Assembly: GCA_030765065.1 (NCBI GenBank)
Contig: CM060977.1
Span: 100,333,795-100,397,794, forward strand
Length of the DNA stretch: 64,000 bases
Source of the DNA: Deroplatys truncata
Taxonomy: Eukaryota > Arthropoda > Insecta > Mantodea > Mantidae
Direction of reading: 5' to 3'
Both the position numbers and the translations under genes were made by a program. Below, in pieces: positions 1 to 64,000 of this stretch (position 1 is the stretch's first letter; the number at the start of each line of letters is the position of its first letter). The notes under the pieces were generated by a model. That model was given only the letters and a program-made list of their open reading frames with translations, was not told the DNA's origin and did no database searches.

Positions 1-19
1 GCAACGACCGAGGCAGTTC

Positions 20-150
20 GCAGCTGATAAAGTACCATGGGCACTTCTTGCGCTGCTGCTGCTGCGCAGTGACATAATACCGAGGTCACTGCCAGCCGGG
101 CGATACGCATATAAGGCGGTTGTGGGCTTGGTATGAAATGAACGCACTGT
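20..150 (+). repeat. Short dispersed repeat, copy 1
   Basis: A stretch sharing clear similarity with the reverse complement of 6607-6735. Both hold the core CATATAAGGCGGTTGTGG and an upstream GAGGTCACTG. The family is unclassified. The TATA-like ATATAAGG could be chance. Confidence 0.6.
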
Positions 151-151
151 A

Positions 152-468
152 TGTGGTATTTTAATCAAAATTGTTCTTAATTAAAATACCATGAAAGTTA
201 TTTTGTAGAAAAGAAACAATATGATAAATCTTCCATGTAAATGCAATTGGGGGTGGGAATTTGCTGGAAAATCTTCGTCTCGTATCTTTGAAGATACTGA
301 ATCTAAATACCAAGTTGCTATCTCAGACTCACACAAAGATGACGTTTTTCTAAACATGGTTTTATTCAAGGGGCCTCAAAACATGCATTTTCGGTGATAT
401 CTCGGTATCGAACTTTGAGTGAAATGCAATTCTGTCCCCATCTACTACGTAGGTGGCAGAGAAAGTAA
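152..468 (+). repeat. Family H, B half
   Basis: Carries the B-half landmarks in order: tattttaatcaaaattgtt, ccatgtaaa, cttcgtctcgtatctttg, cctcaaaacatgc, tctcggtatcga and the 3' arm gcagagaaagtaa. The CA tract is nearly lost and the A half is absent. Confidence 0.8.
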
Positions 469-1077
469 CCCAGATATGTTTAACTCCAAGAACACCTTTA
501 TTTCACCTATATGGAAATATCTGCGTTTTTTGTATTGTAAGATTTTATCTATTTCTTGCGGTTTACCACTTTTGTCATTCGTAATGAAGAGGACTTCAAA
601 GGCCTTCGTAGAATATTTCAGATATAAATTTCATTTTTCATGCAGATATCTCAAATGTATGGTATTTTAATGAGAATTGTTGGAGCTATTTTTGAGAAAA
701 TAAAAAACAATTATTTTTTTCGTTATAAAGAATAGTTAAGGCTTGGAAGACTTTCTTTAAAACCTTCGTATACAATCCTTGTAGAATAAATACTGATTTT
801 AAATATTGAAGTAATAATTAAAATTATTAATTAAAACTTTCAAATTCAAGAAGAAAAAAATATTATTTTACTGTGTCTTGTTCATAGACAGACAGACACA
901 TACACACACAGATACACACACATACACGCACACGTACACGCACACGTGAAAGGGTTCCTAATGTTTTTTATTCAGGGAAACTTAAAACTTTAATTCCAGT
1001 GTAATCTCCGTATCAAAATTTTGGGTGGAATGCAATACTTTGCCCACTTAATATTGATAAACAGTAGTAAGCAAAAA
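469..1077 (+). repeat. Family H, diverged copy with internal interruption
   Basis: Starts directly after the preceding copy's 3' end, so the two are head to tail. The middle and B half are recognisable, with a long CA-rich tract at about 887-945. About 718-865 does not match the family and looks like a small insertion. The 3' hairpin is decayed. Confidence 0.7.
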
Positions 1078-1660
1078 ATTAAGTCTTAACTCATAAGCAC
1101 ACTGGGTGTGGTATGCTTGTTTATTTAAATGGTTTAATTATGGTAGTATTATGTCGCTAATGCTTTATAGGTAGCTGGTTTCATTAATACGTAAAAATAA
1201 ATTTCAAAGTAATCAGTAGTGTGAAATATTTTATGAGTGTATAAGCTATATATTTATAGCTTCATAAAAAGAGCGGCATTTTGTAAATTGAAAAGTTAAA
1301 TGCTGGCAAAATCCATACACTCATTTACGATGCTATTTAGTTTTGGGGAGGATAGCGATTATAATTCGGGGACGTGTGCGATTGTGATGCAATAATTTTG
1401 GACACTATATGAATGGCACATAACTTTGTCAAAATTAAAGTCCACTAATGTGATGTTTAGACAGGCATAGGCTGCAATATTATAAAGTAGGCTCGTCGGC
1501 AAAGCTACTCCAGTTAATAACTTCTAGGGATCTTAAACCAAACTAAATATCTTTGGAGTATTAAAAACGACGCAGTATTGCATACAACATATACAGATTG
1601 TGGAATAACATTCCTATTAGGGTTAATTGTATCTAAAGCGGCTCTTTCACATATTAAAAA

Positions 1661-1699
1661 CATGCATTCAATGACCTTCTCTACCCACTATCCTTTATT
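1661..1699 (+). repeat. Family H, 5' end fragment
   Basis: Only the first about 40 bases of an A half (accttctctacccactatc) remain before an inverted copy begins at 1700. It looks like a copy cut by, or lost next to, that insertion. Confidence 0.55.
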
Positions 1700-2507
1700 A
1701 CTTTCTCTACCACGTACATAGTAAATAGAGACAGTATTGCATTCCACTCAAACATTTCATACCTACATTTCACCGGAAATACTTGTTTTGAATACCTTAA
1801 TCCGAAAATGTGTTTTTAGAAAACGTTCCGTGTGCATATGAGCAGCATAATTCAAAAACGAAAGGTCGGAAAAATACCAAACTTAGTATTTAATTGCACC
1901 ATCTTGAAAACATGCGACACAGAGATTTCAGGAACATTCTTCCACCCAGCTACCCTTTACATATGACATTTTTTCTAAATTTTATATTTTCTAAAAAATG
2001 GCTCTAAGAATTTTGAATAAGATACATACATGAAAATAAAAATATATATATATATATTGATTTTTCTGTGAATAACCTGTAAAGTCCTGATCATTTTGTA
2101 TAATCTTGTATAACTGGTAAAGATAAGTGATAGATGAAAACGTACCACACAAAAAAATGTAGATCCCTTTAAAACACAACTTATTTCAAGTAAATTTTTT
2201 ATGATATCAGCCATTTCCAAGATAACCGTTTTTAATGTTTCGAATTGTTCAATGCCTTTGCAATTCCTTTAAAATCCTGTCGATTTTCAGGTGTTTCTCG
2301 CGATTTTAAGGCCAGCGTATAGCGTCCAGTTCTGAAACACTTGGTTATCGCTATTACCTTTGTTTCTATAATGAAATGAGTATTGTAGCTACTTCTGCAA
2401 AAGTTTATCTCAATTAGAATGAAGTAGATGGAAAATTAAACTTTAGTTTAATTTGTTTACCACTAATAAACGATAGGGGTAAAGAAACTTATATGAATGA
2501 AACAACA
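1700..2507 (-). repeat. Family H, nearly full length, inverted
   Basis: Read on the minus strand it holds the complete order: 5' motif, A half, B half and a well preserved 3' hairpin (actttctctac at 1700-1710 facing the atagagac arm). The internal microsatellite is reduced to a short remnant. Open frames here are chance. Confidence 0.85.
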
Positions 2508-2717
2508 GAATTTTTTATACAGCTTCTATAAGCTTTTCTTATAGAAGCCTATATTGCTATGAATCTTTCCTGAAACAATTTCATTGCTAGGAACAGGAGT
2601 TTTAAGTTATAGTAATCCCTTTAACATATATACATTTATGCATTGAAAACCTCCATAATACATGGGCATATTTATGTGCATAACAAGTATTAAGACTACA
2701 TATTGACGAAATAAAAA

Positions 2718-2935
2718 TATACTGTGTTACATTCAACGACTTTCTCTACACATTTTACAACAATTATTCTGTCCACTTCATGTTAATCAAGATAAACATT
2801 TGCTGAAATGGTTTTATTACATATTTCCTTGAAGGCACAAGGGCATTAGTGCATTAAGCGATACTCGAGTGCTTTAAGAGTGTGTCGCTATGTGACAGCC
2901 TTTGAAATTTCATTCTTTTGGCATGACCATAAGAG
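2718..2935 (+). repeat. Family H, A half only
   Basis: Begins at tgtgttacattcaacgac and ttctctacac, follows the A half through the cttcatgttaatcaagata block, and stops where the next copy starts. Confidence 0.7.
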
Positions 2936-2942
2936 AAAAAAA

Positions 2943-3820
2943 TCTGATGTGTTACACTCACATGACTTTCTCTACTCTTGTACAATCTATTTTTACAAAC
3001 GCCTATTCTCCATATGCTTCATATTAATCGAGATATCGAGATGTCCATCTTATTTGTAATTTTCTTGTAGATGCAAGGGGAATATGGTAGCTTTTAAGCC
3101 ATAGTCAAATATTTGAACGCTGGTTGCTATGTGGCGCATTCCATTCTCTTTGCATGTCCAGGACATAAAAAAATGAATAACGAATTTGAGAAAAAGTATA
3201 AGTATTGGAAAATTTAAGGAAATAACAAGCAATATCTCGAAAACGGTTCACTCAACAAAAAAAATGTATATTATATAAGTTGTGTATTTTAACGCGATCT
3301 ACATTTTTTGTGTAGTAAAATTTTGTCTATCTCTTATGGTTTACCAGTTATGCAAAAGTCGTTCATAATGAAGAATACTTTTGTAGACATTCCAAGAAAT
3401 TTCGAGATATACATTTCATTTCTCATGACATTATCTTAAACATATGATATTTTCATCAAAATCGTTAGCCATTTTTGAGAAAATTAAAATTTTCGAAAAA
3501 TGTTCCATGTAAAGGGTAGTCTGGGGTGGGGGGATTTTCTTGAAAATCTTCGTGTCGTATCTCTGGAAGATACTGAACGTAAATACCAAGTTTGGTGTTT
3601 ATCCGACTGTTAGTTTTTGAGTTATGCTGTTCACAGACACACACACAGACACACACACAGACACACACACACAGACACACACACGGACATGTTTCCAAAA
3701 ATGCGTTTTTTGGATTCAGGAGGTCTCAAAACATATATTTCCGATGAAATCTCGGTATCGAATTTTTGGGTGGAATGCAATACTTCCCCTACTTACTATA
3801 CGTAGTAGAGAAAGTAAAAA
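2943..3820 (+). mobile_element. Family H, full-length reference copy (subfamily 2)
   Basis: The best example of the dominant repeat. Visible parts: 5' end TCTGATGTGTTAC; subterminal ACTTTCTCTAC at 2965-2975; A half; the central cgatctacattttttgtgtag block; B half with tggtgtttatccgac; a CA/CAGA microsatellite at about 3632-3684; cctcaaaacatatatttcc; then a 3' hairpin whose right arm GTAGAGAAAGT lies at 3805-3815, followed by AAAAA. There is no coding capacity and no long terminal inverted repeat. Subterminal inverted motif, internal microsatellite and 3' stem-loop together match non-autonomous Helentron-type (HINE/DINE-1-like) elements; a MITE of another class is the alternative. Subfamily 2 differs from the common one in the A half. 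Other subfamily 2 copies are at 8023-8912, 10543-11227 and 48145-48986. Confidence 0.75.
3632..3684. repeat. (CA)/(CAGA) microsatellite inside family H
   Basis: An interrupted CA/CAGA tract at the position where nearly all B halves carry one. Length differs from copy to copy, as expected for slippage within an element. Confidence 0.9.
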
Positions 3821-4675
3821 TTGTGACGTGTTACGTTCAATTACCTTCTCTACCATCTATCGCTTATTAGTGTGTATTCCAATGATTCTTACGAATGTTT
3901 ATTTTCCTGTCTACTTCATTGTAATCCAGATAAACGTTGCCATAAATAGCTACATTACACATTTCTTATAGATACAAAGGGAATAGTGATAGTCAAACGT
4001 TAAAGAACTGGACGCTATATGCTGGTCTTAAAATTCCAGATTGTTTCCATAACATCGCTAGAAACAGCTGAAAATCAAAGGACTGGAATGCTTTAAGCAC
4101 TGAACAATTCTATCCATTAACAACGGATATGGCTTATGCCACAGAAACGTTATCCGAAATAAATTTGTGCTTTAAAGAGACGTGCATTGTTTACAAGTTA
4201 TGCACGGTAATATACATTTCCTTCCGAATGAAGAGGGATTCACAAGCTATTCTCTGAAAATCCAATATATACATTTTGTTTGTCATGTAAATGTCTTTAA
4301 CCAAAATTCGTTAGAGCAATTTTACAGAAAATAAAACATTTCGAAGAATGTTCCATGTGAAGAATCCATTGAAGTGGGAGGATTTTCTTGAAAGTCTTCA
4401 TGTCTCTTCTTTAGAAGGTACTGTACCTAAATAGCAAATTTGGTATTTATCCGAAATTTTGTTTTTGAGTTTGCTGTTCACACACACACATGCATAGAGG
4501 GGGAGAAAAACACACATACACACTCCAACATTTTTTTAAAATGCCCTTTTTATTCAGGTGGCCTCAAAATATGTATTTCCGGTGAAATCTCAATAACAAA
4601 TTCTTGGTTGGAATGCAACATCTCTATCTCATCTACCTACTATGTATTACGTAGTAGAGTAATTAATGTAAAAAA
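3821..4675 (+). repeat. Family H, full length, second in tandem
   Basis: Starts at ttgtgacgtgttacgttc immediately after the AAAAA of the copy before it and ends at acgtagtagagtaatt. It belongs to the common subfamily, with the A-half landmarks agaactggacgctatatgct and agaaacagctgaaaatc. The CA tract is short (about 4478-4525). Confidence 0.85.
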
Positions 4676-5491
4676 TCTCATATTCATTCTCTACCCGCTT
4701 TCGTTTATTAGACGTATACAAATCATACTTACTCAAACTTAGTTTTCTATCTACTACATTTTAATACAAACAAACCCTTACAGAAATAGCTAGATTACAC
4801 ATTTCGTTATAGATACAAAGAGAACAGCGACAGTCAAATGTTTAAGAAGTGGACGCTATACGCTGGCCTCAAAATTCCATACTGTTTTCATGTAATCGCG
4901 AGAAACAACTGAATGTTGAACGGACCTTAAGAGAATGCCAAGAAATATACAGTTCGAACTTTTAATAACGGACATCTCAGAAACGGCTTATGCCACGAAA
5001 AGAACTTATTTCAAACTTATCCATATTTTTTGTGTAGTACGATTTCGTCTATCGCTTACGGTTTACCAATTATACAAGATTATACAGAACTCCTTCCAAA
5101 TGAAAAGGACTTCATAGGCTGTTACCCGAAAATTCAAGATATACATTTTGTTTGTAATGTAATTATCTTTCATATATGTTATTTTAAACAAAACCGTTTT
5201 CTTTAACACAAAAAATTTCGTAAAACTTCCAAGTAAGTGTAGTTTGAAAATCTTTGTGTCGCATCTTTGGAAGATATTGAAACTATATACCAAGTTTGGT
5301 ATTTATACGATTTTTCGTTTTGAGTTATGCTGTTCACAGGCACACAGACACACATTGGGGTATATTTCCAAAAATGCTTTATTTGGATTCATGGAGTCTC
5401 AAAGCATGCATTTCCGGTGAAATCTCGGTATCGAATTTTTGGTTGGAACGCAGTATTCTGCTACTTACTATACGTAGTAGAGAAAGCAAAA
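4676..5491 (+). repeat. Family H, full length, third in tandem
   Basis: Follows the second copy without spacer and ends in cgtagtagagaaagcaaaa. The A half has aactggacgctatacgc and the B half ends with the hairpin arms around ctacttactatacgtag. The CA tract is short. Confidence 0.85.
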
Positions 5492-5592
5492 CGAATAGCG
5501 ATTTTCCTCTTGAGAAGTGGCTAGAAAACTTAACACTTGTAAGTACAGTTTGTAGAGGATTGAATAGAAAAGGTTATGTGACAGCAACGTAT

Positions 5593-5735
5593 TAGGTTTT
5601 CTTAAAATGCTTTTTCTTTTATATTCACGGAGAGTTGAAAGATGTATTTCTAATGAAATTTTGCTATACAATTTTGGGATGAAATGCAATACTTCCTCTA
5701 CTTACTGCAGATAAGTAGTAGAGAAAGGAATTTAA
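5593..5735 (+). repeat. Family H, 3' end fragment
   Basis: Only the last about 140 bases are recognisable: ttcacggagagttgaaag, ggatgaaatgcaatactt and the hairpin with right arm gtagtagagaaagg. Confidence 0.75.
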
Positions 5736-6606
5736 ACGTCATATAAATAAACATGTGTTACATTTAGTTAAACATTTAGGCCAGCGTTTTTAATTTTCGA
5801 GCACGAATTACTGCTTCTTCCCTACCAGAGTTCAATGTTCCAGCGTGAACTTTATCCTTGGAGGTGAATGTGGCAAACTTTAAGTTTTGTTTTATGCTTT
5901 TAGATAGCGCTGGATTCCTATCGAAGGGTAAGTAATATTGTATCCTACATATTTTCCTTCCTCAGGTTACTAAATCTTCTTATCCCACTCTCTCCTTGGG
6001 CTTGCTTTCTCACGATTACTAACTGCAGAAGTTTAGCGGATGAAACTGTTTGGGTTAAGGCAGTTTGTACAGTCGGTGCTTTTGTTTGAAATATTTCCTT
6101 GTAACTTGTAAAGCTTCCGAGAAGGCATGAAAATATATTGACAAAGAAAATCAATTGTAAAGGAAAGGTTGTAAGTAAAAGTTGCGCCATGCTCCTTGGA
6201 GTGGAAGCTAATGGCCATGCAGGGCTAATAAATTTCCTTTGAACTGTCTCCCATAGGAACCTGCTGTTGCGTAGCATAGGAAATGCATAAAAACGAGATC
6301 ACATGAAAAAGAATTGGGATGGGGGTTGGCTTTTATAATGTATAAAGTTTTACGTTTAAAGCACTGTTGTATTCCAACCTAATATTGTTGCTATTTGTTA
6401 TGAAGCAGAAAAATTATTATAATATTAACGATCATTTAAATTTGAAGATTTACGTTATATGGAGGGTATATTGGAAGGTAAATAAAACATTTAAAGGAAT
6501 TCTTACATGTTTTATGATATTAAGCCCATACTTTTTCCTGCAAAAGCTGCAGAAAGGAGCAGATGCCAAAAGAACAATGAGATTGTAATGCCAGCACATA
6601 ATAAAG
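5736..6606. other. No recognisable feature
   Basis: AT-rich sequence. The longest open frame (minus strand, 5945-6277, 110 codons) matches no family I know and has no supporting context. Confidence 0.5.
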
Positions 6607-6735
6607 GGTCTTTGTTTTATGCCAGGGCCACAACCGCCTTATATGTGCATCGATCGAGACGACAGTGACCTCGTATTGTGCCACTGCACAGAAGCGGCGC
6701 AGGACGTTTCAAGGCTACGTTTATCGGATATGAGC
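6607..6735 (-). repeat. Short dispersed repeat, copy 2
   Basis: The reverse complement aligns with 20-150, including CATATAAGGCGGTTGTGG and CGAGGTCACTG. By eye I estimate three quarters or more identity over about 110 bases. Unclassified. Confidence 0.6.
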
Positions 6736-6740
6736 TGTGT

Positions 6741-8022
6741 AAGTCGTTGCTTTGTCTTCGTGTTGTGAAATGTTTCAACAGTACGTGTGTTGTGTGTGAT
6801 TTCATTAGGAATGTTATTTCTTATTGCCTGCAAAAACGTTTACGCTTGAATAGCGTATTTTTATATACGATACATCGTGAAAAACTGAAACATGTATACA
6901 GGTGTGTAGACAATTTCAGCAGCAATTTCCTGGTTATCCAGATAGGGTAGAGACTCTGAGACAATAATTTTAGAGCAACAGGATCGCTAAACACTAAAAA
7001 TCAAAGTTAATAGGAACAATCCCCACAGCACATACGAACGTAAGGACAATATAAAAGTATAAATTATGAACATTGCGCAAGAACAACTTATGTGTGTGAA
7101 TGGTAGTTTCATCCGACAATGTCAAGAATGTTTTCGCGCAGATGGACACCACTTTCAACAACACTTATAACAAGGTTAGTACTCATAACATATACTTTAC
7201 TAACACTCGTGAGTAAGTAACGCGGAAGTTACGGGACGGAAACTCCTGCAGTGTAGTAGACTGAATGAAGAGTACATTTTCGTGCTATCCTCGGCCTTGG
7301 CATAACACGAAGGTACTGTACAAACAACACCAAAGAAAATCTTCGGTGGATTGTTATCGTTTTCTGGGGTCTTTCGAGGCGTGTTCTTCACCTTACCTAT
7401 CGCAGAGTGTGATGGCTTGATAACACAGCAATAAGGGGGAAAAGATGGGAGTTGATGCCTTTGCTTTTTCTAGTGTTCTTGAAACCAAAACATGTTTATT
7501 GTCTCAGAAACAGTCATGCCGTATACTAGCGAAATTACTCGTGGACGTATCGTGGGTGTATGGGAGGCTGTTTGCACTGTTACCAATTACAACGGCAGTG
7601 CATAAAAGTGTTTTTATAGTAAAGTACTGGATAAACATATTCCAGGAAGTGCAGAAGACGGTCTACATACTCGTCAGAAAGTTGTCACTCCGTAAAACAT
7701 CCGCAGGTGATGATATTCGTTTACTAAATGCGAAGTACTCTTTTGTTATAACTACTGACCGTGTTTAGAAACTAGTGATACATATGCATATTTATATGGT
7801 TTACCGAATATGACATACATATTATGGCAATAAAATTGGGTTATGTTTTTGTCTACAATTCTGTTGTATTCCTATGATCAACAATATGTTAGCAAAGGCA
7901 TATTAACCAATTATAGTTTTAATTAGAGGGAAAACATGCTGCTTTATTTATTTATTATATAGTTATGTTTGCTTCTACTCAGCAACAAGCATTAATACCA
8001 TGTGAGAAAACAGAGCTGTTTA
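6741..8022. other. No recognisable feature
   Basis: Mixed-composition sequence without a family match. Open frames at 7445-7768 (plus, 107 codons) and 7200-7391 (minus) show no domain, signal or splice context that I can support. Confidence 0.5.
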
Positions 8023-8912
8023 TTACTTTCTCTACTACGTACAGTAAGTAGGGGAAGTATTGCATTCCACCCAAAAATTCGATACCGAGATTTCACCGGA
8101 AATACATGTTTTGAGACCTCCTGAATACAAAAAAAGCATTTTTGGAAACATGTCCGTGTGTGTGTCTGTGTGTGTGTGTGTCTGTGTGTCTGTGTGTCTG
8201 TGTGTCTGTGTGTGTGTCTGTGAACAGCATAACTCAAAAACTAACAGTCGGATAAACACCAAACTTGGTATTTAGGTTCAGTATCTTCCAGAGATACGAC
8301 ACGAAGATTTTCAAGAAAATCCGCCCACCCCAGACTACCCTTTACATGAAAGATTTTTCGAAAATTTTAATTTTCTCAAAAATGGCTCTAACGATTTTGA
8401 TTAAAATATCATATCTTTAAGATAATGTTATGAGAAATGAAATGTATATCTCGAATTTTCTGGGAATGTCTCCAAAAGTATTCTTCATTGTAAACGACTT
8501 TTGCATAACTGGTAAACCATAAGAGATAGACAAAATTTTACTACACAAAAAATGTAGATCGCATTAAAATACACAACTTATGTCATATACATTTCTTTTG
8601 TTGAGTGAACCGTTTTCGAGATATTGCTTGTTATTTCCTTAAACTTTCCAATACTTATACTTCTTCTCAAATTCCTTATTCATTTTTTTATGTCCTGGAC
8701 ATGCAAAGAGAATGGAATTCGCCACATAGCAACCAGCGTTCAAATATTTGACTATCGCTTAAAAGCTACCATGTTTCCCTTGCATCTACAAGAAAATTAC
8801 CAATAAGGTTGACATCTCGATATCTCGATTACATGAAGCGTATGGAGAATAGGCGTTTGTAAAAATAGATTGTACAAGAGTAGAGAAAGTCATGTGAGTG
8901 TAACACATCAGA
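8023..8912 (-). mobile_element. Family H, full length, inverted (subfamily 2)
   Basis: The minus strand follows 2943-3820 closely from TCTGATGTGTTACACTCAC to the 3' hairpin. Matching chance frames in the two copies (8624-8806 here, 3050-3232 there) differ at about one residue in ten, so the copies are recent relative to the rest. The microsatellite (about 8155-8222) is longer here and reads GTGTCT repeats on the plus strand. Confidence 0.88.
8155..8222. repeat. (TG)/(TGTC) microsatellite
   Basis: A long interrupted TG tract inside the inverted family H copy, with regularly spaced tctgtg units. Confidence 0.9.
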
Positions 8913-10055
8913 TTTTTTTTGTTATAAATATGCTATGTATTTAATGAATACCATTGAAACTTTAATTTGAAAATATTCTCTCACTGCACATTCTACATGA
9001 CGTTAACCTGGGCCTCATCAAGATTTCCCCTTAGCTTTTAACCCTTTCAAAGGTGTGTCCTGCACTAGTCGATAAGGTATGGGCTACCAATCACCATAAG
9101 AGGACTGTATGACAATATGAATTCACTCACTCTACCTCTTTCTCTTTTAGCCAATACCATCGAGAGTGTAAACATATATTTCGTTTCTATGCCATTTTGT
9201 AACCTTTGTTGTGGTTATTGGTGCAACTATTTAGCAGAAGGACTGACGCATCCTTGCACGGGGGTCTAAAGCAACCAATGAAATAGCATGGCTTGCAAGG
9301 CCATGTACAACGATAAATAATGTGACATAGACGCGAGGTGCAGTGAGATTTTCTTCGGCACTTGCCACCGCGGCGGCACACGCGGCGGCTGCCGCAGTTC
9401 GGGCTCCCACTGAAGCATTTATAATAACTCCACACATTCTTGTAGTTACAGTACAGTTAATAAGCAAAGGCTTATTATAAGAGATGCTATTAATGTTGTT
9501 CTCTATCCGCATAGCTAGCATCTTCTCAGGAAATTTCCACTCACATTTAAAAGTTCAATATCCTAAACTCGGTGAGTTTCTCGCCTGGAGTTTTCTTTTA
9601 CTTCTTTAAAATGTATGGGGTTAGTTGCATACACTCTATTTTTAAGTTCCCATATAGATAAATTTCACATACAGTTAAATCAGGGGATCGTGAGGGCCAT
9701 AGTTCCTTACTTAGCTACCCTAACTAAAACAGTTTCCTGAATGAAAGTTAATGCCTCATCAGCTGCAAGTGGGGCAGAAAAGCAGGTCATTGATTCTCCT
9801 ACAATTCAACCTGCAGTCGTTATATTCTCAATGGCTAAACCAGGGACCGTACTAATAGACTGACTGGTCTATTTTGAATTGCGACAGCAATATTGATAGA
9901 TTTTTTGACGGCTCATAATCTGATTTAATATTGTAAAGTATTGTATAAGTATTAGTAAGGTATTGAGGAAAGTGTAGCTGTATACCGATATATAAACACC
10001 CAATGCTTTAAAAGTCATTCACTTTATTTTGAAACCTCGTATATCATTTTACACA
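8913..10055. other. Mostly unassigned; GC-richer pocket at 9187-9521
   Basis: The pocket contains a 96-codon minus-strand frame (9231-9521) with an alanine-rich run. GCN triplet repeats alone would explain it, and I see no splice sites or homology that make it a gene. The rest is AT-rich and featureless to me. Confidence 0.45.
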
Positions 10056-10542
10056 TTTTTACTTTCTTTACTACGTACACAGTAGGTAGAGAAAGTATTG
10101 CATTATACCCAAAAATTCGATTCCGATACTTTACCGGAAATACGTGTTTTGAGGCCCCACTGAATAAAAAAGTTTTTAAAAAACTGTCCGTGTATGTATG
10201 TGAACAGCATAACTCAAAAACGAAAAGTCGGATACATACCAAAGTTGGTATTTAAGTTCACTACCTTCCAAAATTGCGACACAAAGATTTTCAAGAAAAT
10301 CTCCAGCCCCTAACTACCCTTCAGATGGTATACTTTTCGAAAATTTAGATGTTTTTAAAAAATAGCTGTAACGATTTTGTTTAAAATACCATATTTTAAA
10401 TATATTTACATGACAAATAAAATTTATATCTTGAATTTTCTGGGAACAACCTGTGAAGCCCTCTTCATTCGGAAGGCATCTTGTATAATCTTGTATAACG
10501 GTTAAACGTTAAGCAATAAACGAAAAGATACAACACAAAAAT
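10056..10542 (-). repeat. Family H, B half of a copy split by insertion
   Basis: Minus-strand 3' part, from the hairpin (actttctttactacg / ggtagagaaagt) to aacacaaaaat at 10542. Its continuation, the A half, resumes at 11228, so one inverted copy was opened by the plus-strand copy between them. Confidence 0.85.
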
Positions 10543-11227
10543 TCTGATGAGTTACACTCACATGACTTTCACTACTCTTGTACAAACTATTTTACAAGCA
10601 CTTATTCTCCATCTACTTCATGTTAATTGAGATAAGCATTTGCAGACTCTATCTTATTGCAAATTTTCTTGTAGGTGTAAGGGGAATATATATATTTGCA
10701 AGGGAAATATAGAAATACAGTAGCCTTTAAGCATAGACATATCTCTTAATAGCTGGTTGCTATGTGCAGCACCATTCTCTTTGTCACAGATTAATACTCT
10801 TTGCATATCCAAGACAAAATAACGAATTCCCATTTGAGAAAAAGTATAAGTATTGAAAATTTAAGGGAATAACAAGCAATATCTCGAAAATGGTACATTC
10901 AATAAAATAAATATATATGACATAAATTGTGCTATCTACACTTTTTGTGTAGTAAAATTTTGTCTATCTCACATGGTTTACCAGTTATACAAAGGTTGTT
11001 CACAATGAAGAATACTTTTGGAGACATTCCCAGAAAACTCGAGATATACATTTCATTTTTCATGAAAATATCTTAAACATATGATATTTTAATAAAAATC
11101 GTTAGAGCCTTTTTGGATTCAGGCGGGCTCAAAACATATATTTCCGGTGAAATCTCGGTATCGAATTTTTAGGTGGAATACAATACCTACTTCTCCTACT
11201 TACTATACGAAGTAGAGGAAGTAAAAA
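10543..11227 (+). mobile_element. Family H copy nested inside another family H copy
   Basis: A subfamily 2 copy with part of its B half, including the CA tract, deleted. It starts TCTGATGAGTTAC and ends GAAGTAAAAA. The flanks, acacaaaaat on the left and tgtagatctc on the right, together rebuild the uninterrupted family sequence acacaaaaatgtagatc. The nest therefore fixes both ends of the element to within one or two bases and shows that no long target duplication was made. Confidence 0.85.
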
Positions 11228-11484
11228 TGTAGATCTCTTTAAAACACTAATTTACTTAAAATAAGTTTTTTCTATGAAATAACCCATTTCTGGATATCCG
11301 TTATTATAGATTAAAATTGTTCAATACTTGTCATTCCTTTAGTCTCATCGATTTTCAATTGTTTCTCGCGATTTCATGGAAACAGCGTGGATTTTAATAG
11401 CTTCCAGTTCTTAAACATTTGACTATCGCTAATCTGTCTGTATCCATAATGAAATATGTAATGTAGCTATAGGGAAACACGTTC
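11228..11484 (-). repeat. Family H, A half of the split copy
   Basis: Starts tgtagatctctttaaaacac and runs through ggatatccgttatt, tttctcgcgatttcatg and aacatttgactatcgct. It continues the copy interrupted at 10542. Confidence 0.85.
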
Positions 11485-11554
11485 TATTATAACACAAATA
11501 TCTACTCCTTGTTTCACTATATAATAAAAATGTTCCAACGAATTTTGGAGATCT

Positions 11555-11835
11555 GTAATGTTAATGTGGCTTTTGAACTTCCTTTATACTTACTAATTTC
11601 TCAATATTAGGTGTTGATGTACACCAAACAAGTATATTAGCAAGTTTAAAACGATATAATCCAACGTAATTTATTCCTAGTAACATTCATGACAGAAAAT
11701 GTTTGTTCACAAATATATGTAGGGTCAAATCTTCACCGAGTGTTAGAGCAACATCGCGAATTTCAGGAAATTCAGTCACATTAGTAGATGATCCACAATG
11801 ATCTTTAAATTTAGCACAAAGTTCTCAGTAGTTTT
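11555..11835 (-). pseudogene. hAT-type transposase, C-terminal relic
   Basis: The minus strand encodes pieces of the C-terminal (dimerisation) region of hAT or ZBED-like proteins. In one frame I read ELCAKFKDH...FPEIRDVALTLGEDL, then in another frame PTYICEQTFSVMN and NKLRWI, then TPNIEKLVSIKEVQ near the end. The order and the CEQTFSVMN block are diagnostic for this family, in which this domain mediates oligomer formation of the transposase. At least one frameshift and a stop separate the blocks, so it is dead. The N-terminal BED finger and the catalytic core are not visible upstream. A former domesticated ZBED gene is possible but nothing here supports it. Confidence 0.65.
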
Positions 11836-11841
11836 GAATTT

Positions 11842-12555
11842 ATATTATTTCACTTTATAAGGATAAACGGTACTTGGGAATCTCAGACTCTGTAATACAA
11901 AACGGATATATATGCAACCTATCTTACTCTTCGTAGATTTGAAAGAGGATAGTTTGTAATGATAAATAGGTTCAGATCGGATCTTGCTATCGGCAAGCCA
12001 TTCAAAATGCCTTGACAAGCCTGGGGTTGGTCGCCGTGGCTTAAACGGAAGTAGGTTCTCTTCTCTCCAGTAAATATCACCTCCAGTTGTGCATGCATTC
12101 ACGAACTGACGACATCCATAATGCAGTTACCAAAATTAGCCATGACCACAACTCCGTTTACTGAGCGGAACACGTTTTAGGCCTTGGTATTAATCCGTCA
12201 GAATCACAGGCGGTGGTGAGACAAAAGCACTCATTAACTACCATTGACATACGACACATTCCTGTAGTTAAACTTGACGACCTCTCTCACAGAATCCACA
12301 AGGAATTGAGGCCATATTGCAGATAGCAAACTCTCCAAACATGGTAGAATTATTATTACTTGCATTCTCAGATTCGAATGGTTAAATAAGCCTCTGCTTA
12401 AAACTTGAGTCAAAAGAAACACCAGTGACGAATCACTTCGATTTAGACTTTCAAGATATGATATGTCTGCACTGAGCTTATAATACAGGATGATTTCGTG
12501 ACCAAATAAAGAAGTTATAGTTGCAGCATTGTAAAGTACTTTTGATAGATCAAAG
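11842..12555. other. No recognisable feature
   Basis: Short frames on the minus strand (11845-12102, 12234-12422) match nothing I recognise. Part may belong to the hAT relic or to the LINE that follows. Confidence 0.45.
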
Positions 12556-13229
12556 CTGATTCAGGCTTCAATGGGAATGATTTGGCTGATAAAAACCAAG
12601 GAAGCAGCTCTTAAAAACAACATTATCTAGCATATGATAAGCATCCTAAAACCTCAACCGTCAGAAAAGTTGAGGAAGGACTTCTTCGGTGGCAACGTGA
12701 GTGGACCAGCACAACCAAAGGCGCTACATGCAGAAAGTTTATTCCGTCTGTTATTCAAAGAATGGAACAAAACCTCCCTATCAGCTAGACATTAACACAA
12801 ATTATTAGCAAACATGGAGAAACCAAGGCATACTTGTACAAGATACGAATAATAGATGACCCTAAATGTCTCTGTCTCCTAGAAGAACTGACCTCACAAC
12901 ATCTCGCCTACAGATGCCCAAAGCTACAAAAGGAAAGGTATGACCTGAAATACATGATATAGCTCCATAATACCAAACGGTCAGTGACAGAGGAGCTTCT
13001 AATAAACAAATATCTCGACTTTCTAATACATTTGTCGAAACAATAGACTTTGGCGCCGTAAAGTGGACTCTCAATATAAAAGTGTAAATAGAAGTGTTGC
13101 CTGTGTAGAGCAGAGTATATAATCATGGAAAACTGCACTTTCAATATGTAATTGATCTAATGTAAAATTGTATCTAGTATTAGTTGAGTAATGGAGTATA
13201 CTCAATAATAAAAAAAATAAAAAAACAGA
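12556..13229 (+). mobile_element. Non-LTR retrotransposon (LINE), 3' end relic
   Basis: The plus strand encodes the end of a LINE ORF2: a ribonuclease H tail (FNGNDLADK), then YDKHPKTSTVRKVEEGLLRW, QREWTSTTKGATCRKFIPSV and ISKHGETKAYLYKIRIIDDP, then a CLCLLEEL...H...C region. This is the usual C-terminal order in R1/I/Jockey-like ORF2 proteins. Several in-frame stops interrupt it. A non-coding tail follows the ORF end and closes in an A-rich stretch (aataaaaaaaataaaaaaac, about 13208-13227), as expected for the 3' end of a reverse-transcribed copy. The 5' part, including the reverse transcriptase, is missing. Confidence 0.8.
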
Positions 13230-13230
13230 T

Positions 13231-13555
13231 CATCCCAAACCTTCCACAACATATTCCGAGTTCTGGAAATGCTACATAGCAATCATCGATCTGAATGGTC
13301 GAGTAACATTGTTATAAAATTACACTAGGTGAAAATTTAAACCTTTGCATCTTCTCTTTGGTCCAGTAATTATTTAATAACATAAAAGGTACACTGTTTT
13401 AAAATTATATAGAAAACTTAATATATACAACAAACTAGAGGTGAAGCTGGTGAATATGTAGATTCCCGACTCCCAGGTCACCAAATTAACCAACCACTTT
13501 GGAAAAGACCCATAGTCTGCGACCATCGAGAAAAACAACTGTCTCAGCCGTTAAT
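13231..13555 (+). repeat. Unclassified dispersed repeat P, copy 1
   Basis: Shares its course with 42718-43090: gagttctggaaatgct, gaatggtcgagtaac, gcatcttctctt, aggtgaagctgg, caccaaatta and agtctgcgacca. It abuts the LINE tail. Confidence 0.65.
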
Positions 13556-13689
13556 TAAAAAATATCCGTTTATGATTTTTAATGTTAGCAATTTTCTCTC
13601 TTTATGCAATTATTATTTCGCCTGCCCTCTGACGAGTTGATTATACTTTAAATACAAACCAAATAAGGCAAACAATTAATTACTCTTCC

Positions 13690-13835
13690 ACCCTGACATG
13701 TGTGAGGGACAAGGTGGAAAGGTAGAATCCGAGGGCTAAAAATTAAATCCCAACGCCGGGATTTGAACCACACATCTCTCGGTTCTGTTTGATTAATCTA
13801 CCCATTGTGCTACCGTGGCAACATGCCGGTAGGAC
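13690..13835 (-). mobile_element. tRNA-derived SINE relic
   Basis: On the minus strand an A-box-like TAGCACAATGGGTAGA is followed after about 35 bases by a B box GGTTCAAATCC (plus strand 13758-13769). A tRNA-like head without an intact cloverleaf indicates a SINE rather than a tRNA gene. Confidence 0.6.
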
Positions 13836-13839
13836 ATTA

Positions 13840-15318
13840 AATTCTCCAGCTGACGCATTTTTCCCGGTAAGGCTTAAGGAGATCTCAAATTGTTTTAAGA
13901 TGATATACCCCAATGGCGACTTACAATGCTGTAAGTACTTTAAGTCCCGGCTTCATTAGTTTAGACTCTATCAGGTCAATCAATGAATTAATTTACCTGA
14001 TAGATAATTCTTTTCTACCCCATAGCATTCTGAACTAAAAGTCAAGGACTATTTCGCAAACATGTTCTCTTACATAAGATAGGTTGACTAAATCCAAGAA
14101 ATGCTGTAGTAGTATTGGCATCAATATGTCTAACAGGTTATCGAAAACTGCCCATTCAGGAGCCTAAATGGATTTAAAGTTGTTTTAAAAACGCTGGCTT
14201 GCTGTTGTAGCAGGAAACCGTTGATCCTCTGGGTTGATGCCCTCTGCTGCAGTGTTCCTGTCTCCGGCAAACTCTGCTCAGCGGCTGATGATTTCTCCAT
14301 TTCTAATAAATTACCAATCTAATTTCACAGGTCTCAGGGTTTTCGTAGGTGAGGCAAATTAAAATACACTGCATTTCCCTTAAAATATGGTTTATTGTCA
14401 ACATAATACTTATGTGCAGCTAGCTTTTCTTATCTGTAACAATTCCCACCATAATAATAAATTAGAAGCCTAATCTAACTGCACACGCTTCCAACCCATA
14501 TGCACACACGTGCATCGTTGTCCAGGGAGTATATCTGTGTGTGAACGAAATTGTATAAGGGAGTGAAAATCTGGGACCTTCTCCCTTTTATACCAAAACC
14601 TAGTGACACTCACTTTCGCGCCTTAAAATGTAACGACATTTCTAATTGGTCCTCAGACCGCGTTACCTTATTATGTACGAAAATATTCTGCTCCAAAACT
14701 TTTCGCACTCGCTAAAAAGTGACCCGTCCGGAAACAAATTCAATCTCTCTGTCTCTTTCCTTTCTATATCTGTCTCTCTCTATTTCTTGTTATTGCTTCA
14801 AGTTACTTGCTCATTAGCTTGGTAAAAGGTGGTAGGCTCTATCTAGAATTACCTTCTACGTGGAATTAGCTAGCTCGCCCATCCCTTACTTATCTAAGTT
14901 ACAATCTGCTTTGTACATCTCTTGGCTGCTAAATATTCTAACATATTTCTTGCTGAATTTTATTATTATGTACAATTATTGTTTGATATTGATTTATATG
15001 TCTATATGTATGTGTGTTGTATATCCCCTTTCAATGTAACCTATTTTATAGTGTTAACGAATTCATTCAGGCCAATAGTGACATTGTCTTTTAAAGTGCC
15101 TTGTTTTGTATTTTTCTGATTTTATTCTTTGTTTAAATGCTCTATTATTCACTTATGTTAATATCTGCTTTTTATGCAATTTTAAAAGCATGAATAAATA
15201 TTAAATTGAATTCAACTTCAATTTATTCGTATTCAAGTACAAGGGCTTTGTAAATCCTTTAGTAATTTATGAAATTAAATAGATGGCGTTTTATACCTCC
15301 ATTTCTAAATACACACGG
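13840..15318. other. No recognisable feature
   Basis: Non-coding looking. A slightly GC-richer pocket at about 14210-14290 and a T/C-rich run at 14740-14790 are the only local structure I notice. Confidence 0.5.
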
Positions 15319-15319
15319 T

Positions 15320-15506
15320 CCTTGTGAGTGGCTCAGTTGGTTATATGCTTGCCTTGTGATTCCATGGTCACGGGTTTTAAACCTGTGCTTAAAAGCGACG
15401 TCCCATGTCAATAGATTTAGTAGCATGTAAATAAACTCCTGCGGAACGAAATTCCTTCACACCGGCGGCGCTGATGTGATCTCACATTGGCAGCATCCTT
15501 AACAAA
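15320..15506 (+). mobile_element. tRNA-derived SINE
   Basis: An A box GTGGCTCAGTTGG at about 15328-15340 and a B box GGGTTTTAAACC at about 15374 form the internal polymerase III promoter. The body contains aaactcctgcggaacgaaat and caccggcggcgctgatg, a tail type common in arthropod SINEs. Confidence 0.75.
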
Positions 15507-16320
15507 TAAAATGATTTTTAACGCATAAATTTTCGCTTTATTATGTGGAATAGCAACAGCTCCATAAATTCTGATGTCGGCTGTTCCGTGTGTTTATCCC
15601 TAACAACAAAAGACTAGCATGTATCCATTGCTTCCTTCTTGTTACAGTACGGCTGGAGGTAACGTCCTGCAATGAGGTTACAAGATATATTTATAGCGAT
15701 TTACTTAGGTGCTTAAATAAAGAAGTCCCTTTGGCCTTATGAAGTAGCTGACACGATGGTTCATGATCCCTCTTATAAAAATCCCTCGAAAAATCCTCAG
15801 TATGATCGTGTAATATACCGTCTTGTTGAATACTTATGCGTTTGAGAGAACATTTTCTGTTTACCTTCTCTACGACTTAGCTACAGTAACTAGAGGAACC
15901 GGAGTCATTAATTTCAAAGGTCTAAGGCATGACAAAGATTTTTCGTAACATCCAATGTGTGGAGAAGTAAACGTAGCCTTTCATTGTGTATTACACTGCA
16001 ATAAAACAAAGGCAAGGCTACAAAAAAGGAATAATTTTTAAATGGCGAAATTTTAATTAGGAGCATTTTGGCTGTTGAAGTATAGAGTGTAGAAAGCTAT
16101 TTATGTAAAGTAAGAGAGAAACGAGCAAGAATGCTAAAGGGGGAACGTAAGGAAGGGGAATATTAATATAGTAGGCTTGTTAAGTATTGTACCCTTTCGT
16201 GGTGCAACAATTTTGAAGCCGTACCCTATGCCTGAAATGTTGATGCTGCTATGCGAAGTTGCATCCATTTAGACAAAACGTTTAGTTGTTGTTGAGTTCT
16301 ACGCTGTCATCTCCCAGCTT
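15507..16320. other. No recognisable feature
   Basis: No repeat match within the window and no coding signal. Confidence 0.5.
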
Positions 16321-17030
16321 GTTCTGTAGTTGTCCGTTCCGCCAGCTGCTTCAGTGGTATAGCTATTAGTTCTTTGTCTCAAGATATTCGCGAGCGTAAT
16401 GTGGAAGGATAACACCAATTTAGTTAGCTGATAAACTTGTATATTGACATAAATATTCTGTTTGAAGTGAGTCGCCGACTGTTGAATTCAAGAATTAAAT
16501 TATTTATAGAATAATAATTATGCAAAGCGTCAGTTGCCTGTAAGTCGCAGAAATTCTCGGGAGGATCCCTCGAAATATCCGCTAAATCCAACTCAAGCGC
16601 GTCCCTAAGCGCTACACAATTTAAAATGAATCTAAATGCCACACGAGTAATCACAAGAGTCGTCACATGAGTAAGTCACATGATTAAGTAAAAAACTAAA
16701 ACTTAATTCCGATTTAGAATGCATGCTTTTTTCCTAACTTAAACTCCGCATACCTATCGCTACCCCTACCAACGTTCCTACTCAATCGGTCTAATCTTAA
16801 TCTCTACTTACGCGTACCTAACACTGTTACTATCCAGTGCCTCGCTCGAATCTCAGAATTTTACTACGTTTCTAATTTAGAGAATTTCTGCCTACGTGAT
16901 TTTATAAACACACCGAAGTCGCCCCTCAACTGCATTCCAGGAACTTTTATACTAATGTCTTTCCTTAACTGGACTCGCTAATGACCTCTTTCTCTGGGCA
17001 AATCTTTCAACTTAGGCTTATTACATTATA
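16321..17030 (+). repeat. Repeat R3, copy 1, left part
   Basis: One of three same-strand copies (others 33607-34452 and 41046-41906). Shared landmarks are ccagctgcttcagtggtata, gagtcgccgactgttgaatt, ggatccctcg, cgctaatgacc and ttacattat. The copy is split by a mariner inserted at a TA. Confidence 0.75.
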
Positions 17031-17940
17031 TTGTGGTGAATCAAATATACACAGGAATTATTTTTTACAATTTTATTGAAACCACCAACAGAAACAAAAC
17101 AAAAACATCTTTCTACATTTGACACAATTTTGGCATTAAATTGACAACTTCTTGCTGCCGTCCTGGAAGAAAGAAGAGGAATGTGTGTACAGCCAGTTGC
17201 GCACGTACTCCTCTACCACTGCATCGTCATCAAATCGCTTTCCTCTCAGTTCTTCTTTCAGCGCCCAAACAAATGGTGGTCAGAGGGGACAGCTCTGGAG
17301 TATAAGGAGTGCGTTCCAGAAATGTCCGATGCATTTCATCCATATTTTCCCTTCATTAAGGCAGCAGTGTGTGGTTTTGCATTGCCATGCGCAACAATCG
17401 CATCTCGGATTGGTTGCCGGCGTCGTTTGTTGCCATATGCAGCTTTTGTTTCGACTAAAAGATGGCAATAATAGTCTGGTTTACTGTCCTTAGTTCTCGA
17501 ATGAAATCCACCAGCAAAATGCTCTCCGAGTCCCAGCTGTCCCTTTCCAGCAGAAAGACGTGTTTGGGCAATTTGGTGGGGCTCATTTTCCAGTGCTTCC
17601 TGTCCTACAAAAATGTGCTATGCAATTCTTTAAAGGGTTGCTTTCCCAAACAGTGCATGAAGCCTTTTCAAAATTTCCGAAGTTCTGGTGCCATAAACTT
17701 GATTATGATGTGTTGCGCAACGGATGCCTGTACCTCTTGCTCGCTCATGGCGTACTGAAGCGAGCGGCTGCTCTGCGGTATGTGACGCAACAATGCGTTC
17801 CAGAGGTTTCCGATGCATTTCATCCATTTTTTCCATTCCAGATATCCCCACATGCATTCTCTCAAAGCCCCACTCATTTCTGTTCACTACCAGAGCTGCT
17901 AATTTAAAATTCCGGTTTATATTTGATTCACCCACGCACC
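17031..17940 (-). mobile_element. mariner-family transposon, internally deleted
   Basis: Cut-and-paste DNA transposon. The ends are imperfect inverted repeats: the left has gtggtgaatcaaatatacac, and the reverse complement of the right has gtgggtgaatcaaatataaa; both are flanked by TA (17029-17030 and 17941-17942), the mariner target duplication. The minus strand encodes transposase pieces in order: RLHALFGKATL and ALENEPHQIAQTRLSAG (N-terminal helix-turn-helix and linker), then VAHGNAKPHTAALM, PSDHHLFG and EELRGKRFDDDAVVEEYV. The second catalytic aspartate (normally HDNA) reads G, the third (PSD) is kept, and the segment with the first is missing. At 910 bases it is about 400 shorter than usual, and frames shift and stop, so it cannot make transposase. 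Confidence 0.85.
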
Positions 17941-18045
17941 TATAAGTTACCGAAATTATTTAAGGCAATTATTTCTCTACCTCACTATCATTTGTTTGTC
18001 TAATTACTTATATCTTCCTGTCAATAAGTGCCCTATCTGTATAAA
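17941..18045 (+). repeat. Repeat R3, copy 1, right part
   Basis: Resumes the R3 tail after the mariner: tcactatcatttgtttgtct and atcttcctgtcaataa, as in copies 2 and 3. Confidence 0.65.
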
Positions 18046-19600
18046 AAGGGACGAATATGTAATATAATAGTGACGGTCGCTAAAACACGCATAACCTGGA
18101 TTTGTGTGTATTGTAACTAAATATATTTAGGCATGCAACGTTACAAAGGCAATATTGAGAGTACCAAGAAGATCTTTATTTTTATTTTAGTGAGAATAAT
18201 AACCTGTACTAGATGTGTACTCGCTGACATATGCCGTCATTTATGGGAGGCATTTTACGAACTTTCTCAGCGGGCGTATGTAGCAGGTATGGGTGTGTCT
18301 GAAGCATTCTGACTATGTAATTCGACCAAGAAGAGATATGTGTTAACTGTAGCTCATGCGATGTATCCAAATATTTCGGAGGAGCATCAGGGAAGAATTG
18401 TGGATATGTGAGAAGCCAATTTTTTAAATACAGTGCTAAGGCAATTCCATGGAGCATCCGCATGGAAAAATTATTAAAATAGTGCGTAGTGTGTCCGTTT
18501 TGATAATAAAAAGCACAATGCAGGATGTTATTTAGTTGTATATTTAAACATGGTTATTATAAGTGATGACGACTAAAGCTATTGCTCAAAGTTATCTATT
18601 CATATATGAATAATCCAGAGCTGTGCACGTAAAACAGGATGTCAGTGCATATGCGAAAAGGTAAACATATAAACACCGCTCCTTGCTGTACATACTCCAC
18701 CTGTGAGGGGCTGTAGAATGCCGCCGGAAGCTACGGTGACGGCATAAATGGAAGCAAGTGTACATTATACGATGTCAGCTATCAGACCGTAAGTAGTTGA
18801 ATTAAATTCAAATATAAACATTCTGTGTGCTAATGCACATCTACTTTTTGGCATTATTACAACACTAACACGCTATACACAATGAAACACATGGTTTCAC
18901 AAGGTAACAACCTGTGTACATAGAGTTTGCGTGAACAATTTGCCGGCACACGGAGAGGGAACAGAACCGGTTAGAAATGGTGCAATGCCGGGGGAGCAGT
19001 TCTCCGTAATAGGGCCTATCGTCGAAACGGTGCTTCCGTATAATGTTACTGGGTAACCCCTATAAATAGGTTGTTCTATTTTAGGGTAAAATTAATTTTA
19101 GTCTTACTAATAATATAAATAAGAATTATTAGGACAATTGACTCTAAAACAGAATTGTATATAGGTAAACAACACGTGCCAGGTGCAGTATTTTAATCGT
19201 ATCGTTTTAAATACTTTGTTGTCACTTTTGATCGCAGTTGGAGGCTACATTGATGCATTATATTTCAATAACATCGCCACATCTTAGGGTTGAGGAACAT
19301 TTCATTGATTAATAAGTCATCAAGGAATTTAATTTAAGCGAATGAATATAAGGACCTATGCAACCACAAAGCTGGGCATATGCCAGCGAACACAAGGGCA
19401 TATATCATTCAGTCTTGCAAAGTGTTCCTGCCATAGAAGCATAGGATGATTAAGTTTCCAGTAGTCTCGATTCTCGTCTGTGTTGCCACAAAACATTACT
19501 AGCTTGGAGCATTCATTACACGTGAGTGCTCACTCAGAAGTGAGGATGCTTTCAGCTTAATATGTTCAGAAAACATAATTAATCTAACTGGACGGGATTA
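18046..19600. other. No recognisable feature
   Basis: AT-rich apart from a GC-richer pocket at about 18670-18770 (cctgtgaggggctgtagaat) that faintly resembles leader sequences of some insect LINEs. I would not call it. Confidence 0.45.
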
Positions 19601-20068
19601 TTGAACGGAGCGGACACCTAGCACTGCGATCCTCAAGGAATCTATTGTAAGTACACCCCCGGGAGAAACGGGTGAGGTCAGTGAATCGCAGGAGACACAC
19701 GGGCTGCACAACAAATCCAACGCAAGTGGAAAGGGACCGGCAGAGTTCCGTAAAATATTCGGGCTTGACCACCCGGCCACGGGAGGGCCGCTCAGAGACG
19801 CCCCTCTAGTGGGACCAAGGAAACGTATCCAAAGCGCAAGCCTCTGCACCACACACCGCCCAAACCACAGCCGGAGTCAACTTGAAACATTAAAGGAAAA
19901 TGAAAGGAATAAGTAGATAGGAGAGGGTAGAATACTCCACTCAGCATTCCCCTTTGTAACCATGGAAAACAACGAAAAACCCATGGTCAGAGTGTAGGAC
20001 CACCAGGAATCGAATCCAGGAGCTCGCAAGACTCGAGCCATACACGTTACCGCAGAGCCACCAGGCTG
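19601..20068 (-). mobile_element. tRNA-derived SINE, long form
   Basis: On the minus strand the head GGTGGCTCTGCGGTAACG (A box) lies at the right end, the B box GGATTCGATTCC matches plus-strand 20007-20018, and a body with ACCATGGGTTTTTCGTTG follows. The body is GC-richer than its surroundings and reaches to about 19600. The left limit is approximate. Confidence 0.65.
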
Positions 20069-20144
20069 GGTTAGTTCATCTGAAGTCTCCAGAGATTTAT
20101 AAGCGCCACAGAAGAACTGTTACTTTCATATAATTCTCTCGCTG

Positions 20145-20577
20145 TTTTACTTTCTCTACCACGTACATAAAGGCAGAGAAGGTATTGTAGTGCACCAAAA
20201 TTTCGATACCGAGATTTCACTGGAAATACATGTTTTGAGGCTCCCTGAAAAAGGTCTGTGCGTGTGCGCGCGCACGCGCCTATGCAGAGCGTAACTCAAA
20301 AACGAAAAGCCGGATAAATACCAAAATGGTATTCAGTTTCAGTACCTTCCAAGAATGCGACACGAAGATTTTTGAAGAAAATACCCCAACTCTAACCACT
20401 ATTTAGTTGGAACATTGTAGTGAAAGATTTTCAATAATTTAAGATTGTTCTTAAAATGGCTCTAACGATTTTAATTAAAAAATTCATACATTAATGATAT
20501 TTACATGGCAAAAGGCATATCTTGAGATCTCTGGGCATAGCCTTTGAAGTCCTTTTTATTCAGAAGTAATTTTGAAA
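20145..20577 (-). repeat. Family H, B half, inverted
   Basis: The 3' hairpin at the left end (ttttactttctctaccacg) is followed by ttcgataccgagatttcac, atgcgacacgaag and ggctctaacgattttaat. The microsatellite position holds alternating gtgtgcgcgcgcacgcgc at about 20257-20279. It may be the first half of a copy whose A half resumes at 21281. Confidence 0.8.
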
Positions 20578-21280
20578 CCGATAGTCAAATGTTTAAGAAC
20601 TGGACGCTATATGCTGGCCTTAAATTCCATACTGTTTCGATGCAATCGCAAGAAACAACTGAATGTTGAAAGGACTATAAGAGAATGACAAAGTAATGAA
20701 CAATTCCAGCCATTAATAATGCATATCTCGGAGATGTTTGATCCACAATAAAAGGTATATAAAATAAATTGTGCGTCTTAAAGAGAATTACATTTCTCGT
20801 GCAGTACGTTTTGTTCTATCGCTTAACGTTTACTAGTTATATAAGATTATAATAGTAATTCCTTCCAAAGGAAGAGGACTTAATAGGCTATTATCAGAGA
20901 ATTAAATACATTAGTTATTTGTCGTGTAAATATCAATAATATATGGCATTTTAATCAAAATCGTGAGAGCTATCTTTTAGAAAATAAAGATTTTCGCAAA
21001 ATGTTCCATGTAAAAGATAGTTTGGAGTTGTATTTTCTTATCAACCTCACATGTCGCATTCTTAGAAGGTACTGCTAACTACCAAATTTGGTGTTTATCC
21101 AACCTTTCGTTTTTCTGTTATGCTGTTGACACATACACACACGACCTTTTTCTAAAAATACATGTTTTGGATTTAAGAGACCTCAAAACATGCACTTCCA
21201 GTTAAATCTCGGTGTCAAATTTTGGGGTGAAATGAATACCTTCTCTATCTACTATGTACGTGGTAGGGAAAGTAAAAAAA
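20578..21280 (+). repeat. Family H, copy lacking its first part
   Basis: Enters the A half at gatagtcaaatgtttaagaa, then complete through the B half to the hairpin gtacgtggtagggaaagtaa. The CA tract is short (21130-21142). Confidence 0.85.
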
Positions 21281-21398
21281 ATGCAGATCTGTTTAAAACA
21301 CAACATTTATTTCAATATCTTTGTTCTGGCATAGACCAGTTACGACATATACATTATTACCGATTTGAATTATTCAATACTTTATTTTAACATGGAAT
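21281..21398 (-). repeat. Family H, A-half fragment, inverted
   Basis: Starts atgcagatctgtttaaaaca right after the plus-strand 3' end. This is the same junction as at 11227/11228. Confidence 0.7.
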
Positions 21399-21575
21399 AT
21401 CTCGGTAATGGTGTAAATTGTCTGTTTTAATAAATTTACGTGTTTTTACTATAAGATTTTGTCTATAAATTATGGTTTATCAAGTATACAAAAGGCATTC
21501 AGAATGAAGAGTACTTCACAAGCTATTCCCAGAAAATTCCAGATATAAGCTTTGTCATGAAGGTGTCTTAAAAAC
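21399..21575 (+). repeat. Family H, middle segment
   Basis: Runs from aatatctcggtaatggtg to catgaaggtgtctta, then breaks off where the promoter-like segment begins. The 3' end of the same copy appears at 22036-22110. Confidence 0.75.
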
Positions 21576-22035
21576 AATATGTTCAGTTTTCACTGTCACT
21601 TCAATTTTCCTCGCGCGTAACGGTGTAATGAAACGCGCGAAGCAGCCTCTTCTTTCTTTTGCTTCACTCGCTGAAGCGTCAAACACAAGACTTCTCTAAA
21701 CGTTCGTAGTAGCAACAACTATCATCAGAGCCTCACTCGAAGAACGCAATGAACTTTATGTAGTATCAAGAAAGGCTCACTACCTCAGTCGCCTATATGC
21801 ACGAGCAGAAGTTTCTGGAATGTTCACGGGTGCCAAGAGAAACCGGTTCTCTCTCGATAGTGCTTCTGATGTTTGTACTGGATGAAAGCGCTCTTCCGTC
21901 TCCTTAATTTTCAACCGGACAGTCGGTCGGTCGCCATATCTCCGTCACAATACGGTTATTTTCAACTCAATCATCAGTGCCGTTATTAGCCCACTTTTTA
22001 TTTTTAAGTGGCGATGTTCAGTGTTTTTGTTTATA
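21576..22035 (-). promoter_or_regulatory. Orphan heat-shock-type promoter and leader segment
   Basis: Non-repeat sequence lying in the middle of a family H copy. Seen directly: four alternating pentamers GAAnnTTCnnGAAnnTTC at 21808-21825 without a mismatch, which is the heat shock factor binding pattern; an adjacent near-palindrome gagaaaccggttctctc with a GAGAG run (GAGA-factor-like) at about 21837-21855; and on the minus strand a TATA-like GCATATAGGC at 21791-21800, about 10 bases downstream of the heat shock element. A purine-rich leader-like tract with gcgagtgaagcaaaagaaag follows, ending at gtgacagtgaaaactgaaca. This order resembles hsp70-type promoters and leaders. No coding sequence follows: the family H copy resumes at 21575. 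A captured promoter or processed fragment is inferred; a transposon with its own heat shock element is the alternative. Confidence 0.5.
21808..21825. promoter_or_regulatory. Heat shock element
   Basis: GAA-gt-TTC-tg-GAA-tg-TTC, four units at exact 5-base spacing with alternating orientation. A match this regular is unlikely by chance within one short segment. Confidence 0.65.
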
Positions 22036-22110
22036 TCTGGAGCCTCAAAACCTTTATTTCCGTTGAAATAACGAATTGGAATTTTTAGTACTTCCTCTAA
22101 TTAAGTCCTT
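22036..22110 (+). repeat. Family H, 3' fragment
   Basis: ggagcctcaaaacctttatt and tccgttgaaataacgaattg, then a decayed end. It matches the part expected after the interruption at 21575, although the intervening B-half piece with the microsatellite is gone. Confidence 0.65.
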
Positions 22111-22114
22111 TATA

Positions 22115-22334
22115 CCGAGCGAGTTAGCTAGCGGTGATCTATTTGGCTTGCATTCAGGTAGTCCCGGTTTCGATCCCCATCGACCGCCCACTGAGCCCTG
22201 GATTTTTCGTGGTTTTCCCTGGTTGTAGGCGAATCCTGGGCGATTTCTCCATCTACTACGATTTCTTTCTCCTCATTTCCCTTTCATTCCATTTCGTTTT
22301 CATTTTTCAGGTGTGAAATTAAAATTAAATTAAT
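22115..22334 (+). mobile_element. tRNA-derived SINE
   Basis: Head with A-box-like GTTAGCTAGCGGTGATC and B box GGTTTCGATCC, then cgaccgcccactgagccc and the body ggatttttcgtggttttccc. It shares its body type with the SINEs at 50771 and 52682. Confidence 0.75.
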
Positions 22335-22340
22335 TTCTAT

Positions 22341-22600
22341 TTATGGACGCTCTTTAACTGCTTTGGTTCTTAGGGTTGTGTTCTATATTGGGCAAGAAAA
22401 CCGGAAATTTTTCTCAGAGGCCTCTTAGTTACACTTGAGGTTCTTTTTTGTGCCGTAAATCTACGACACGGGACCACCGGCTTTACTGCTAAGGATTTTA
22501 CACCCGAAAAAGTCCATCGCCATCCACCATTCAGGTGTGCTTCTAGGTTTTGTGGTGTATGACGGTCCCGGATAGATGCCGCGGATGCTTGCTTAAAGGA
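22341..22600 (-). mobile_element. SINE family 2 copy, inverted
   Basis: Closely related to 51142-51430: tttatggacgctctttaac, atctacgacacgggaccacc and ggctttac occur in both. The tRNA-like head of this copy is too decayed to show clear boxes. It lies directly behind another SINE, as its relative does. Confidence 0.75.
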
Positions 22601-23665
22601 AAGGGTATTCTCCATGGACACTTGAGTGCTGCTTGGTCGACGGGGTGATCATCGCCCTCTGTGGGCAGCTCCATTAGCCTGGAACTGTTATGATTTCCAT
22701 GCGTCTCTATGGCCTGGGGTCTGTGGCCTCCTGTGGCTCCTTCACTTAATCTCTTACTCGACAATATATCTCTCGTAGGTTGCGGTGTGTGGGTTCTCTC
22801 CCTACGATGTACAGATGATAGGTGCTTTTATGAAGTATCTTACTTAAAACGCATATTTAAGTGTTATAAAATTGCTTGTTCACTAAGCAGAAGACATTCC
22901 TTAGAAAAACTGTATGAATGGAGCCCTGCAGTTAATTGAGCGTGGGTATTCTATTGTTAATGTTAGTGGTTCGTAAAAAGTTTAATTAAAGAGACTGGGT
23001 GGAAGAAGGAAGGATTCCAGTTCTGCCTACTCTAACCTTAAGCGATCATTGCAGTTAATTTGAAGGTGAGGAGTTTCACCCTTTATTAAAAGAAGGAGTA
23101 CAATTAAGTCGTTATTCACATTCATTTGAACCAAGAATCTCCCGAGGCACTCGCTCTTCCCCGTAATGATGCACGTTTAGAAGTCAAAGCCGTCAAAGGT
23201 AAGGTCTAAAGACTAAGGAAGGATTTCGTCTCGCTTTACTGAATTATTACTTCTTTGTGGTTCAAAGAAAATGAATAAAGAAGGGAGACGGTTAACGAAG
23301 CACAACAGAATGTTGATAATTTTGACGGGGGAGTTATGAATGCGAACAAAGGTTTCTTGAAGACATCTATTTGTTCTTAATGTTAAATTAGAATGTCACT
23401 TTTGCTTCTTGTTTAGGGCGGCTTCTCTGTTTTATGTTTTCCGTATTGCTTCATTTCTTAAGAAGGAAAAATATACTGAAGAAGAAAAAGGGATGGCTAG
23501 AGCTGTAATCCTTTTGAGCATCTTACGGCATAATTTTGGGATGAGGCAGAACGATGACGTAAACATTTATTTTAAGTTTTCACTATAGTTTTCGCTTCCA
23601 CCTGTTTTGTTAAACAAACATCAAGTAAACAAAATTAAGTTGTATTGCATGCATAAAAATTTGAT
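22601..23665. other. No recognisable feature
   Basis: GC-richer up to about 22800, possibly further SINE sequence, then AT-rich. No coding signal. Confidence 0.45.
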
Positions 23666-24028
23666 GTGTTAGACTACATTCTATCACATATTAGTGAGTA
23701 TACAAATTATTCGTACGAAGTTTATTTTTCTATCTACTTCTTTTTAATTCAAATAATTTTTTTCCAATAATACCTACAATACACACTTTGTTACAAAGGA
23801 AAGAACGATAACCAAATGTTTTAGAACTCGGCGCAATAGCCTGCCCTTAAAATTCCATTATGTTTCCATGCTGAAAATCGACCGGACTTTAAAAGAATGA
23901 CCTAAGCATTGAACGCTTCGAAACATTAATGACGAATACCTCAGAAATGGCTTATGCTACAAAACGTTATTTCAAATAAATAGTGCTTTATAAAGGGACC
24001 TACATTTTTGTGTAGTAGATTTTAATCT
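23666..24028 (+). repeat. Family H, A half of a copy split by a solo LTR
   Basis: From aatttgatgtgttagac through gtttatttttctatctactt to tgtgtagtagattttaatct. The B half resumes at 24959. Confidence 0.85.
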
Positions 24029-24958
24029 TGAGGCAGTATTTTTAACACTAAAATGATTTCAGTCTAATTGTATCCTATATATAATTTAATAACAGCCCGC
24101 CTTAAGGCAATATGTGTATGTAACAATATATATGGAGTGTATATTACAGTCATTGCATATGCCTATATTGTGAATGTATTACGTAATTTAATAATGTAGG
24201 AGCTATGAGAATAATAGGTTAAAAGTTGCTAACAATGAGGTAACAATGAGGTAACCTTGAGACATTAATGAGTTTGAAAGTTAAAATTCTACTAGTCATT
24301 ATTGGAGCAACAATAATGTAAATTTTGAGACAGTTTAATAAATAGCCAATCAACAACCAGAAAAAGCTTTATAAAATTAAGTTATTCTATTGGAGTAGAA
24401 TTAGCCAATCAGAAACTGAAAAGGAGAAACATTTATAAATTTACAAGTCAGTTGTCTGCAGACAGAGATTGTAACCGCATGCGAGATGCGTCCTCGAGAG
24501 ATTTAATACGTATTCGTGTGAGACGAAAAATAAGTTTACTTGTTAAAAAGTGTAATTAATTAATAAAAAAGAATCTGACGGCTCTCTATATCAGTGATGT
24601 GTTATTTAAATCGCATCAATCATTAATAAAAGAAGTGGGGTAAAATTATAATCTGTGTAAGCCTACATTCTTGTCGCATCACGCCCTGCTAAGAGAAGCG
24701 TGTCTCTCACAGTAATACTGACGAAGCCGAGGCAAACATAAATATATAATATTTAAAGAAACAGTTAAACTACAAGGTTAACATTTTTTTTAAACTTGGG
24801 GCAAAGGCCACCTGAAAGTACATTTGGGGTGAAGGCTACCGGAAACTGTTTATTATACGTGCGTATGCAACTACTACAAGTTAGGCTCCCCAACAGTTGA
24901 AATATAATACAACTCCTTCAAAATCGGCTTCTCCATACGTAACAAACCACCTATTTCA
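24029..24958 (+). mobile_element. Solo LTR (family L), copy 1
   Basis: Fossil of an LTR retrotransposon: a 930-base terminal repeat, TG...CA (TGAGGCAG at the start, TATTTCA at the end), flanked by the 4-base duplication ATCT (24025-24028 and 24959-24962). No internal region is left, as expected after recombination between the two LTRs. It inserted into a family H copy and is therefore younger than that copy. The element family is named only for this window. Confidence 0.85.
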
Positions 24959-25434
24959 ATCTATCGTTTAACGTTTAACAGTTATTTTATAACGTTATTC
25001 GTAAGTCCTTCCGAATGAAGAGTACTACAGAGACTGTTCCCAGAAAATTCAAGATGTATATTTTATTTGTCATGTAAATATCTTTAATATATGATACTTT
25101 AATCAAAATCATTAGAGCCGTTTTTAAAAAATAAGAACACAAAAAAATTCATGTAAAGCGTAGTTTGGAGTGAGAATATTTTCTTACGCTTCACCGTGTC
25201 GCAGCTTTGGAAGATATTGAACTTAAATACCAAGTTTGATGTTTATCTGACTTTTGATTTTTAGCTACGTTGTTCTCTCGCTCATGCACACAAGTGCACA
25301 CACACACAGGTCCATTTTTCTAAAAGGGCTTCCTTTGTATTTAGGGGTTTCTAAACATGTATTTCCGGTGAAATCTCGGTATTGAATTTTTGAGTGGAAT
25401 GCAATTCCTTCTCTACCGACTAGGTGTGGGTTTT
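24959..25434 (+). repeat. Family H, B half of the split copy
   Basis: Continues from atctatcgtttaacgtttaa to ttccttctctaccgactagg. The CA tract is at about 25287-25308. Confidence 0.85.
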
Positions 25435-25483
25435 GAAATTCCATACTCTTCCCATGACGCCTGCGAAAGCACTTTAAAAGCTC

Positions 25484-25744
25484 TAAAGTGATATATTCAC
25501 ATAGCTTTATCTACCCTCTATCGGTTATTAGTGGGTATACAAGTTGGTCCTACTAGAGCTTACTTTTCTATTTACCTCATTTTAATCCAAATAAACCTGT
25601 GAACAAACAGCTCTATTGCTCATTTTGTTATAGATCCAAGAGAACAGCGATAGTCGAATTTTTAAGAACTGGACGCTATATGCGTCCTATATGGTCCTAA
25701 AATTCCGTACTCTTTCCATGCAATTCCAAGAAACAACGTTGAGC
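25484..25744 (+). repeat. Family H, A half split by a GC-rich insert
   Basis: From cacatagctttatctaccct to aattccaagaaacaac, with the usual agaactggacgctatatg. It resumes at 26222. Confidence 0.85.
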
Positions 25745-26221
25745 AAGGTGTACCAGGGTAAGAGACAAAGCCCCCTTTGAATCCCTCTCCATCCGTGGGG
25801 GTTTTCCATGAGGCCAATGTCTAGAGGCTATAAAGGCCCCCCCGCTTACGCGGAGATGGAAGTGGATACGCCACTTACGCGCGTCATCCCCGAAGGGCGA
25901 CTACCGATTACCTCGGTGGGGCCGACAGCAATCTAGCATGCCGTCTACCAGCTCTCCAAGGCGGCACCGGAGGACATTGAGGCGTCTCACAACCATACAG
26001 TCGTACCCAATCTCCCACGGATATCGGGAACCACTGCCCCGTCGAGACCAACCCAATCCGAACAGCTCCCCAACGGGAGGGTCAATAACGTTCGGCTCAA
26101 CGTACTTCTAGTAACGCCAGAAGTACCACGAGTGCTAGGGGTCCATAGTGTCCTCACTACGGCAGCTGAAGAGGTCAGAACCCCTCCCCTAGGGAAACAA
26201 GTGTAAGTTGCAGGGATATTA
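25745..26221 (+). other. GC-rich island with a near-open frame
   Basis: About 475 bases clearly richer in G and C than the flanks, inserted into a family H copy between agaaacaac and aataatgaccaag. On the plus strand a frame from ATG at 25856 to TAA at 26204-26206 would give 116 codons, interrupted only by one TAG at codon 27 (25934-25936). It begins MEVDTPLTRVIPEGRLPITS and ends EEVRTPPLGKQV, is rich in P, T, V and S, and has no motif I recognise. The composition and the length of the frame suggest a formerly coding piece, for example the 5' region and first ORF of a non-LTR element, or a host exon carried along. Neither is shown. The minus-strand frame across the same region (25987-26244) is probably its shadow. 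Confidence 0.45.
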
Positions 26222-26750
26222 AATAATGACCAAGTAATGAACAATTCAAACCATTCATGACGGATATCTCATAAATTACTCATGCCATAAAAACATTTGA
26301 AATAAATCGTGTGCTTTAAAGTGATCTACGTTTTTGGTGTAGAAATTGCTGAACGTTTACCTGTTATATAAGATTATACAAAATTCCTTCCGAATGAAGA
26401 GGAATTCATAGGTTATTCCTAGAACATTCAAGATACACGTTTTACTTGTCATGCGGATATCTTTAAAATATGCTATTTTAATCAAAATCGTGAGCCATTT
26501 TTACAAAATAAAGAATTTCGAAAAATGTTACATGTTAGGGATAGCTTTGACTGGAGGTATTTTCCAGAAAATCTTACGGATTTGGCATTTATCCGATTCT
26601 TCGTTTATGAGTTATGCAGTTCACAGACACACCGACAAGGGCATTATTCTAAAAATACGTTTTTAGGATACAAGGATGTATTTCCGGTAAAATTTTTCGG
26701 TGGAATGCGACACCTTATCCAACTACTGTGTACATGGTGGAGAAAGTAAA
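26222..26750 (+). repeat. Family H, remainder of the split copy
   Basis: Runs from aataatgaccaagtaatgaa to the 3' arm gtggagaaagtaaaac, with a short CA remnant at 26624-26637. Confidence 0.85.
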
Positions 26751-27140
26751 ACTCAAAGCGGATGTCTCAGAAATGGTTTTAATGAGATCTTGGTTTTTGT
26801 GTAGCGAATTGTCTATTCCTTATGGTTAACCCATCAGGCAACATTATACAAAACTCCTTCATAGTCTATTCCTCCAAAAAATCAAGACAGCGCTTTATTT
26901 CTCATGAAAATATCTTAAACCTATATTTTAATCAAAACGGTCATATCCAATTTTGAGAAAATAAAAAATAACGAGACATTTTCCATATGAGAGATAGTTC
27001 GGTTGTAGGATTTGTTTGAAAGTGTATTGTTGCTTTATTTCAGGCGTATAAAGTATTTCCGGTTTAATCTCGGTAACGAATTTTAGTATGCAATTTAATA
27101 TCTCTTCCATTTACTACAGATAAGTGGTAGGGGCAGTAAA
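26751..27140 (+). repeat. Family H, B half plus middle, next in line
   Basis: Follows directly: gcggatgtctcagaaatggt, then B-half landmarks to taagtggtaggggcagtaaa. The microsatellite region is deleted. Confidence 0.75.
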
Positions 27141-28393
27141 CATTGAGGTCACCTCCCCCGTGATTCTTTATTAGCTATGTAGATATATGGGTTATATAGT
27201 TGCACTCCTGGTGTCCTACTGGTAATGTTTTGTTTGCAGGTTATTATCCCCTGGGTAAAAATGGAATCATATGTATTAATTTCTTTTTATATGCTGTATT
27301 GTTTCTTTTCATTGAAATACAATATTATTTGCATTTATAATGAAATATATTCTTTTTATAAAGGATTCAGTGAATACTGCTGTCCGAAAAATGGTAGAGA
27401 TGTGTGCGGAGAACTGTAACGGCATTAAGGGGCTCTAAACATTGACCAGGAACCTGCAAAGCTTGCAGATCCCAGACTAACTTTATGACTACAGCCATTC
27501 CACACCCTCTCTCTCCCCTTCACATTCTGGAGTTCTACATGAAGAGGATTCAGCTTTCTTAACATTAATGTGCACTACATACTTATAAATATTCCTTTGG
27601 ATGTTATTAAATCGTAAAGGGTATACTGGACAGCCCATAACAGTAATTTATGTTAAGAAAAACAGGGATTAAAATTTTCCAGACAGAAATATATAGCAGG
27701 TGAACAAAAATTTTGGAATGTTGACCATAACCTTTAAATGGATTAATACAGTTAAGTGCTGAATTTTTTTAATTGTCATGGGAGTTAGTTGTCCAGTTAG
27801 AAAGGCCTCAGTGGGCCTCAAGCGGGCCGAAGGGTTGATCTTCAAAATTTTAAATGGAACCGTGGTATCAAATTTGAAATATTCTGATAGTACTTAATAA
27901 ATTAAGTAACTTTTGTGTAAAAAACACTCTTTTCTAAAATGAAACCTTGAGAATTTATAGTGTTTTGCAAGTATATTTAACATACACAATCAACTTTATT
28001 CTCGAAGCTAGTATTTAAGAACAACTGCTCTTAAATACAGTACTTAATATTGCTTATAACTTTTAAAACTTTAGTTTTGTTGAGAAATGTTAAACATTGA
28101 AGTTATCAAGGATATGTTTCTTGATTTTATGCACACAAATTAGAAAACTAAGTTCTTCGCATATACACGATAGGATAAAAAGTATTTTTGTAAATGGCAA
28201 TGCGTATTTATTGTTACATTTTTGGACTCTGCTTAGAATACTTGTATGAATACCAGATTTTATTTAATAATTAAGACAGAATGATCCTTGCTTTGCTTCA
28301 TTCAATATTTTGCTCTTCTGATTGTTTTATTAATGTCTTTGTTAGATAACTACGGAAGTTTATAAAATACTCATTTGTTGGTATCTTTAATTT
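27141..28393. other. Unassigned; right part may be transposon 3' flank
   Basis: No coding signal before 27640. From about 27660 the sequence may be the untranslated 3' part of the mariner-class relic that follows, because it directly adjoins the stop of that frame, but I cannot identify a terminal inverted repeat. Confidence 0.4.
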
Positions 28394-28877
28394 CACAACA
28401 AGAGTTCAAAGTGAGCACCATTCAGTGCCAAACAATGGCCCAGTCTGTCACGGAAATTTTCTAATCCTTTCGCACAGTATTTGGAATAACTAGACGCATC
28501 TCGTATCTGATATTTTGTTTAGGTCTAATAAACAGTTTGGTCTATTGCGGTACACTTTGGATTTCAAGTGTCTCCACAAATAAAAATCTAATGGACTGAG
28601 ATCTACATATCTAGGTGGCCACTCAGTAGATCCTCTTCTCCCAATCCATCTACCAGGAAACGTTGCATTCTGGAAGTCAATCATACATCTTCCAAAATAC
28701 GCTGGAGCACAATCTTGTTGATACCATATTTCTTCATTGAGCATTATGTTCTCTTTGGAAATAAAATTTTGACAGGATAGAATGATGTTGTTTTGCAACA
28801 GGTGAAGATAAATATCGGAATTTAAGGTTCCCTCTACACAAATGGTCCAATTATGTTGTTAGCAACAAAATTTGCTC
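28394..28877 (-). pseudogene. mariner-class transposase, C-terminal relic
   Basis: The minus strand encodes the catalytic C-terminal part of a Tc1/mariner-superfamily transposase: DIYLHLLQNNI, then EIWYQQDCAPAYF with the second catalytic aspartate, FPGRWIGRRGSTEWPPR, YVDLSPLDFYLW with the third, LKSKVYRNRPN, and after a frame change GLENFRDRLGHCLALNGAHF up to a stop. The order and the GRWIGRRG...WPPR signature are typical of this arthropod subfamily. The N-terminal helix-turn-helix and first aspartate are missing; the 5' side is cut off at the start of a family H fragment. At least one frameshift near the tail makes it inactive. It is unrelated in sequence to the mariner at 17031. Confidence 0.8.
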
Positions 28878-28878
28878 A

Positions 28879-29291
28879 TAGCCCTACACAAAAATGTAGA
28901 TCTCTTTAAAGCACACAATATATTGCAAATAACCATTTTTGTGGCACCAGGCATTTCTGAGATATCCGTTGTTAATGGTTCGAATTGTTCAATACTTAGC
29001 CATTCTTTTCAGTCATGTCGATTTTCAGTTGTTTCTCGCAAAGTCATGGAAGCAGTATAGAATCTTAAGGCCAGCGTATAGCGTCCAATTCTTAAACATT
29101 TGAATATCACTATTTCCCTTTGTATGTATAAGAAAATGTGTAATGCAGCTATTTCCAAAACGTTTATCTCGATTAAAATGAAGTAACTAGGAAAACAAAT
29201 TTTCATTTATTAAATTACTTTCGTAAACCTTGTATACCCATTAATAAGCGAAATGGTAGATAAAGCCATGTGAATGTAACACATCAGCAAT
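28879..29291 (-). repeat. Family H, A half, inverted
   Basis: Starts gccctacacaaaaatgtag and runs to gtgaatgtaacacatcagc at the element's 5' end, with gcgtccaattcttaaacatt inside. The B half is absent. Confidence 0.8.
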
Positions 29292-29299
29292 TTTTTTCC

Positions 29300-29486
29300 A
29301 TCAGCCGCTATTATTGCAGTCGGTATTCAATTGTTTCTTGTGATGTCATGGGAAGTGGATGGAATTACAAGGCCAACATATAGAGAACCAAACATTTATT
29401 GATTTGGTTTTGTCTGTTCCCCTTGTACCTTCAAAGAAATGTACAATTAATGTCTTGTACAACTAATATCTTGATTAAAATGTTGA
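29300..29486 (-). repeat. Family H, A-half fragment, inverted
   Basis: Recognisable from cggtattcaattgtttcttg and ggccaacatatagagaac. It follows the preceding A half with almost no spacer. Confidence 0.65.
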
Positions 29487-30269
29487 TTAAAATAAAATTG
29501 TTTCAAAAGAATTATTGATAGATGTTTTATGCTACATTCATTATATTTATGTTGATTGATTTTTTCTAATACAATAATGATGAAATAACATGAATATGAG
29601 AAAGCACAAAAGGCTTAAATCAAACACGCATGCGTATAGAAAGCAACATTTCATAGCAAAGCTTCTTCAACATTCAGTTATGTTATATATTAATTAAAGG
29701 GAAGTAACATACAGTGTATTCTAACAAGTCTTTCATTTTGCTCAAAGCGATTTTATCAAAGGCTGATCTACAATTGCGAAGCTCGCGGCGAATATACAAA
29801 CTGCATGCATTCTTTCTCTCTTTGCGAGCAGCAGTACTATAGTTAATTAATTCCTGTAGGCTCTTGGTATTAACGCAATATTGGGCGTGCAGCTGGTAAC
29901 GATGAGAAGACATCAATTCTGCTCACGTACTGACAAACACCCTGCGGCACATCTTCTGCCCAACGTTCTTATTAGGCTCCGACTTCAAATAAAATATGGA
30001 GCATTAATATCTAGCATCGCTTTTGAAAATAATGCGCCGAAAAGAGAGACGTGATAAATATGTCTTACGCCGAGCCAGAATTTATGTCCGAGATAGATCT
30101 TGAGAATGCGCTTTATGAAAAGCGTTCTGAAACGTACGTTTTTACTCAAAGCTAGATAGCCCATTTGAACAAATAAAATATGGTTTTTATAAACACCTAA
30201 GTACGCCATAAGCGGCACTTTGAAACTGAAATACAGGTGTTGTGTTAGCGACTGTAATGCTATACAAAA
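29487..30269. other. No recognisable feature
   Basis: Two minus-strand frames (29683-29916, 77 codons; 29985-30326, 113 codons) are open but match nothing I know, and the second runs into a family H copy. Confidence 0.5.
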
Positions 30270-31067
30270 ATATGCTAACGGGTTACATGACTTTCTCCAC
30301 CCTCTATCGCTTGTTAGTGGATACACAAATTATTCCTACAAACGTTTATTTGTGTACCTACTACCTACTTAATATAAATTGAAATAAGCCTTTCCGGAAA
30401 ATTCCATAAAATTCTTTAAAATTGCATATTCTTTACATGAAATCGCTAGAAACACAAAGTGGACAGGAGTTTAAAAGAAGACTGAAGTATTGAATAATTC
30501 GAACCATTAATAACGGATATCACGGAAATGGCTAATGCTACAAAATGATATTTGGAATAAATTTTATGTTTAAGAGATGTACATATTTTTGTGTAAAACA
30601 ATTTCGTCTATCGCTTAAGGTTTACCAGTTGCTATACAATATGATATAGATTTCCTTCCGAAAAAAGAGGACTGCACAATCAATTCCCAGAACATTCAAG
30701 ATATAAGTTTTGTTTGTCATTTAAATATCTTTAATATACGATATTTTAATCAAAATCGTTACAGCCATTTTTCAGAGAAAAAAACAAAAGTTCGAAAACT
30801 GTTCCATGTAGGTATAGTTTGGAAGGGAATTTTCATGAAAACCTTCGTATCACATCTTTGGAATACCAAGTATTTATCCGAAACATTGGTTTTTGAGTTA
30901 TACTGTTCACAGAGACAGACAGACAAACAAACACACACAGACGTTTTCTCTTGCTTATTTTATTCAGGGAGTCTCAAAGCATGTATTTGCGGATGAAATC
31001 TCTGTACCGAATTTTTGGGGAGTTGCAGTTCCTTCTCTCCCTACTACGTAAAAGAGAAAGTAAGAAA
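30270..31067 (+). repeat. Family H, full length
   Basis: From atgctaacgggttacatgac to tacgtaaaagagaaagtaag, with both halves and a CAGA/CA tract at about 30911-30940. The A half is somewhat shortened. Confidence 0.85.
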
Positions 31068-31911
31068 ATATTTATATTTATACTAAGAATAAAGCTTTAG
31101 GTTCTAGATTTTGAAAGCGTATTTGAGTAAAATTAGACACCGTACAGGACGAGGTATTAAAAATACCATATTTAAGAATGATAAAAACACAAATGATTAT
31201 AGGCATTTTAACTATTTTCTCTGCGGCCTATAATATAATTTTGAAGCATAACTTAAATTGAAGAAAAGTTGTGGAAGTTAGCATAACATACATTACAAGT
31301 GTTCAATGTGAGATCCATTTCATATTGTGGCGAGCACGTCAGGTTGGTAGGCCCTGCGTTGAGCCAAGCCTTCGTAAGAACTTGTGTGGTACACCTGGTT
31401 ATGTTTGTATACTGAAAGTCTTGATTCAGATGTTGGTCCTACTGATTAGTTAGTTAATTGGTTGTTTGAAATGCTCCAGTATATTGGAGTTAAACAGAAA
31501 ATTGGGGTGGAGATAATGAAATATAAAAAGAGTTGAATTAGTGTGTTTCGCTCTCTTTTGGGTTTGTGTATAGTGAGAGGAACGTGTGTGTGTGCTCGAC
31601 CTTCTTTGACTTCGTGGCGAGACATGGCTTCAGAATTATCCTGAGGTTAAAGGCACTTCTGGAATTTAGTAATAAATTGTGTTATTTGTAAGTTTAATCC
31701 TGGTCATTTAGGCTTTCCGTGTTATATTTCCCGGTCCTCGGTATTGCACAGCCAAGCGAGTAGTGTTAGTTTTTACGTCCCCTTTGTCCGGCTGAGCTAG
31801 GAGGTTGGATTTCGAAATTATTATGGTATAGCCGTGACAAGATCATACATACACTTCTTGTCACACTGATGTTAGCATGTCTAGTGTAGTGATTAACTCA
31901 GGTCTGACACT
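31068..31911. other. No recognisable feature
   Basis: AT-rich on the left; a G/T-richer part from about 31550 to 31900 matches no family or repeat in this window that I can see. Confidence 0.45.
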
Positions 31912-31996
31912 TAGCACCTTCCCTACTACCATTGTTAGAATTGCTAGTTCTTGACTTGCCCGCCGCACAGGTTTTTACTTTATCTCCTACTTGCCT
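31912..31996. repeat. Direct duplication, copy 1
   Basis: About 85 bases repeated at 32312-32399: caccttccctactaccattg versus caccttccatactgccatta, both ending in the 3' hairpin region of an inverted family H copy. Confidence 0.7.
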
Positions 31997-32311
31997 ATAG
32001 TAAGCAGAGGTAATATTAGATCTAAATTATATCTAAAAGTTCAATGTCGATATTCCACCGAAAGCACATGTCTTGAGTATAAGATCTGTATGCGAGAGTA
32101 GGTGTGTTTCCATTTGTCTATCTACGAATAGCATAGCTGTAAAATAAAATATCGGATAAATAACGAACTTTAAGTTGATCATCTTCCAAAAAGTAGATTT
32201 TTCAAGACACTTCCCCCATAAACTACCCTTTATATATAAGGTATTTAAAATTTTTAAAATTTTCTAAAAAATAACTCTAAAGATTTTGATTAGAATAACA
32301 TACATTAACAC
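31973..32311 (-). repeat. Family H, B half, inverted
   Basis: ttttactttatctcctac, cgatattccaccgaaagcac, atcggataaataacgaac and aactctaaagattttgatta. The microsatellite is reduced. It lies between the two copies of the direct duplication. Confidence 0.75.
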
Positions 32312-32399
32312 CTTCCATACTGCCATTATTGGAATTCCTAGTTCTCGGCTCACCCTCGGCACAGATTTTTACTTTCTCTTTACATATCTATAGTAAGTA
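32312..32399. repeat. Direct duplication, copy 2
   Basis: Matches 31912-31996 and again ends in a family H hairpin (ttttactttctctttacat). It is followed at once by the pogo-like relic. Confidence 0.7.
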
Positions 32400-32835
32400 C
32401 GAAAGATGTGCGTCTTCAATGGACTGAAGACGGACTCGTCCAATGGCTTCATAGATGTGTGCTGTTCGGAGGCAAGCAAATGAATTTAGCATCAACCTTG
32501 TCGCATTTAACCAAACATGCACGCTGATGTGTAAAGTTAAGTTATGACAGATTATTAACTTTGCTCCTGTTCTTCGCTTTAGTACTGGAGAAAGCATTGT
32601 ATCCCACCAACCCTCAAAGAGGTTTTGGTCGAACCAACCGCTCTTAGAGGCACTATACCTTGCACCAGGAGGTCCATGCTGTGTCCACTGCACCAGAAGT
32701 TGACAGTAGTAAATTCCATTAGCTGCATCACAGAGCCTTACTGAATAGTTAACTTTGCTACTGCTGCACACTATTTCAGAATGCTTACTTCTCTGTACAA
32801 ATATTTTCTTTTTCGTCAGATTATCCAAAAAGCAA
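32388..32835 (-). pseudogene. pogo/Tigger-like DDE transposase relic
   Basis: A 146-codon open frame on the minus strand with the middle of a DDE-superfamily transposase: SSSKVNYSV near residues 22-30, QWTQHGPPGARYSASKSGWF at about 47-66, FEGWWDTMLSP, then KLIICHNLTLHISVHVWLNA at about 90-109. In the family the block GDNLSSHIS carries a catalytic aspartate; here it reads CHN, so the aspartate is replaced by histidine. The DNA-binding domain and the third acidic residue region are missing. The piece is GC-richer than its flanks and sits inside an inverted family H copy whose A half continues on the right. Confidence 0.7.
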
Positions 32836-33187
32836 GATTCATGGAAAATAAATATGTTTTCGGGAGATATCCGTTATTAATGCTTCGAATTGTTCAATAT
32901 TTAGTCATTGTTTTAAAGGTACTGTCGATTTTCAGTTGCTCCTCGCAATGTTTTGGAAAGAGCATGAAATTTCAAAGCTAGCATATTCCGTTTACTTCCA
33001 AAACATTTCACTAAAACTGTTTCCTTTTTATCTATAACGAAATGTGTAATGTAACTATTTCCGGAAAGGTTTATCTGGATTAAAATGAAGTGTATGGAAA
33101 ATAAAATTTCGTAAGAATAACTTGTATACCCACTAATAAAGGATAGGGGTAGAGAAAACAATGTAAATATAACACATCCGATTTTTC
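32836..33187 (-). repeat. Family H, A half, inverted
   Basis: From agatatccgttattaatgct to ataacacatccgatt, including gatttatcctttcg-type landmarks such as aggtttatctggattaaaat and cactaataaaggataggggt. Confidence 0.8.
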
Positions 33188-33606
33188 TTTATCTTTCTCA
33201 TGTTATATGTTTATCCAATAATATGCCATTCAAATATGCGATAGTAGTTTTCTCTTTCCTTATTCGCTGTTTAAATTCAATATCTTATCTTCCATTATTT
33301 GTAATTTTAGCACATAAATAATAAGTAATAATTATTTCTTTATCTTCAGGTTTCAAATATTTTCTCTCCTCCTGCTACCATACACTTTGATTTTTTTTCA
33401 AAACTAAACGCCAATCCCTCTTTGTTTCATTCTTAAATCGATTTCCTGAGCATATATTCTAAATCATATTGCTGTGTTAATATAAGGTGATCATGCAATG
33501 AATATTGAAGTAGTAACAGGTATTACGCCGCGATAATGGTGCGCCAGTTTAATACAAGAATGTAGTTGCCACCTTTTCTCGTTGTCTCCAATATCTAATG
33601 CTGATT
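33188..33606. other. No recognisable feature
   Basis: AT-rich, T/C-biased sequence without coding signal. Confidence 0.5.
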
Positions 33607-34452
33607 ATGCTGCCAGCTGCTCCAGTGGTTGAGCTATAAGTATTTTCCCTCAGGGTTTGCGTGGATGTATTGTGAAGGACAAACCAGTATAAACTGGCTG
33701 AGAAATTTATTGTGAACTAATATTTCAGTTCTGGAATTCAGCTTCTACCGTTTTAAATGAAGAAATAGACTGACGTTGTTGCATTCGAAACTATGACAAT
33801 TGAATTATTATATCTACTAAATTCTGTAGCATCAAAGTTACGGTTATAATTTGTTTACGAAATAAAAGAAACCATAAGCATGACCTGCCGCGGGTTGCTA
33901 AAGAGTTGGTCGGAGAGATCCCTCGCAATAGCCGGGAAATCTTACCCTCACAAACGCGTCACCCACGTAAGTACCGCTAACGGTGCCAGTGAGAGAGTAA
34001 CTTTCTGATTTAGATGCCCACCTCTATATTAATTAAGCCACGCCTGATTTAGAATTACTTTCATGAAACATATTTCACACCCGGGCCAATATTCATCTCC
34101 CTGCGCGTCTCTAACTTTGGTTGCTATTGGGAGCTTGGCTAAAATCTCTGAAATATTTACCTTTCACTTCTCTTTATCAGAATTTCCGCCTACGTGAGTG
34201 TGTAAACGTACTGAACTTACAACCTAACTGCGTTCCCAGAAATTCTTAAGCTAATATATTCCCTATTCGGCTGAGTCTAATGACTTTCGTTACATGGCTC
34301 GCTAATTACTTTTCAGCTCAAGCTTCTTACATTATAAATTAATTAAGTATATGGAAATTATTTATTGTAATTGTTTCTTTATCTTGCTATCATTTCTTTA
34401 TTTAATTATTTATATATTTCTGTGAATAATTGCTGTATCCATAAATAGTATG
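33607..34452 (+). repeat. Repeat R3, copy 2
   Basis: Uninterrupted copy: tgccagctgctccagtggtt, tcagggtttgcgtgg, tcggagagatccctcgcaat, tttccgcctacgtgag and a tail ttgtaattgtttctttatct. About 845 bases. Confidence 0.75.
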
Positions 34453-35491
34453 ATTTCAAATCATTACCAGCACGTTTGCTTTTCCAATTAAATACTACTT
34501 ACGTAAAATACATTTTGAGTAGTACTGCGGATAAGCAACATCCCTGACGTAACCCTCCAGTGACAGGAAATCAGGTGATCATGTAATGTTTATTCTTTTC
34601 TTTGATATAGACGTAGCAAACGCGTCTACAAACATTTTAATTGACTTTATTAAGTTAATAGAATATCTCTTATATTACATTAAGTTCATAACAACAGAAA
34701 TGAGTGCATCCATGTGTTTTCTACGCAGTTCTTTGGAAGGAAGATGCTCAGAGAACACCAAAACGCACATTCCTGGAAATTTTGAATATGAAATTCTTAG
34801 ATACATTCAAAGAACATTATACATTTCTACTATCCTAAACTCCATATTCCGCTAAAGCTTAATTGCAACAAAGTAGGTGGTATAGGAAGGCGATTATAGA
34901 ACTAAGCCCATCTGTCTGGCATACACTGACTCAGGTGAATCAACGATCTACAATAACCTTCCCCATATTGTGGCATGCGGTTGTTAATATTGTAAGAATA
35001 TATGTGGTTGATAGCAATGTATGGTGTTTGCTTAGGTTGGTAATACAGGCCGGTAGTGACGTAATAGGAGAGGGAGTAAAACCGGTATTACCTTGTGTTA
35101 GCGTGTAGGACGCTCTCTTCTAGCGTCACCAGCGAACAGTGCAGACGTGTTTAGGCATGACGCTTCATCAAGCAGGAAGGTAAAATGTATCATCTTTAAT
35201 TTATATTATATTCTTACCATCTAAACTTATATTATGTGAATTCTTAATGTAGGTAGCTCCTTCCTTCCCGACCAATGATGATTTATGAATATTTAGGTAG
35301 TTTTCAGGTGATTTAGGAACTTTATTAGCTTGCCCCATCGGACCTCGTGTTAGTTTAATGTGGTGATTTAGATTTCGGTACCATGCTCTACCCCCCCGTA
35401 ATTATGTGAAAATAAAAGAGGTTTTGACAGTTGGCGTGAGTCGCCGGGTATTACGACAATATCACCAATGAGAAGTTAAAGCCACTTTATG
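34453..35491. other. Unassigned, GC-richer at 34990-35180
   Basis: The GC-richer part contains gtgacgtaataggagaggga and ends agcaggaaggtaaaatg, which could pass for an exon end with a splice donor. With no frame or homology I do not call a gene. Confidence 0.35.
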
Positions 35492-35918
35492 CAATAAAAA
35501 AACTGATGTTACAGTAGGTTCTATAGATTATTCTTACAAAAAATATTTCTTTATATACTTCATTTTAATCGAGATAAACCTTTGCAGAAATAGCTGCATT
35601 GGTAATTTTCCTTATAGATACAAAGGAAACAGCGATAGTCAAATGTTTTAGAACTGGACGCTGTGTACTAGCTTTAAAATTCCATACTCTTTCCATGGAA
35701 TCGCGAGAAACAACCGAATGCATACAGGACTTTAACAGATGACAAAGCATTGAACAATGCGAACCATAATAACGAATATCGCCATAATAACCATGATCAA
35801 AATAAATCGTTTATGTCTCAAAAAGGTTATTTGGCATTTGTTTTAAAGAGATTTACATTTTTTGTAGCACGTTTGGGTCATCAGTTAACGTTTACCAGTT
35901 ATACAATTGTGTATTGTC
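35492..35918 (+). repeat. Family H, A half and start of middle
   Basis: From actgatgttacagtaggtt to cgtttaccagttatacaat, with gatagtcaaatgttttagaa. A B-half fragment of perhaps the same copy appears at 36382. Confidence 0.8.
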
Positions 35919-36381
35919 ACGAGCCTACATTAATTGAACAAATTTACTGAACTTTCCTTACTTCAGGCCATGGCATTTGGGGGTGGGTTGTACTCGCTTG
36001 GAATGCAAAACTATGGAATACAACTCAAGAGGGTAACCGGGATTATTTTGGAGAAATATAAATGAAATTATTTGAATTTAACATTTTAATAACACAAGAC
36101 CTCTTACCATAAAAATCATATATTAAGTCTTTGCAAGAATATATACAACCCAACCCTCGCCCCGAGGTAAGATTCAATAGTTAAAGAGAGCGAATCAAAA
36201 TAACTCACCACATCCTCCGGTCAATATGTCATACCAAGCTACACGAATATTCTGGAATTTTCCAACTCTTTCTAAAACAAGTACAATGCTGCCAAAATTG
36301 AGTTGATCCTTCCGGAAACCCATTCTGGGAGTATTGACTCTAATCAGGCCTACCAAACTAAACTTACATGTAATCGTCAAA
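35919..36381. other. Unclassified insert between family H pieces
   Basis: About 460 bases unlike the family, separating an A half from a B-half fragment in the order expected for one split copy. No coding signal. Its identity is unknown. Confidence 0.4.
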
Positions 36382-36516
36382 ATACAACATTCCTTCCGAA
36401 TAAACAGGATTTCTCAGGCTATTCGCAGAAAATAAAAACGTTTTACTTTTCATGTAAATGTCTTTAATAATATTAGTTTGATCAAAATCTTTACAAATGT
36501 TTCTGTTAATCGTTTT
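36382..36516 (+). repeat. Family H, B-half fragment
   Basis: acattccttccgaataaaca, tctcaggctattcgcag and catgtaaatgtctttaataa, then the match fades. Confidence 0.7.
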
Positions 36517-37283
36517 TAAATTCATATAAAGTGGTGATGACTCAACGAAAATCCTCTATTGCTATAAAGTAGACACATTTATGGACCGGGCCTGACAAGG
36601 TCTTCTAGTAACTTCATTTCTAACAATAAACGTGTAAGTGCATAACAAAATAATAAAGGCATCCTTTTGCTCTTTGGGCGCTCACATGTGAACACTGTAG
36701 GACGGAATGGCAGAAAAACTTTCTTCCACTTGGATGTACCTTCCGCTTTTGGTCAGGGCAGCTTCTTTATGCATTCTGCAACAACACCGCGATGCATTAT
36801 GAATACTGCAAGGAGGACGCCAGAAGGAAACAAAACTAGACAATGCTCTGATAAAAATTTTAGGGTTTCTTAAGGTTCCACATTCTCTGCAGGAGTTTAT
36901 ATATAAAATATTTGCTATGGAGGCTTTGTTTTCTGAGACATCACAAGATATTTCACTAGCCTACGTTGTCTCCTGTGTAATCTAATGTCACTGTATTAGA
37001 TCCCTCAGCACCTCTGTGTACTCTGTAATGACGTGCCCTCTAGAGCAATATGGTGCGCGTATTATCCCATGCGGTAGAGCTCCTTTGGGTTCGACATGCT
37101 TTAATAAATTGTTTCAATTAACTTTATATAAGAGAATTTCCTCAGAAATTTTTAGGTTTTGCCAATAATGCATATAATACTTTATGGTTGATTTCCAAAC
37201 AAATAACCAATTTTGCAAATTAAGCTTGTAAATATCTGCCTTTGCTACCTGATTGTAGAAAATATTACTATAAATTCAATTTT
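36517..37283. other. No recognisable feature
   Basis: No repeat match and no convincing coding frame. Confidence 0.5.
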
Positions 37284-37733
37284 ACTTCCATTACCACGCA
37301 CCTAGTCGGTAGAGAAGGCATTGCATTCCACCCAACATTTCGACACTAATATTTCACCGTAAATATATGTTTTGAGGTCCTAAAAATTACAAAAGTTTTG
37401 CGAGTGTGTGTGTTTGTCTATGTGTGTCTTTAAACAGTAAAAATAAAAACGAAAAGTCGGATAAGTACCAAACTTGATATTTAATTTCAGTATCTTCTAA
37501 GATGCGACACGAAGAGAAAGCCCCTCGCCCCAAACTACATGGAACATTTTTGAAAAATGCTATCGCTTTTTATTAAATTGCTATATATTAAATACATTTA
37601 CGTGGCAAATAAAATGTACATCCTGAATTTTCTGGGAGTAGCTTTTGAATTCCTCTCCACTTGGAAGTAAATTTATTATCTTGTATAACGATAAATGTTA
37701 AGCGATAGACGAAAACGTACTACACAAAAAAAT
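37284..37733 (-). repeat. Family H, B half, inverted
   Basis: Hairpin ttaccacgcacctagtcggt at the left, then the usual order to tactacacaaaaaaatgtaa. The TG tract is at about 37402-37428. It ends exactly at the acacaaaaa site where other copies are entered. Confidence 0.85.
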
Positions 37734-38371
37734 GTAATTTGCAGCTCTGCGAGGATGACTTAAGTTGCAAATGAGTTGTATCTAGTTCCCGATAAGCGAT
37801 ATGTAGTGAATGATGTCACCAAGGTAACCATCTCGTTACTTTAGTAACTGTTAACGCAATAGCTACTTGTCTTCGTTATTTTGGCAACCGATATTGGGTA
37901 ACTAGTTACTTTGTATTCGTTACTATGGTAACCGTTACAAAGTAACTGTTACGTTATTTTCTGCGAATCCCACATTCCTACGCTAATTTCTATTTTAATC
38001 TGCGATATATTTTCCTACAACTGTCAAATTTCTGTTACGGCTGGGAGCAGCGTTGAGACTAACTAAACTGTGCAGTGCAGCACTAATTTAAATCCACAGC
38101 GAGACTCATTAGGAAAGCTGGCGCGAAAAGTATCCGTAGCACACATGTTCAGCCGCAGCATGTGGTACGTGCTCTCCCTGAAGGTCCACAACTCGCCCGA
38201 CACAAAAGTTTGGCACAGTGTCCCTTACGTTACGCCACGAGACTTGCATTTCATTACCAGCCATAGTGCTAGGCAAAGCATTGGAAATGTATGGTCAAAC
38301 AGCCACAATTTTTGTTTTGGAAACTAAGCAAGTTATAGTGTTTTATCAACAAGATTATAATGGTAGTAATT
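37734..38371. other. Unassigned, with inverted gttac motifs
   Basis: Between 37800 and 37960 the words ggtaacc, gttac and agtaac recur in both orientations (for example ttactatggtaaccgttac), so the region could fold. Family unknown. Confidence 0.4.
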
Positions 38372-39062
38372 GGGGATGGGAACACGATACAATCGATAAA
38401 ACAATACTCTCGATATTTGGTGGTATCGAAGTATGACTAATGCCTTGTAATAAACCTTATATATTTTTAAATTTTTAAGTTTTTCTTTATTGAAGGGTGT
38501 TGTTTTCAACTTTATGCTAGATAATGAATAAGCCAAGACATCACGTTATTGCCTCGCACGTGTCTACAAATGGTTGCTGGACTATAATTATTGATAGATC
38601 TTCACTATGTATTCTATGGTGAATCAAGCAACATTCCATAGATCCTTGTATCTAAATAAAACATACAAAACAACGGGGGAAGAAGTAGAGGTAATCAAGT
38701 AACACTGCATTCATATTACTGAGTTGGCAACGAAGCTGATTTAGCTGACGCAATAAATCGCGTTTCTGCAATAGTCTGGTTTGGTGACTAACTCAACCAT
38801 TGCATTTACCTACTCCGGTGACCAAAATCTATGAATCCAGCAGAAACAAAGTAGAAATTAAGACGTGAAGTAATACAGCGTATGGAAATATTTGTTTGTT
38901 TTTCTTTTCTTCCATTTGTTAGTTTGTATTTACGCAAATCAAACTCGAGTCACGAGCGTAGCTTATAGGTATACCGTGCGACTAATTTTACTAATATGGA
39001 CAGAAAATACTTTTAATAAGGTTTTCATCACAAAATATATTTATGTAAAAAGTGAAGCGAAC

Positions 39063-39098
<36 letters not shown>

Positions 39099-39362
39099 CC
39101 CTGACTAACAATTGGGGATTTATAACCTGTGGTATTTACAACATACAATTTTTTTACCAATTGGGGAATGCCAAACAGGGACAATTTCGGAATTAGCACA
39201 CAATACAAAATTGGTTATATACGTTTATACACCAAAAACTACTAATTAAAACATGATTCAGTGAACAAACCATCGCCTTTACAGTTTTTGATTAAGTGAG
39301 TATCGAGTATCAGTGCTCAAAAATCGATATCGGTATCGAGAAATAGTGGTATCTCCCATCAC
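38372..39362. mobile_element. Candidate hAT-like non-autonomous element
   Basis: The left end ggggatgggaacacgatac and the reverse complement of the right end, tagtgatgggagatacc, are similar; both are followed by ATCGATA/CGATACC-rich sequence. Outside lie gtagtaat and atagtgat, which could be a decayed 8-base duplication. The interior is AT-rich, non-coding, and includes (TTA)12 at 39063-39098. The evidence is suggestive only. Confidence 0.35.
39063..39098. repeat. (ATT)n microsatellite
   Basis: Twelve perfect TAT/ATT units. Confidence 0.95.
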
Positions 39363-39412
39363 TAATAGTGATTAAAACGCGAGTGAGAGTTTCATAATTT
39401 TCATATGAGCGT

Positions 39413-40340
39413 TGAGGCAGTATTTTTAAGACTTAAATGATTTCGGTCTAATTATATAATATAAACTTTAATAACAACCTGCCTTAAAGCAATGTGTATA
39501 TAATATATAAAATGTATGTAACAGTCATTGTATTATGTTTATATTATTGTGTATATGTAAAATAATGTTTTGTGAATGTATAACGTAATTTAATAATGTT
39601 GGAGCTGTGAGAATAGAGGCCGAAGGTTGCTAACAATGAGGTAACAATGAGGTAACCTTGAGGCAATAATGAATTTGGAAAGTTTAATAATGCTACTAGT
39701 AATTCTTGGAACAATAATGTAATATTTTAAAACAGTTTATAAATAGCCAATCAAATACTAGAAAAGCTGAGAGTTAAATACAGGTATTCTATTGTAGTAA
39801 AACTATCCAATCAGAGACGTGAAATAGATTTACAACTTTAAGCGGTAAACGCCAGTCGCTAGTAGACAGTGTTCCAAACCGGACGCTATGCGCGTTCTGG
39901 AGAAGTTTAATACGTATCCAGTGTGGGACGAAAATTCATTACTGCGAGAATATTATAAAGTTTACGTGTTTAAAAGTGCAATTAATAAATAATCTCACAG
40001 CTCTCTATACAAGTGAAGTGTTATTTAATCGTGTGAAGGATTAATAAATGGAGTGAAGTAAAAAATTATAATTTTTGTAAGCCTACATTCTTTAGCCGCA
40101 TCACCCCCTGATAATAGAAACATGTTCCTACAAATTAATAATAACGCATATATATGTAATATTTAAAGAAACATTAAAACACAAAGTTGATTCCTAAACG
40201 TTGGGGCGAAGGCTACCGGAAACTTTGTACCATACGTGGGGCAGTTACTTCATTAAGTTTGACTCTCCAACAGTGGAACTACCATGCAACTCCTACTTCA
40301 AATTAGCTTTTCATACGTGAAGCAACAACCATTTTTCTCA
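39413..40340 (+). mobile_element. Solo LTR (family L), copy 2
   Basis: Fossil solo LTR of 928 bases, TGAGGCAG...TTCTCA, flanked by GCGT on both sides (39409-39412 and 40341-40344). It aligns with copy 1 along its whole length and looks whole as a solo LTR. Confidence 0.85.
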
Positions 40341-41045
40341 GCGTCTTAATTACCTTTATATTCAACATATATTATGTTGCATACGATTCTTTTGGTCAAC
40401 CACACTATAATTTCAAAATGTTTAGTTTTTACGAAAATATATTACCTTTTTAATTGTGTGTAATTAAATACTGATTGGATGGCAGCGGGACCTTGAGCGT
40501 GTTTGGCAATACTACATCAGATGGCAGCGTTGTTGAGTTCAGGCCGTATTTATTGATTTTTTTGCAGGTAACTACATGGAAAATATGTAATAAAGGAAAA
40601 GAAGTCGATTTATTATAATATTAAAATTACAATGAACATATTTTTTTATTTTAAATAGACATATTGCATTTTCTGGTGAATGAATCCCAGTGGAACGCTG
40701 ATTTGAAGGTGTGATTATCGCACTCTTACTATGTCATAATACGTTTGATCAATAAGACGCTACAAAACGACGCATTTCAACCAATCATGGCTGCTTATCT
40801 CACATTTTGGTCAACTCTCTAGCATTTGTCTGCTTTTATCACCTCCCTAGCATATAACTGTTTGATATCATCATTTGTTCTCCACATAGATATTCAAAGT
40901 TAGCTTGTACAAAACAACACGACCAATTAATTTAATAAGTAAGTAAACATATTATTGTATTTGTTTCTTGTAATCTTTATAAACTTTATTTTAATTGAGA
41001 AACTGATGATGTTCGTCACTTATTGAAGCCGTGCCCTTTGCTTTA
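40341..41045. other. No recognisable feature
   Basis: AT-rich. The word atggcagcg occurs twice about 40 bases apart near 40480-40525, too little to call a repeat. Confidence 0.5.
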
Positions 41046-41906
41046 ATATCTGCTGTTATCTGCTACAGTGTTTGGCTATGCAATATTTCTCTCAGGGTAT
41101 GCGTGGGCGTATTTAGAAAGGATAATAGTAGTTTAAACAGACTTAGAAACCTAATGTTATCTACTTGAACTATTGAAGCGAGTTGCCGACTATTTGAGGA
41201 TGAAAAGTGAAACTCATTAAGAATCATAGTACTCGAAACTATAACAATTGAATTATTATACCTACTGACTTCTGCGTATAAATTTGAAGAATGAAATAAC
41301 TGTTTCCGCAATGAAAAAACTAGAAGCGTAACTTGCCGTGAGTCGCTAAAAAGCTTGCCGGCAAAACCCCTCGCGAGCACCGCTAAACCTTACTCACAAC
41401 ATTGCGTCACTAGGTGCTTAAAATTACACATGAGCAAGTCACATAATTAACTGAATAAGTCTGACAATATCTCTGATTTAGAGTGCACGAACTTTTCTTA
41501 ACTTAAGCTTCGCCTACTTATCGCTTCCCCCATCATCGTTCCTTCATATGCGCAAAAATCTAAGTATGTGTATGTGACACTGACTAGGCTGTACCTCCCC
41601 AAATCTCAGAATATATTCCCTTTCTATTTTACAGAATTTCCGTCTACATGACTCTGCAAACGTACTGAACTTAAACCTCAACTACATTCCAAGAATCCTT
41701 ATGCCTAACGCGCCCACTCCTCGCTGTTGCTAATGACCTTTCTTAATATGACATGCTAATTACTTTATTCTTTCAACTCAAGCACCTTACATTATGCAAT
41801 TTATTTAATATCGGAATTTATTAATTTATATTATTTGTTTATCTTACTGACATCTATTTATGTATTTATTTATTTATTTATATCTTCCTGTCAATAATTA
41901 CGGTAT
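41046..41906 (+). repeat. Repeat R3, copy 3
   Basis: Uninterrupted copy: tatttctctcagggtatgcg, gagttgccgactatttgag, aacccctcgcgagcac, aatttccgtctacatgac and a tail atatcttcctgtcaataatt. Confidence 0.75.
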
Positions 41907-42060
41907 CAATTTGAGGAACTGAATTAAATCCTTGATTTGACTATTGTAGTAATGCCGTAGGGTTGTAATTACCCTTAACACTGAAACCTAAGAATCTGTT
42001 GTATTTTCTCGTATCACTATTGTTTTAGATAAATAGTTATGACCGTGTAATTAGGGACAA

Positions 42061-42560
42061 CAGTTTATTAACCAACATTTCTTTAGGAAAATCATAATTT
42101 TGGCTTATCACACCCCAAATTTAATTTTTTCCTATCCAGAACTTCACATTCGAAGATTATCATCCTATTTATTACACGGCTGCATACTGGTTCCTCTCTG
42201 AATATTCCCAGTGTATACAGGTCTTTCCGCAATCTACAATGTCCCGTCAAGAGCCCGGTTATCAGGTTTATCTATTGAGATTAAGGCATCTTCAGAGATT
42301 GAAGAGGATATACTGCTCATCATTCTCTTCTTATGTTTGCATCCTTCTGTTTGAACCCACTGACATCGGAGGTTATGATTAATTCACTTAGCAATTGTTC
42401 TCCGAACAGAGTTTAAGGGTATGCTATAGACTGGTTCAGGTCCAGTAAATGTTTGAGAAGATACCTTTGTCAGGATATCTGCTTTCTCAATATATAAAAT
42501 TCCTTTATTTCCAGGGACCCACTCAAGATTAATCTTTTTTTGTTTTGCCAAAACTTAAAT
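42061..42560 (-). mobile_element. Non-LTR retrotransposon (LINE) ORF2 relic
   Basis: The minus strand encodes a ribonuclease H end, INLEWVPGNKGI then EKADILTKVSSQTFTGPEPV, and after a frame change the C-terminal region ITGLLTGHCRLRKDLYTLGI and FREEPVCSRVINRMIIFECE. This is the normal order after the reverse transcriptase in insect LINE ORF2 proteins. The reverse transcriptase itself and the 3' tail are not visible, and frame changes and stops make it inactive. It differs in sequence from the relics at 12556 and 57926. Confidence 0.75.
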
Positions 42561-42717
42561 CCTACTCGAATTTTGATTTTTTCTACATAAATCAAAACCA
42601 TTTGTGAGGTTACTGCTGAAAAATTCTCCTTAAATTGTAATCCCATACAGCCCAGTCTATTTCTAATAACTGATAAAATATCCCAATATTCACAAAAAGG
42701 ATATGAAACATCGACGG

Positions 42718-43090
42718 AACATTAACCTCCCCCGACAGTCTTCCAAGTTCTGGAATTGCTGCATAGCATATAAGTGCCCTTTGGCGGTGGAACAATCATC
42801 GGTCGGAATGGTCGAGTAACTTGTTATATAATAAGTGAAATGTTAAACATTTGCACCTTCTCTTACGTTCCGCCGTTATTTCATAATACAAAAGATTCAT
42901 AGTTTTTACACAATGAAGAAAGTCTTAACATATAAAGGTAAACTAAACAGAGGTGAAGTGGTTAACATGAAGGTTGCCCACTCGCTTGTCACCAATTTAA
43001 CTTCTTTGGGAAAGGCATACAGTCTGCGACCAATCTTCTCTGTTTCTTCTTCGCAATCTTCTCTGCGATCAATCAAAAAACTGTTCTCTG
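42718..43090 (+). repeat. Unclassified dispersed repeat P, copy 2
   Basis: Partner of 13231-13555 in the same orientation (caagttctggaattgctgca, cggaatggtcgagtaac, cagaggtgaagtgg, cagtctgcgaccaatc). Overlapping open frames on both strands (42906-43115) are part of the repeat. Confidence 0.65.
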
Positions 43091-43266
43091 TTATTACTTT
43101 GTGCTGATCGCGCACTTTTCTTTTGCGTACTTTAAAAGATTGTATTAGATTCCGGAGGTGGCATCGCGTTTACTTGGTAATTTGATTTTTCTCTGCTTAT
43201 CGGTGTCGTTGCGTTTTCTAACTTGGGTTGGATTCTGCTTTACGGCGGATCGACAGTTGCTTCTTT

Positions 43267-44250
43267 TAAGGCAGTATTTTTACACTTAAATGATTTCAGT
43301 CTAATTATATAATATAAAAAAATAACAGCCCGCCTTAAAGCAATATGTGTATAATATAATATATAAAATGTATGTAACATTCATTGTATTATGTTTATAT
43401 TATTGTATACATGTGTAATAATATTATGTGAATGTATTACGTAATTTAATAATGTAGGAGCTGCGAGAATAGAGGCCGAAAGTTGCTAATAATGAGGTAA
43501 CAATGAGGCAACCTTGAGGCAATAATGAACTGGAAAGTTTAGTATTGCTACTAGTAATTCTTGGAAACAATAATGTAATATTTAAAACAGTTTATAAATA
43601 GCCAATAAAAAAACTAGAAAAACTGTAAGTTAAATAAAAGTATTCTATTGAGTAAAATTAGCCAATCAGAGACTTGAAACAGAGACATTTACAAATTTAA
43701 GCGGTAAACGCCAGTGGCTAGTATACAGCGTTCCCAACCGGACATAGACACGTTCCTGAGCAGTTCAATACGTATTTAGTGTGAGACATATAAAATAAAG
43801 CTGTCCTGGGTGTTTACACTCTTGAAGATGGCAACCACAGAGTTGACCGAAACGTCGGGTGCTAGTAGTTTTACCCTTAGACCACGGCCTTCCAGCCCGG
43901 AAGATTTTAATGTTTTATCGATTAACTCCGGCCTTCGTACTTATTTAATTAATAAATAATCTCACACCTCTATATATAAGTGAAGTGTTATTTAATCGTG
44001 TGAGGGATTAATAAAAGGAGTGAAGGAAAAAATTATAATTTGTGTAAGCCTACATTCTTTAGCCGCATCACCCCCTGCTAAGAGATACATGTTTCTACAA
44101 ATTAACACTGACGCATCCTAGGCAAACATAAATATATATATATATAATATTTAAAGAAACATTAAAACACAAAGTTGATTCCTAAACGTTGGGGCGAAGG
44201 CCACCGAAAACTTTGTACCATACGTGGGGCTATACTAAATCAAATTGGCA
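43267..44250 (+). mobile_element. LTR (family L) of a partial retrotransposon, copy 3
   Basis: Fossil 5' LTR aligning with the solo LTRs from aaggcagtatttttacactt to ccatacgtggggc. Its last part differs from the solo copies, so it is another subfamily. It carries a foreign insert of about 150 bases (43795-43945). Behind it lies ttggcacctaaacggggggc, which resembles a primer binding site region, then the internal part. No matching 3' LTR is in the window. Confidence 0.7.
43795..43945 (+). mobile_element. Ribozyme-like insert, perhaps Penelope-related
   Basis: This stretch is missing from the other family L LTRs. It holds cttgaagatggc, then gaccgaaacgtcgggtgc, then gcccggaagattttaatgtt. The pattern GAAGA - stem - CCGAAAC - GTC is that of small hammerhead-like motifs known from Penelope-like and other retroelements. 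The expected CTGAAGA reads TTGAAGA here, so activity is doubtful. The assignment is tentative. Confidence 0.4.
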
Positions 44251-45967
44251 CCTAAACGGGGGGCAAGAATAGGCGAGAATAGTTGAAAAGAAGAGATCAA
44301 CGAACATCATAGAATTACCAAAATCGACGAAACTACAAGACTTCACTATAAGAACTTCAGAGAACTCCAGAGAAGTTAAAAATCATCATCATCATCATCC
44401 AAAGACAGCAACAATTCTCTCACGAGTACGGGGCACGCAGTCAACAATTCAACTACAATCTACGAGGGAACACCAGTATATATAGGTTTATTAACACAGC
44501 CAGAACAAAAGGTCAGAAAATTCCAATACTTTATATGTACAATAATTATCAAGATAGTTAAAATATATGTGTATATTGTTATTAAAATAATTTCATTCTG
44601 TTAAGAAGTGGAAAATTAAAATTAAGCAACTCTAAACCAAATGTAACAAAAGAAAATATACAAAATAAAATGGAAACAGAAAACAATGAAAATATGGAAG
44701 TAAGAAGGGATAGGTCAGCCATTACAGAGTACAATGTAACTTTACAATCAAAGCTAGAGGAAACAAATAGGTTAGATGTAGAAGAACAGTTATCTGTAAA
44801 TTCACAATCCAGTAGAGAAAGACATAGCAGTAGTATGGTCAATCACCTTTACATACGTTAGTGCAAGGAACAACAATAGAAAGAAACACTATCCCTCACA
44901 CATCTAGCCAACAAGAGCAAGAAAACTTATCACAACAAAATATTATGTGCATTCTAAAAGCAATATCTGAAATGAGAGGAAAGTTAAACGAAACCAGAAA
45001 AGAATTTAGTAATAAGCTAACTGAAAATAATAATAAGATAACTGAAACTAATACTGAGCTGAGAGTTCAGTTAAGTAATAAGTCAACAGAAACTAATAAT
45101 ATACTAACTGAAACTAATACAGTTAGCTAAGCAAATAGAAAATTGTATGAAAGAAAATAAAGCTGAAAGTAGGAGGGTAGAAATCAAAATTGAACAATCT
45201 TCTAAAGCACTTCAAAATGATATAGATTTAAAAGTAAATAAAGGTTGTAAGCAGCTAGAACAGAAATTTTAAAGACATATTCATAAAAATCTAACTGAAA
45301 TGGAGCTGAAACTTACTAACACTAAACAGGGTATTTGTAATAAGTTAGATAAACAGGGTGAAGAATTAAAAACAATTGTAGAAAATACAAATAGCTTTAA
45401 CAGGGGAAATAAATAAAATGCATGAAATGGCAAAAACAAATGAAGAGGCAATAAAAGAAGCAAATACAGGGCAAGGACAAGTAATATCAATGATAGATGA
45501 AATTAAAGATAAAGTACAGGAAAGTAGCAAAGAAATAGATAAACTTAGAAATAGTTTTGAAAATTTATGCACCAATGTACCAAAGGTAAATGCAAATGTA
45601 ACTAGTTATGTAAATTGCTAATCAGATGCATGACAATAATACAAGTGCAGAAAGATGTGTATCACCTTTGTTAACTAATAATACAAGAGACGCTACTGCT
45701 TTTTCCATAGCATCAGCCTCTCAAACACAAAACAATAATGATGACACACATGTGCACGTAACAAATCAGATGTCAAACTATTATTCTGTGCTTAATGAAT
45801 TACCATTACCTTATTTTAATGCTTCCTCAAGTCCAGTACAATTTATTAAGATTTAATAGAATTGTAAATTGAAAAATGTGCCTGAAGCATTAAAAATGAT
45901 ATTTGTTACAAAATGCTTGGATAACAAAACCTTAGAATGGTTACATATGCTAGCAGACAGTGCCAAG
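44251..45967 (+). mobile_element. LTR retrotransposon, gag region (broken fossil)
   Basis: Internal part behind the LTR at 43267. Leader sequence is followed by a gag-like region rich in E, N, T and K with strong coiled-coil character (for example 44861-45130 and 45418-45621). Near its end a retrotransposon-gag-type segment appears, around LPLPYFNASSSPVQFI at about 45800 and KCLDNKTLEWLHML at about 45930. The element is broken in several places and lacks pol and a 3' LTR, so the superfamily cannot be settled; Ty3/gypsy or BEL-like are both possible. Confidence 0.65.
44381..44399. repeat. (ATC)n microsatellite
   Basis: Six ATC units in the leader of the LTR retrotransposon relic. Confidence 0.8.
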
Positions 45968-46215
45968 TCGCCCAACCTAGGAGAAGGTGAATAGTTCTCA
46001 TTTCCTACGTTGTAATGCTGCCGCCGTCGCCGCCTCACTATTGGCGCCTTTATTCACCAATGGCATACTCGACACCCAACCCGCGCCGTCTTTAATATGC
46101 TTTTCTGATACTATGGACATAGTTCAAACTTGCGGAAGGGGAGAAAATGGCACAACTGCACGGCAATCAGCTCGCAAAACATTAGAATGTAACTGTAAAA
46201 TACAAAGAAATTTGA
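45968..46215 (+). other. GC-richer segment of unknown origin
   Basis: Follows the gag fossil abruptly. It holds gctgccgccgtcgccgcctc and a 79-codon frame (45987-46226) without recognisable motif. It could be a fragment that replaced the rest of the retrotransposon. Confidence 0.35.
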
Positions 46216-46904
46216 TTTCTTTTTAGAAACATGGTATTCTAAAAATTACCAGTATCGCCATCGTATTTCTTTTGTGCTTCTTTCGAACTACTTTTAAAGT
46301 GCGAGTGCTGTGTGTTCATTAACATAATTATTTAGATAATTGAAATTCCGGCTGTTAAAGCTGTTAAGGCGAAGATATTAAGGAAACAATAAAATATGAA
46401 GATTAAACATTAACTTTTCTCCCCATTTGTCTAAAATTTAGACAGCTGAGATGTTATACACAATTTGTACATAGATTCCTATGAATTACCCTCCATAACA
46501 TTTGGTTTATTTTTTATATTTATTGAAAGTACTTTGGATTACAGCAACATCATTAAATTTGTGTACGCACCTCTCTCTCACGTGCTTTGTTACGTAACCA
46601 AAATTTGTTCTGCAGCTCCGTTTATGTCATATAGCCCGAAAATGCTACATGAGTAAGATTTCCTTTACATTGCCCACGCATCACTCACAAACAGGCAGGG
46701 CACTGTTTCAGCTTTGTGAAACACAATACTGGGTGCTCACATGCCATTTTTGGTACAGTAGGTTGCTAGAGTGTAGCAGCTGTGGTCATTTTAAGCTTAC
46801 AGGCCTCTAGCAGTGGAAAACATCTATCAAATGAGCGTGTCATATATTCTTATCTTTAGAAATTGGTTCATGGTATTATACCTGAACCAAATTGCACAAT
46901 ATTT
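46216..46904. other. No recognisable feature
   Basis: AT-rich sequence without repeat match or coding signal. Confidence 0.5.
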
Positions 46905-47069
46905 ATTTTCTCTACCACTTATTTATAGCAAGTAGAGGAGGTATTGCATTCAATACAAAAATCATATTTCGAAATTTCAAATATAAACACACATTTTGAG
47001 GTGCCCCAAACTCAGAAAACCCATTTTGGGCAAAGATTTGTGTGTATGTGTGGCTTATGCTGATCGCAC
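46905..47069 (-). repeat. Family H, 3' fragment, inverted
   Basis: ttctctaccacttatttatagc and gaggtattgcattc mark the hairpin end. The match continues to the TG tract near 47035 and is then replaced by a second copy. Confidence 0.7.
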
Positions 47070-47488
47070 ATTGCTTTTTTACATTCTCTACCACGTACCC
47101 AATAGATGTTGCATTCTACCCAAAACTTCGATACTGAGATTCCACCGGAAATGCATGATTTGAAGTCTCCTGAATACAAACAACGCATTGTTAGAAAAAT
47201 ATCCGTGTGTGTCTGTGTTTGTGTGTGCCTGTAAACACACAACTCAAAAACGAAAAGTCGGATAAACATGAATCTTGGTATTTAAGTTCAGTACCAGAAT
47301 ATGCGACACGAAGATTTTCAACAAACTCCTTGTACCCCAAACCAGCATTTACATGTAACATTTTTGAAATCTTTGATTTCCTAAAAGAAAGTAGTTCTAA
47401 CGATTTTAATTAAACTATCTACCTATGTTAAAGATACGTTCATTAAAAATAAAATTAGGGCATCTTGAATTTTCCGGGAATAGCGGCG
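47070..47488 (-). repeat. Family H, B half, inverted
   Basis: From ttttttacattctctaccac to ttgaattttccgggaatagc, with gataaacatgaatcttggta and a TG tract at about 47203-47230. Confidence 0.8.
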
Positions 47489-48136
47489 CGCGCAGGAGAA
47501 TGCACTTGTAAAATATGAATTATTTCGGCCTATTATAAATTTGTGAAACACGACATTTCGGTGAGTAAATTAATCCAAACTATTCCTTATCTTTACATTC
47601 AGTACCTTGAACCCGTTGTACAGATCAATGGAGAGATTCACACACAAAGAGGGAAAGGCAATAAAATTGTAAGTTTTTATATTATTTATGTGGAGAAATG
47701 GTTGAATTATATCAGAGATATTTAATACTTAAATTTGGATATACTTATGATTGTTAAAATTTCCTAAATATTTAAAAAAAACTGTTCATGCATCTTGTAA
47801 CAAGGATACTGTACTTCATACAATAATAATTCTTCGCAGATCGACGCAACTATATCACGTATTAGTGAAGCACAATAAATTTACATAAAGTATATGTTTA
47901 GTGTTCAAGTGTAATCCTATGAACTCCTAGATATATTGCCCAAATAGAGTCAGATCCATGTTACCTAACCATTCCTTTGCAAGATAATGGTTTTCCACTT
48001 TAGTAACTACCAGCTTAAGTAATAATTACAAATTAATATGGTATATTGAACGTCTTACCAAGAGTATATTTGGAGAACAGCTTGGTTGATTTAGCACTGA
48101 AGTGGAAGCGCTGCAAATGTTACTTAAAGTCACTAG
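47489..48136. other. No recognisable feature
   Basis: AT-rich. The 60-codon frame at 47543-47725 has no supporting evidence. Confidence 0.5.
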
Positions 48137-48144
48137 TAAAAAAA

Positions 48145-48986
48145 TTTGATGTGTTACGCTCACATGACTGTCCCTACTCTTGTAAAAACTATTTTTACAA
48201 ACGCTTATTCTCCATATGCTTCATGATAATCGAGATGTTAATCTTATTGCTAATTTTATTGTAGATGCAAGACTTTAAGCAATAGTTAAATATTTTAAGA
48301 GCTGTTTGCTATGTGAAGTATTCCATTCTCTTTGTATAACTAGGACAAAAAAAATGAATACCGAATTTTCATTTGAGAAAAAGTATAAATATTGGAAAAT
48401 TTAAGGGAATAACAAGCAATATCTCCAAAATGGCTCACTCAACAACAAAAAATGTATATGACATAAATTGTGTATTTTATCGCGATCTACATTTTTTGTG
48501 TAGTAAAATTTGTCTATCTCTTATGGCTTACCAGTTATGCAAAAGTCGTTCACAATTAAGAATACTTTTGGAGACATTCCCAGAAAATTCGAGATATACA
48601 TTTCATTTGTCATGAAAATATCTTAAACATACGATATTTTACTTAAAATCGTTAGAGCAATTTTTGAGAAAACTAAAATTTTCGAAAAATTTTCCATCTA
48701 AAGGGTAATCTGGGGTAGGGAGATTTTCTTGAAAACCTTCGTGTCGCATCTTTGGAAGATACTGAAGCTAAAAACCAAGTTTGGTGTTTATCCGACGTTC
48801 GTTTCTGCGTTATGCTGTTCACAGACACACACAGCACACACACACACACACGAACATGTTTCCAAAAGTGCTTTTTTGGATTCAGGGGGTCTCAAAACAT
48901 ATATTTCCGGTGAAATCTCCGTATCGAATTTTTGGGTGGAATACAACAATTCCCCTACTTACTATACGTAATAGAGAAAGTAAAAA
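48145..48986 (+). mobile_element. Family H, full length (subfamily 2)
   Basis: From ttgatgtgttacgctcacat to cgtaatagagaaagtaaaaa. It has the subfamily 2 A half (acaaacgcttattctccata) and a CA tract at about 48823-48851. A run of A residues precedes it, as at other insertion points. Confidence 0.88.
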
Positions 48987-49415
48987 TATAACGTAGTGCA
49001 AAAATTAAGCCCTCTTTATTTCAGAAAGAGTTTTATATAATCTTGTATAACTGATACACATTAAGCTATAGACGAAAACGACAAACAAGAAGTTTATTTC
49101 AAAAACTTTTTTGTGGCCTTAGCCATTTACGAGATATCCGTTATTAGTGGTTGGTATTGTTGAATACTTAGCCATTCTTTTAAAGTGCTGTCAACATTCA
49201 ATTGTTTTTCACGATGTCATGGAAACAGTATGAAATTTTAAGGTCAGCATTTAGCGTCCAGTTCTTAAACATTTGACTATCGCTGTTCTGGTATTTTTCA
49301 AATGTTTATTAGAATTAAAATAAAGTAAATATAAAAATAAGCTTTAGTGAGATAGTTTTCTAACACTGATAAACTGCATAGGATGGAGAAAGTCATATGT
49401 ACGTATCACATCAGA
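48987..49415 (-). repeat. Family H, A half and middle, inverted
   Basis: Starts within tataatcttgtataactgat, continues gcgtccagttcttaaacatt, and ends at gtatcacatcagatg. It abuts the plus-strand copy tail to tail. Confidence 0.8.
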
Positions 49416-50261
49416 TGTTTTTCTTATTGGGACATATTGGCTAACGAATCCCAAATAACTTCAGTAGCTGCCGTTAAGCGGTGTTGTTTACCAACCGTAT
49501 TTCTATTAGTCATTGTATGTGGCATGTCGGAGTTTTTAGTGTCTGCGTTCGGTCGTCCTTCACCTAGCTCGGGGAGTTCTATTCTACTAATTTGAGTGCA
49601 CGCATATCTTCTATAATGAGTTTCTTATATAACTTAGTTAAAAGTGCTACTGACTGCCCTATTCATCTGGGCCTGTCTGTTGCCATTTTATATAAGCAGA
49701 TGGTTTGACATTAAAACGTAGGTATTTTACAGAACCGTAGACGTGATGTATATTTTCTGATTTTGTATATTTAATTTTGTTTCATCCCGGCCATATGACT
49801 TTTTTAACTAAGTGTGAGTTTCCTTAATCGTTTTGGGCAATATTTAATTGTTTTAATTCTCATGATTTTGTTAATCTTTATCCAATTTGTTAAGTTATCC
49901 CGAATTTACCTAAATTGTTAGCTTGCTCAGAGTTAATGTAAATGTAAGGTTTTATCTGATGATCTGTGTTTTGGTAGTCACTTACATTGCGGCATTGCGG
50001 GAATTGTTTCTTAATGGTGTTGATCTTTTTAATGGTCAAGCAAGCGTGAGGTGAAGAGCTGTAATGATCGAGGTAAATAAAGCAAATCCGTTATGTATTT
50101 ATGTTAAGATAATTTATCTTATGTCCCCTCTCCAATAATTACGTGATTTGTGTGAATTCACGCAATAACATAATAATTTCTTAAAAGTTGTAATTATGAA
50201 AATTTTTTGTGTTCATGCTGGATATGATGATGTATATTGTCTTATGGTAAACATTTGTTGT
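49416..50261. other. No recognisable feature
   Basis: T-rich sequence without repeat match. A 70-codon frame at 49383-49595 starts inside the preceding repeat and is not supported. Confidence 0.5.
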
Positions 50262-50770
50262 ATACTCTGTGAAGAGCATAACTTATAAACGAAAAGTCGA
50301 TTAAATGCTAAACTTGATATTTAGCTTCAGCTTTTTCCTAGCATGCAACACGAAGATTTTCAAACAAAACTCCCCACCCAAAACTACCCTTTGCATGAAA
50401 AAATTTCGCTGTTTGTCAGTTTTTAAAATACTCTACCGTTTTTTTTTATTTAAATGTCATATTTTTAAGATATTACCATGTCAAAGAAGATATTTATCTT
50501 AAATATTTTGAGAATAGTCTGTGAAGTCCCCTTCATTCGAGACGAATGTTGTACAATTTTCTATAAATTATTAAACATAGCATATAGACCAATACCACAC
50601 AAAAATTACATCTCTCTTTAAAACACACACTTTTCTCTGCCATCGGCCCTATCCGACATACTTTATTACTGGCTTGAAATTTTCAGCATCTGAAATTTTC
50701 TTTAAAGGACTTCTCTTCAATGGTTTCTCGTGATGTCCTGGAAAGAGTACGTCCATTCAAAACCAGCATA
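50262..50770 (-). repeat. Family H, copy lacking both ends, inverted
   Basis: From tgtgaagagcataacttata through acacaaaaattacatctctc to tttctcgtgatgtcctgg. It is cut off by the SINE on its right. Confidence 0.8.
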
Positions 50771-51141
50771 CTGAGCGGAGTGGTGCGGCGGTAACGCGTT
50801 CGAGGGATCGATTCCCGAAAACCACCCACTCCGATTCATGGGTTTTTTTGCGGGTATTGCCAAGTCATCAGGCAAATGCTGGTGGTTTTTCAGCCCCCGA
50901 ATTTCCTGTTCCTCCGTTTCGTTCCATTAATCACTTCATTCATCCTACACCCCTTTAGGTCTGTTTTAGGATTAGAAGTGTCGGCAATGGTGTTTCGGTG
51001 CGGCATGGCAGGGCATGCTCTCTCTGGAGCTTTCTCCGTTCCCTCAGCTTTCGGCTGGTTGCCAGGAGTGAACGGTAGCCCCTTCGTTGCGGGGTATTGA
51101 CTGGTGAACCCTCTATGTAGGGTGAGTGTCTGCCTGAAATT
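50771..51141 (+). mobile_element. tRNA-derived SINE (family 1), left part
   Basis: A box TGGTGCGGCGGTAAC, B box GGATCGATTCCC at about 50805-50816, and a body with catgggtttttttgcggg, cccccgaatttcctgt and gtgtttcggtgcggcatggc. It aligns with 52682-53240. The copy is split after gtctgcctg by an inverted SINE. Confidence 0.8.
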
Positions 51142-51430
51142 CAGTTTTATTTATGGACGCTCTTTAACTGCTGTAGTCCTTAGTGTTCCATTCTATATTG
51201 GGCGTGAAATACCGCTAACTTTGCTCAGAGACCTCTTTATCAGGCTTGAGGTTGTTTTACGTGCCGTATATCTACGACACGGGACCACCGGCTTTATTTC
51301 CCTTCCGAAGAAAGGCATACTAAGGATTTTTAAGACCGAAAAAATCCATCGCCCTCCGCTGGGTTTGAACCCGCGATCTCGGGAAATAGAAGCTATCTTG
51401 GTAAACACTACACCACGGAGGACGATCCTG
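51142..51430 (-). mobile_element. tRNA-derived SINE (family 2), nested and inverted
   Basis: On the minus strand a head with GTGGTGTAGTGTTTACC (A box) and B box GGGTTCAAACCC (plus-strand 51361-51372), then a body ending agcgtccataaataaa. gtctgcctg stands on both sides and is probably the target duplication made on insertion into the family 1 SINE. Confidence 0.8.
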
Positions 51431-51580
51431 GTCTGCCTGTTTGACTTTCTAGTGCGTGTCAATCTGGGAAGTATAAGAACACTGTCATTGCTATGCCGTC
51501 ACTCCCGGTTCCGGTCGCCCGGTGTCTCACCTCTTCCTCTCTCCTTGGGGCGTCCTTTTGCGGGGCCAGCATATAGACAC
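51431..51580 (+). mobile_element. tRNA-derived SINE (family 1), right part
   Basis: Resumes the family 1 body: actgtcattgctatgccgtc and ggttccggtcgcccggtgtc correspond to 53106-53150. Together with 50771-51141 it makes one copy of normal length. Confidence 0.75.
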
Positions 51581-52009
51581 ATTTGACTGTCAATTCTTGT
51601 TTCTGTATCCCTGTATTGTAATTATGTATGAAATTAATGATCATTCTCAACCGATGTTTGTTCCACCGCAAAAGACTGTGCAGCATCTCCAGAATTTGGA
51701 AGACTATTGGTTGAGGTTAAGGAAGCCAGACTTTCGGACGAAGTTTCACGTCCTTTTGCGTGAATATTAGGATATTCTTCATCCCTTATTAGTGATAATT
51801 ACAATTAAAGGGGGCAAAAGTTAGGATTCTCCTTAAAAACCTAGATTAGTGTACAATAGTTGCCTAAAAAGCAGGGGGAGGTAAATGAAATGTACTCATT
51901 CCAGTTTAAAAACATAAGCATGCAACGTCAGGTAAGTCAGTTACGTAATGATTAAAGATGAGGGTTTGTGCGCTTCACGAAATACACGTTGACTCGACAG
52001 CGACATAGA
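51581..52009. other. No recognisable feature
   Basis: Possibly the decayed upstream part of the hAT relic; no motif is visible. Confidence 0.45.
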
Positions 52010-52327
52010 TGGACCTACAGGTAAACAACTAAGGGCAGTGCTGCAGGAAGCTGCAAATATCCAAGGGCATAACAATAATAGAAGAGGAAAGGACCTCCGG
52101 ACTTTGCACGCAGATATAAAGAATAAATGGCAAAACATTCTACACAAAAATACGGCTGTTTAAAAATTTGTAACATGATGGATACAAAATCATCAGACGG
52201 TAGCATACTGTGCTTGGCATATCCACCGTTAACGTGCTGTGACGTTGAAAGAAGCTTCTCGCAGTTCAAAAACTGTTTAAGTGATCGACGCCGACGTTTG
52301 ATATATGCTAATTTAAAAATGTCTTAA
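52010..52327 (+). pseudogene. hAT-type transposase, C-terminal relic
   Basis: The frame ending at the stop at 52325-52327 reads LAYPPLTCCDVERSFSQFKN then CLSDRRRRLIYANLKM, the typical hAT dimerisation block (VERSFS...LSDRR...NL). This domain joins transposase monomers. Upstream pieces lie in another frame and are not convincing beyond about 52010, so the DNA-binding and catalytic parts are lost. It is a different hAT lineage from the relic at 11555 (VERSFS rather than CEQTFS). A captured host ZBED-like exon is less likely given the isolation. Confidence 0.7.
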
Positions 52328-52681
52328 GTAGTGCAGTTCGGCTTGTGATGGCTCTGAAGCTATGAATGCATCATTAAGCAGGCTTCTTATTCTAACTTTA
52401 TTAATGGTTCAACACATCCCTCATATTTGTATATTGTCATCTGCTAGACCATACGGAATATTGCATTTCTCAAATTTTGAGTAGTTTGTGTAGTCGTAAG
52501 TCAACATAGATGCTAGGCATGCAGCTGTATAGTGTCTATGCATACGCAATCTGACATAAACCGCACAACCCCTCATCTTTAATAACGATAAAACAGTACA
52601 GATATTTCACCATCCCTGACGTTGACATTTGGTTTGCCTATTCGAACAAACTGAAGAGCGATTCGGGAAGGGATAAAAACC
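52328..52681. other. No recognisable feature
   Basis: AT-rich downstream flank of the hAT relic. I see no terminal inverted repeat. Confidence 0.5.
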
Positions 52682-53240
52682 TAGTGGGATATCTCAGATG
52701 GTAATGTCTGTGGGTCGCATTCGGGAGATCCCGGGTTCGATCCCCGGCGACCGCCCACTTTAGCCCATGGGTTTTTCGGTATATTTCGCGAGTTTTCAGG
52801 CGAATGCCGGAATGGTTTCCTTCATCCCCCGAATTTCCTGTCCTTCCATTTCGTTCCATTAATCATTACATTCATGCTTCGCCCCGTTTGATCTGTTTTG
52901 TGATTGGAAATGCCGGCGATGGTGTTTCGGTGCAGCATGGCGAGGAAAAAGGATGTTTTCTGTAAAGTTTCTCCGTCCCTCGGCCTTCGTGTGGTTGCTG
53001 AGATTTAAGGAACGCCTCTTGGGGGGGCTTTGGACCCTATGTTGGGCGGATCCTTGGTCTGCCTATTCGATATCGGGGCATCTATTTGGAAACTGTAGCG
53101 ACCCTGTCATTGCTGTGCTGTCATCCCTGCTTCCGGCTGCTCGGTGTTTCCCTTCATCTCATCCCTTCCTCCCGGGGCACCCCTTTGTGAGGCGTTGGTA
53201 CAATATAATGTTCAATCGGTGCCAAATCCCTTCCACCTCA
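52682..53240 (+). mobile_element. tRNA-derived SINE (family 1), full length
   Basis: The best copy of the family: A box GATATCTCAGATGG, B box GGTTCGATCC, then cggcgaccgcccac, catgggtttttcggt, cccccgaatttcctgtcctt, gtgtttcggtgcagcatgg and a 3' part ending near cttccacctcacaatcc. About 560 bases, long for a SINE. The 102-codon frame at 52953-53261 lies inside it and is not a gene. Confidence 0.8.
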
Positions 53241-54044
53241 CAATCCAATCCAAGCGTTTAAGACTTATTTAAGCCATACAATGCTTACACATTAACATTT
53301 AGAAATAAATTAGCACACCAGCACACCATCTTTTTTTTCAACTAAGAATTAATCAACCATTTAAATATTAACATCCTGATAGGATGCGATAGAGAAACCT
53401 AAAATTAACTGTTAACGTTCATTGTGCAACGTCCTAAAATGTATAGTGGCTTGGCATTAAACGTTCCAACTTTATTTTTCTCTCATTAAGCATGGAATTC
53501 CCAGACACCCCTCTACCGGCTTTTAAAATTAAATTCCATGCAGTTTAAAAACGTGTTTTACACCTCGCGTTTACTTTAAATTTTTGTTCTTTTTCTCGCA
53601 TTCATAAAGAAAGTTTCTCACCTGCACCAAGTATATTCTACACAAAGCCTCAATGGCACGATAAAACTCAATGAAAAAGTTTGGTACAGCTTTACAGAGT
53701 TTGCATTCAAAATTGTACATCTCTGAAGCATACATTCATGTAATCTCTTTAAAAGTGGATAATGCAGCCTCAACTAAACAAAAGAAATGGAAAATACTGA
53801 GTATTCTTAGTGTTATCTTTTAAAGATGTGGAAATATAAGTTACACTTTTAGCGCTTTCATAGAAATCCTGAAATCTCGCAAAAATTACAGATATACACT
53901 CGGTCAAACTAAAAGTGGCCGGTCTCATGAGCAGTTAAATTCCTTCGAAGTCCCTTCAAGTGGCCCTGCGGTTCACAACCGTCAACTTCTGTGCACCGCT
54001 TTAAATAACTATAACACAAGCCACAAACAACTGATTCGGGTGCT
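53241..54044. other. No recognisable feature
   Basis: AT-rich sequence without repeat match or coding signal. Confidence 0.5.
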
Positions 54045-54112
54045 TAGCGTGGAGCAGTGGTTAAGCTAATTAGCTTCTACGCAAGCAATACGAGTTCAAT
54101 TATCAGTAGTGG
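54045..54112 (+). mobile_element. tRNA-like SINE head, degenerate
   Basis: TGGAGCAGTGGTTAAGC is A-box-like and GAGTTCAATTATC B-box-like at about the right spacing. It lies just before a solo LTR. Confidence 0.4.
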
Positions 54113-54142
54113 ATTCTTATTTCCTATTCTTTACCGCTCATT

Positions 54143-54999
54143 TGAGAACGATATTTTCGGAGGGATTGTATTGTAGTTCAACTGTTGGGGAGCCGAACTT
54201 GAAGTAGTTGCAACCGCACGTATGGTACTCGGTAGCCTTCGCCCCAAGTTTTAAAAAATATTAACCTTGTAATTTTGACTGTTTCTTTAAATATTATATA
54301 TTTATGCTTGCCTCGGCTGCGTCAGTATTTATATTTTTTTAGAGACATGAATGTCTTAGCAGGGAGTGGTGCGACTGAAGAACGTAGGCTTACACAGATT
54401 ATAACTTTACTTCACTCCTTTTATTAATGCTTGACATTATTTAAATAACACTTCACCGATATAGAGAGTTGTGAGATTCTTTTGTTAATTACTTGCACTT
54501 TTTAACACGTAAACTATTTTCGCCTCACTGAATACGTATTAAATTTCTCGAAGACGCGTCATGCGTCCGATTAGAAACGCTGTCTACAAGCAACGCGTCC
54601 GGTTAGGAGCGCTGTCTACAAGGAACTAACTTCTGAATTTGTAAATTTTGCTTCATTTTAGTTTCTGATTGGCTAATCTTAGTCTATTAGAATACCTTCA
54701 TTTAACTAAAGCTTTTTCTGGTTGTTGATTGTCTATTTTATAAACTGTCACAAAAATTACATTATTGTTTCCAAGAATTACAAATAGCATTAAACTTTCA
54801 AATTAATTATTGCCTCAAGGTTACCTCATTGTTAGCAACTTTTGACCTATTATTCTCACAGCTCCTATATTAGTAAGTTACATAATACATTCACATAACA
54901 TTATTACACTTGTATACAATAATATAAATATATACAATGACTTTTACATGCATTTTATATATTATATTATACACATTTTGTTTTAGGGCATACTGTTAT

Positions 55000-55032
<33 letters not shown>

Positions 55033-55079
55033 TATATAACTAGACTGAAAATCATTTAAATGTTGAAAATACTGCCTCA
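54143..55079 (-). mobile_element. Solo LTR (family L), copy 4, inverted
   Basis: Fossil solo LTR of 937 bases in minus orientation (TGAGAACG at the left, CTGCCTCA at the right). The flanks CATT and CGTT differ at one base, consistent with an old 4-base duplication. An AT run at about 55000-55038 lies inside. Confidence 0.8.
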
Positions 55080-55712
55080 CGTTTTACTGCGATATAATCA
55101 AATAATATTGCTTGCGTTACTTCATTTTACTTGCAAATATAATTGCAATGATTGTGAAACTTCTGGTTATAAAATTAAATTGAGTATGAAACCTCCTCCC
55201 GACCGATAAATTAATTTCGTGGTTGCCGTCTACCTGTCTGAGGAGCTACTTATATAAACACCACATTAATAAAAATGAACAAAACTTGTTATATTTTTAT
55301 TCAGGTATTTAAAATGAATGAGGAAATACAAGTTGAGTAGCTTCACAGAAATTTGAACTTGCAACCCTAGGAACAGGAAGCTAAGTCTCTACTACTGAGT
55401 TAAAAGCGTTGCAGTAAGCGTGGCATTGTAATGTGCGTTAGTAATATTCCATTAGAGAACCATAAATCAATAAAGTGGTTTTGGTTACAAACATTGTGTT
55501 AAAACCCACTGTAACTTCTGTCTGTTTTTAATCTTGTATATGAATTATTTTTGGGAAGGCTTTTGTGATTATAGTTGTGTGCCCCATTACAACTACTACA
55601 AGAATAGGCGCAGTCTTGTGAAGACTGCCTAGCCTGGCTGTCCCGAGCGCTCAAGGAAGTCTCCGTCTCTCAGACGCCGGCCAGTTTTAAATTGAGCGAG
55701 TGTACATAATTT
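55080..55712. other. Mostly unassigned; tRNA-like head at 55320-55425
   Basis: On the minus strand of 55335-55410 an A-box-like TTTTAACTCAGTAGTAGAG and a B-box-like AGTTCAAATTTC occur at tRNA-like spacing, perhaps a degenerate SINE. The rest shows nothing. Confidence 0.35.
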
Positions 55713-56548
55713 TTACCCAGTATGTAGAGGAAGTATTGTTTTCTATTAAAAAAAATCGATGTCAATATTTCACCGGAAATACATTTTTAAAGCTCCCTGA
55801 AACAAAAAACATTTTAGAAAACGGTCCGTTTGATTGAAGGTGTTTAGACACAGCACACCCCAAAAATGCGACACGAAGGCTTTCAAGAAAATGCCTCCAC
55901 TCCGAACTATGGAACATACTAGAAACTTTCGAATTTCTCAAAAACTGCTCTAATGATTTTGATTAAAGTGCCACATATTTAAGATATTCCCATCACAAAT
56001 AAAATGTATAGCTTGAATTTTCTGGGAACGGTGTGTGAAGTACTTTTCTTTCTCTTGTAAACTGTATGCACAAAAGCTTACTGGGAAAAATATTCAGATC
56101 TCGTTAAAACACACAACCAATTCAGTGCCCTTTTGATGCCGTCAACCATTTCCGAGATATTCTGTTTACTTATTTGAATTTTCAAATAACTCCTACCTTC
56201 TTAAACTACAAAGGGACTATTTCATTTTTTTTCTCGTGGTCATTAAAACACTATGGAATTTCAAAGTTTTCACAGAGCGATGAATTGACTATCACTTAAG
56301 GCTATTGTATTGCACTTTCACCTGCAACGAAGCATGTAATAAACCCATCTCTGCAAACTCTTATCTCGACTTAAAATTCCCCAAATGATTCACATTTTAC
56401 ACAGAAAACCAGAAGAGGTCTAAAAACATTTTGAACATGAAAATGATTAACCTAGTCCTACACACGGCTTCTTTGAAAGAACAATTAACTATTTTGTAGG
56501 AATGTTTTAGAACGTGGGTAGACAAAGTCATGTGAATATAACATATAA
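55713..56548 (-). repeat. Family H, full length, inverted
   Basis: From tttttacccagtatgtagag to gtcatgtgaatataacatat. Both halves are present, diverged, with the microsatellite lost. Confidence 0.8.
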
Positions 56549-56555
56549 ATTTACA

Positions 56556-56958
56556 TAGCACGAAGAGAAGGTATTATATTCCACCCAAAATTCGATACGC
56601 GGATTTCAACGGAAATACATGTTTCGAGGCACCCCGAATAAAAAAAACGTCCCTGTGTATGTCTGTCTCTGTGACTGTGAACAGCATAACTCAAAAAAGA
56701 AAGTCGGATAAGTAAAGAACTTGGTATTTATGTTCAGTATCTTTCAAGGATGGGGCAAAGAGTTTCAAGAATACATCCCACACGCAACTACCTTACGCCG
56801 AACATTTTTCGAAAACTTTAGCCTTGTTAATATTGATTAATATGTCATATATTAAACAATTTTACATGATAAACAAAATATATGTCTTGAATTCTCTGGG
56901 AATAGCCTATAAGGTCCTCTTGACTCGGAAAAAATTTTGTATAACTGGTAAATTGGTA
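56556..56958 (-). repeat. Family H, B half, inverted arm of a fold-back
   Basis: Hairpin end gcacgaagagaaggtattat at the left, then cgatacgcggatttcaacgg to ttgtataactggtaaattgg. It meets the plus-strand B half at 56959. Confidence 0.8.
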
Positions 56959-57326
56959 AAAGTCATTCAGAATGAGGAGGACTTCAGAAGCTATTCCAAT
57001 AGAATTCAACACATACATTTATTTGTTATGTAAATACTTAAATATTTGGTATTTTAATGCAAATCATTAGAACCATTTTGAGAAAATAAAAAATAAGTAA
57101 GAGTGTTCCATGTAAAGGCTATTTTGAGTTTCGAGATTTTGTTGAAAGGTACTGAACTCAAATACCAATCTGTTATTTTTTGGATATTTTTTCAGTTATT
57201 CTGTTCAGGGATACCCACGCATTGAAGGATGCCTAAACATGTATTTCCGGTAAAGTCTCGATATCAAAATTTTGGCTGGAACACAGGTACCTTTACGTAT
57301 TTGATGTTGGTATAGAGAGAGTAAAA
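56959..57326 (+). repeat. Family H, B half, second arm of the fold-back
   Basis: Starts gtcattcagaatgaggagga and runs to ggtatagagagagtaaaat. Together with 56556-56958 it forms an inverted repeat of two arms of nearly 400 bases with almost no loop. Confidence 0.8.
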
Positions 57327-57691
57327 TGCATCTTCACCGTCCTAAACTCTTTGGGGATATCGTTACTCAAACGGAGAACACAGGGGTTGAACATCCAACA
57401 CGCTCGTTTGACCTGTATATGCAGGGTAGCGTTGTTAATCACAAAACCCACGGTAAATCAGAATACAGAGTGAGAGTGACAAACTAACTGATTTAGAGCT
57501 TGCTGATTACTGCCCATATATCCATAATTCCAGCCGCAAAAACTGCAACACCAGAGAAAATTAAGTACACCTCTAACCAGGTTCACAAAGGCAAATGCGC
57601 AACCGAAATAAAATGAATATGCGTATTTGAGCCATTAGAAACAGGCACCAAGTTACCACGAAACACGAGTTACACAAAAAAAAAAGATTGG
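57327..57691. other. No recognisable feature
   Basis: No repeat match or coding signal. Confidence 0.5.
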
Positions 57692-57925
57692 ATGTTTCAT
57701 TCATGTTACTTTTTCTACCCTCTATCGTTTATTAGTGGAGGAAAAAAATTATTCTTACGAACATGGATTTTTTATCTATTTTATTTTATTCTAGATTAGC
57801 CTTTACAGAGACAGCAACATTACACATTTCGTTATAGATACAAAGGGAATAACTCTAGTAAAATTGTAATAACTGGACGCAATTCGCTGGCAATTTAGTC
57901 TTTCTATAACATCAGAAGAAACAAA
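57692..57925 (+). repeat. Family H, A half split by a LINE
   Basis: From attggatgtttcattcatgt to catcagaagaaacaaa. The copy continues at 60704 with gaaacaaccgaaaatcgaca. Confidence 0.85.
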
Positions 57926-59135
57926 TAAATAAAATAAATCTGAATATAGATAGATAAGGTATCTTTATTGGTTTCAAATCACTGAAGTTATTACAAAAGT
58001 ATTTAGTGCATGGGTCATTGACTGTACATGCATATTTAAAATACAAGTAGGGTGACAAAATAAACAACAGAAAAATAAAACCAAACAAAAAGGGAACAAG
58101 AAAAAGGAAAATAGAGATAAATTACCGTCGTCTAACTGAACAAATTTGACCTAGCTTCGCACACTTTAGCCAAGAAATTTCCCATGTTTTGCCAGTTCCT
58201 CTGGTCAGCCAGTAGCTCCCATCATGCCAAGCTCTTTCTTGCGGGACTTAAAAATTTTTCTTTGAGTTTAGTCGTTCGCTGGTTCTCCCACTGTGCACAT
58301 TCCGCCAAAATATGTAGCCAGTCCTCATCCAAATCGCAGAATGGGCAGATTCTCCTGCCAGAATCGTCAGTCATTTTCTGTGCCCTCCAGCCCTCCCAAT
58401 CCAAACCATGCCATTCCTGATCTTTCCTTTCTTCCTAGATTAAGTATGTATGCCTCTTTACGCCAGTTCAATTTTATTTCATTTGCTAGACTTAGAGAAA
58501 GTTTAATTTTACAATCCGATTCTATTTCCTGTTGGTTGATGTCTCTTAGTTTCCTTTTGACTCTTTTTCATATGTTTTTATCATTTGTTTCAGCTCTTAG
58601 CCATACTGACATCATTCCTATTCTCCTCGAACCTCTTTCCAAAATCAGCTGCCCAAAACTTAGGAGAGAGTTTTTCTCGCTGGTATTTATAACATTTGGA
58701 CGTAGTGTGGAGTTATCCCCCTGCATCAGCCTCAGCCAATACTTCACTGCTCTTATTGTGCCTTGTGAAACTCCAAGAACTCTTTTATTAAATGCTACCT
58801 GTGTTTTATTTACGTGCTCTACTCTTTCCCATCCCCAGATTTCACTTCCGTATAACAAAATCGGCCTTATCATAGAGTTATACATGTTTTCTAATCTATC
58901 TACAGGTACATCCGGTAGCCGCGAGAGGGTACGTAATAATTCATTTAACTGCCCTCGTGCTTTATAGTTAGTTACTGATAGATGTTTGTTCCATTTTCCT
59001 CCCATATTGAATACTACTCCTAAATAGGAGACATGTTTAACGTTTTGTAGTTCCAGCCCCTCGTAATACCATTTTTCATCCCTGCCATACACATAGCCAT
59101 TTTTGAAAGGCATTGTTAATCTGAATATACTATTC
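57926..59135 (-). mobile_element. Non-LTR retrotransposon (LINE), 3' part
   Basis: A 181-codon minus-strand frame (58568-59113) encodes the region behind the reverse transcriptase palm: KWYYEGLELQNVKHVSYLGV, ARGQLNELLRTLSRLPDVPV, then MYNSMIRPILLYGSEIWGWE. After one TGA and a frameshift near 58430 it continues with QEWHGLDWEGWRAQKM and a C-terminal zinc-finger-like CPFCDLDEDWLHILAEC, ending about 58140. A 3' untranslated tail follows and closes in ccaataaagatacc then atctatctat, a short tandem tail as in CR1-like and related arthropod LINEs. agaaacaa stands at both ends of the whole insertion (57917 and 60704 regions), so it is likely the target duplication. The catalytic core is missing and the copy is inactive. 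Confidence 0.8.
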
Positions 59136-59636
59136 CGGCACCTTGGTTACTACACCGGGACATACATTCAAACTTTTCTCACAAACACAATTACATTTTA
59201 TATTACATCAAATTTTTTCAAATAAAATAACTACAAAGTACACAATGTCTAGAAAATAATGATATAATAATAAATAAATGAAAATAAAGAAAGGAAAGAA
59301 AGAAAAATAGAAATTATTGGATTAGAAAAAAAATTATTTAATTTATAATCATTCAATATCTTATTTAATTCATTTATATGTTTACTTATACATTTGTGGT
59401 TTTTGTTTATTTATCATCTTATAACATTTTATTTAATCTCAATAGTCATTTTCTATTATTTCCCTTTTAAATTGTTGTTATATATTATACATAAACTTTT
59501 TAAATTTTATCACTATATATTAAACCTTTACCTCTTTCAACCAAACCTTCTTTCCTCTATTACTAAATGTCTACTGACTTTACCCCACAACATTTCACTT
59601 CCCTCACATTCTCCATTTTATTCTAACACCAACTCC
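59136..59636. other. Segment between LINE and solo LTR, unassigned
   Basis: On the minus strand purine-rich and non-coding. By position it belongs to the LINE insertion (upstream part), since the family H host resumes only at 60704, but I see no LINE coding in it. Confidence 0.4.
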
Positions 59637-59640
59637 ACCT

Positions 59641-60547
59641 TGAAGAAGGTTAATTTTAGGAGTTGTATTGTATTTCCGTTACTGGGGAGCCCAACTTGAA
59701 GTAGTTGCAACCACGTATTGTACAAAGTTCCGGGGCTTTTACCCCAAGTTTAAAAAATTAACTTTGTAGTTTGAATGTTTCTTTAAATATTATATATTTA
59801 GGTTTGCCTCGGCTGCGTCAGTACTAATTTGTAGATACATGTCTCTCTTAACATGATGTGATACGGCTAAAGAATCTAGGCTTACACAAATTATAATTTT
59901 TACTTCACTACATTTATTAATCCTAGACATGATTAAATAACACTTCACTGATATAGAGAGCTGTGAGATTATTTATTAATTTTAGTTTTTAAGCACGTAA
60001 ACTTTATAATATTCTCGCCGTAATGAATTTTTGTCTCACACTGAATAGTATTAAACTTCTCGAGGACGCGTCTCGCGTCCAGTTAGGAACGCTGTCTACC
60101 AGCAACTGATTTCTACCGCCTGAATTTGCAAATTTCATCTATTTCAAGTCTCTGATTGGCTATTCCTAATCCAATAGAATACTTTTATTTAACTTTTAGG
60201 TTTTTCTGCTTGTTGATTGGCTATTTATAAACTGTCTAAAAATTACATTATTGTTGCTCCAAGAATTACTAGTAGCACTATTAAACTTTCTAATTCATTA
60301 TTTCCTCAAGGTTACCTCATTGTTACCTCATTATTAACAACTATTCTCACAGATCCATAATTAAATTACATAATACATTCACATATCATGTTTAAACATG
60401 TACATAATAATACAAACATTAATACAATGACTGTTACATATATTTTATATGTTATTTATACACATATTGCTTTAAGGCGGGCTGTTATTGAATTTATATT
60501 TTATATAATTAGATTGAAATCATTTAAGTGTTATAAATACTGCCTCA
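59641..60547 (-). mobile_element. Solo LTR (family L), copy 5, inverted
   Basis: Fossil solo LTR of 907 bases, TGAAGAAG...CTGCCTCA on the plus strand, flanked by ACCT on both sides (59637-59640 and 60548-60551). It inserted into the LINE-associated sequence and so is the youngest of the three nested elements. Confidence 0.87.
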
Positions 60548-60551
60548 ACCT

Positions 60552-60703
60552 CCAACATATATAATCTCAAAATTTCGCTTCTACTAATAACAAATTTATA
60601 TATTCATTCATCTAAACATCACTATAACTCCATTTACTATCCCTCCCAAACCAGATTAAACTACTCCTCCAATGGAAAAACTGCTAACTCCTCCAAAGGT
60701 GGA
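60552..60703. other. Remainder of the LINE-associated insertion
   Basis: About 150 bases between the LTR and the point where family H resumes. It contains ctcctccaatgg and ctcctccaaaggtgg. No coding signal. Confidence 0.4.
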
Positions 60704-61161
60704 GAAACAACCGAAAATCGACAGGACTTGAAAATAATGACGAAGTGTTGAACCACTCCATTAACAATGAAAATCTCAGAAATGGATAATGCCACTTCAC
60801 AGGCTAATCTCCAAAAAAATCAAGACATACGTTTTATTTGTCTTATCCAAATATGTTTAATACACGGTATTTGAATCAAAATCTTTACAGCCGTTTTTCA
60901 GAAAGTTAAAACTTCGAAAAGTGTTTTACATAAAGGGTAGTTTTGGATGGGGAATTTTCTTGAAAATCGTTGACATCTTTGGAACATGCTGAACTTAAAT
61001 ACCAAGTTTGGTATTTATCCGACATTTTGTTTTGAATTATGCTGTTCAAAGACACACACACACACATACGGACATTTTGGTAATTTGGTTTTATTCAGGG
61101 GCCTCAAAACATGCATTTCCCTTGAAATCTCGGTATGGAATTTTTGGATGGAATGCAGTAC
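60704..61161 (+). repeat. Family H, remainder of the LINE-split copy
   Basis: Resumes with gaaacaaccgaaaatcgaca, lacks part of the middle, and runs through a CA tract at 61052-61065 to tggaatgcagtaccttc. Confidence 0.85.
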
Positions 61162-61540
61162 CTTCATTATGAAGAGGATCTCACAGGCTATACCCAGATT
61201 CAGACATACATTTTATTTGTTATGTAAATATCTGAAATCCTACGGTATTTGAATCCAAATCGCTAAAGCTATTTTTGAGAAAATAGAAAATCTCGCAAAC
61301 TACTCCATATAGAGTGTAATTTGGGGGGGGAATTTGTTTGGAAATCTCTGTATTTTTTTGAAGATGCTGAACCTATTTATCAAATTTGGTACTTATTGGT
61401 CATTTCGTTGGTGATAACGGGCACTAGGGCATATAGATGCACACATGTAGCGCTCTATAAAATGTTATTTTAATTCAGACCTCATAACACGCTTTCTAGA
61501 GAAATCTCGCTACCAAAGTTTTGGTAGAATTTAAGTGATT
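61162..61540 (+). repeat. Family H, B half
   Basis: From attatgaagaggatctcaca to ggtagaatttaagt. It follows the previous copy without spacer. The hairpin is decayed. Confidence 0.75.
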
Positions 61541-62136
61541 CAGAATTTGCTAAATTGACAACCCCGAAAGAACTGAACAATACGCATATTGTTCCCAAGC
61601 CCCTGCAATATATTCCGCCCTCAAAATTTCTAACTCTATAAAGAAGATGAAGAAAGAGAAACGGGATTGGAAGCTGCTTTATAAATGCATTATAAACGAA
61701 GCTGAAAGTGTTTGTCGTAATGACTTTGTCAACAACAGGTTCAAATATTCGTGTAACTAGCCGTAACTAATTAATTCTTGTTGGAGAAACAAAGAAGAGA
61801 ACGATGGGAATTTCACAAACAGCCCGTGGAAATAAAACCGTTTCATTAATTGCTCGTATGATACCATACAATTATATTTTAGCCGTTTTTATCTCTCTAG
61901 CTTAATGAATACGTTGTATTTTTTTGTGTGTGTGGAAACAGAAGAAATCAAATCCCAACACATAAAACAAAAACCTGGTTACAATTACTGCAGTAGAATC
62001 CCGTTTAACCGAAATAAAGTGAGCAGAGCCGATTCGGATAATGCATGTTTTGGGATAATTGATAACAATAAAATTTCAAGCCTACGTATGGAAGAAAATA
62101 TTTGTATTCCAAATGCACGCAGTAATATTTAGGAAT
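61541..62136. other. No recognisable feature
   Basis: AT-rich sequence. The 75-codon frame at 61905-62132 matches nothing I recognise. Confidence 0.5.
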
Positions 62137-62858
62137 ATGATTTGTTACATTTACATGACTTTCTCTACCCCCTAGAGCTTATTAGTGGGTACACAAATTA
62201 TTCTTCTGAAAGTTCATCTTCTTATCTACTCCATTTTGATGACATAAGCCATTCCGAAAAATAGCTTACATTACACCCTTTGTTATATATACAAAGGGAA
62301 TAGCGATAGTCAAATGTTTAAGAACTGGACGCTATACGCTAGCCTTAAAATTCCATACTGTTTCCATACATCCCGAGAAACAGTTGAAAATCGACAGGAC
62401 TTGAAAGGAAAGACTAAGTATTGAACAATTCAAACCATTAATGACAGATATCTTAGAAATTCCTGATGCCAGAACAAAACGTTGTTTGAAATAACTTGTG
62501 TGTTTTAAAGAAATCTTTGTCAGAATGTTTTCATCTATCGTTTAACGTTTACCAATTATACAAGATTACTGAGGTTCCTTTCGAATGAGGAGGACCTCGC
62601 AGGCTGTTCTCAGAAAATTCAAGAAAAGCCCTTTATTTGTCATATGAATATCTAAATATATGATATTTCAATCAAAATCCTTAAGAGGTTTTTCTATAAA
62701 AGCAAAAATTTCGAAAAATTATGCAAATGACCATTTGGAGTGATGAGATATTCTGGAAAATTCTTTAGTGTTATCTGACTTTTCGTTTCGAGTTATACTG
62801 TTCTCTGTCTCTGTCTCTCTCTCTCTCATACACACACGGAGATTTTTTCTAAAATGAT

Positions 62859-62943
<85 letters not shown>

Positions 62944-63037
62944 ACGGGTCTCCAAATATGTATTTACGGTGAAATCCTGGTATCAAAAGTTTAGGTAGAA
63001 TGCTTGTCTATCTAGTATGAATGTGGTAGAGGAAGTG
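62137..63037 (+). mobile_element. Family H, full length, with ATT expansion
   Basis: From atgatttgttacatttacat to atgaatgtggtagaggaagt. Both halves are well kept. The microsatellite region starts with a short CT/CA tract and then holds (ATT)27 before the usual cgggtctccaaatatgtat. Confidence 0.88.
62861..62941. repeat. (ATT)n microsatellite
   Basis: About 27 perfect ATT units, the longest pure microsatellite in the window, at the position of the CA tract of family H. Confidence 0.97.
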
Positions 63038-63299
63038 ATGAGAAGCATTATATATGTTGGTGTTATTCACTGCTATGTATTACAAACTGCAAGACAAACT
63101 ACACCAAAGAGTTTTATGTTCTTGATAGTGGCATTATTCAATATTTCCCGTTAAGATTGTATAGGTATATGAATTTATAGTCTTTCTTACATCTAATACT
63201 TTGAATCTATCGTTCGCTGTCCGCTTAAAGCTTTTCCTCAATGTATATTACGATACGTTTTCTTTTCGCTGACATCTTAAACTACACTGACCAACACTA

Positions 63300-63632
63300 A
63301 CAATAAAATAACATTGAATTTAATTCCGCGGCGCTACAGCTCATGAAGGGCCTAGAGTGGCAAACCAACTGCTGGTCTCACATCCACGTACGCACGGCAG
63401 AGGTGGGCGATCATCGAACCCATATGGGGAGGTGATATGGCCAGCATCACGCATCCCCCAGCCAGAATGTTGTCCTCCGTGGTCGGAATCGCTACCTATC
63501 GCATTTCCTCACTCTCCTCACGATGCTGAGTGGGTACTTTTCTACACCTGGGACTTAAAATCCACACCCCCACGGGTGGGATTGAACCCGGGAGCATTCC
63601 GTGGCGGAGCTCCATGCTTTAGACCACAGTGC
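63300..63632 (-). mobile_element. tRNA-derived SINE (family 3), inverted
   Basis: On the minus strand a head with CTGTGGTCTAAAGCATGG (A box region) and B box GGGTTCAATCCC (plus-strand 63579-63590), then a GC-richer body ending near 63300. The frame at 63357-63677 runs across it and is not a gene. Confidence 0.7.
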
Positions 63633-63749
63633 AACGGCACAGGAATAACACTTGTTATAAGGTACAACATATCTTAGAATGTGAGACAGGGAGTGACGAT
63701 TATACTGCATACAATATCAAGTACTTGAACTGGAACTTAGGGTTGGGGG

Positions 63750-64000
63750 CAACCGAGCGGAATGGCTCAGGCGGTAACTTCTGTGGCCGGCATTCGGGTG
63801 GTCGTGGGTTCCATTCCCGCAGCCGACCTTCCTGATCCATAGGTTTTTCGGGGTTTCCCTAGGTCGCCAGGTGTGTACTAGGAAGGTTCATTACATCCCC
63901 CGAAATTCCTGTACCTCCATTTCACCTTTCATTTGCTTGGTCTGTTTCAGGGTTGAAAATGTCACCAGGAGTTTCGGCGTTGCATAGCAGGGGAAAATAT
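63750..64000 (+). mobile_element. tRNA-derived SINE (family 1-like), cut by window end
   Basis: A box AATGGCTCAGGCGG at 63761-63774, B box GGGTTCCATTCCC at about 63806-63818, body with cataggtttttcggggtttc and cccccgaaattcctgtacct, as in the other family 1 copies. Confidence 0.75.

Follow-up and report, generated by a model that had tools for sequence, protein, structure and literature searches.

The clearest demonstrations of heat-driven LTR elements with HSF sites come from plants, with ONSEN as the prime case. In this element (PMC3907296), every copy has the motif nTTCnnGAAn, the LTR is bound by HSFA2, and both RNA and extrachromosomal DNA are made under heat. The mantid family described here resembles ONSEN in being an LTR retrotransposon with HSF-type sites in its LTRs. 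On the other hand, ONSEN is a Ty1/copia element of Arabidopsis with eight copies in Col-0, whereas the mantid family is Gypsy-like, and ONSEN activity has been shown by experiment, whereas the mantid LTR family is known by its anatomy alone. DIRS-1 of Dictyostelium, a tyrosine-recombinase element, differs from the mantid family in having inverted terminal repeats and in not being an integrase LTR element. Like the mantid family, it is a retroelement with a heat shock promoter in its terminal repeats, according to the title of Zuker et al. 1984, cited in PMC2685390. In Caenorhabditis, transposons of the Helitron type supply many genomic HSEs (PMC6927752); unlike the mantid elements, these are DNA transposons, with HSEs in dense clusters and not in an LTR promoter. 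Insect LTR elements with predicted HSF sites, as in the mantid family, are represented by Drosophila copia and gypsy, which have been examined under stress, but the sites listed (PMC10745035) are not the multi-unit HSE arrays of the mantid LTRs, and of the elements measured there only Tirant rose under chronic heat (29 C). HSF-driven LTR elements are already known. The mantid lineage appears to be new within the literature searched: in the accessible texts, among which subscription journals are thinly represented, we recognised no description of a Ty3/Gypsy lineage in animals whose promoter is of the HSE-TATA type.

The window analysed here, a stretch of 64,000 nucleotides from the mantid Deroplatys truncata, came with an earlier note, which had proposed a heat-shock-type promoter inside a repeat copy, with no gene behind it. 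Our results suggest that positions 21580-21949, read on the minus strand, are what remains of a solo LTR, now decayed, from an old retrotransposon lineage that is Ty3/Gypsy-like and has a promoter of the HSE-TATA type. We put the probability of this reading, including the use of host HSF, at about 75%. That the repeat is a retrotransposon LTR in the first place is close to certain. The heat-shock motif looks like a property of a mobile element and not of a captured gene promoter. The features of the locus, in the direction of the minus strand, are as follows.

21950..21953, minus strand: GTAT adjoining the 5′ end of the LTR, a target-site context common in the family (from the sequence)
21580..21949, minus strand: LTR remnant of 370 bp, probably solo (from the 20-copy alignment, its edges and genome matches)
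21844..21935, minus strand: conserved U3 block 5′ of the HSE (copies ~71-85% identical)
21852-21836, minus strand: GAGA-type near-palindrome AGAGAACCGGTTTCTCT (from the sequence)
21825->21808, minus strand: perfect four-unit HSE with alternating units, GAACATTCCAGAAACTTC / GAAcaTTCcaGAAacTTC (from a pattern search)
21799-21792, minus strand: decayed TATA box, CATATAGG where relatives carry TATATAAG (from sequence and alignment)
21581..21717, minus strand: best conserved block, presumed transcribed part of the LTR (putative R/U5; ~81-88% identical in many copies)
~21672-21642, minus strand: purine-rich tract within the best conserved block (from the sequence)
21581..21604, minus strand: part of one 36-base repeat unit (from edge comparison with other copies)

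The order of the promoter elements on the minus strand is the one originally read, the purine-rich leader-like tract is real, and membership in a repeat is borne out by genome matches to dispersed copies of the LTR. The proposed span, 21576-22035, began at about the right place (21580) but extended too far, as the real end is at ~21949. The absence of a gene behind the promoter also holds: no ORF of at least 90 aa lies between 18000 and 28400 (12000-30000 scanned). Just beyond, at 28490-28798 (minus strand), lies an ORF which we take, by its motif, to resemble the end of a mariner-type transposase. The window also contains 12-13 copies of another abundant repeat family in both orientations (e.g. 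at 3709, 21166 and 48875), which is found in many fetched loci as well. A further repeat, SINE-like by what is presumably a tRNA-like B box, is present at 22310-22524 and 51137-51359 (both minus strand), and one copy of it interrupts the LTR in locus L031.

The window LTR starts with TGTGACGG at 21949 and lacks both ~22 bases present near the 5′ end of other copies in the 20-copy alignment and the ~8 final bases at the 3′ end. Since the 3′ end is missing, a GTAT duplicate on the far side is unreadable. Neither a leader nor a primer site nor an integrase was found at this copy, by reading its sequence and by comparison against the window, so a solo LTR is the best reading of it. In other copies, the 36-base unit of the 3′ end is present as 1 to ~20 tandem units, the expansion to ~20 being found in L026 and L031 (C12, ~200.39 Mb).

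Many dispersed copies, as a transposon predicts, were indeed found: the 4.29-Gb genome contains thousands of candidate copies. With the stretch described above as query, there were 2195 candidates, of which 40 were scored and yielded 44 matches; the use of other copies produced 4222, 4479, 7296 and 4591 candidates (40 scored each). The matches recur in two blocks, 21581-21717 (~81-88%) and about 21844-21935 (~71-85%), and homology drops sharply at both ends of the repeat when the window copy is compared with those of 19 loci (20 copies in all). Locus L047 was excluded from the alignments, as none of its matches to the first block exceeds 60 bases, and only five of the smaller loci were added, namely those with a long enough match that did not duplicate larger ones. 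A typical copy starts with TGTGACGCAGC and ends with AAAGTCACA, often in an RTAT context, and most copies read have TG...CA LTR ends; in L054 the 5′ and 3′ LTRs start with TTTTGTCAC and TGTGTCAC, respectively. Judged by eye, exact 4-bp target duplications are present in three of the nine copies with both ends readable (GTAT/GTAT in L038; ATAT/ATAT in L040 and L027). The flanks differ in one base of four in L035, L029 and L046 and in two in L030 and L039, and the duplication in L037 is exact only if the boundary is shifted by one base.

The family looks old, perhaps dead. Its age follows from the divergence between the LTRs of a pair (84.7% and 78% identity in two cases) and between copies (~70-82% over most of the LTR). 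Among the scored matches that cover most of the LTR, individual copies reach best identities to others of ~71-85%; the highest non-self value, 85%, belongs to the partner LTR of L054, and short pieces reach 93%. Near-identical copies, indicative of a young or active family, were absent among the scored matches of four copies used as queries (40 scored each).

Paired LTRs reveal what kind of element this is. Locus L054 has two direct LTRs of 489 bp, 84.7% identical, spaced ~4.06 kb start to start with ~3.6 kb between them. On the LTR sense strand, gag-like pieces lie in the interior, as does an ORF resembling the C-terminal part of an integrase, which runs up to and into the 3′ LTR. We take these to be gag and integrase by their motifs, because the Pfam matches of the integrase piece stay below the cut-off (Integrase_p58_C, E 0.0013; SH3_Tf2-1, E 0.0034) and the gag-like pieces had no Pfam match. 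A search against solved structures returned a single unrelated match (E 0.84), and no reverse transcriptase was recognised by eye in the short L054 frames. An integrase adjoining the 3′ LTR is characteristic of the Ty3/Gypsy order and not of the copia order. The integrase C-terminal-like piece adjoins the 3′ LTR in L054 and precedes the LTRs in L055 and L056, and we consider the element to be putatively Ty3/Gypsy-like, the class being assigned by the position of the integrase. Another LTR pair, 78% identical, is located at C4:117489031-117489501 and 117494909-117495430, with an integrase match just before the second LTR, and the region C16:235367349-235372148 carries both the 3′ integrase/LTR and the 5′ LTR/leader junctions. 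When the query bridged the end of the integrase and the LTR, 3 of the 39 other matches ran unbroken across the junction. For a query spanning the LTR end (at base 221) and the leader, 19 of 39 others stop at 193-228 and 20 continue into or lie within the leader.

In L042, the LTR is followed by a primer-binding-like stretch, a leader and an internal piece resembling that of L054. This locus (C16:660437328-660438098) is rearranged, with an inverted LTR-start piece ~320-460 bases after the 5′ LTR and leader. The primer-site position right after the 5′ LTR is occupied by TGTTGTCAGAAGTGAGATTT in L054 and TAGTGTCAGGAGATGGATTT in L042, both presumably resembling the complement of a tRNA 3′ end; the only tRNA gene in the loci examined is one for tRNA-Cys. 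Stretches downstream of other integrase matches contained related LTRs in both cases inspected. L056 is a clear LTR relative (~410 bp at 75-77%), and L055 is a distant one that aligns over short pieces alone (51-102 bp, 71-79%, E down to 8e-7) but keeps the order of HSE-like units followed by TATATAAG; we regard L055 as a diverged sister family. The integrase piece itself had 150 scored matches of 2865 candidates, ~104 of which, by a hand count, are on C16 (707 Mb, ~16% of the assembly). Searches with the gag and integrase pieces found nothing at E 0.01 near the 19 ten-kb copies or in the window slice (best E in the window 0.64), as expected if most copies are solo LTRs. Thus, the second possibility raised earlier, the control region of an unknown stress-responsive element, stands as far as anatomy is concerned: the region is a retrotransposon LTR, of a Ty3/Gypsy-like element, and its promoter is of the HSE-TATA type.

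The perfect four-unit HSE reported previously is exact at 21808-21825 and has the promoter orientation on the minus strand. The window has two matches to this pattern, against a mean of 0.00 in 100 window shuffles and ~0.015 expected per window for both phases from base composition. The second, GAATATTCTGGAATTTTC at 36245-36262, lies outside the LTR repeat, and no family-type TATA box was seen near it by eye. Three-unit sites number ten in the window versus 0.86 expected, eight of them outside the LTR; HSE-like words arise also in other repeats of the window. The TATA-like box was correctly located, as its relatives show, but in the window copy it has decayed. Similarly, the GAGA palindrome exists as a near-palindrome, but no aligned relative was seen to carry it, the usual text there being GAGATAACCAGATTCTTCTGG. 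Being apparently private to the window copy, it was rejected as functionally meaningful. The HSE would have been retained in this copy by chance, and its fourth unit, better than in most relatives, may itself have a chance origin. Because the TATA box and the 3′ end have been lost, the window copy is probably not a working promoter, but the predicted HSF binding could still take place.

The same promoter type recurs across the family. We counted HSEs in 29 LTRs: 25 copies of the repeat, the two LTRs of L054, and those of L055 and L056. Perfect three-unit HSEs were found in 13 of them (shuffles averaged 0.25 copies and never exceeded 1 in 60 rounds; flanks 2/50), and four units with at most one mismatch in 15 (shuffle mean 0.13, largest 2; flanks 1/50). 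At three units with at most one mismatch, the count rises to 22 (shuffle mean 5.22, largest 10; flanks 15/50), whereas four perfect units are confined to the window copy (1/29). By a hand count of rows, 21 of the 29 LTRs have an HSE-like array with at most one mismatch at the site of the window HSE or at the neighbouring upstream site; both HSE-like sites of L037 are away from the promoter position. Seven LTRs (L042, L045, L031, L034, L032, L005 and L027) lack a three-unit HSE even with one mismatch allowed, and two of these, L031 and L034, seem to have an insertion that pushes the HSE part out of the slice. An exact TATATAAG-type box is present in eight of the 29 LTRs, and in seven of these an HSE with at most one mismatch starts 25-60 bases upstream, while L005 has only the box. 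A second HSE, TTCTGGAAGTTTC, is present ~30 bases further up in several copies but has been lost from the window copy. HSE arrays beside the TATA box are therefore a feature of the family, seen in many copies and in L055.

Genome-wide, GAACATTCNAGAA followed by TATATAAG after 6-26 bases occurs at 531 places, compared to none for the reversed control; three of these places, cross-checked by coordinates, are LTRs (C1:19499279, corresponding to L028/L033, C1:123214410 and C3:114644503). The HSE core alone occurs 7263 times versus 897 for the reversed control, and a longer five-unit pattern, TTCTNGAACATTCNAGAACNTTC, 26 times versus 0. Among the 36 strings listed of the 531, four have C after the second unit, as in the window copy, and 32 another base. 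This base is no clean marker, as T also occurs in some copies of the window family. A further GAA..TTC pair precedes the TATA box in 19 of the same 36 strings. For the first 100 core places, we found seven same-strand neighbours within 12 kb and one on the opposite strand, with ~1 expected for each; LTR pairs would give such an excess, although a single tandem of three, evenly spaced, accounts for two of the seven.

How else might these observations be explained? An hsp promoter and leader, captured and spread by a transposon, would account for the hsp70-like order of the promoter and type of HSE. A PF00012 search of the genome gave 59 matches, from which we compared five hsp70 genes, ~1.2 kb upstream each; they were taken as intronless since their full length falls within one match (in one case with a stop codon). 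A blastn comparison of 20 repeat copies with these upstream regions found only matches of 12-28 bases (best E 0.032), a length expected by chance, and the leader-like part turned out to be LTR sequence common to integrase-carrying elements. Capture, as suggested in the earlier note, is thus unsupported for hsp70; we rejected it for the five genes and find it barely credible overall. One hsp70 copy with a stop codon, L053 (C4:173331360-173333174), has upstream DNA whose match to its relative L052 is limited to 156 bases that adjoin and include the start of the gene. The regions upstream of hsp70 genes L049 and L051 contain TTCTGGAACTTTC and later TATATAAT, which are of the same motif type as in the LTR. 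Motif likeness to hsp70 without homology would fit convergence on the same factor.

The short inverted ends (TGTGAC...GTCACA) and 4-bp duplications are also what a short non-autonomous DNA transposon of the MITE type would have, but direct pairs of the repeat surround gag and integrase pieces, a leader continues past the 3′ end and an integrase precedes the 5′ end. On the strength of the paired LTR copies we rejected the MITE reading, which is extremely improbable. A chance HSE in AT-rich repeat DNA, as could be imagined from the second perfect four-unit HSE at 36245 and the ten three-unit sites in the window, is already contradicted for the family by position-specific recurrence in relatives and by the genome-wide ratio of 531 to 0; it is highly improbable for the locus. 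The remaining explanation accepts a Gypsy-like LTR, but assigns the HSE-like array to another factor or to developmental HSF activity (e.g. in the germ line) instead of heat. HSF does act in Drosophila oogenesis and early larval development, according to PMC10745035. However, both the type of array and its closeness to the TATA box resemble the hsp70 promoters of the same genome (L049, L051), and we consider a purpose other than heat unlikely.

The best reading by analogy is that an old Gypsy-like lineage would have used host HSF for transcription from its LTR, as ONSEN does in Arabidopsis. It is quite likely that the promoter of the living element was HSF-driven. Under stress, a trimer of host HSF would bind the HSE array of the LTR, and polymerase would start ~30 bases after TATATAAG, inside the LTR, if the TATA box is a guide to the start. 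Element RNA would then be made in stressed cells. Recombination between LTRs would have left solo LTRs and, as a result, many HSEs scattered over the genome. The arrays would differ between subfamilies: in some the spacer before the TATA box is short (GAACATTCCAGAAACTC...), in others it is long and comes with an extra GAA..TTC pair (GAACATTCTAGAACCTTC..GGAAGATTCC...). A broader proposal, which we advance tentatively and at slightly less than even odds, is that a large Ty3/Gypsy lineage evolved or acquired a full hsp-type promoter, kept it across subfamilies with different HSE arrays, spread via the host heat shock response and left ~6,400 HSE cores above background (7263 versus 897), only part of which has been traced to LTRs.

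If HSF binds these LTRs, a genome carrying thousands of them would be a natural experiment on what a burst of transposition does to the heat shock response. Moreover, if there is indeed a lineage with an hsp-type promoter, its supply of HSF sites on a genome scale could reroute the heat shock response of its host.
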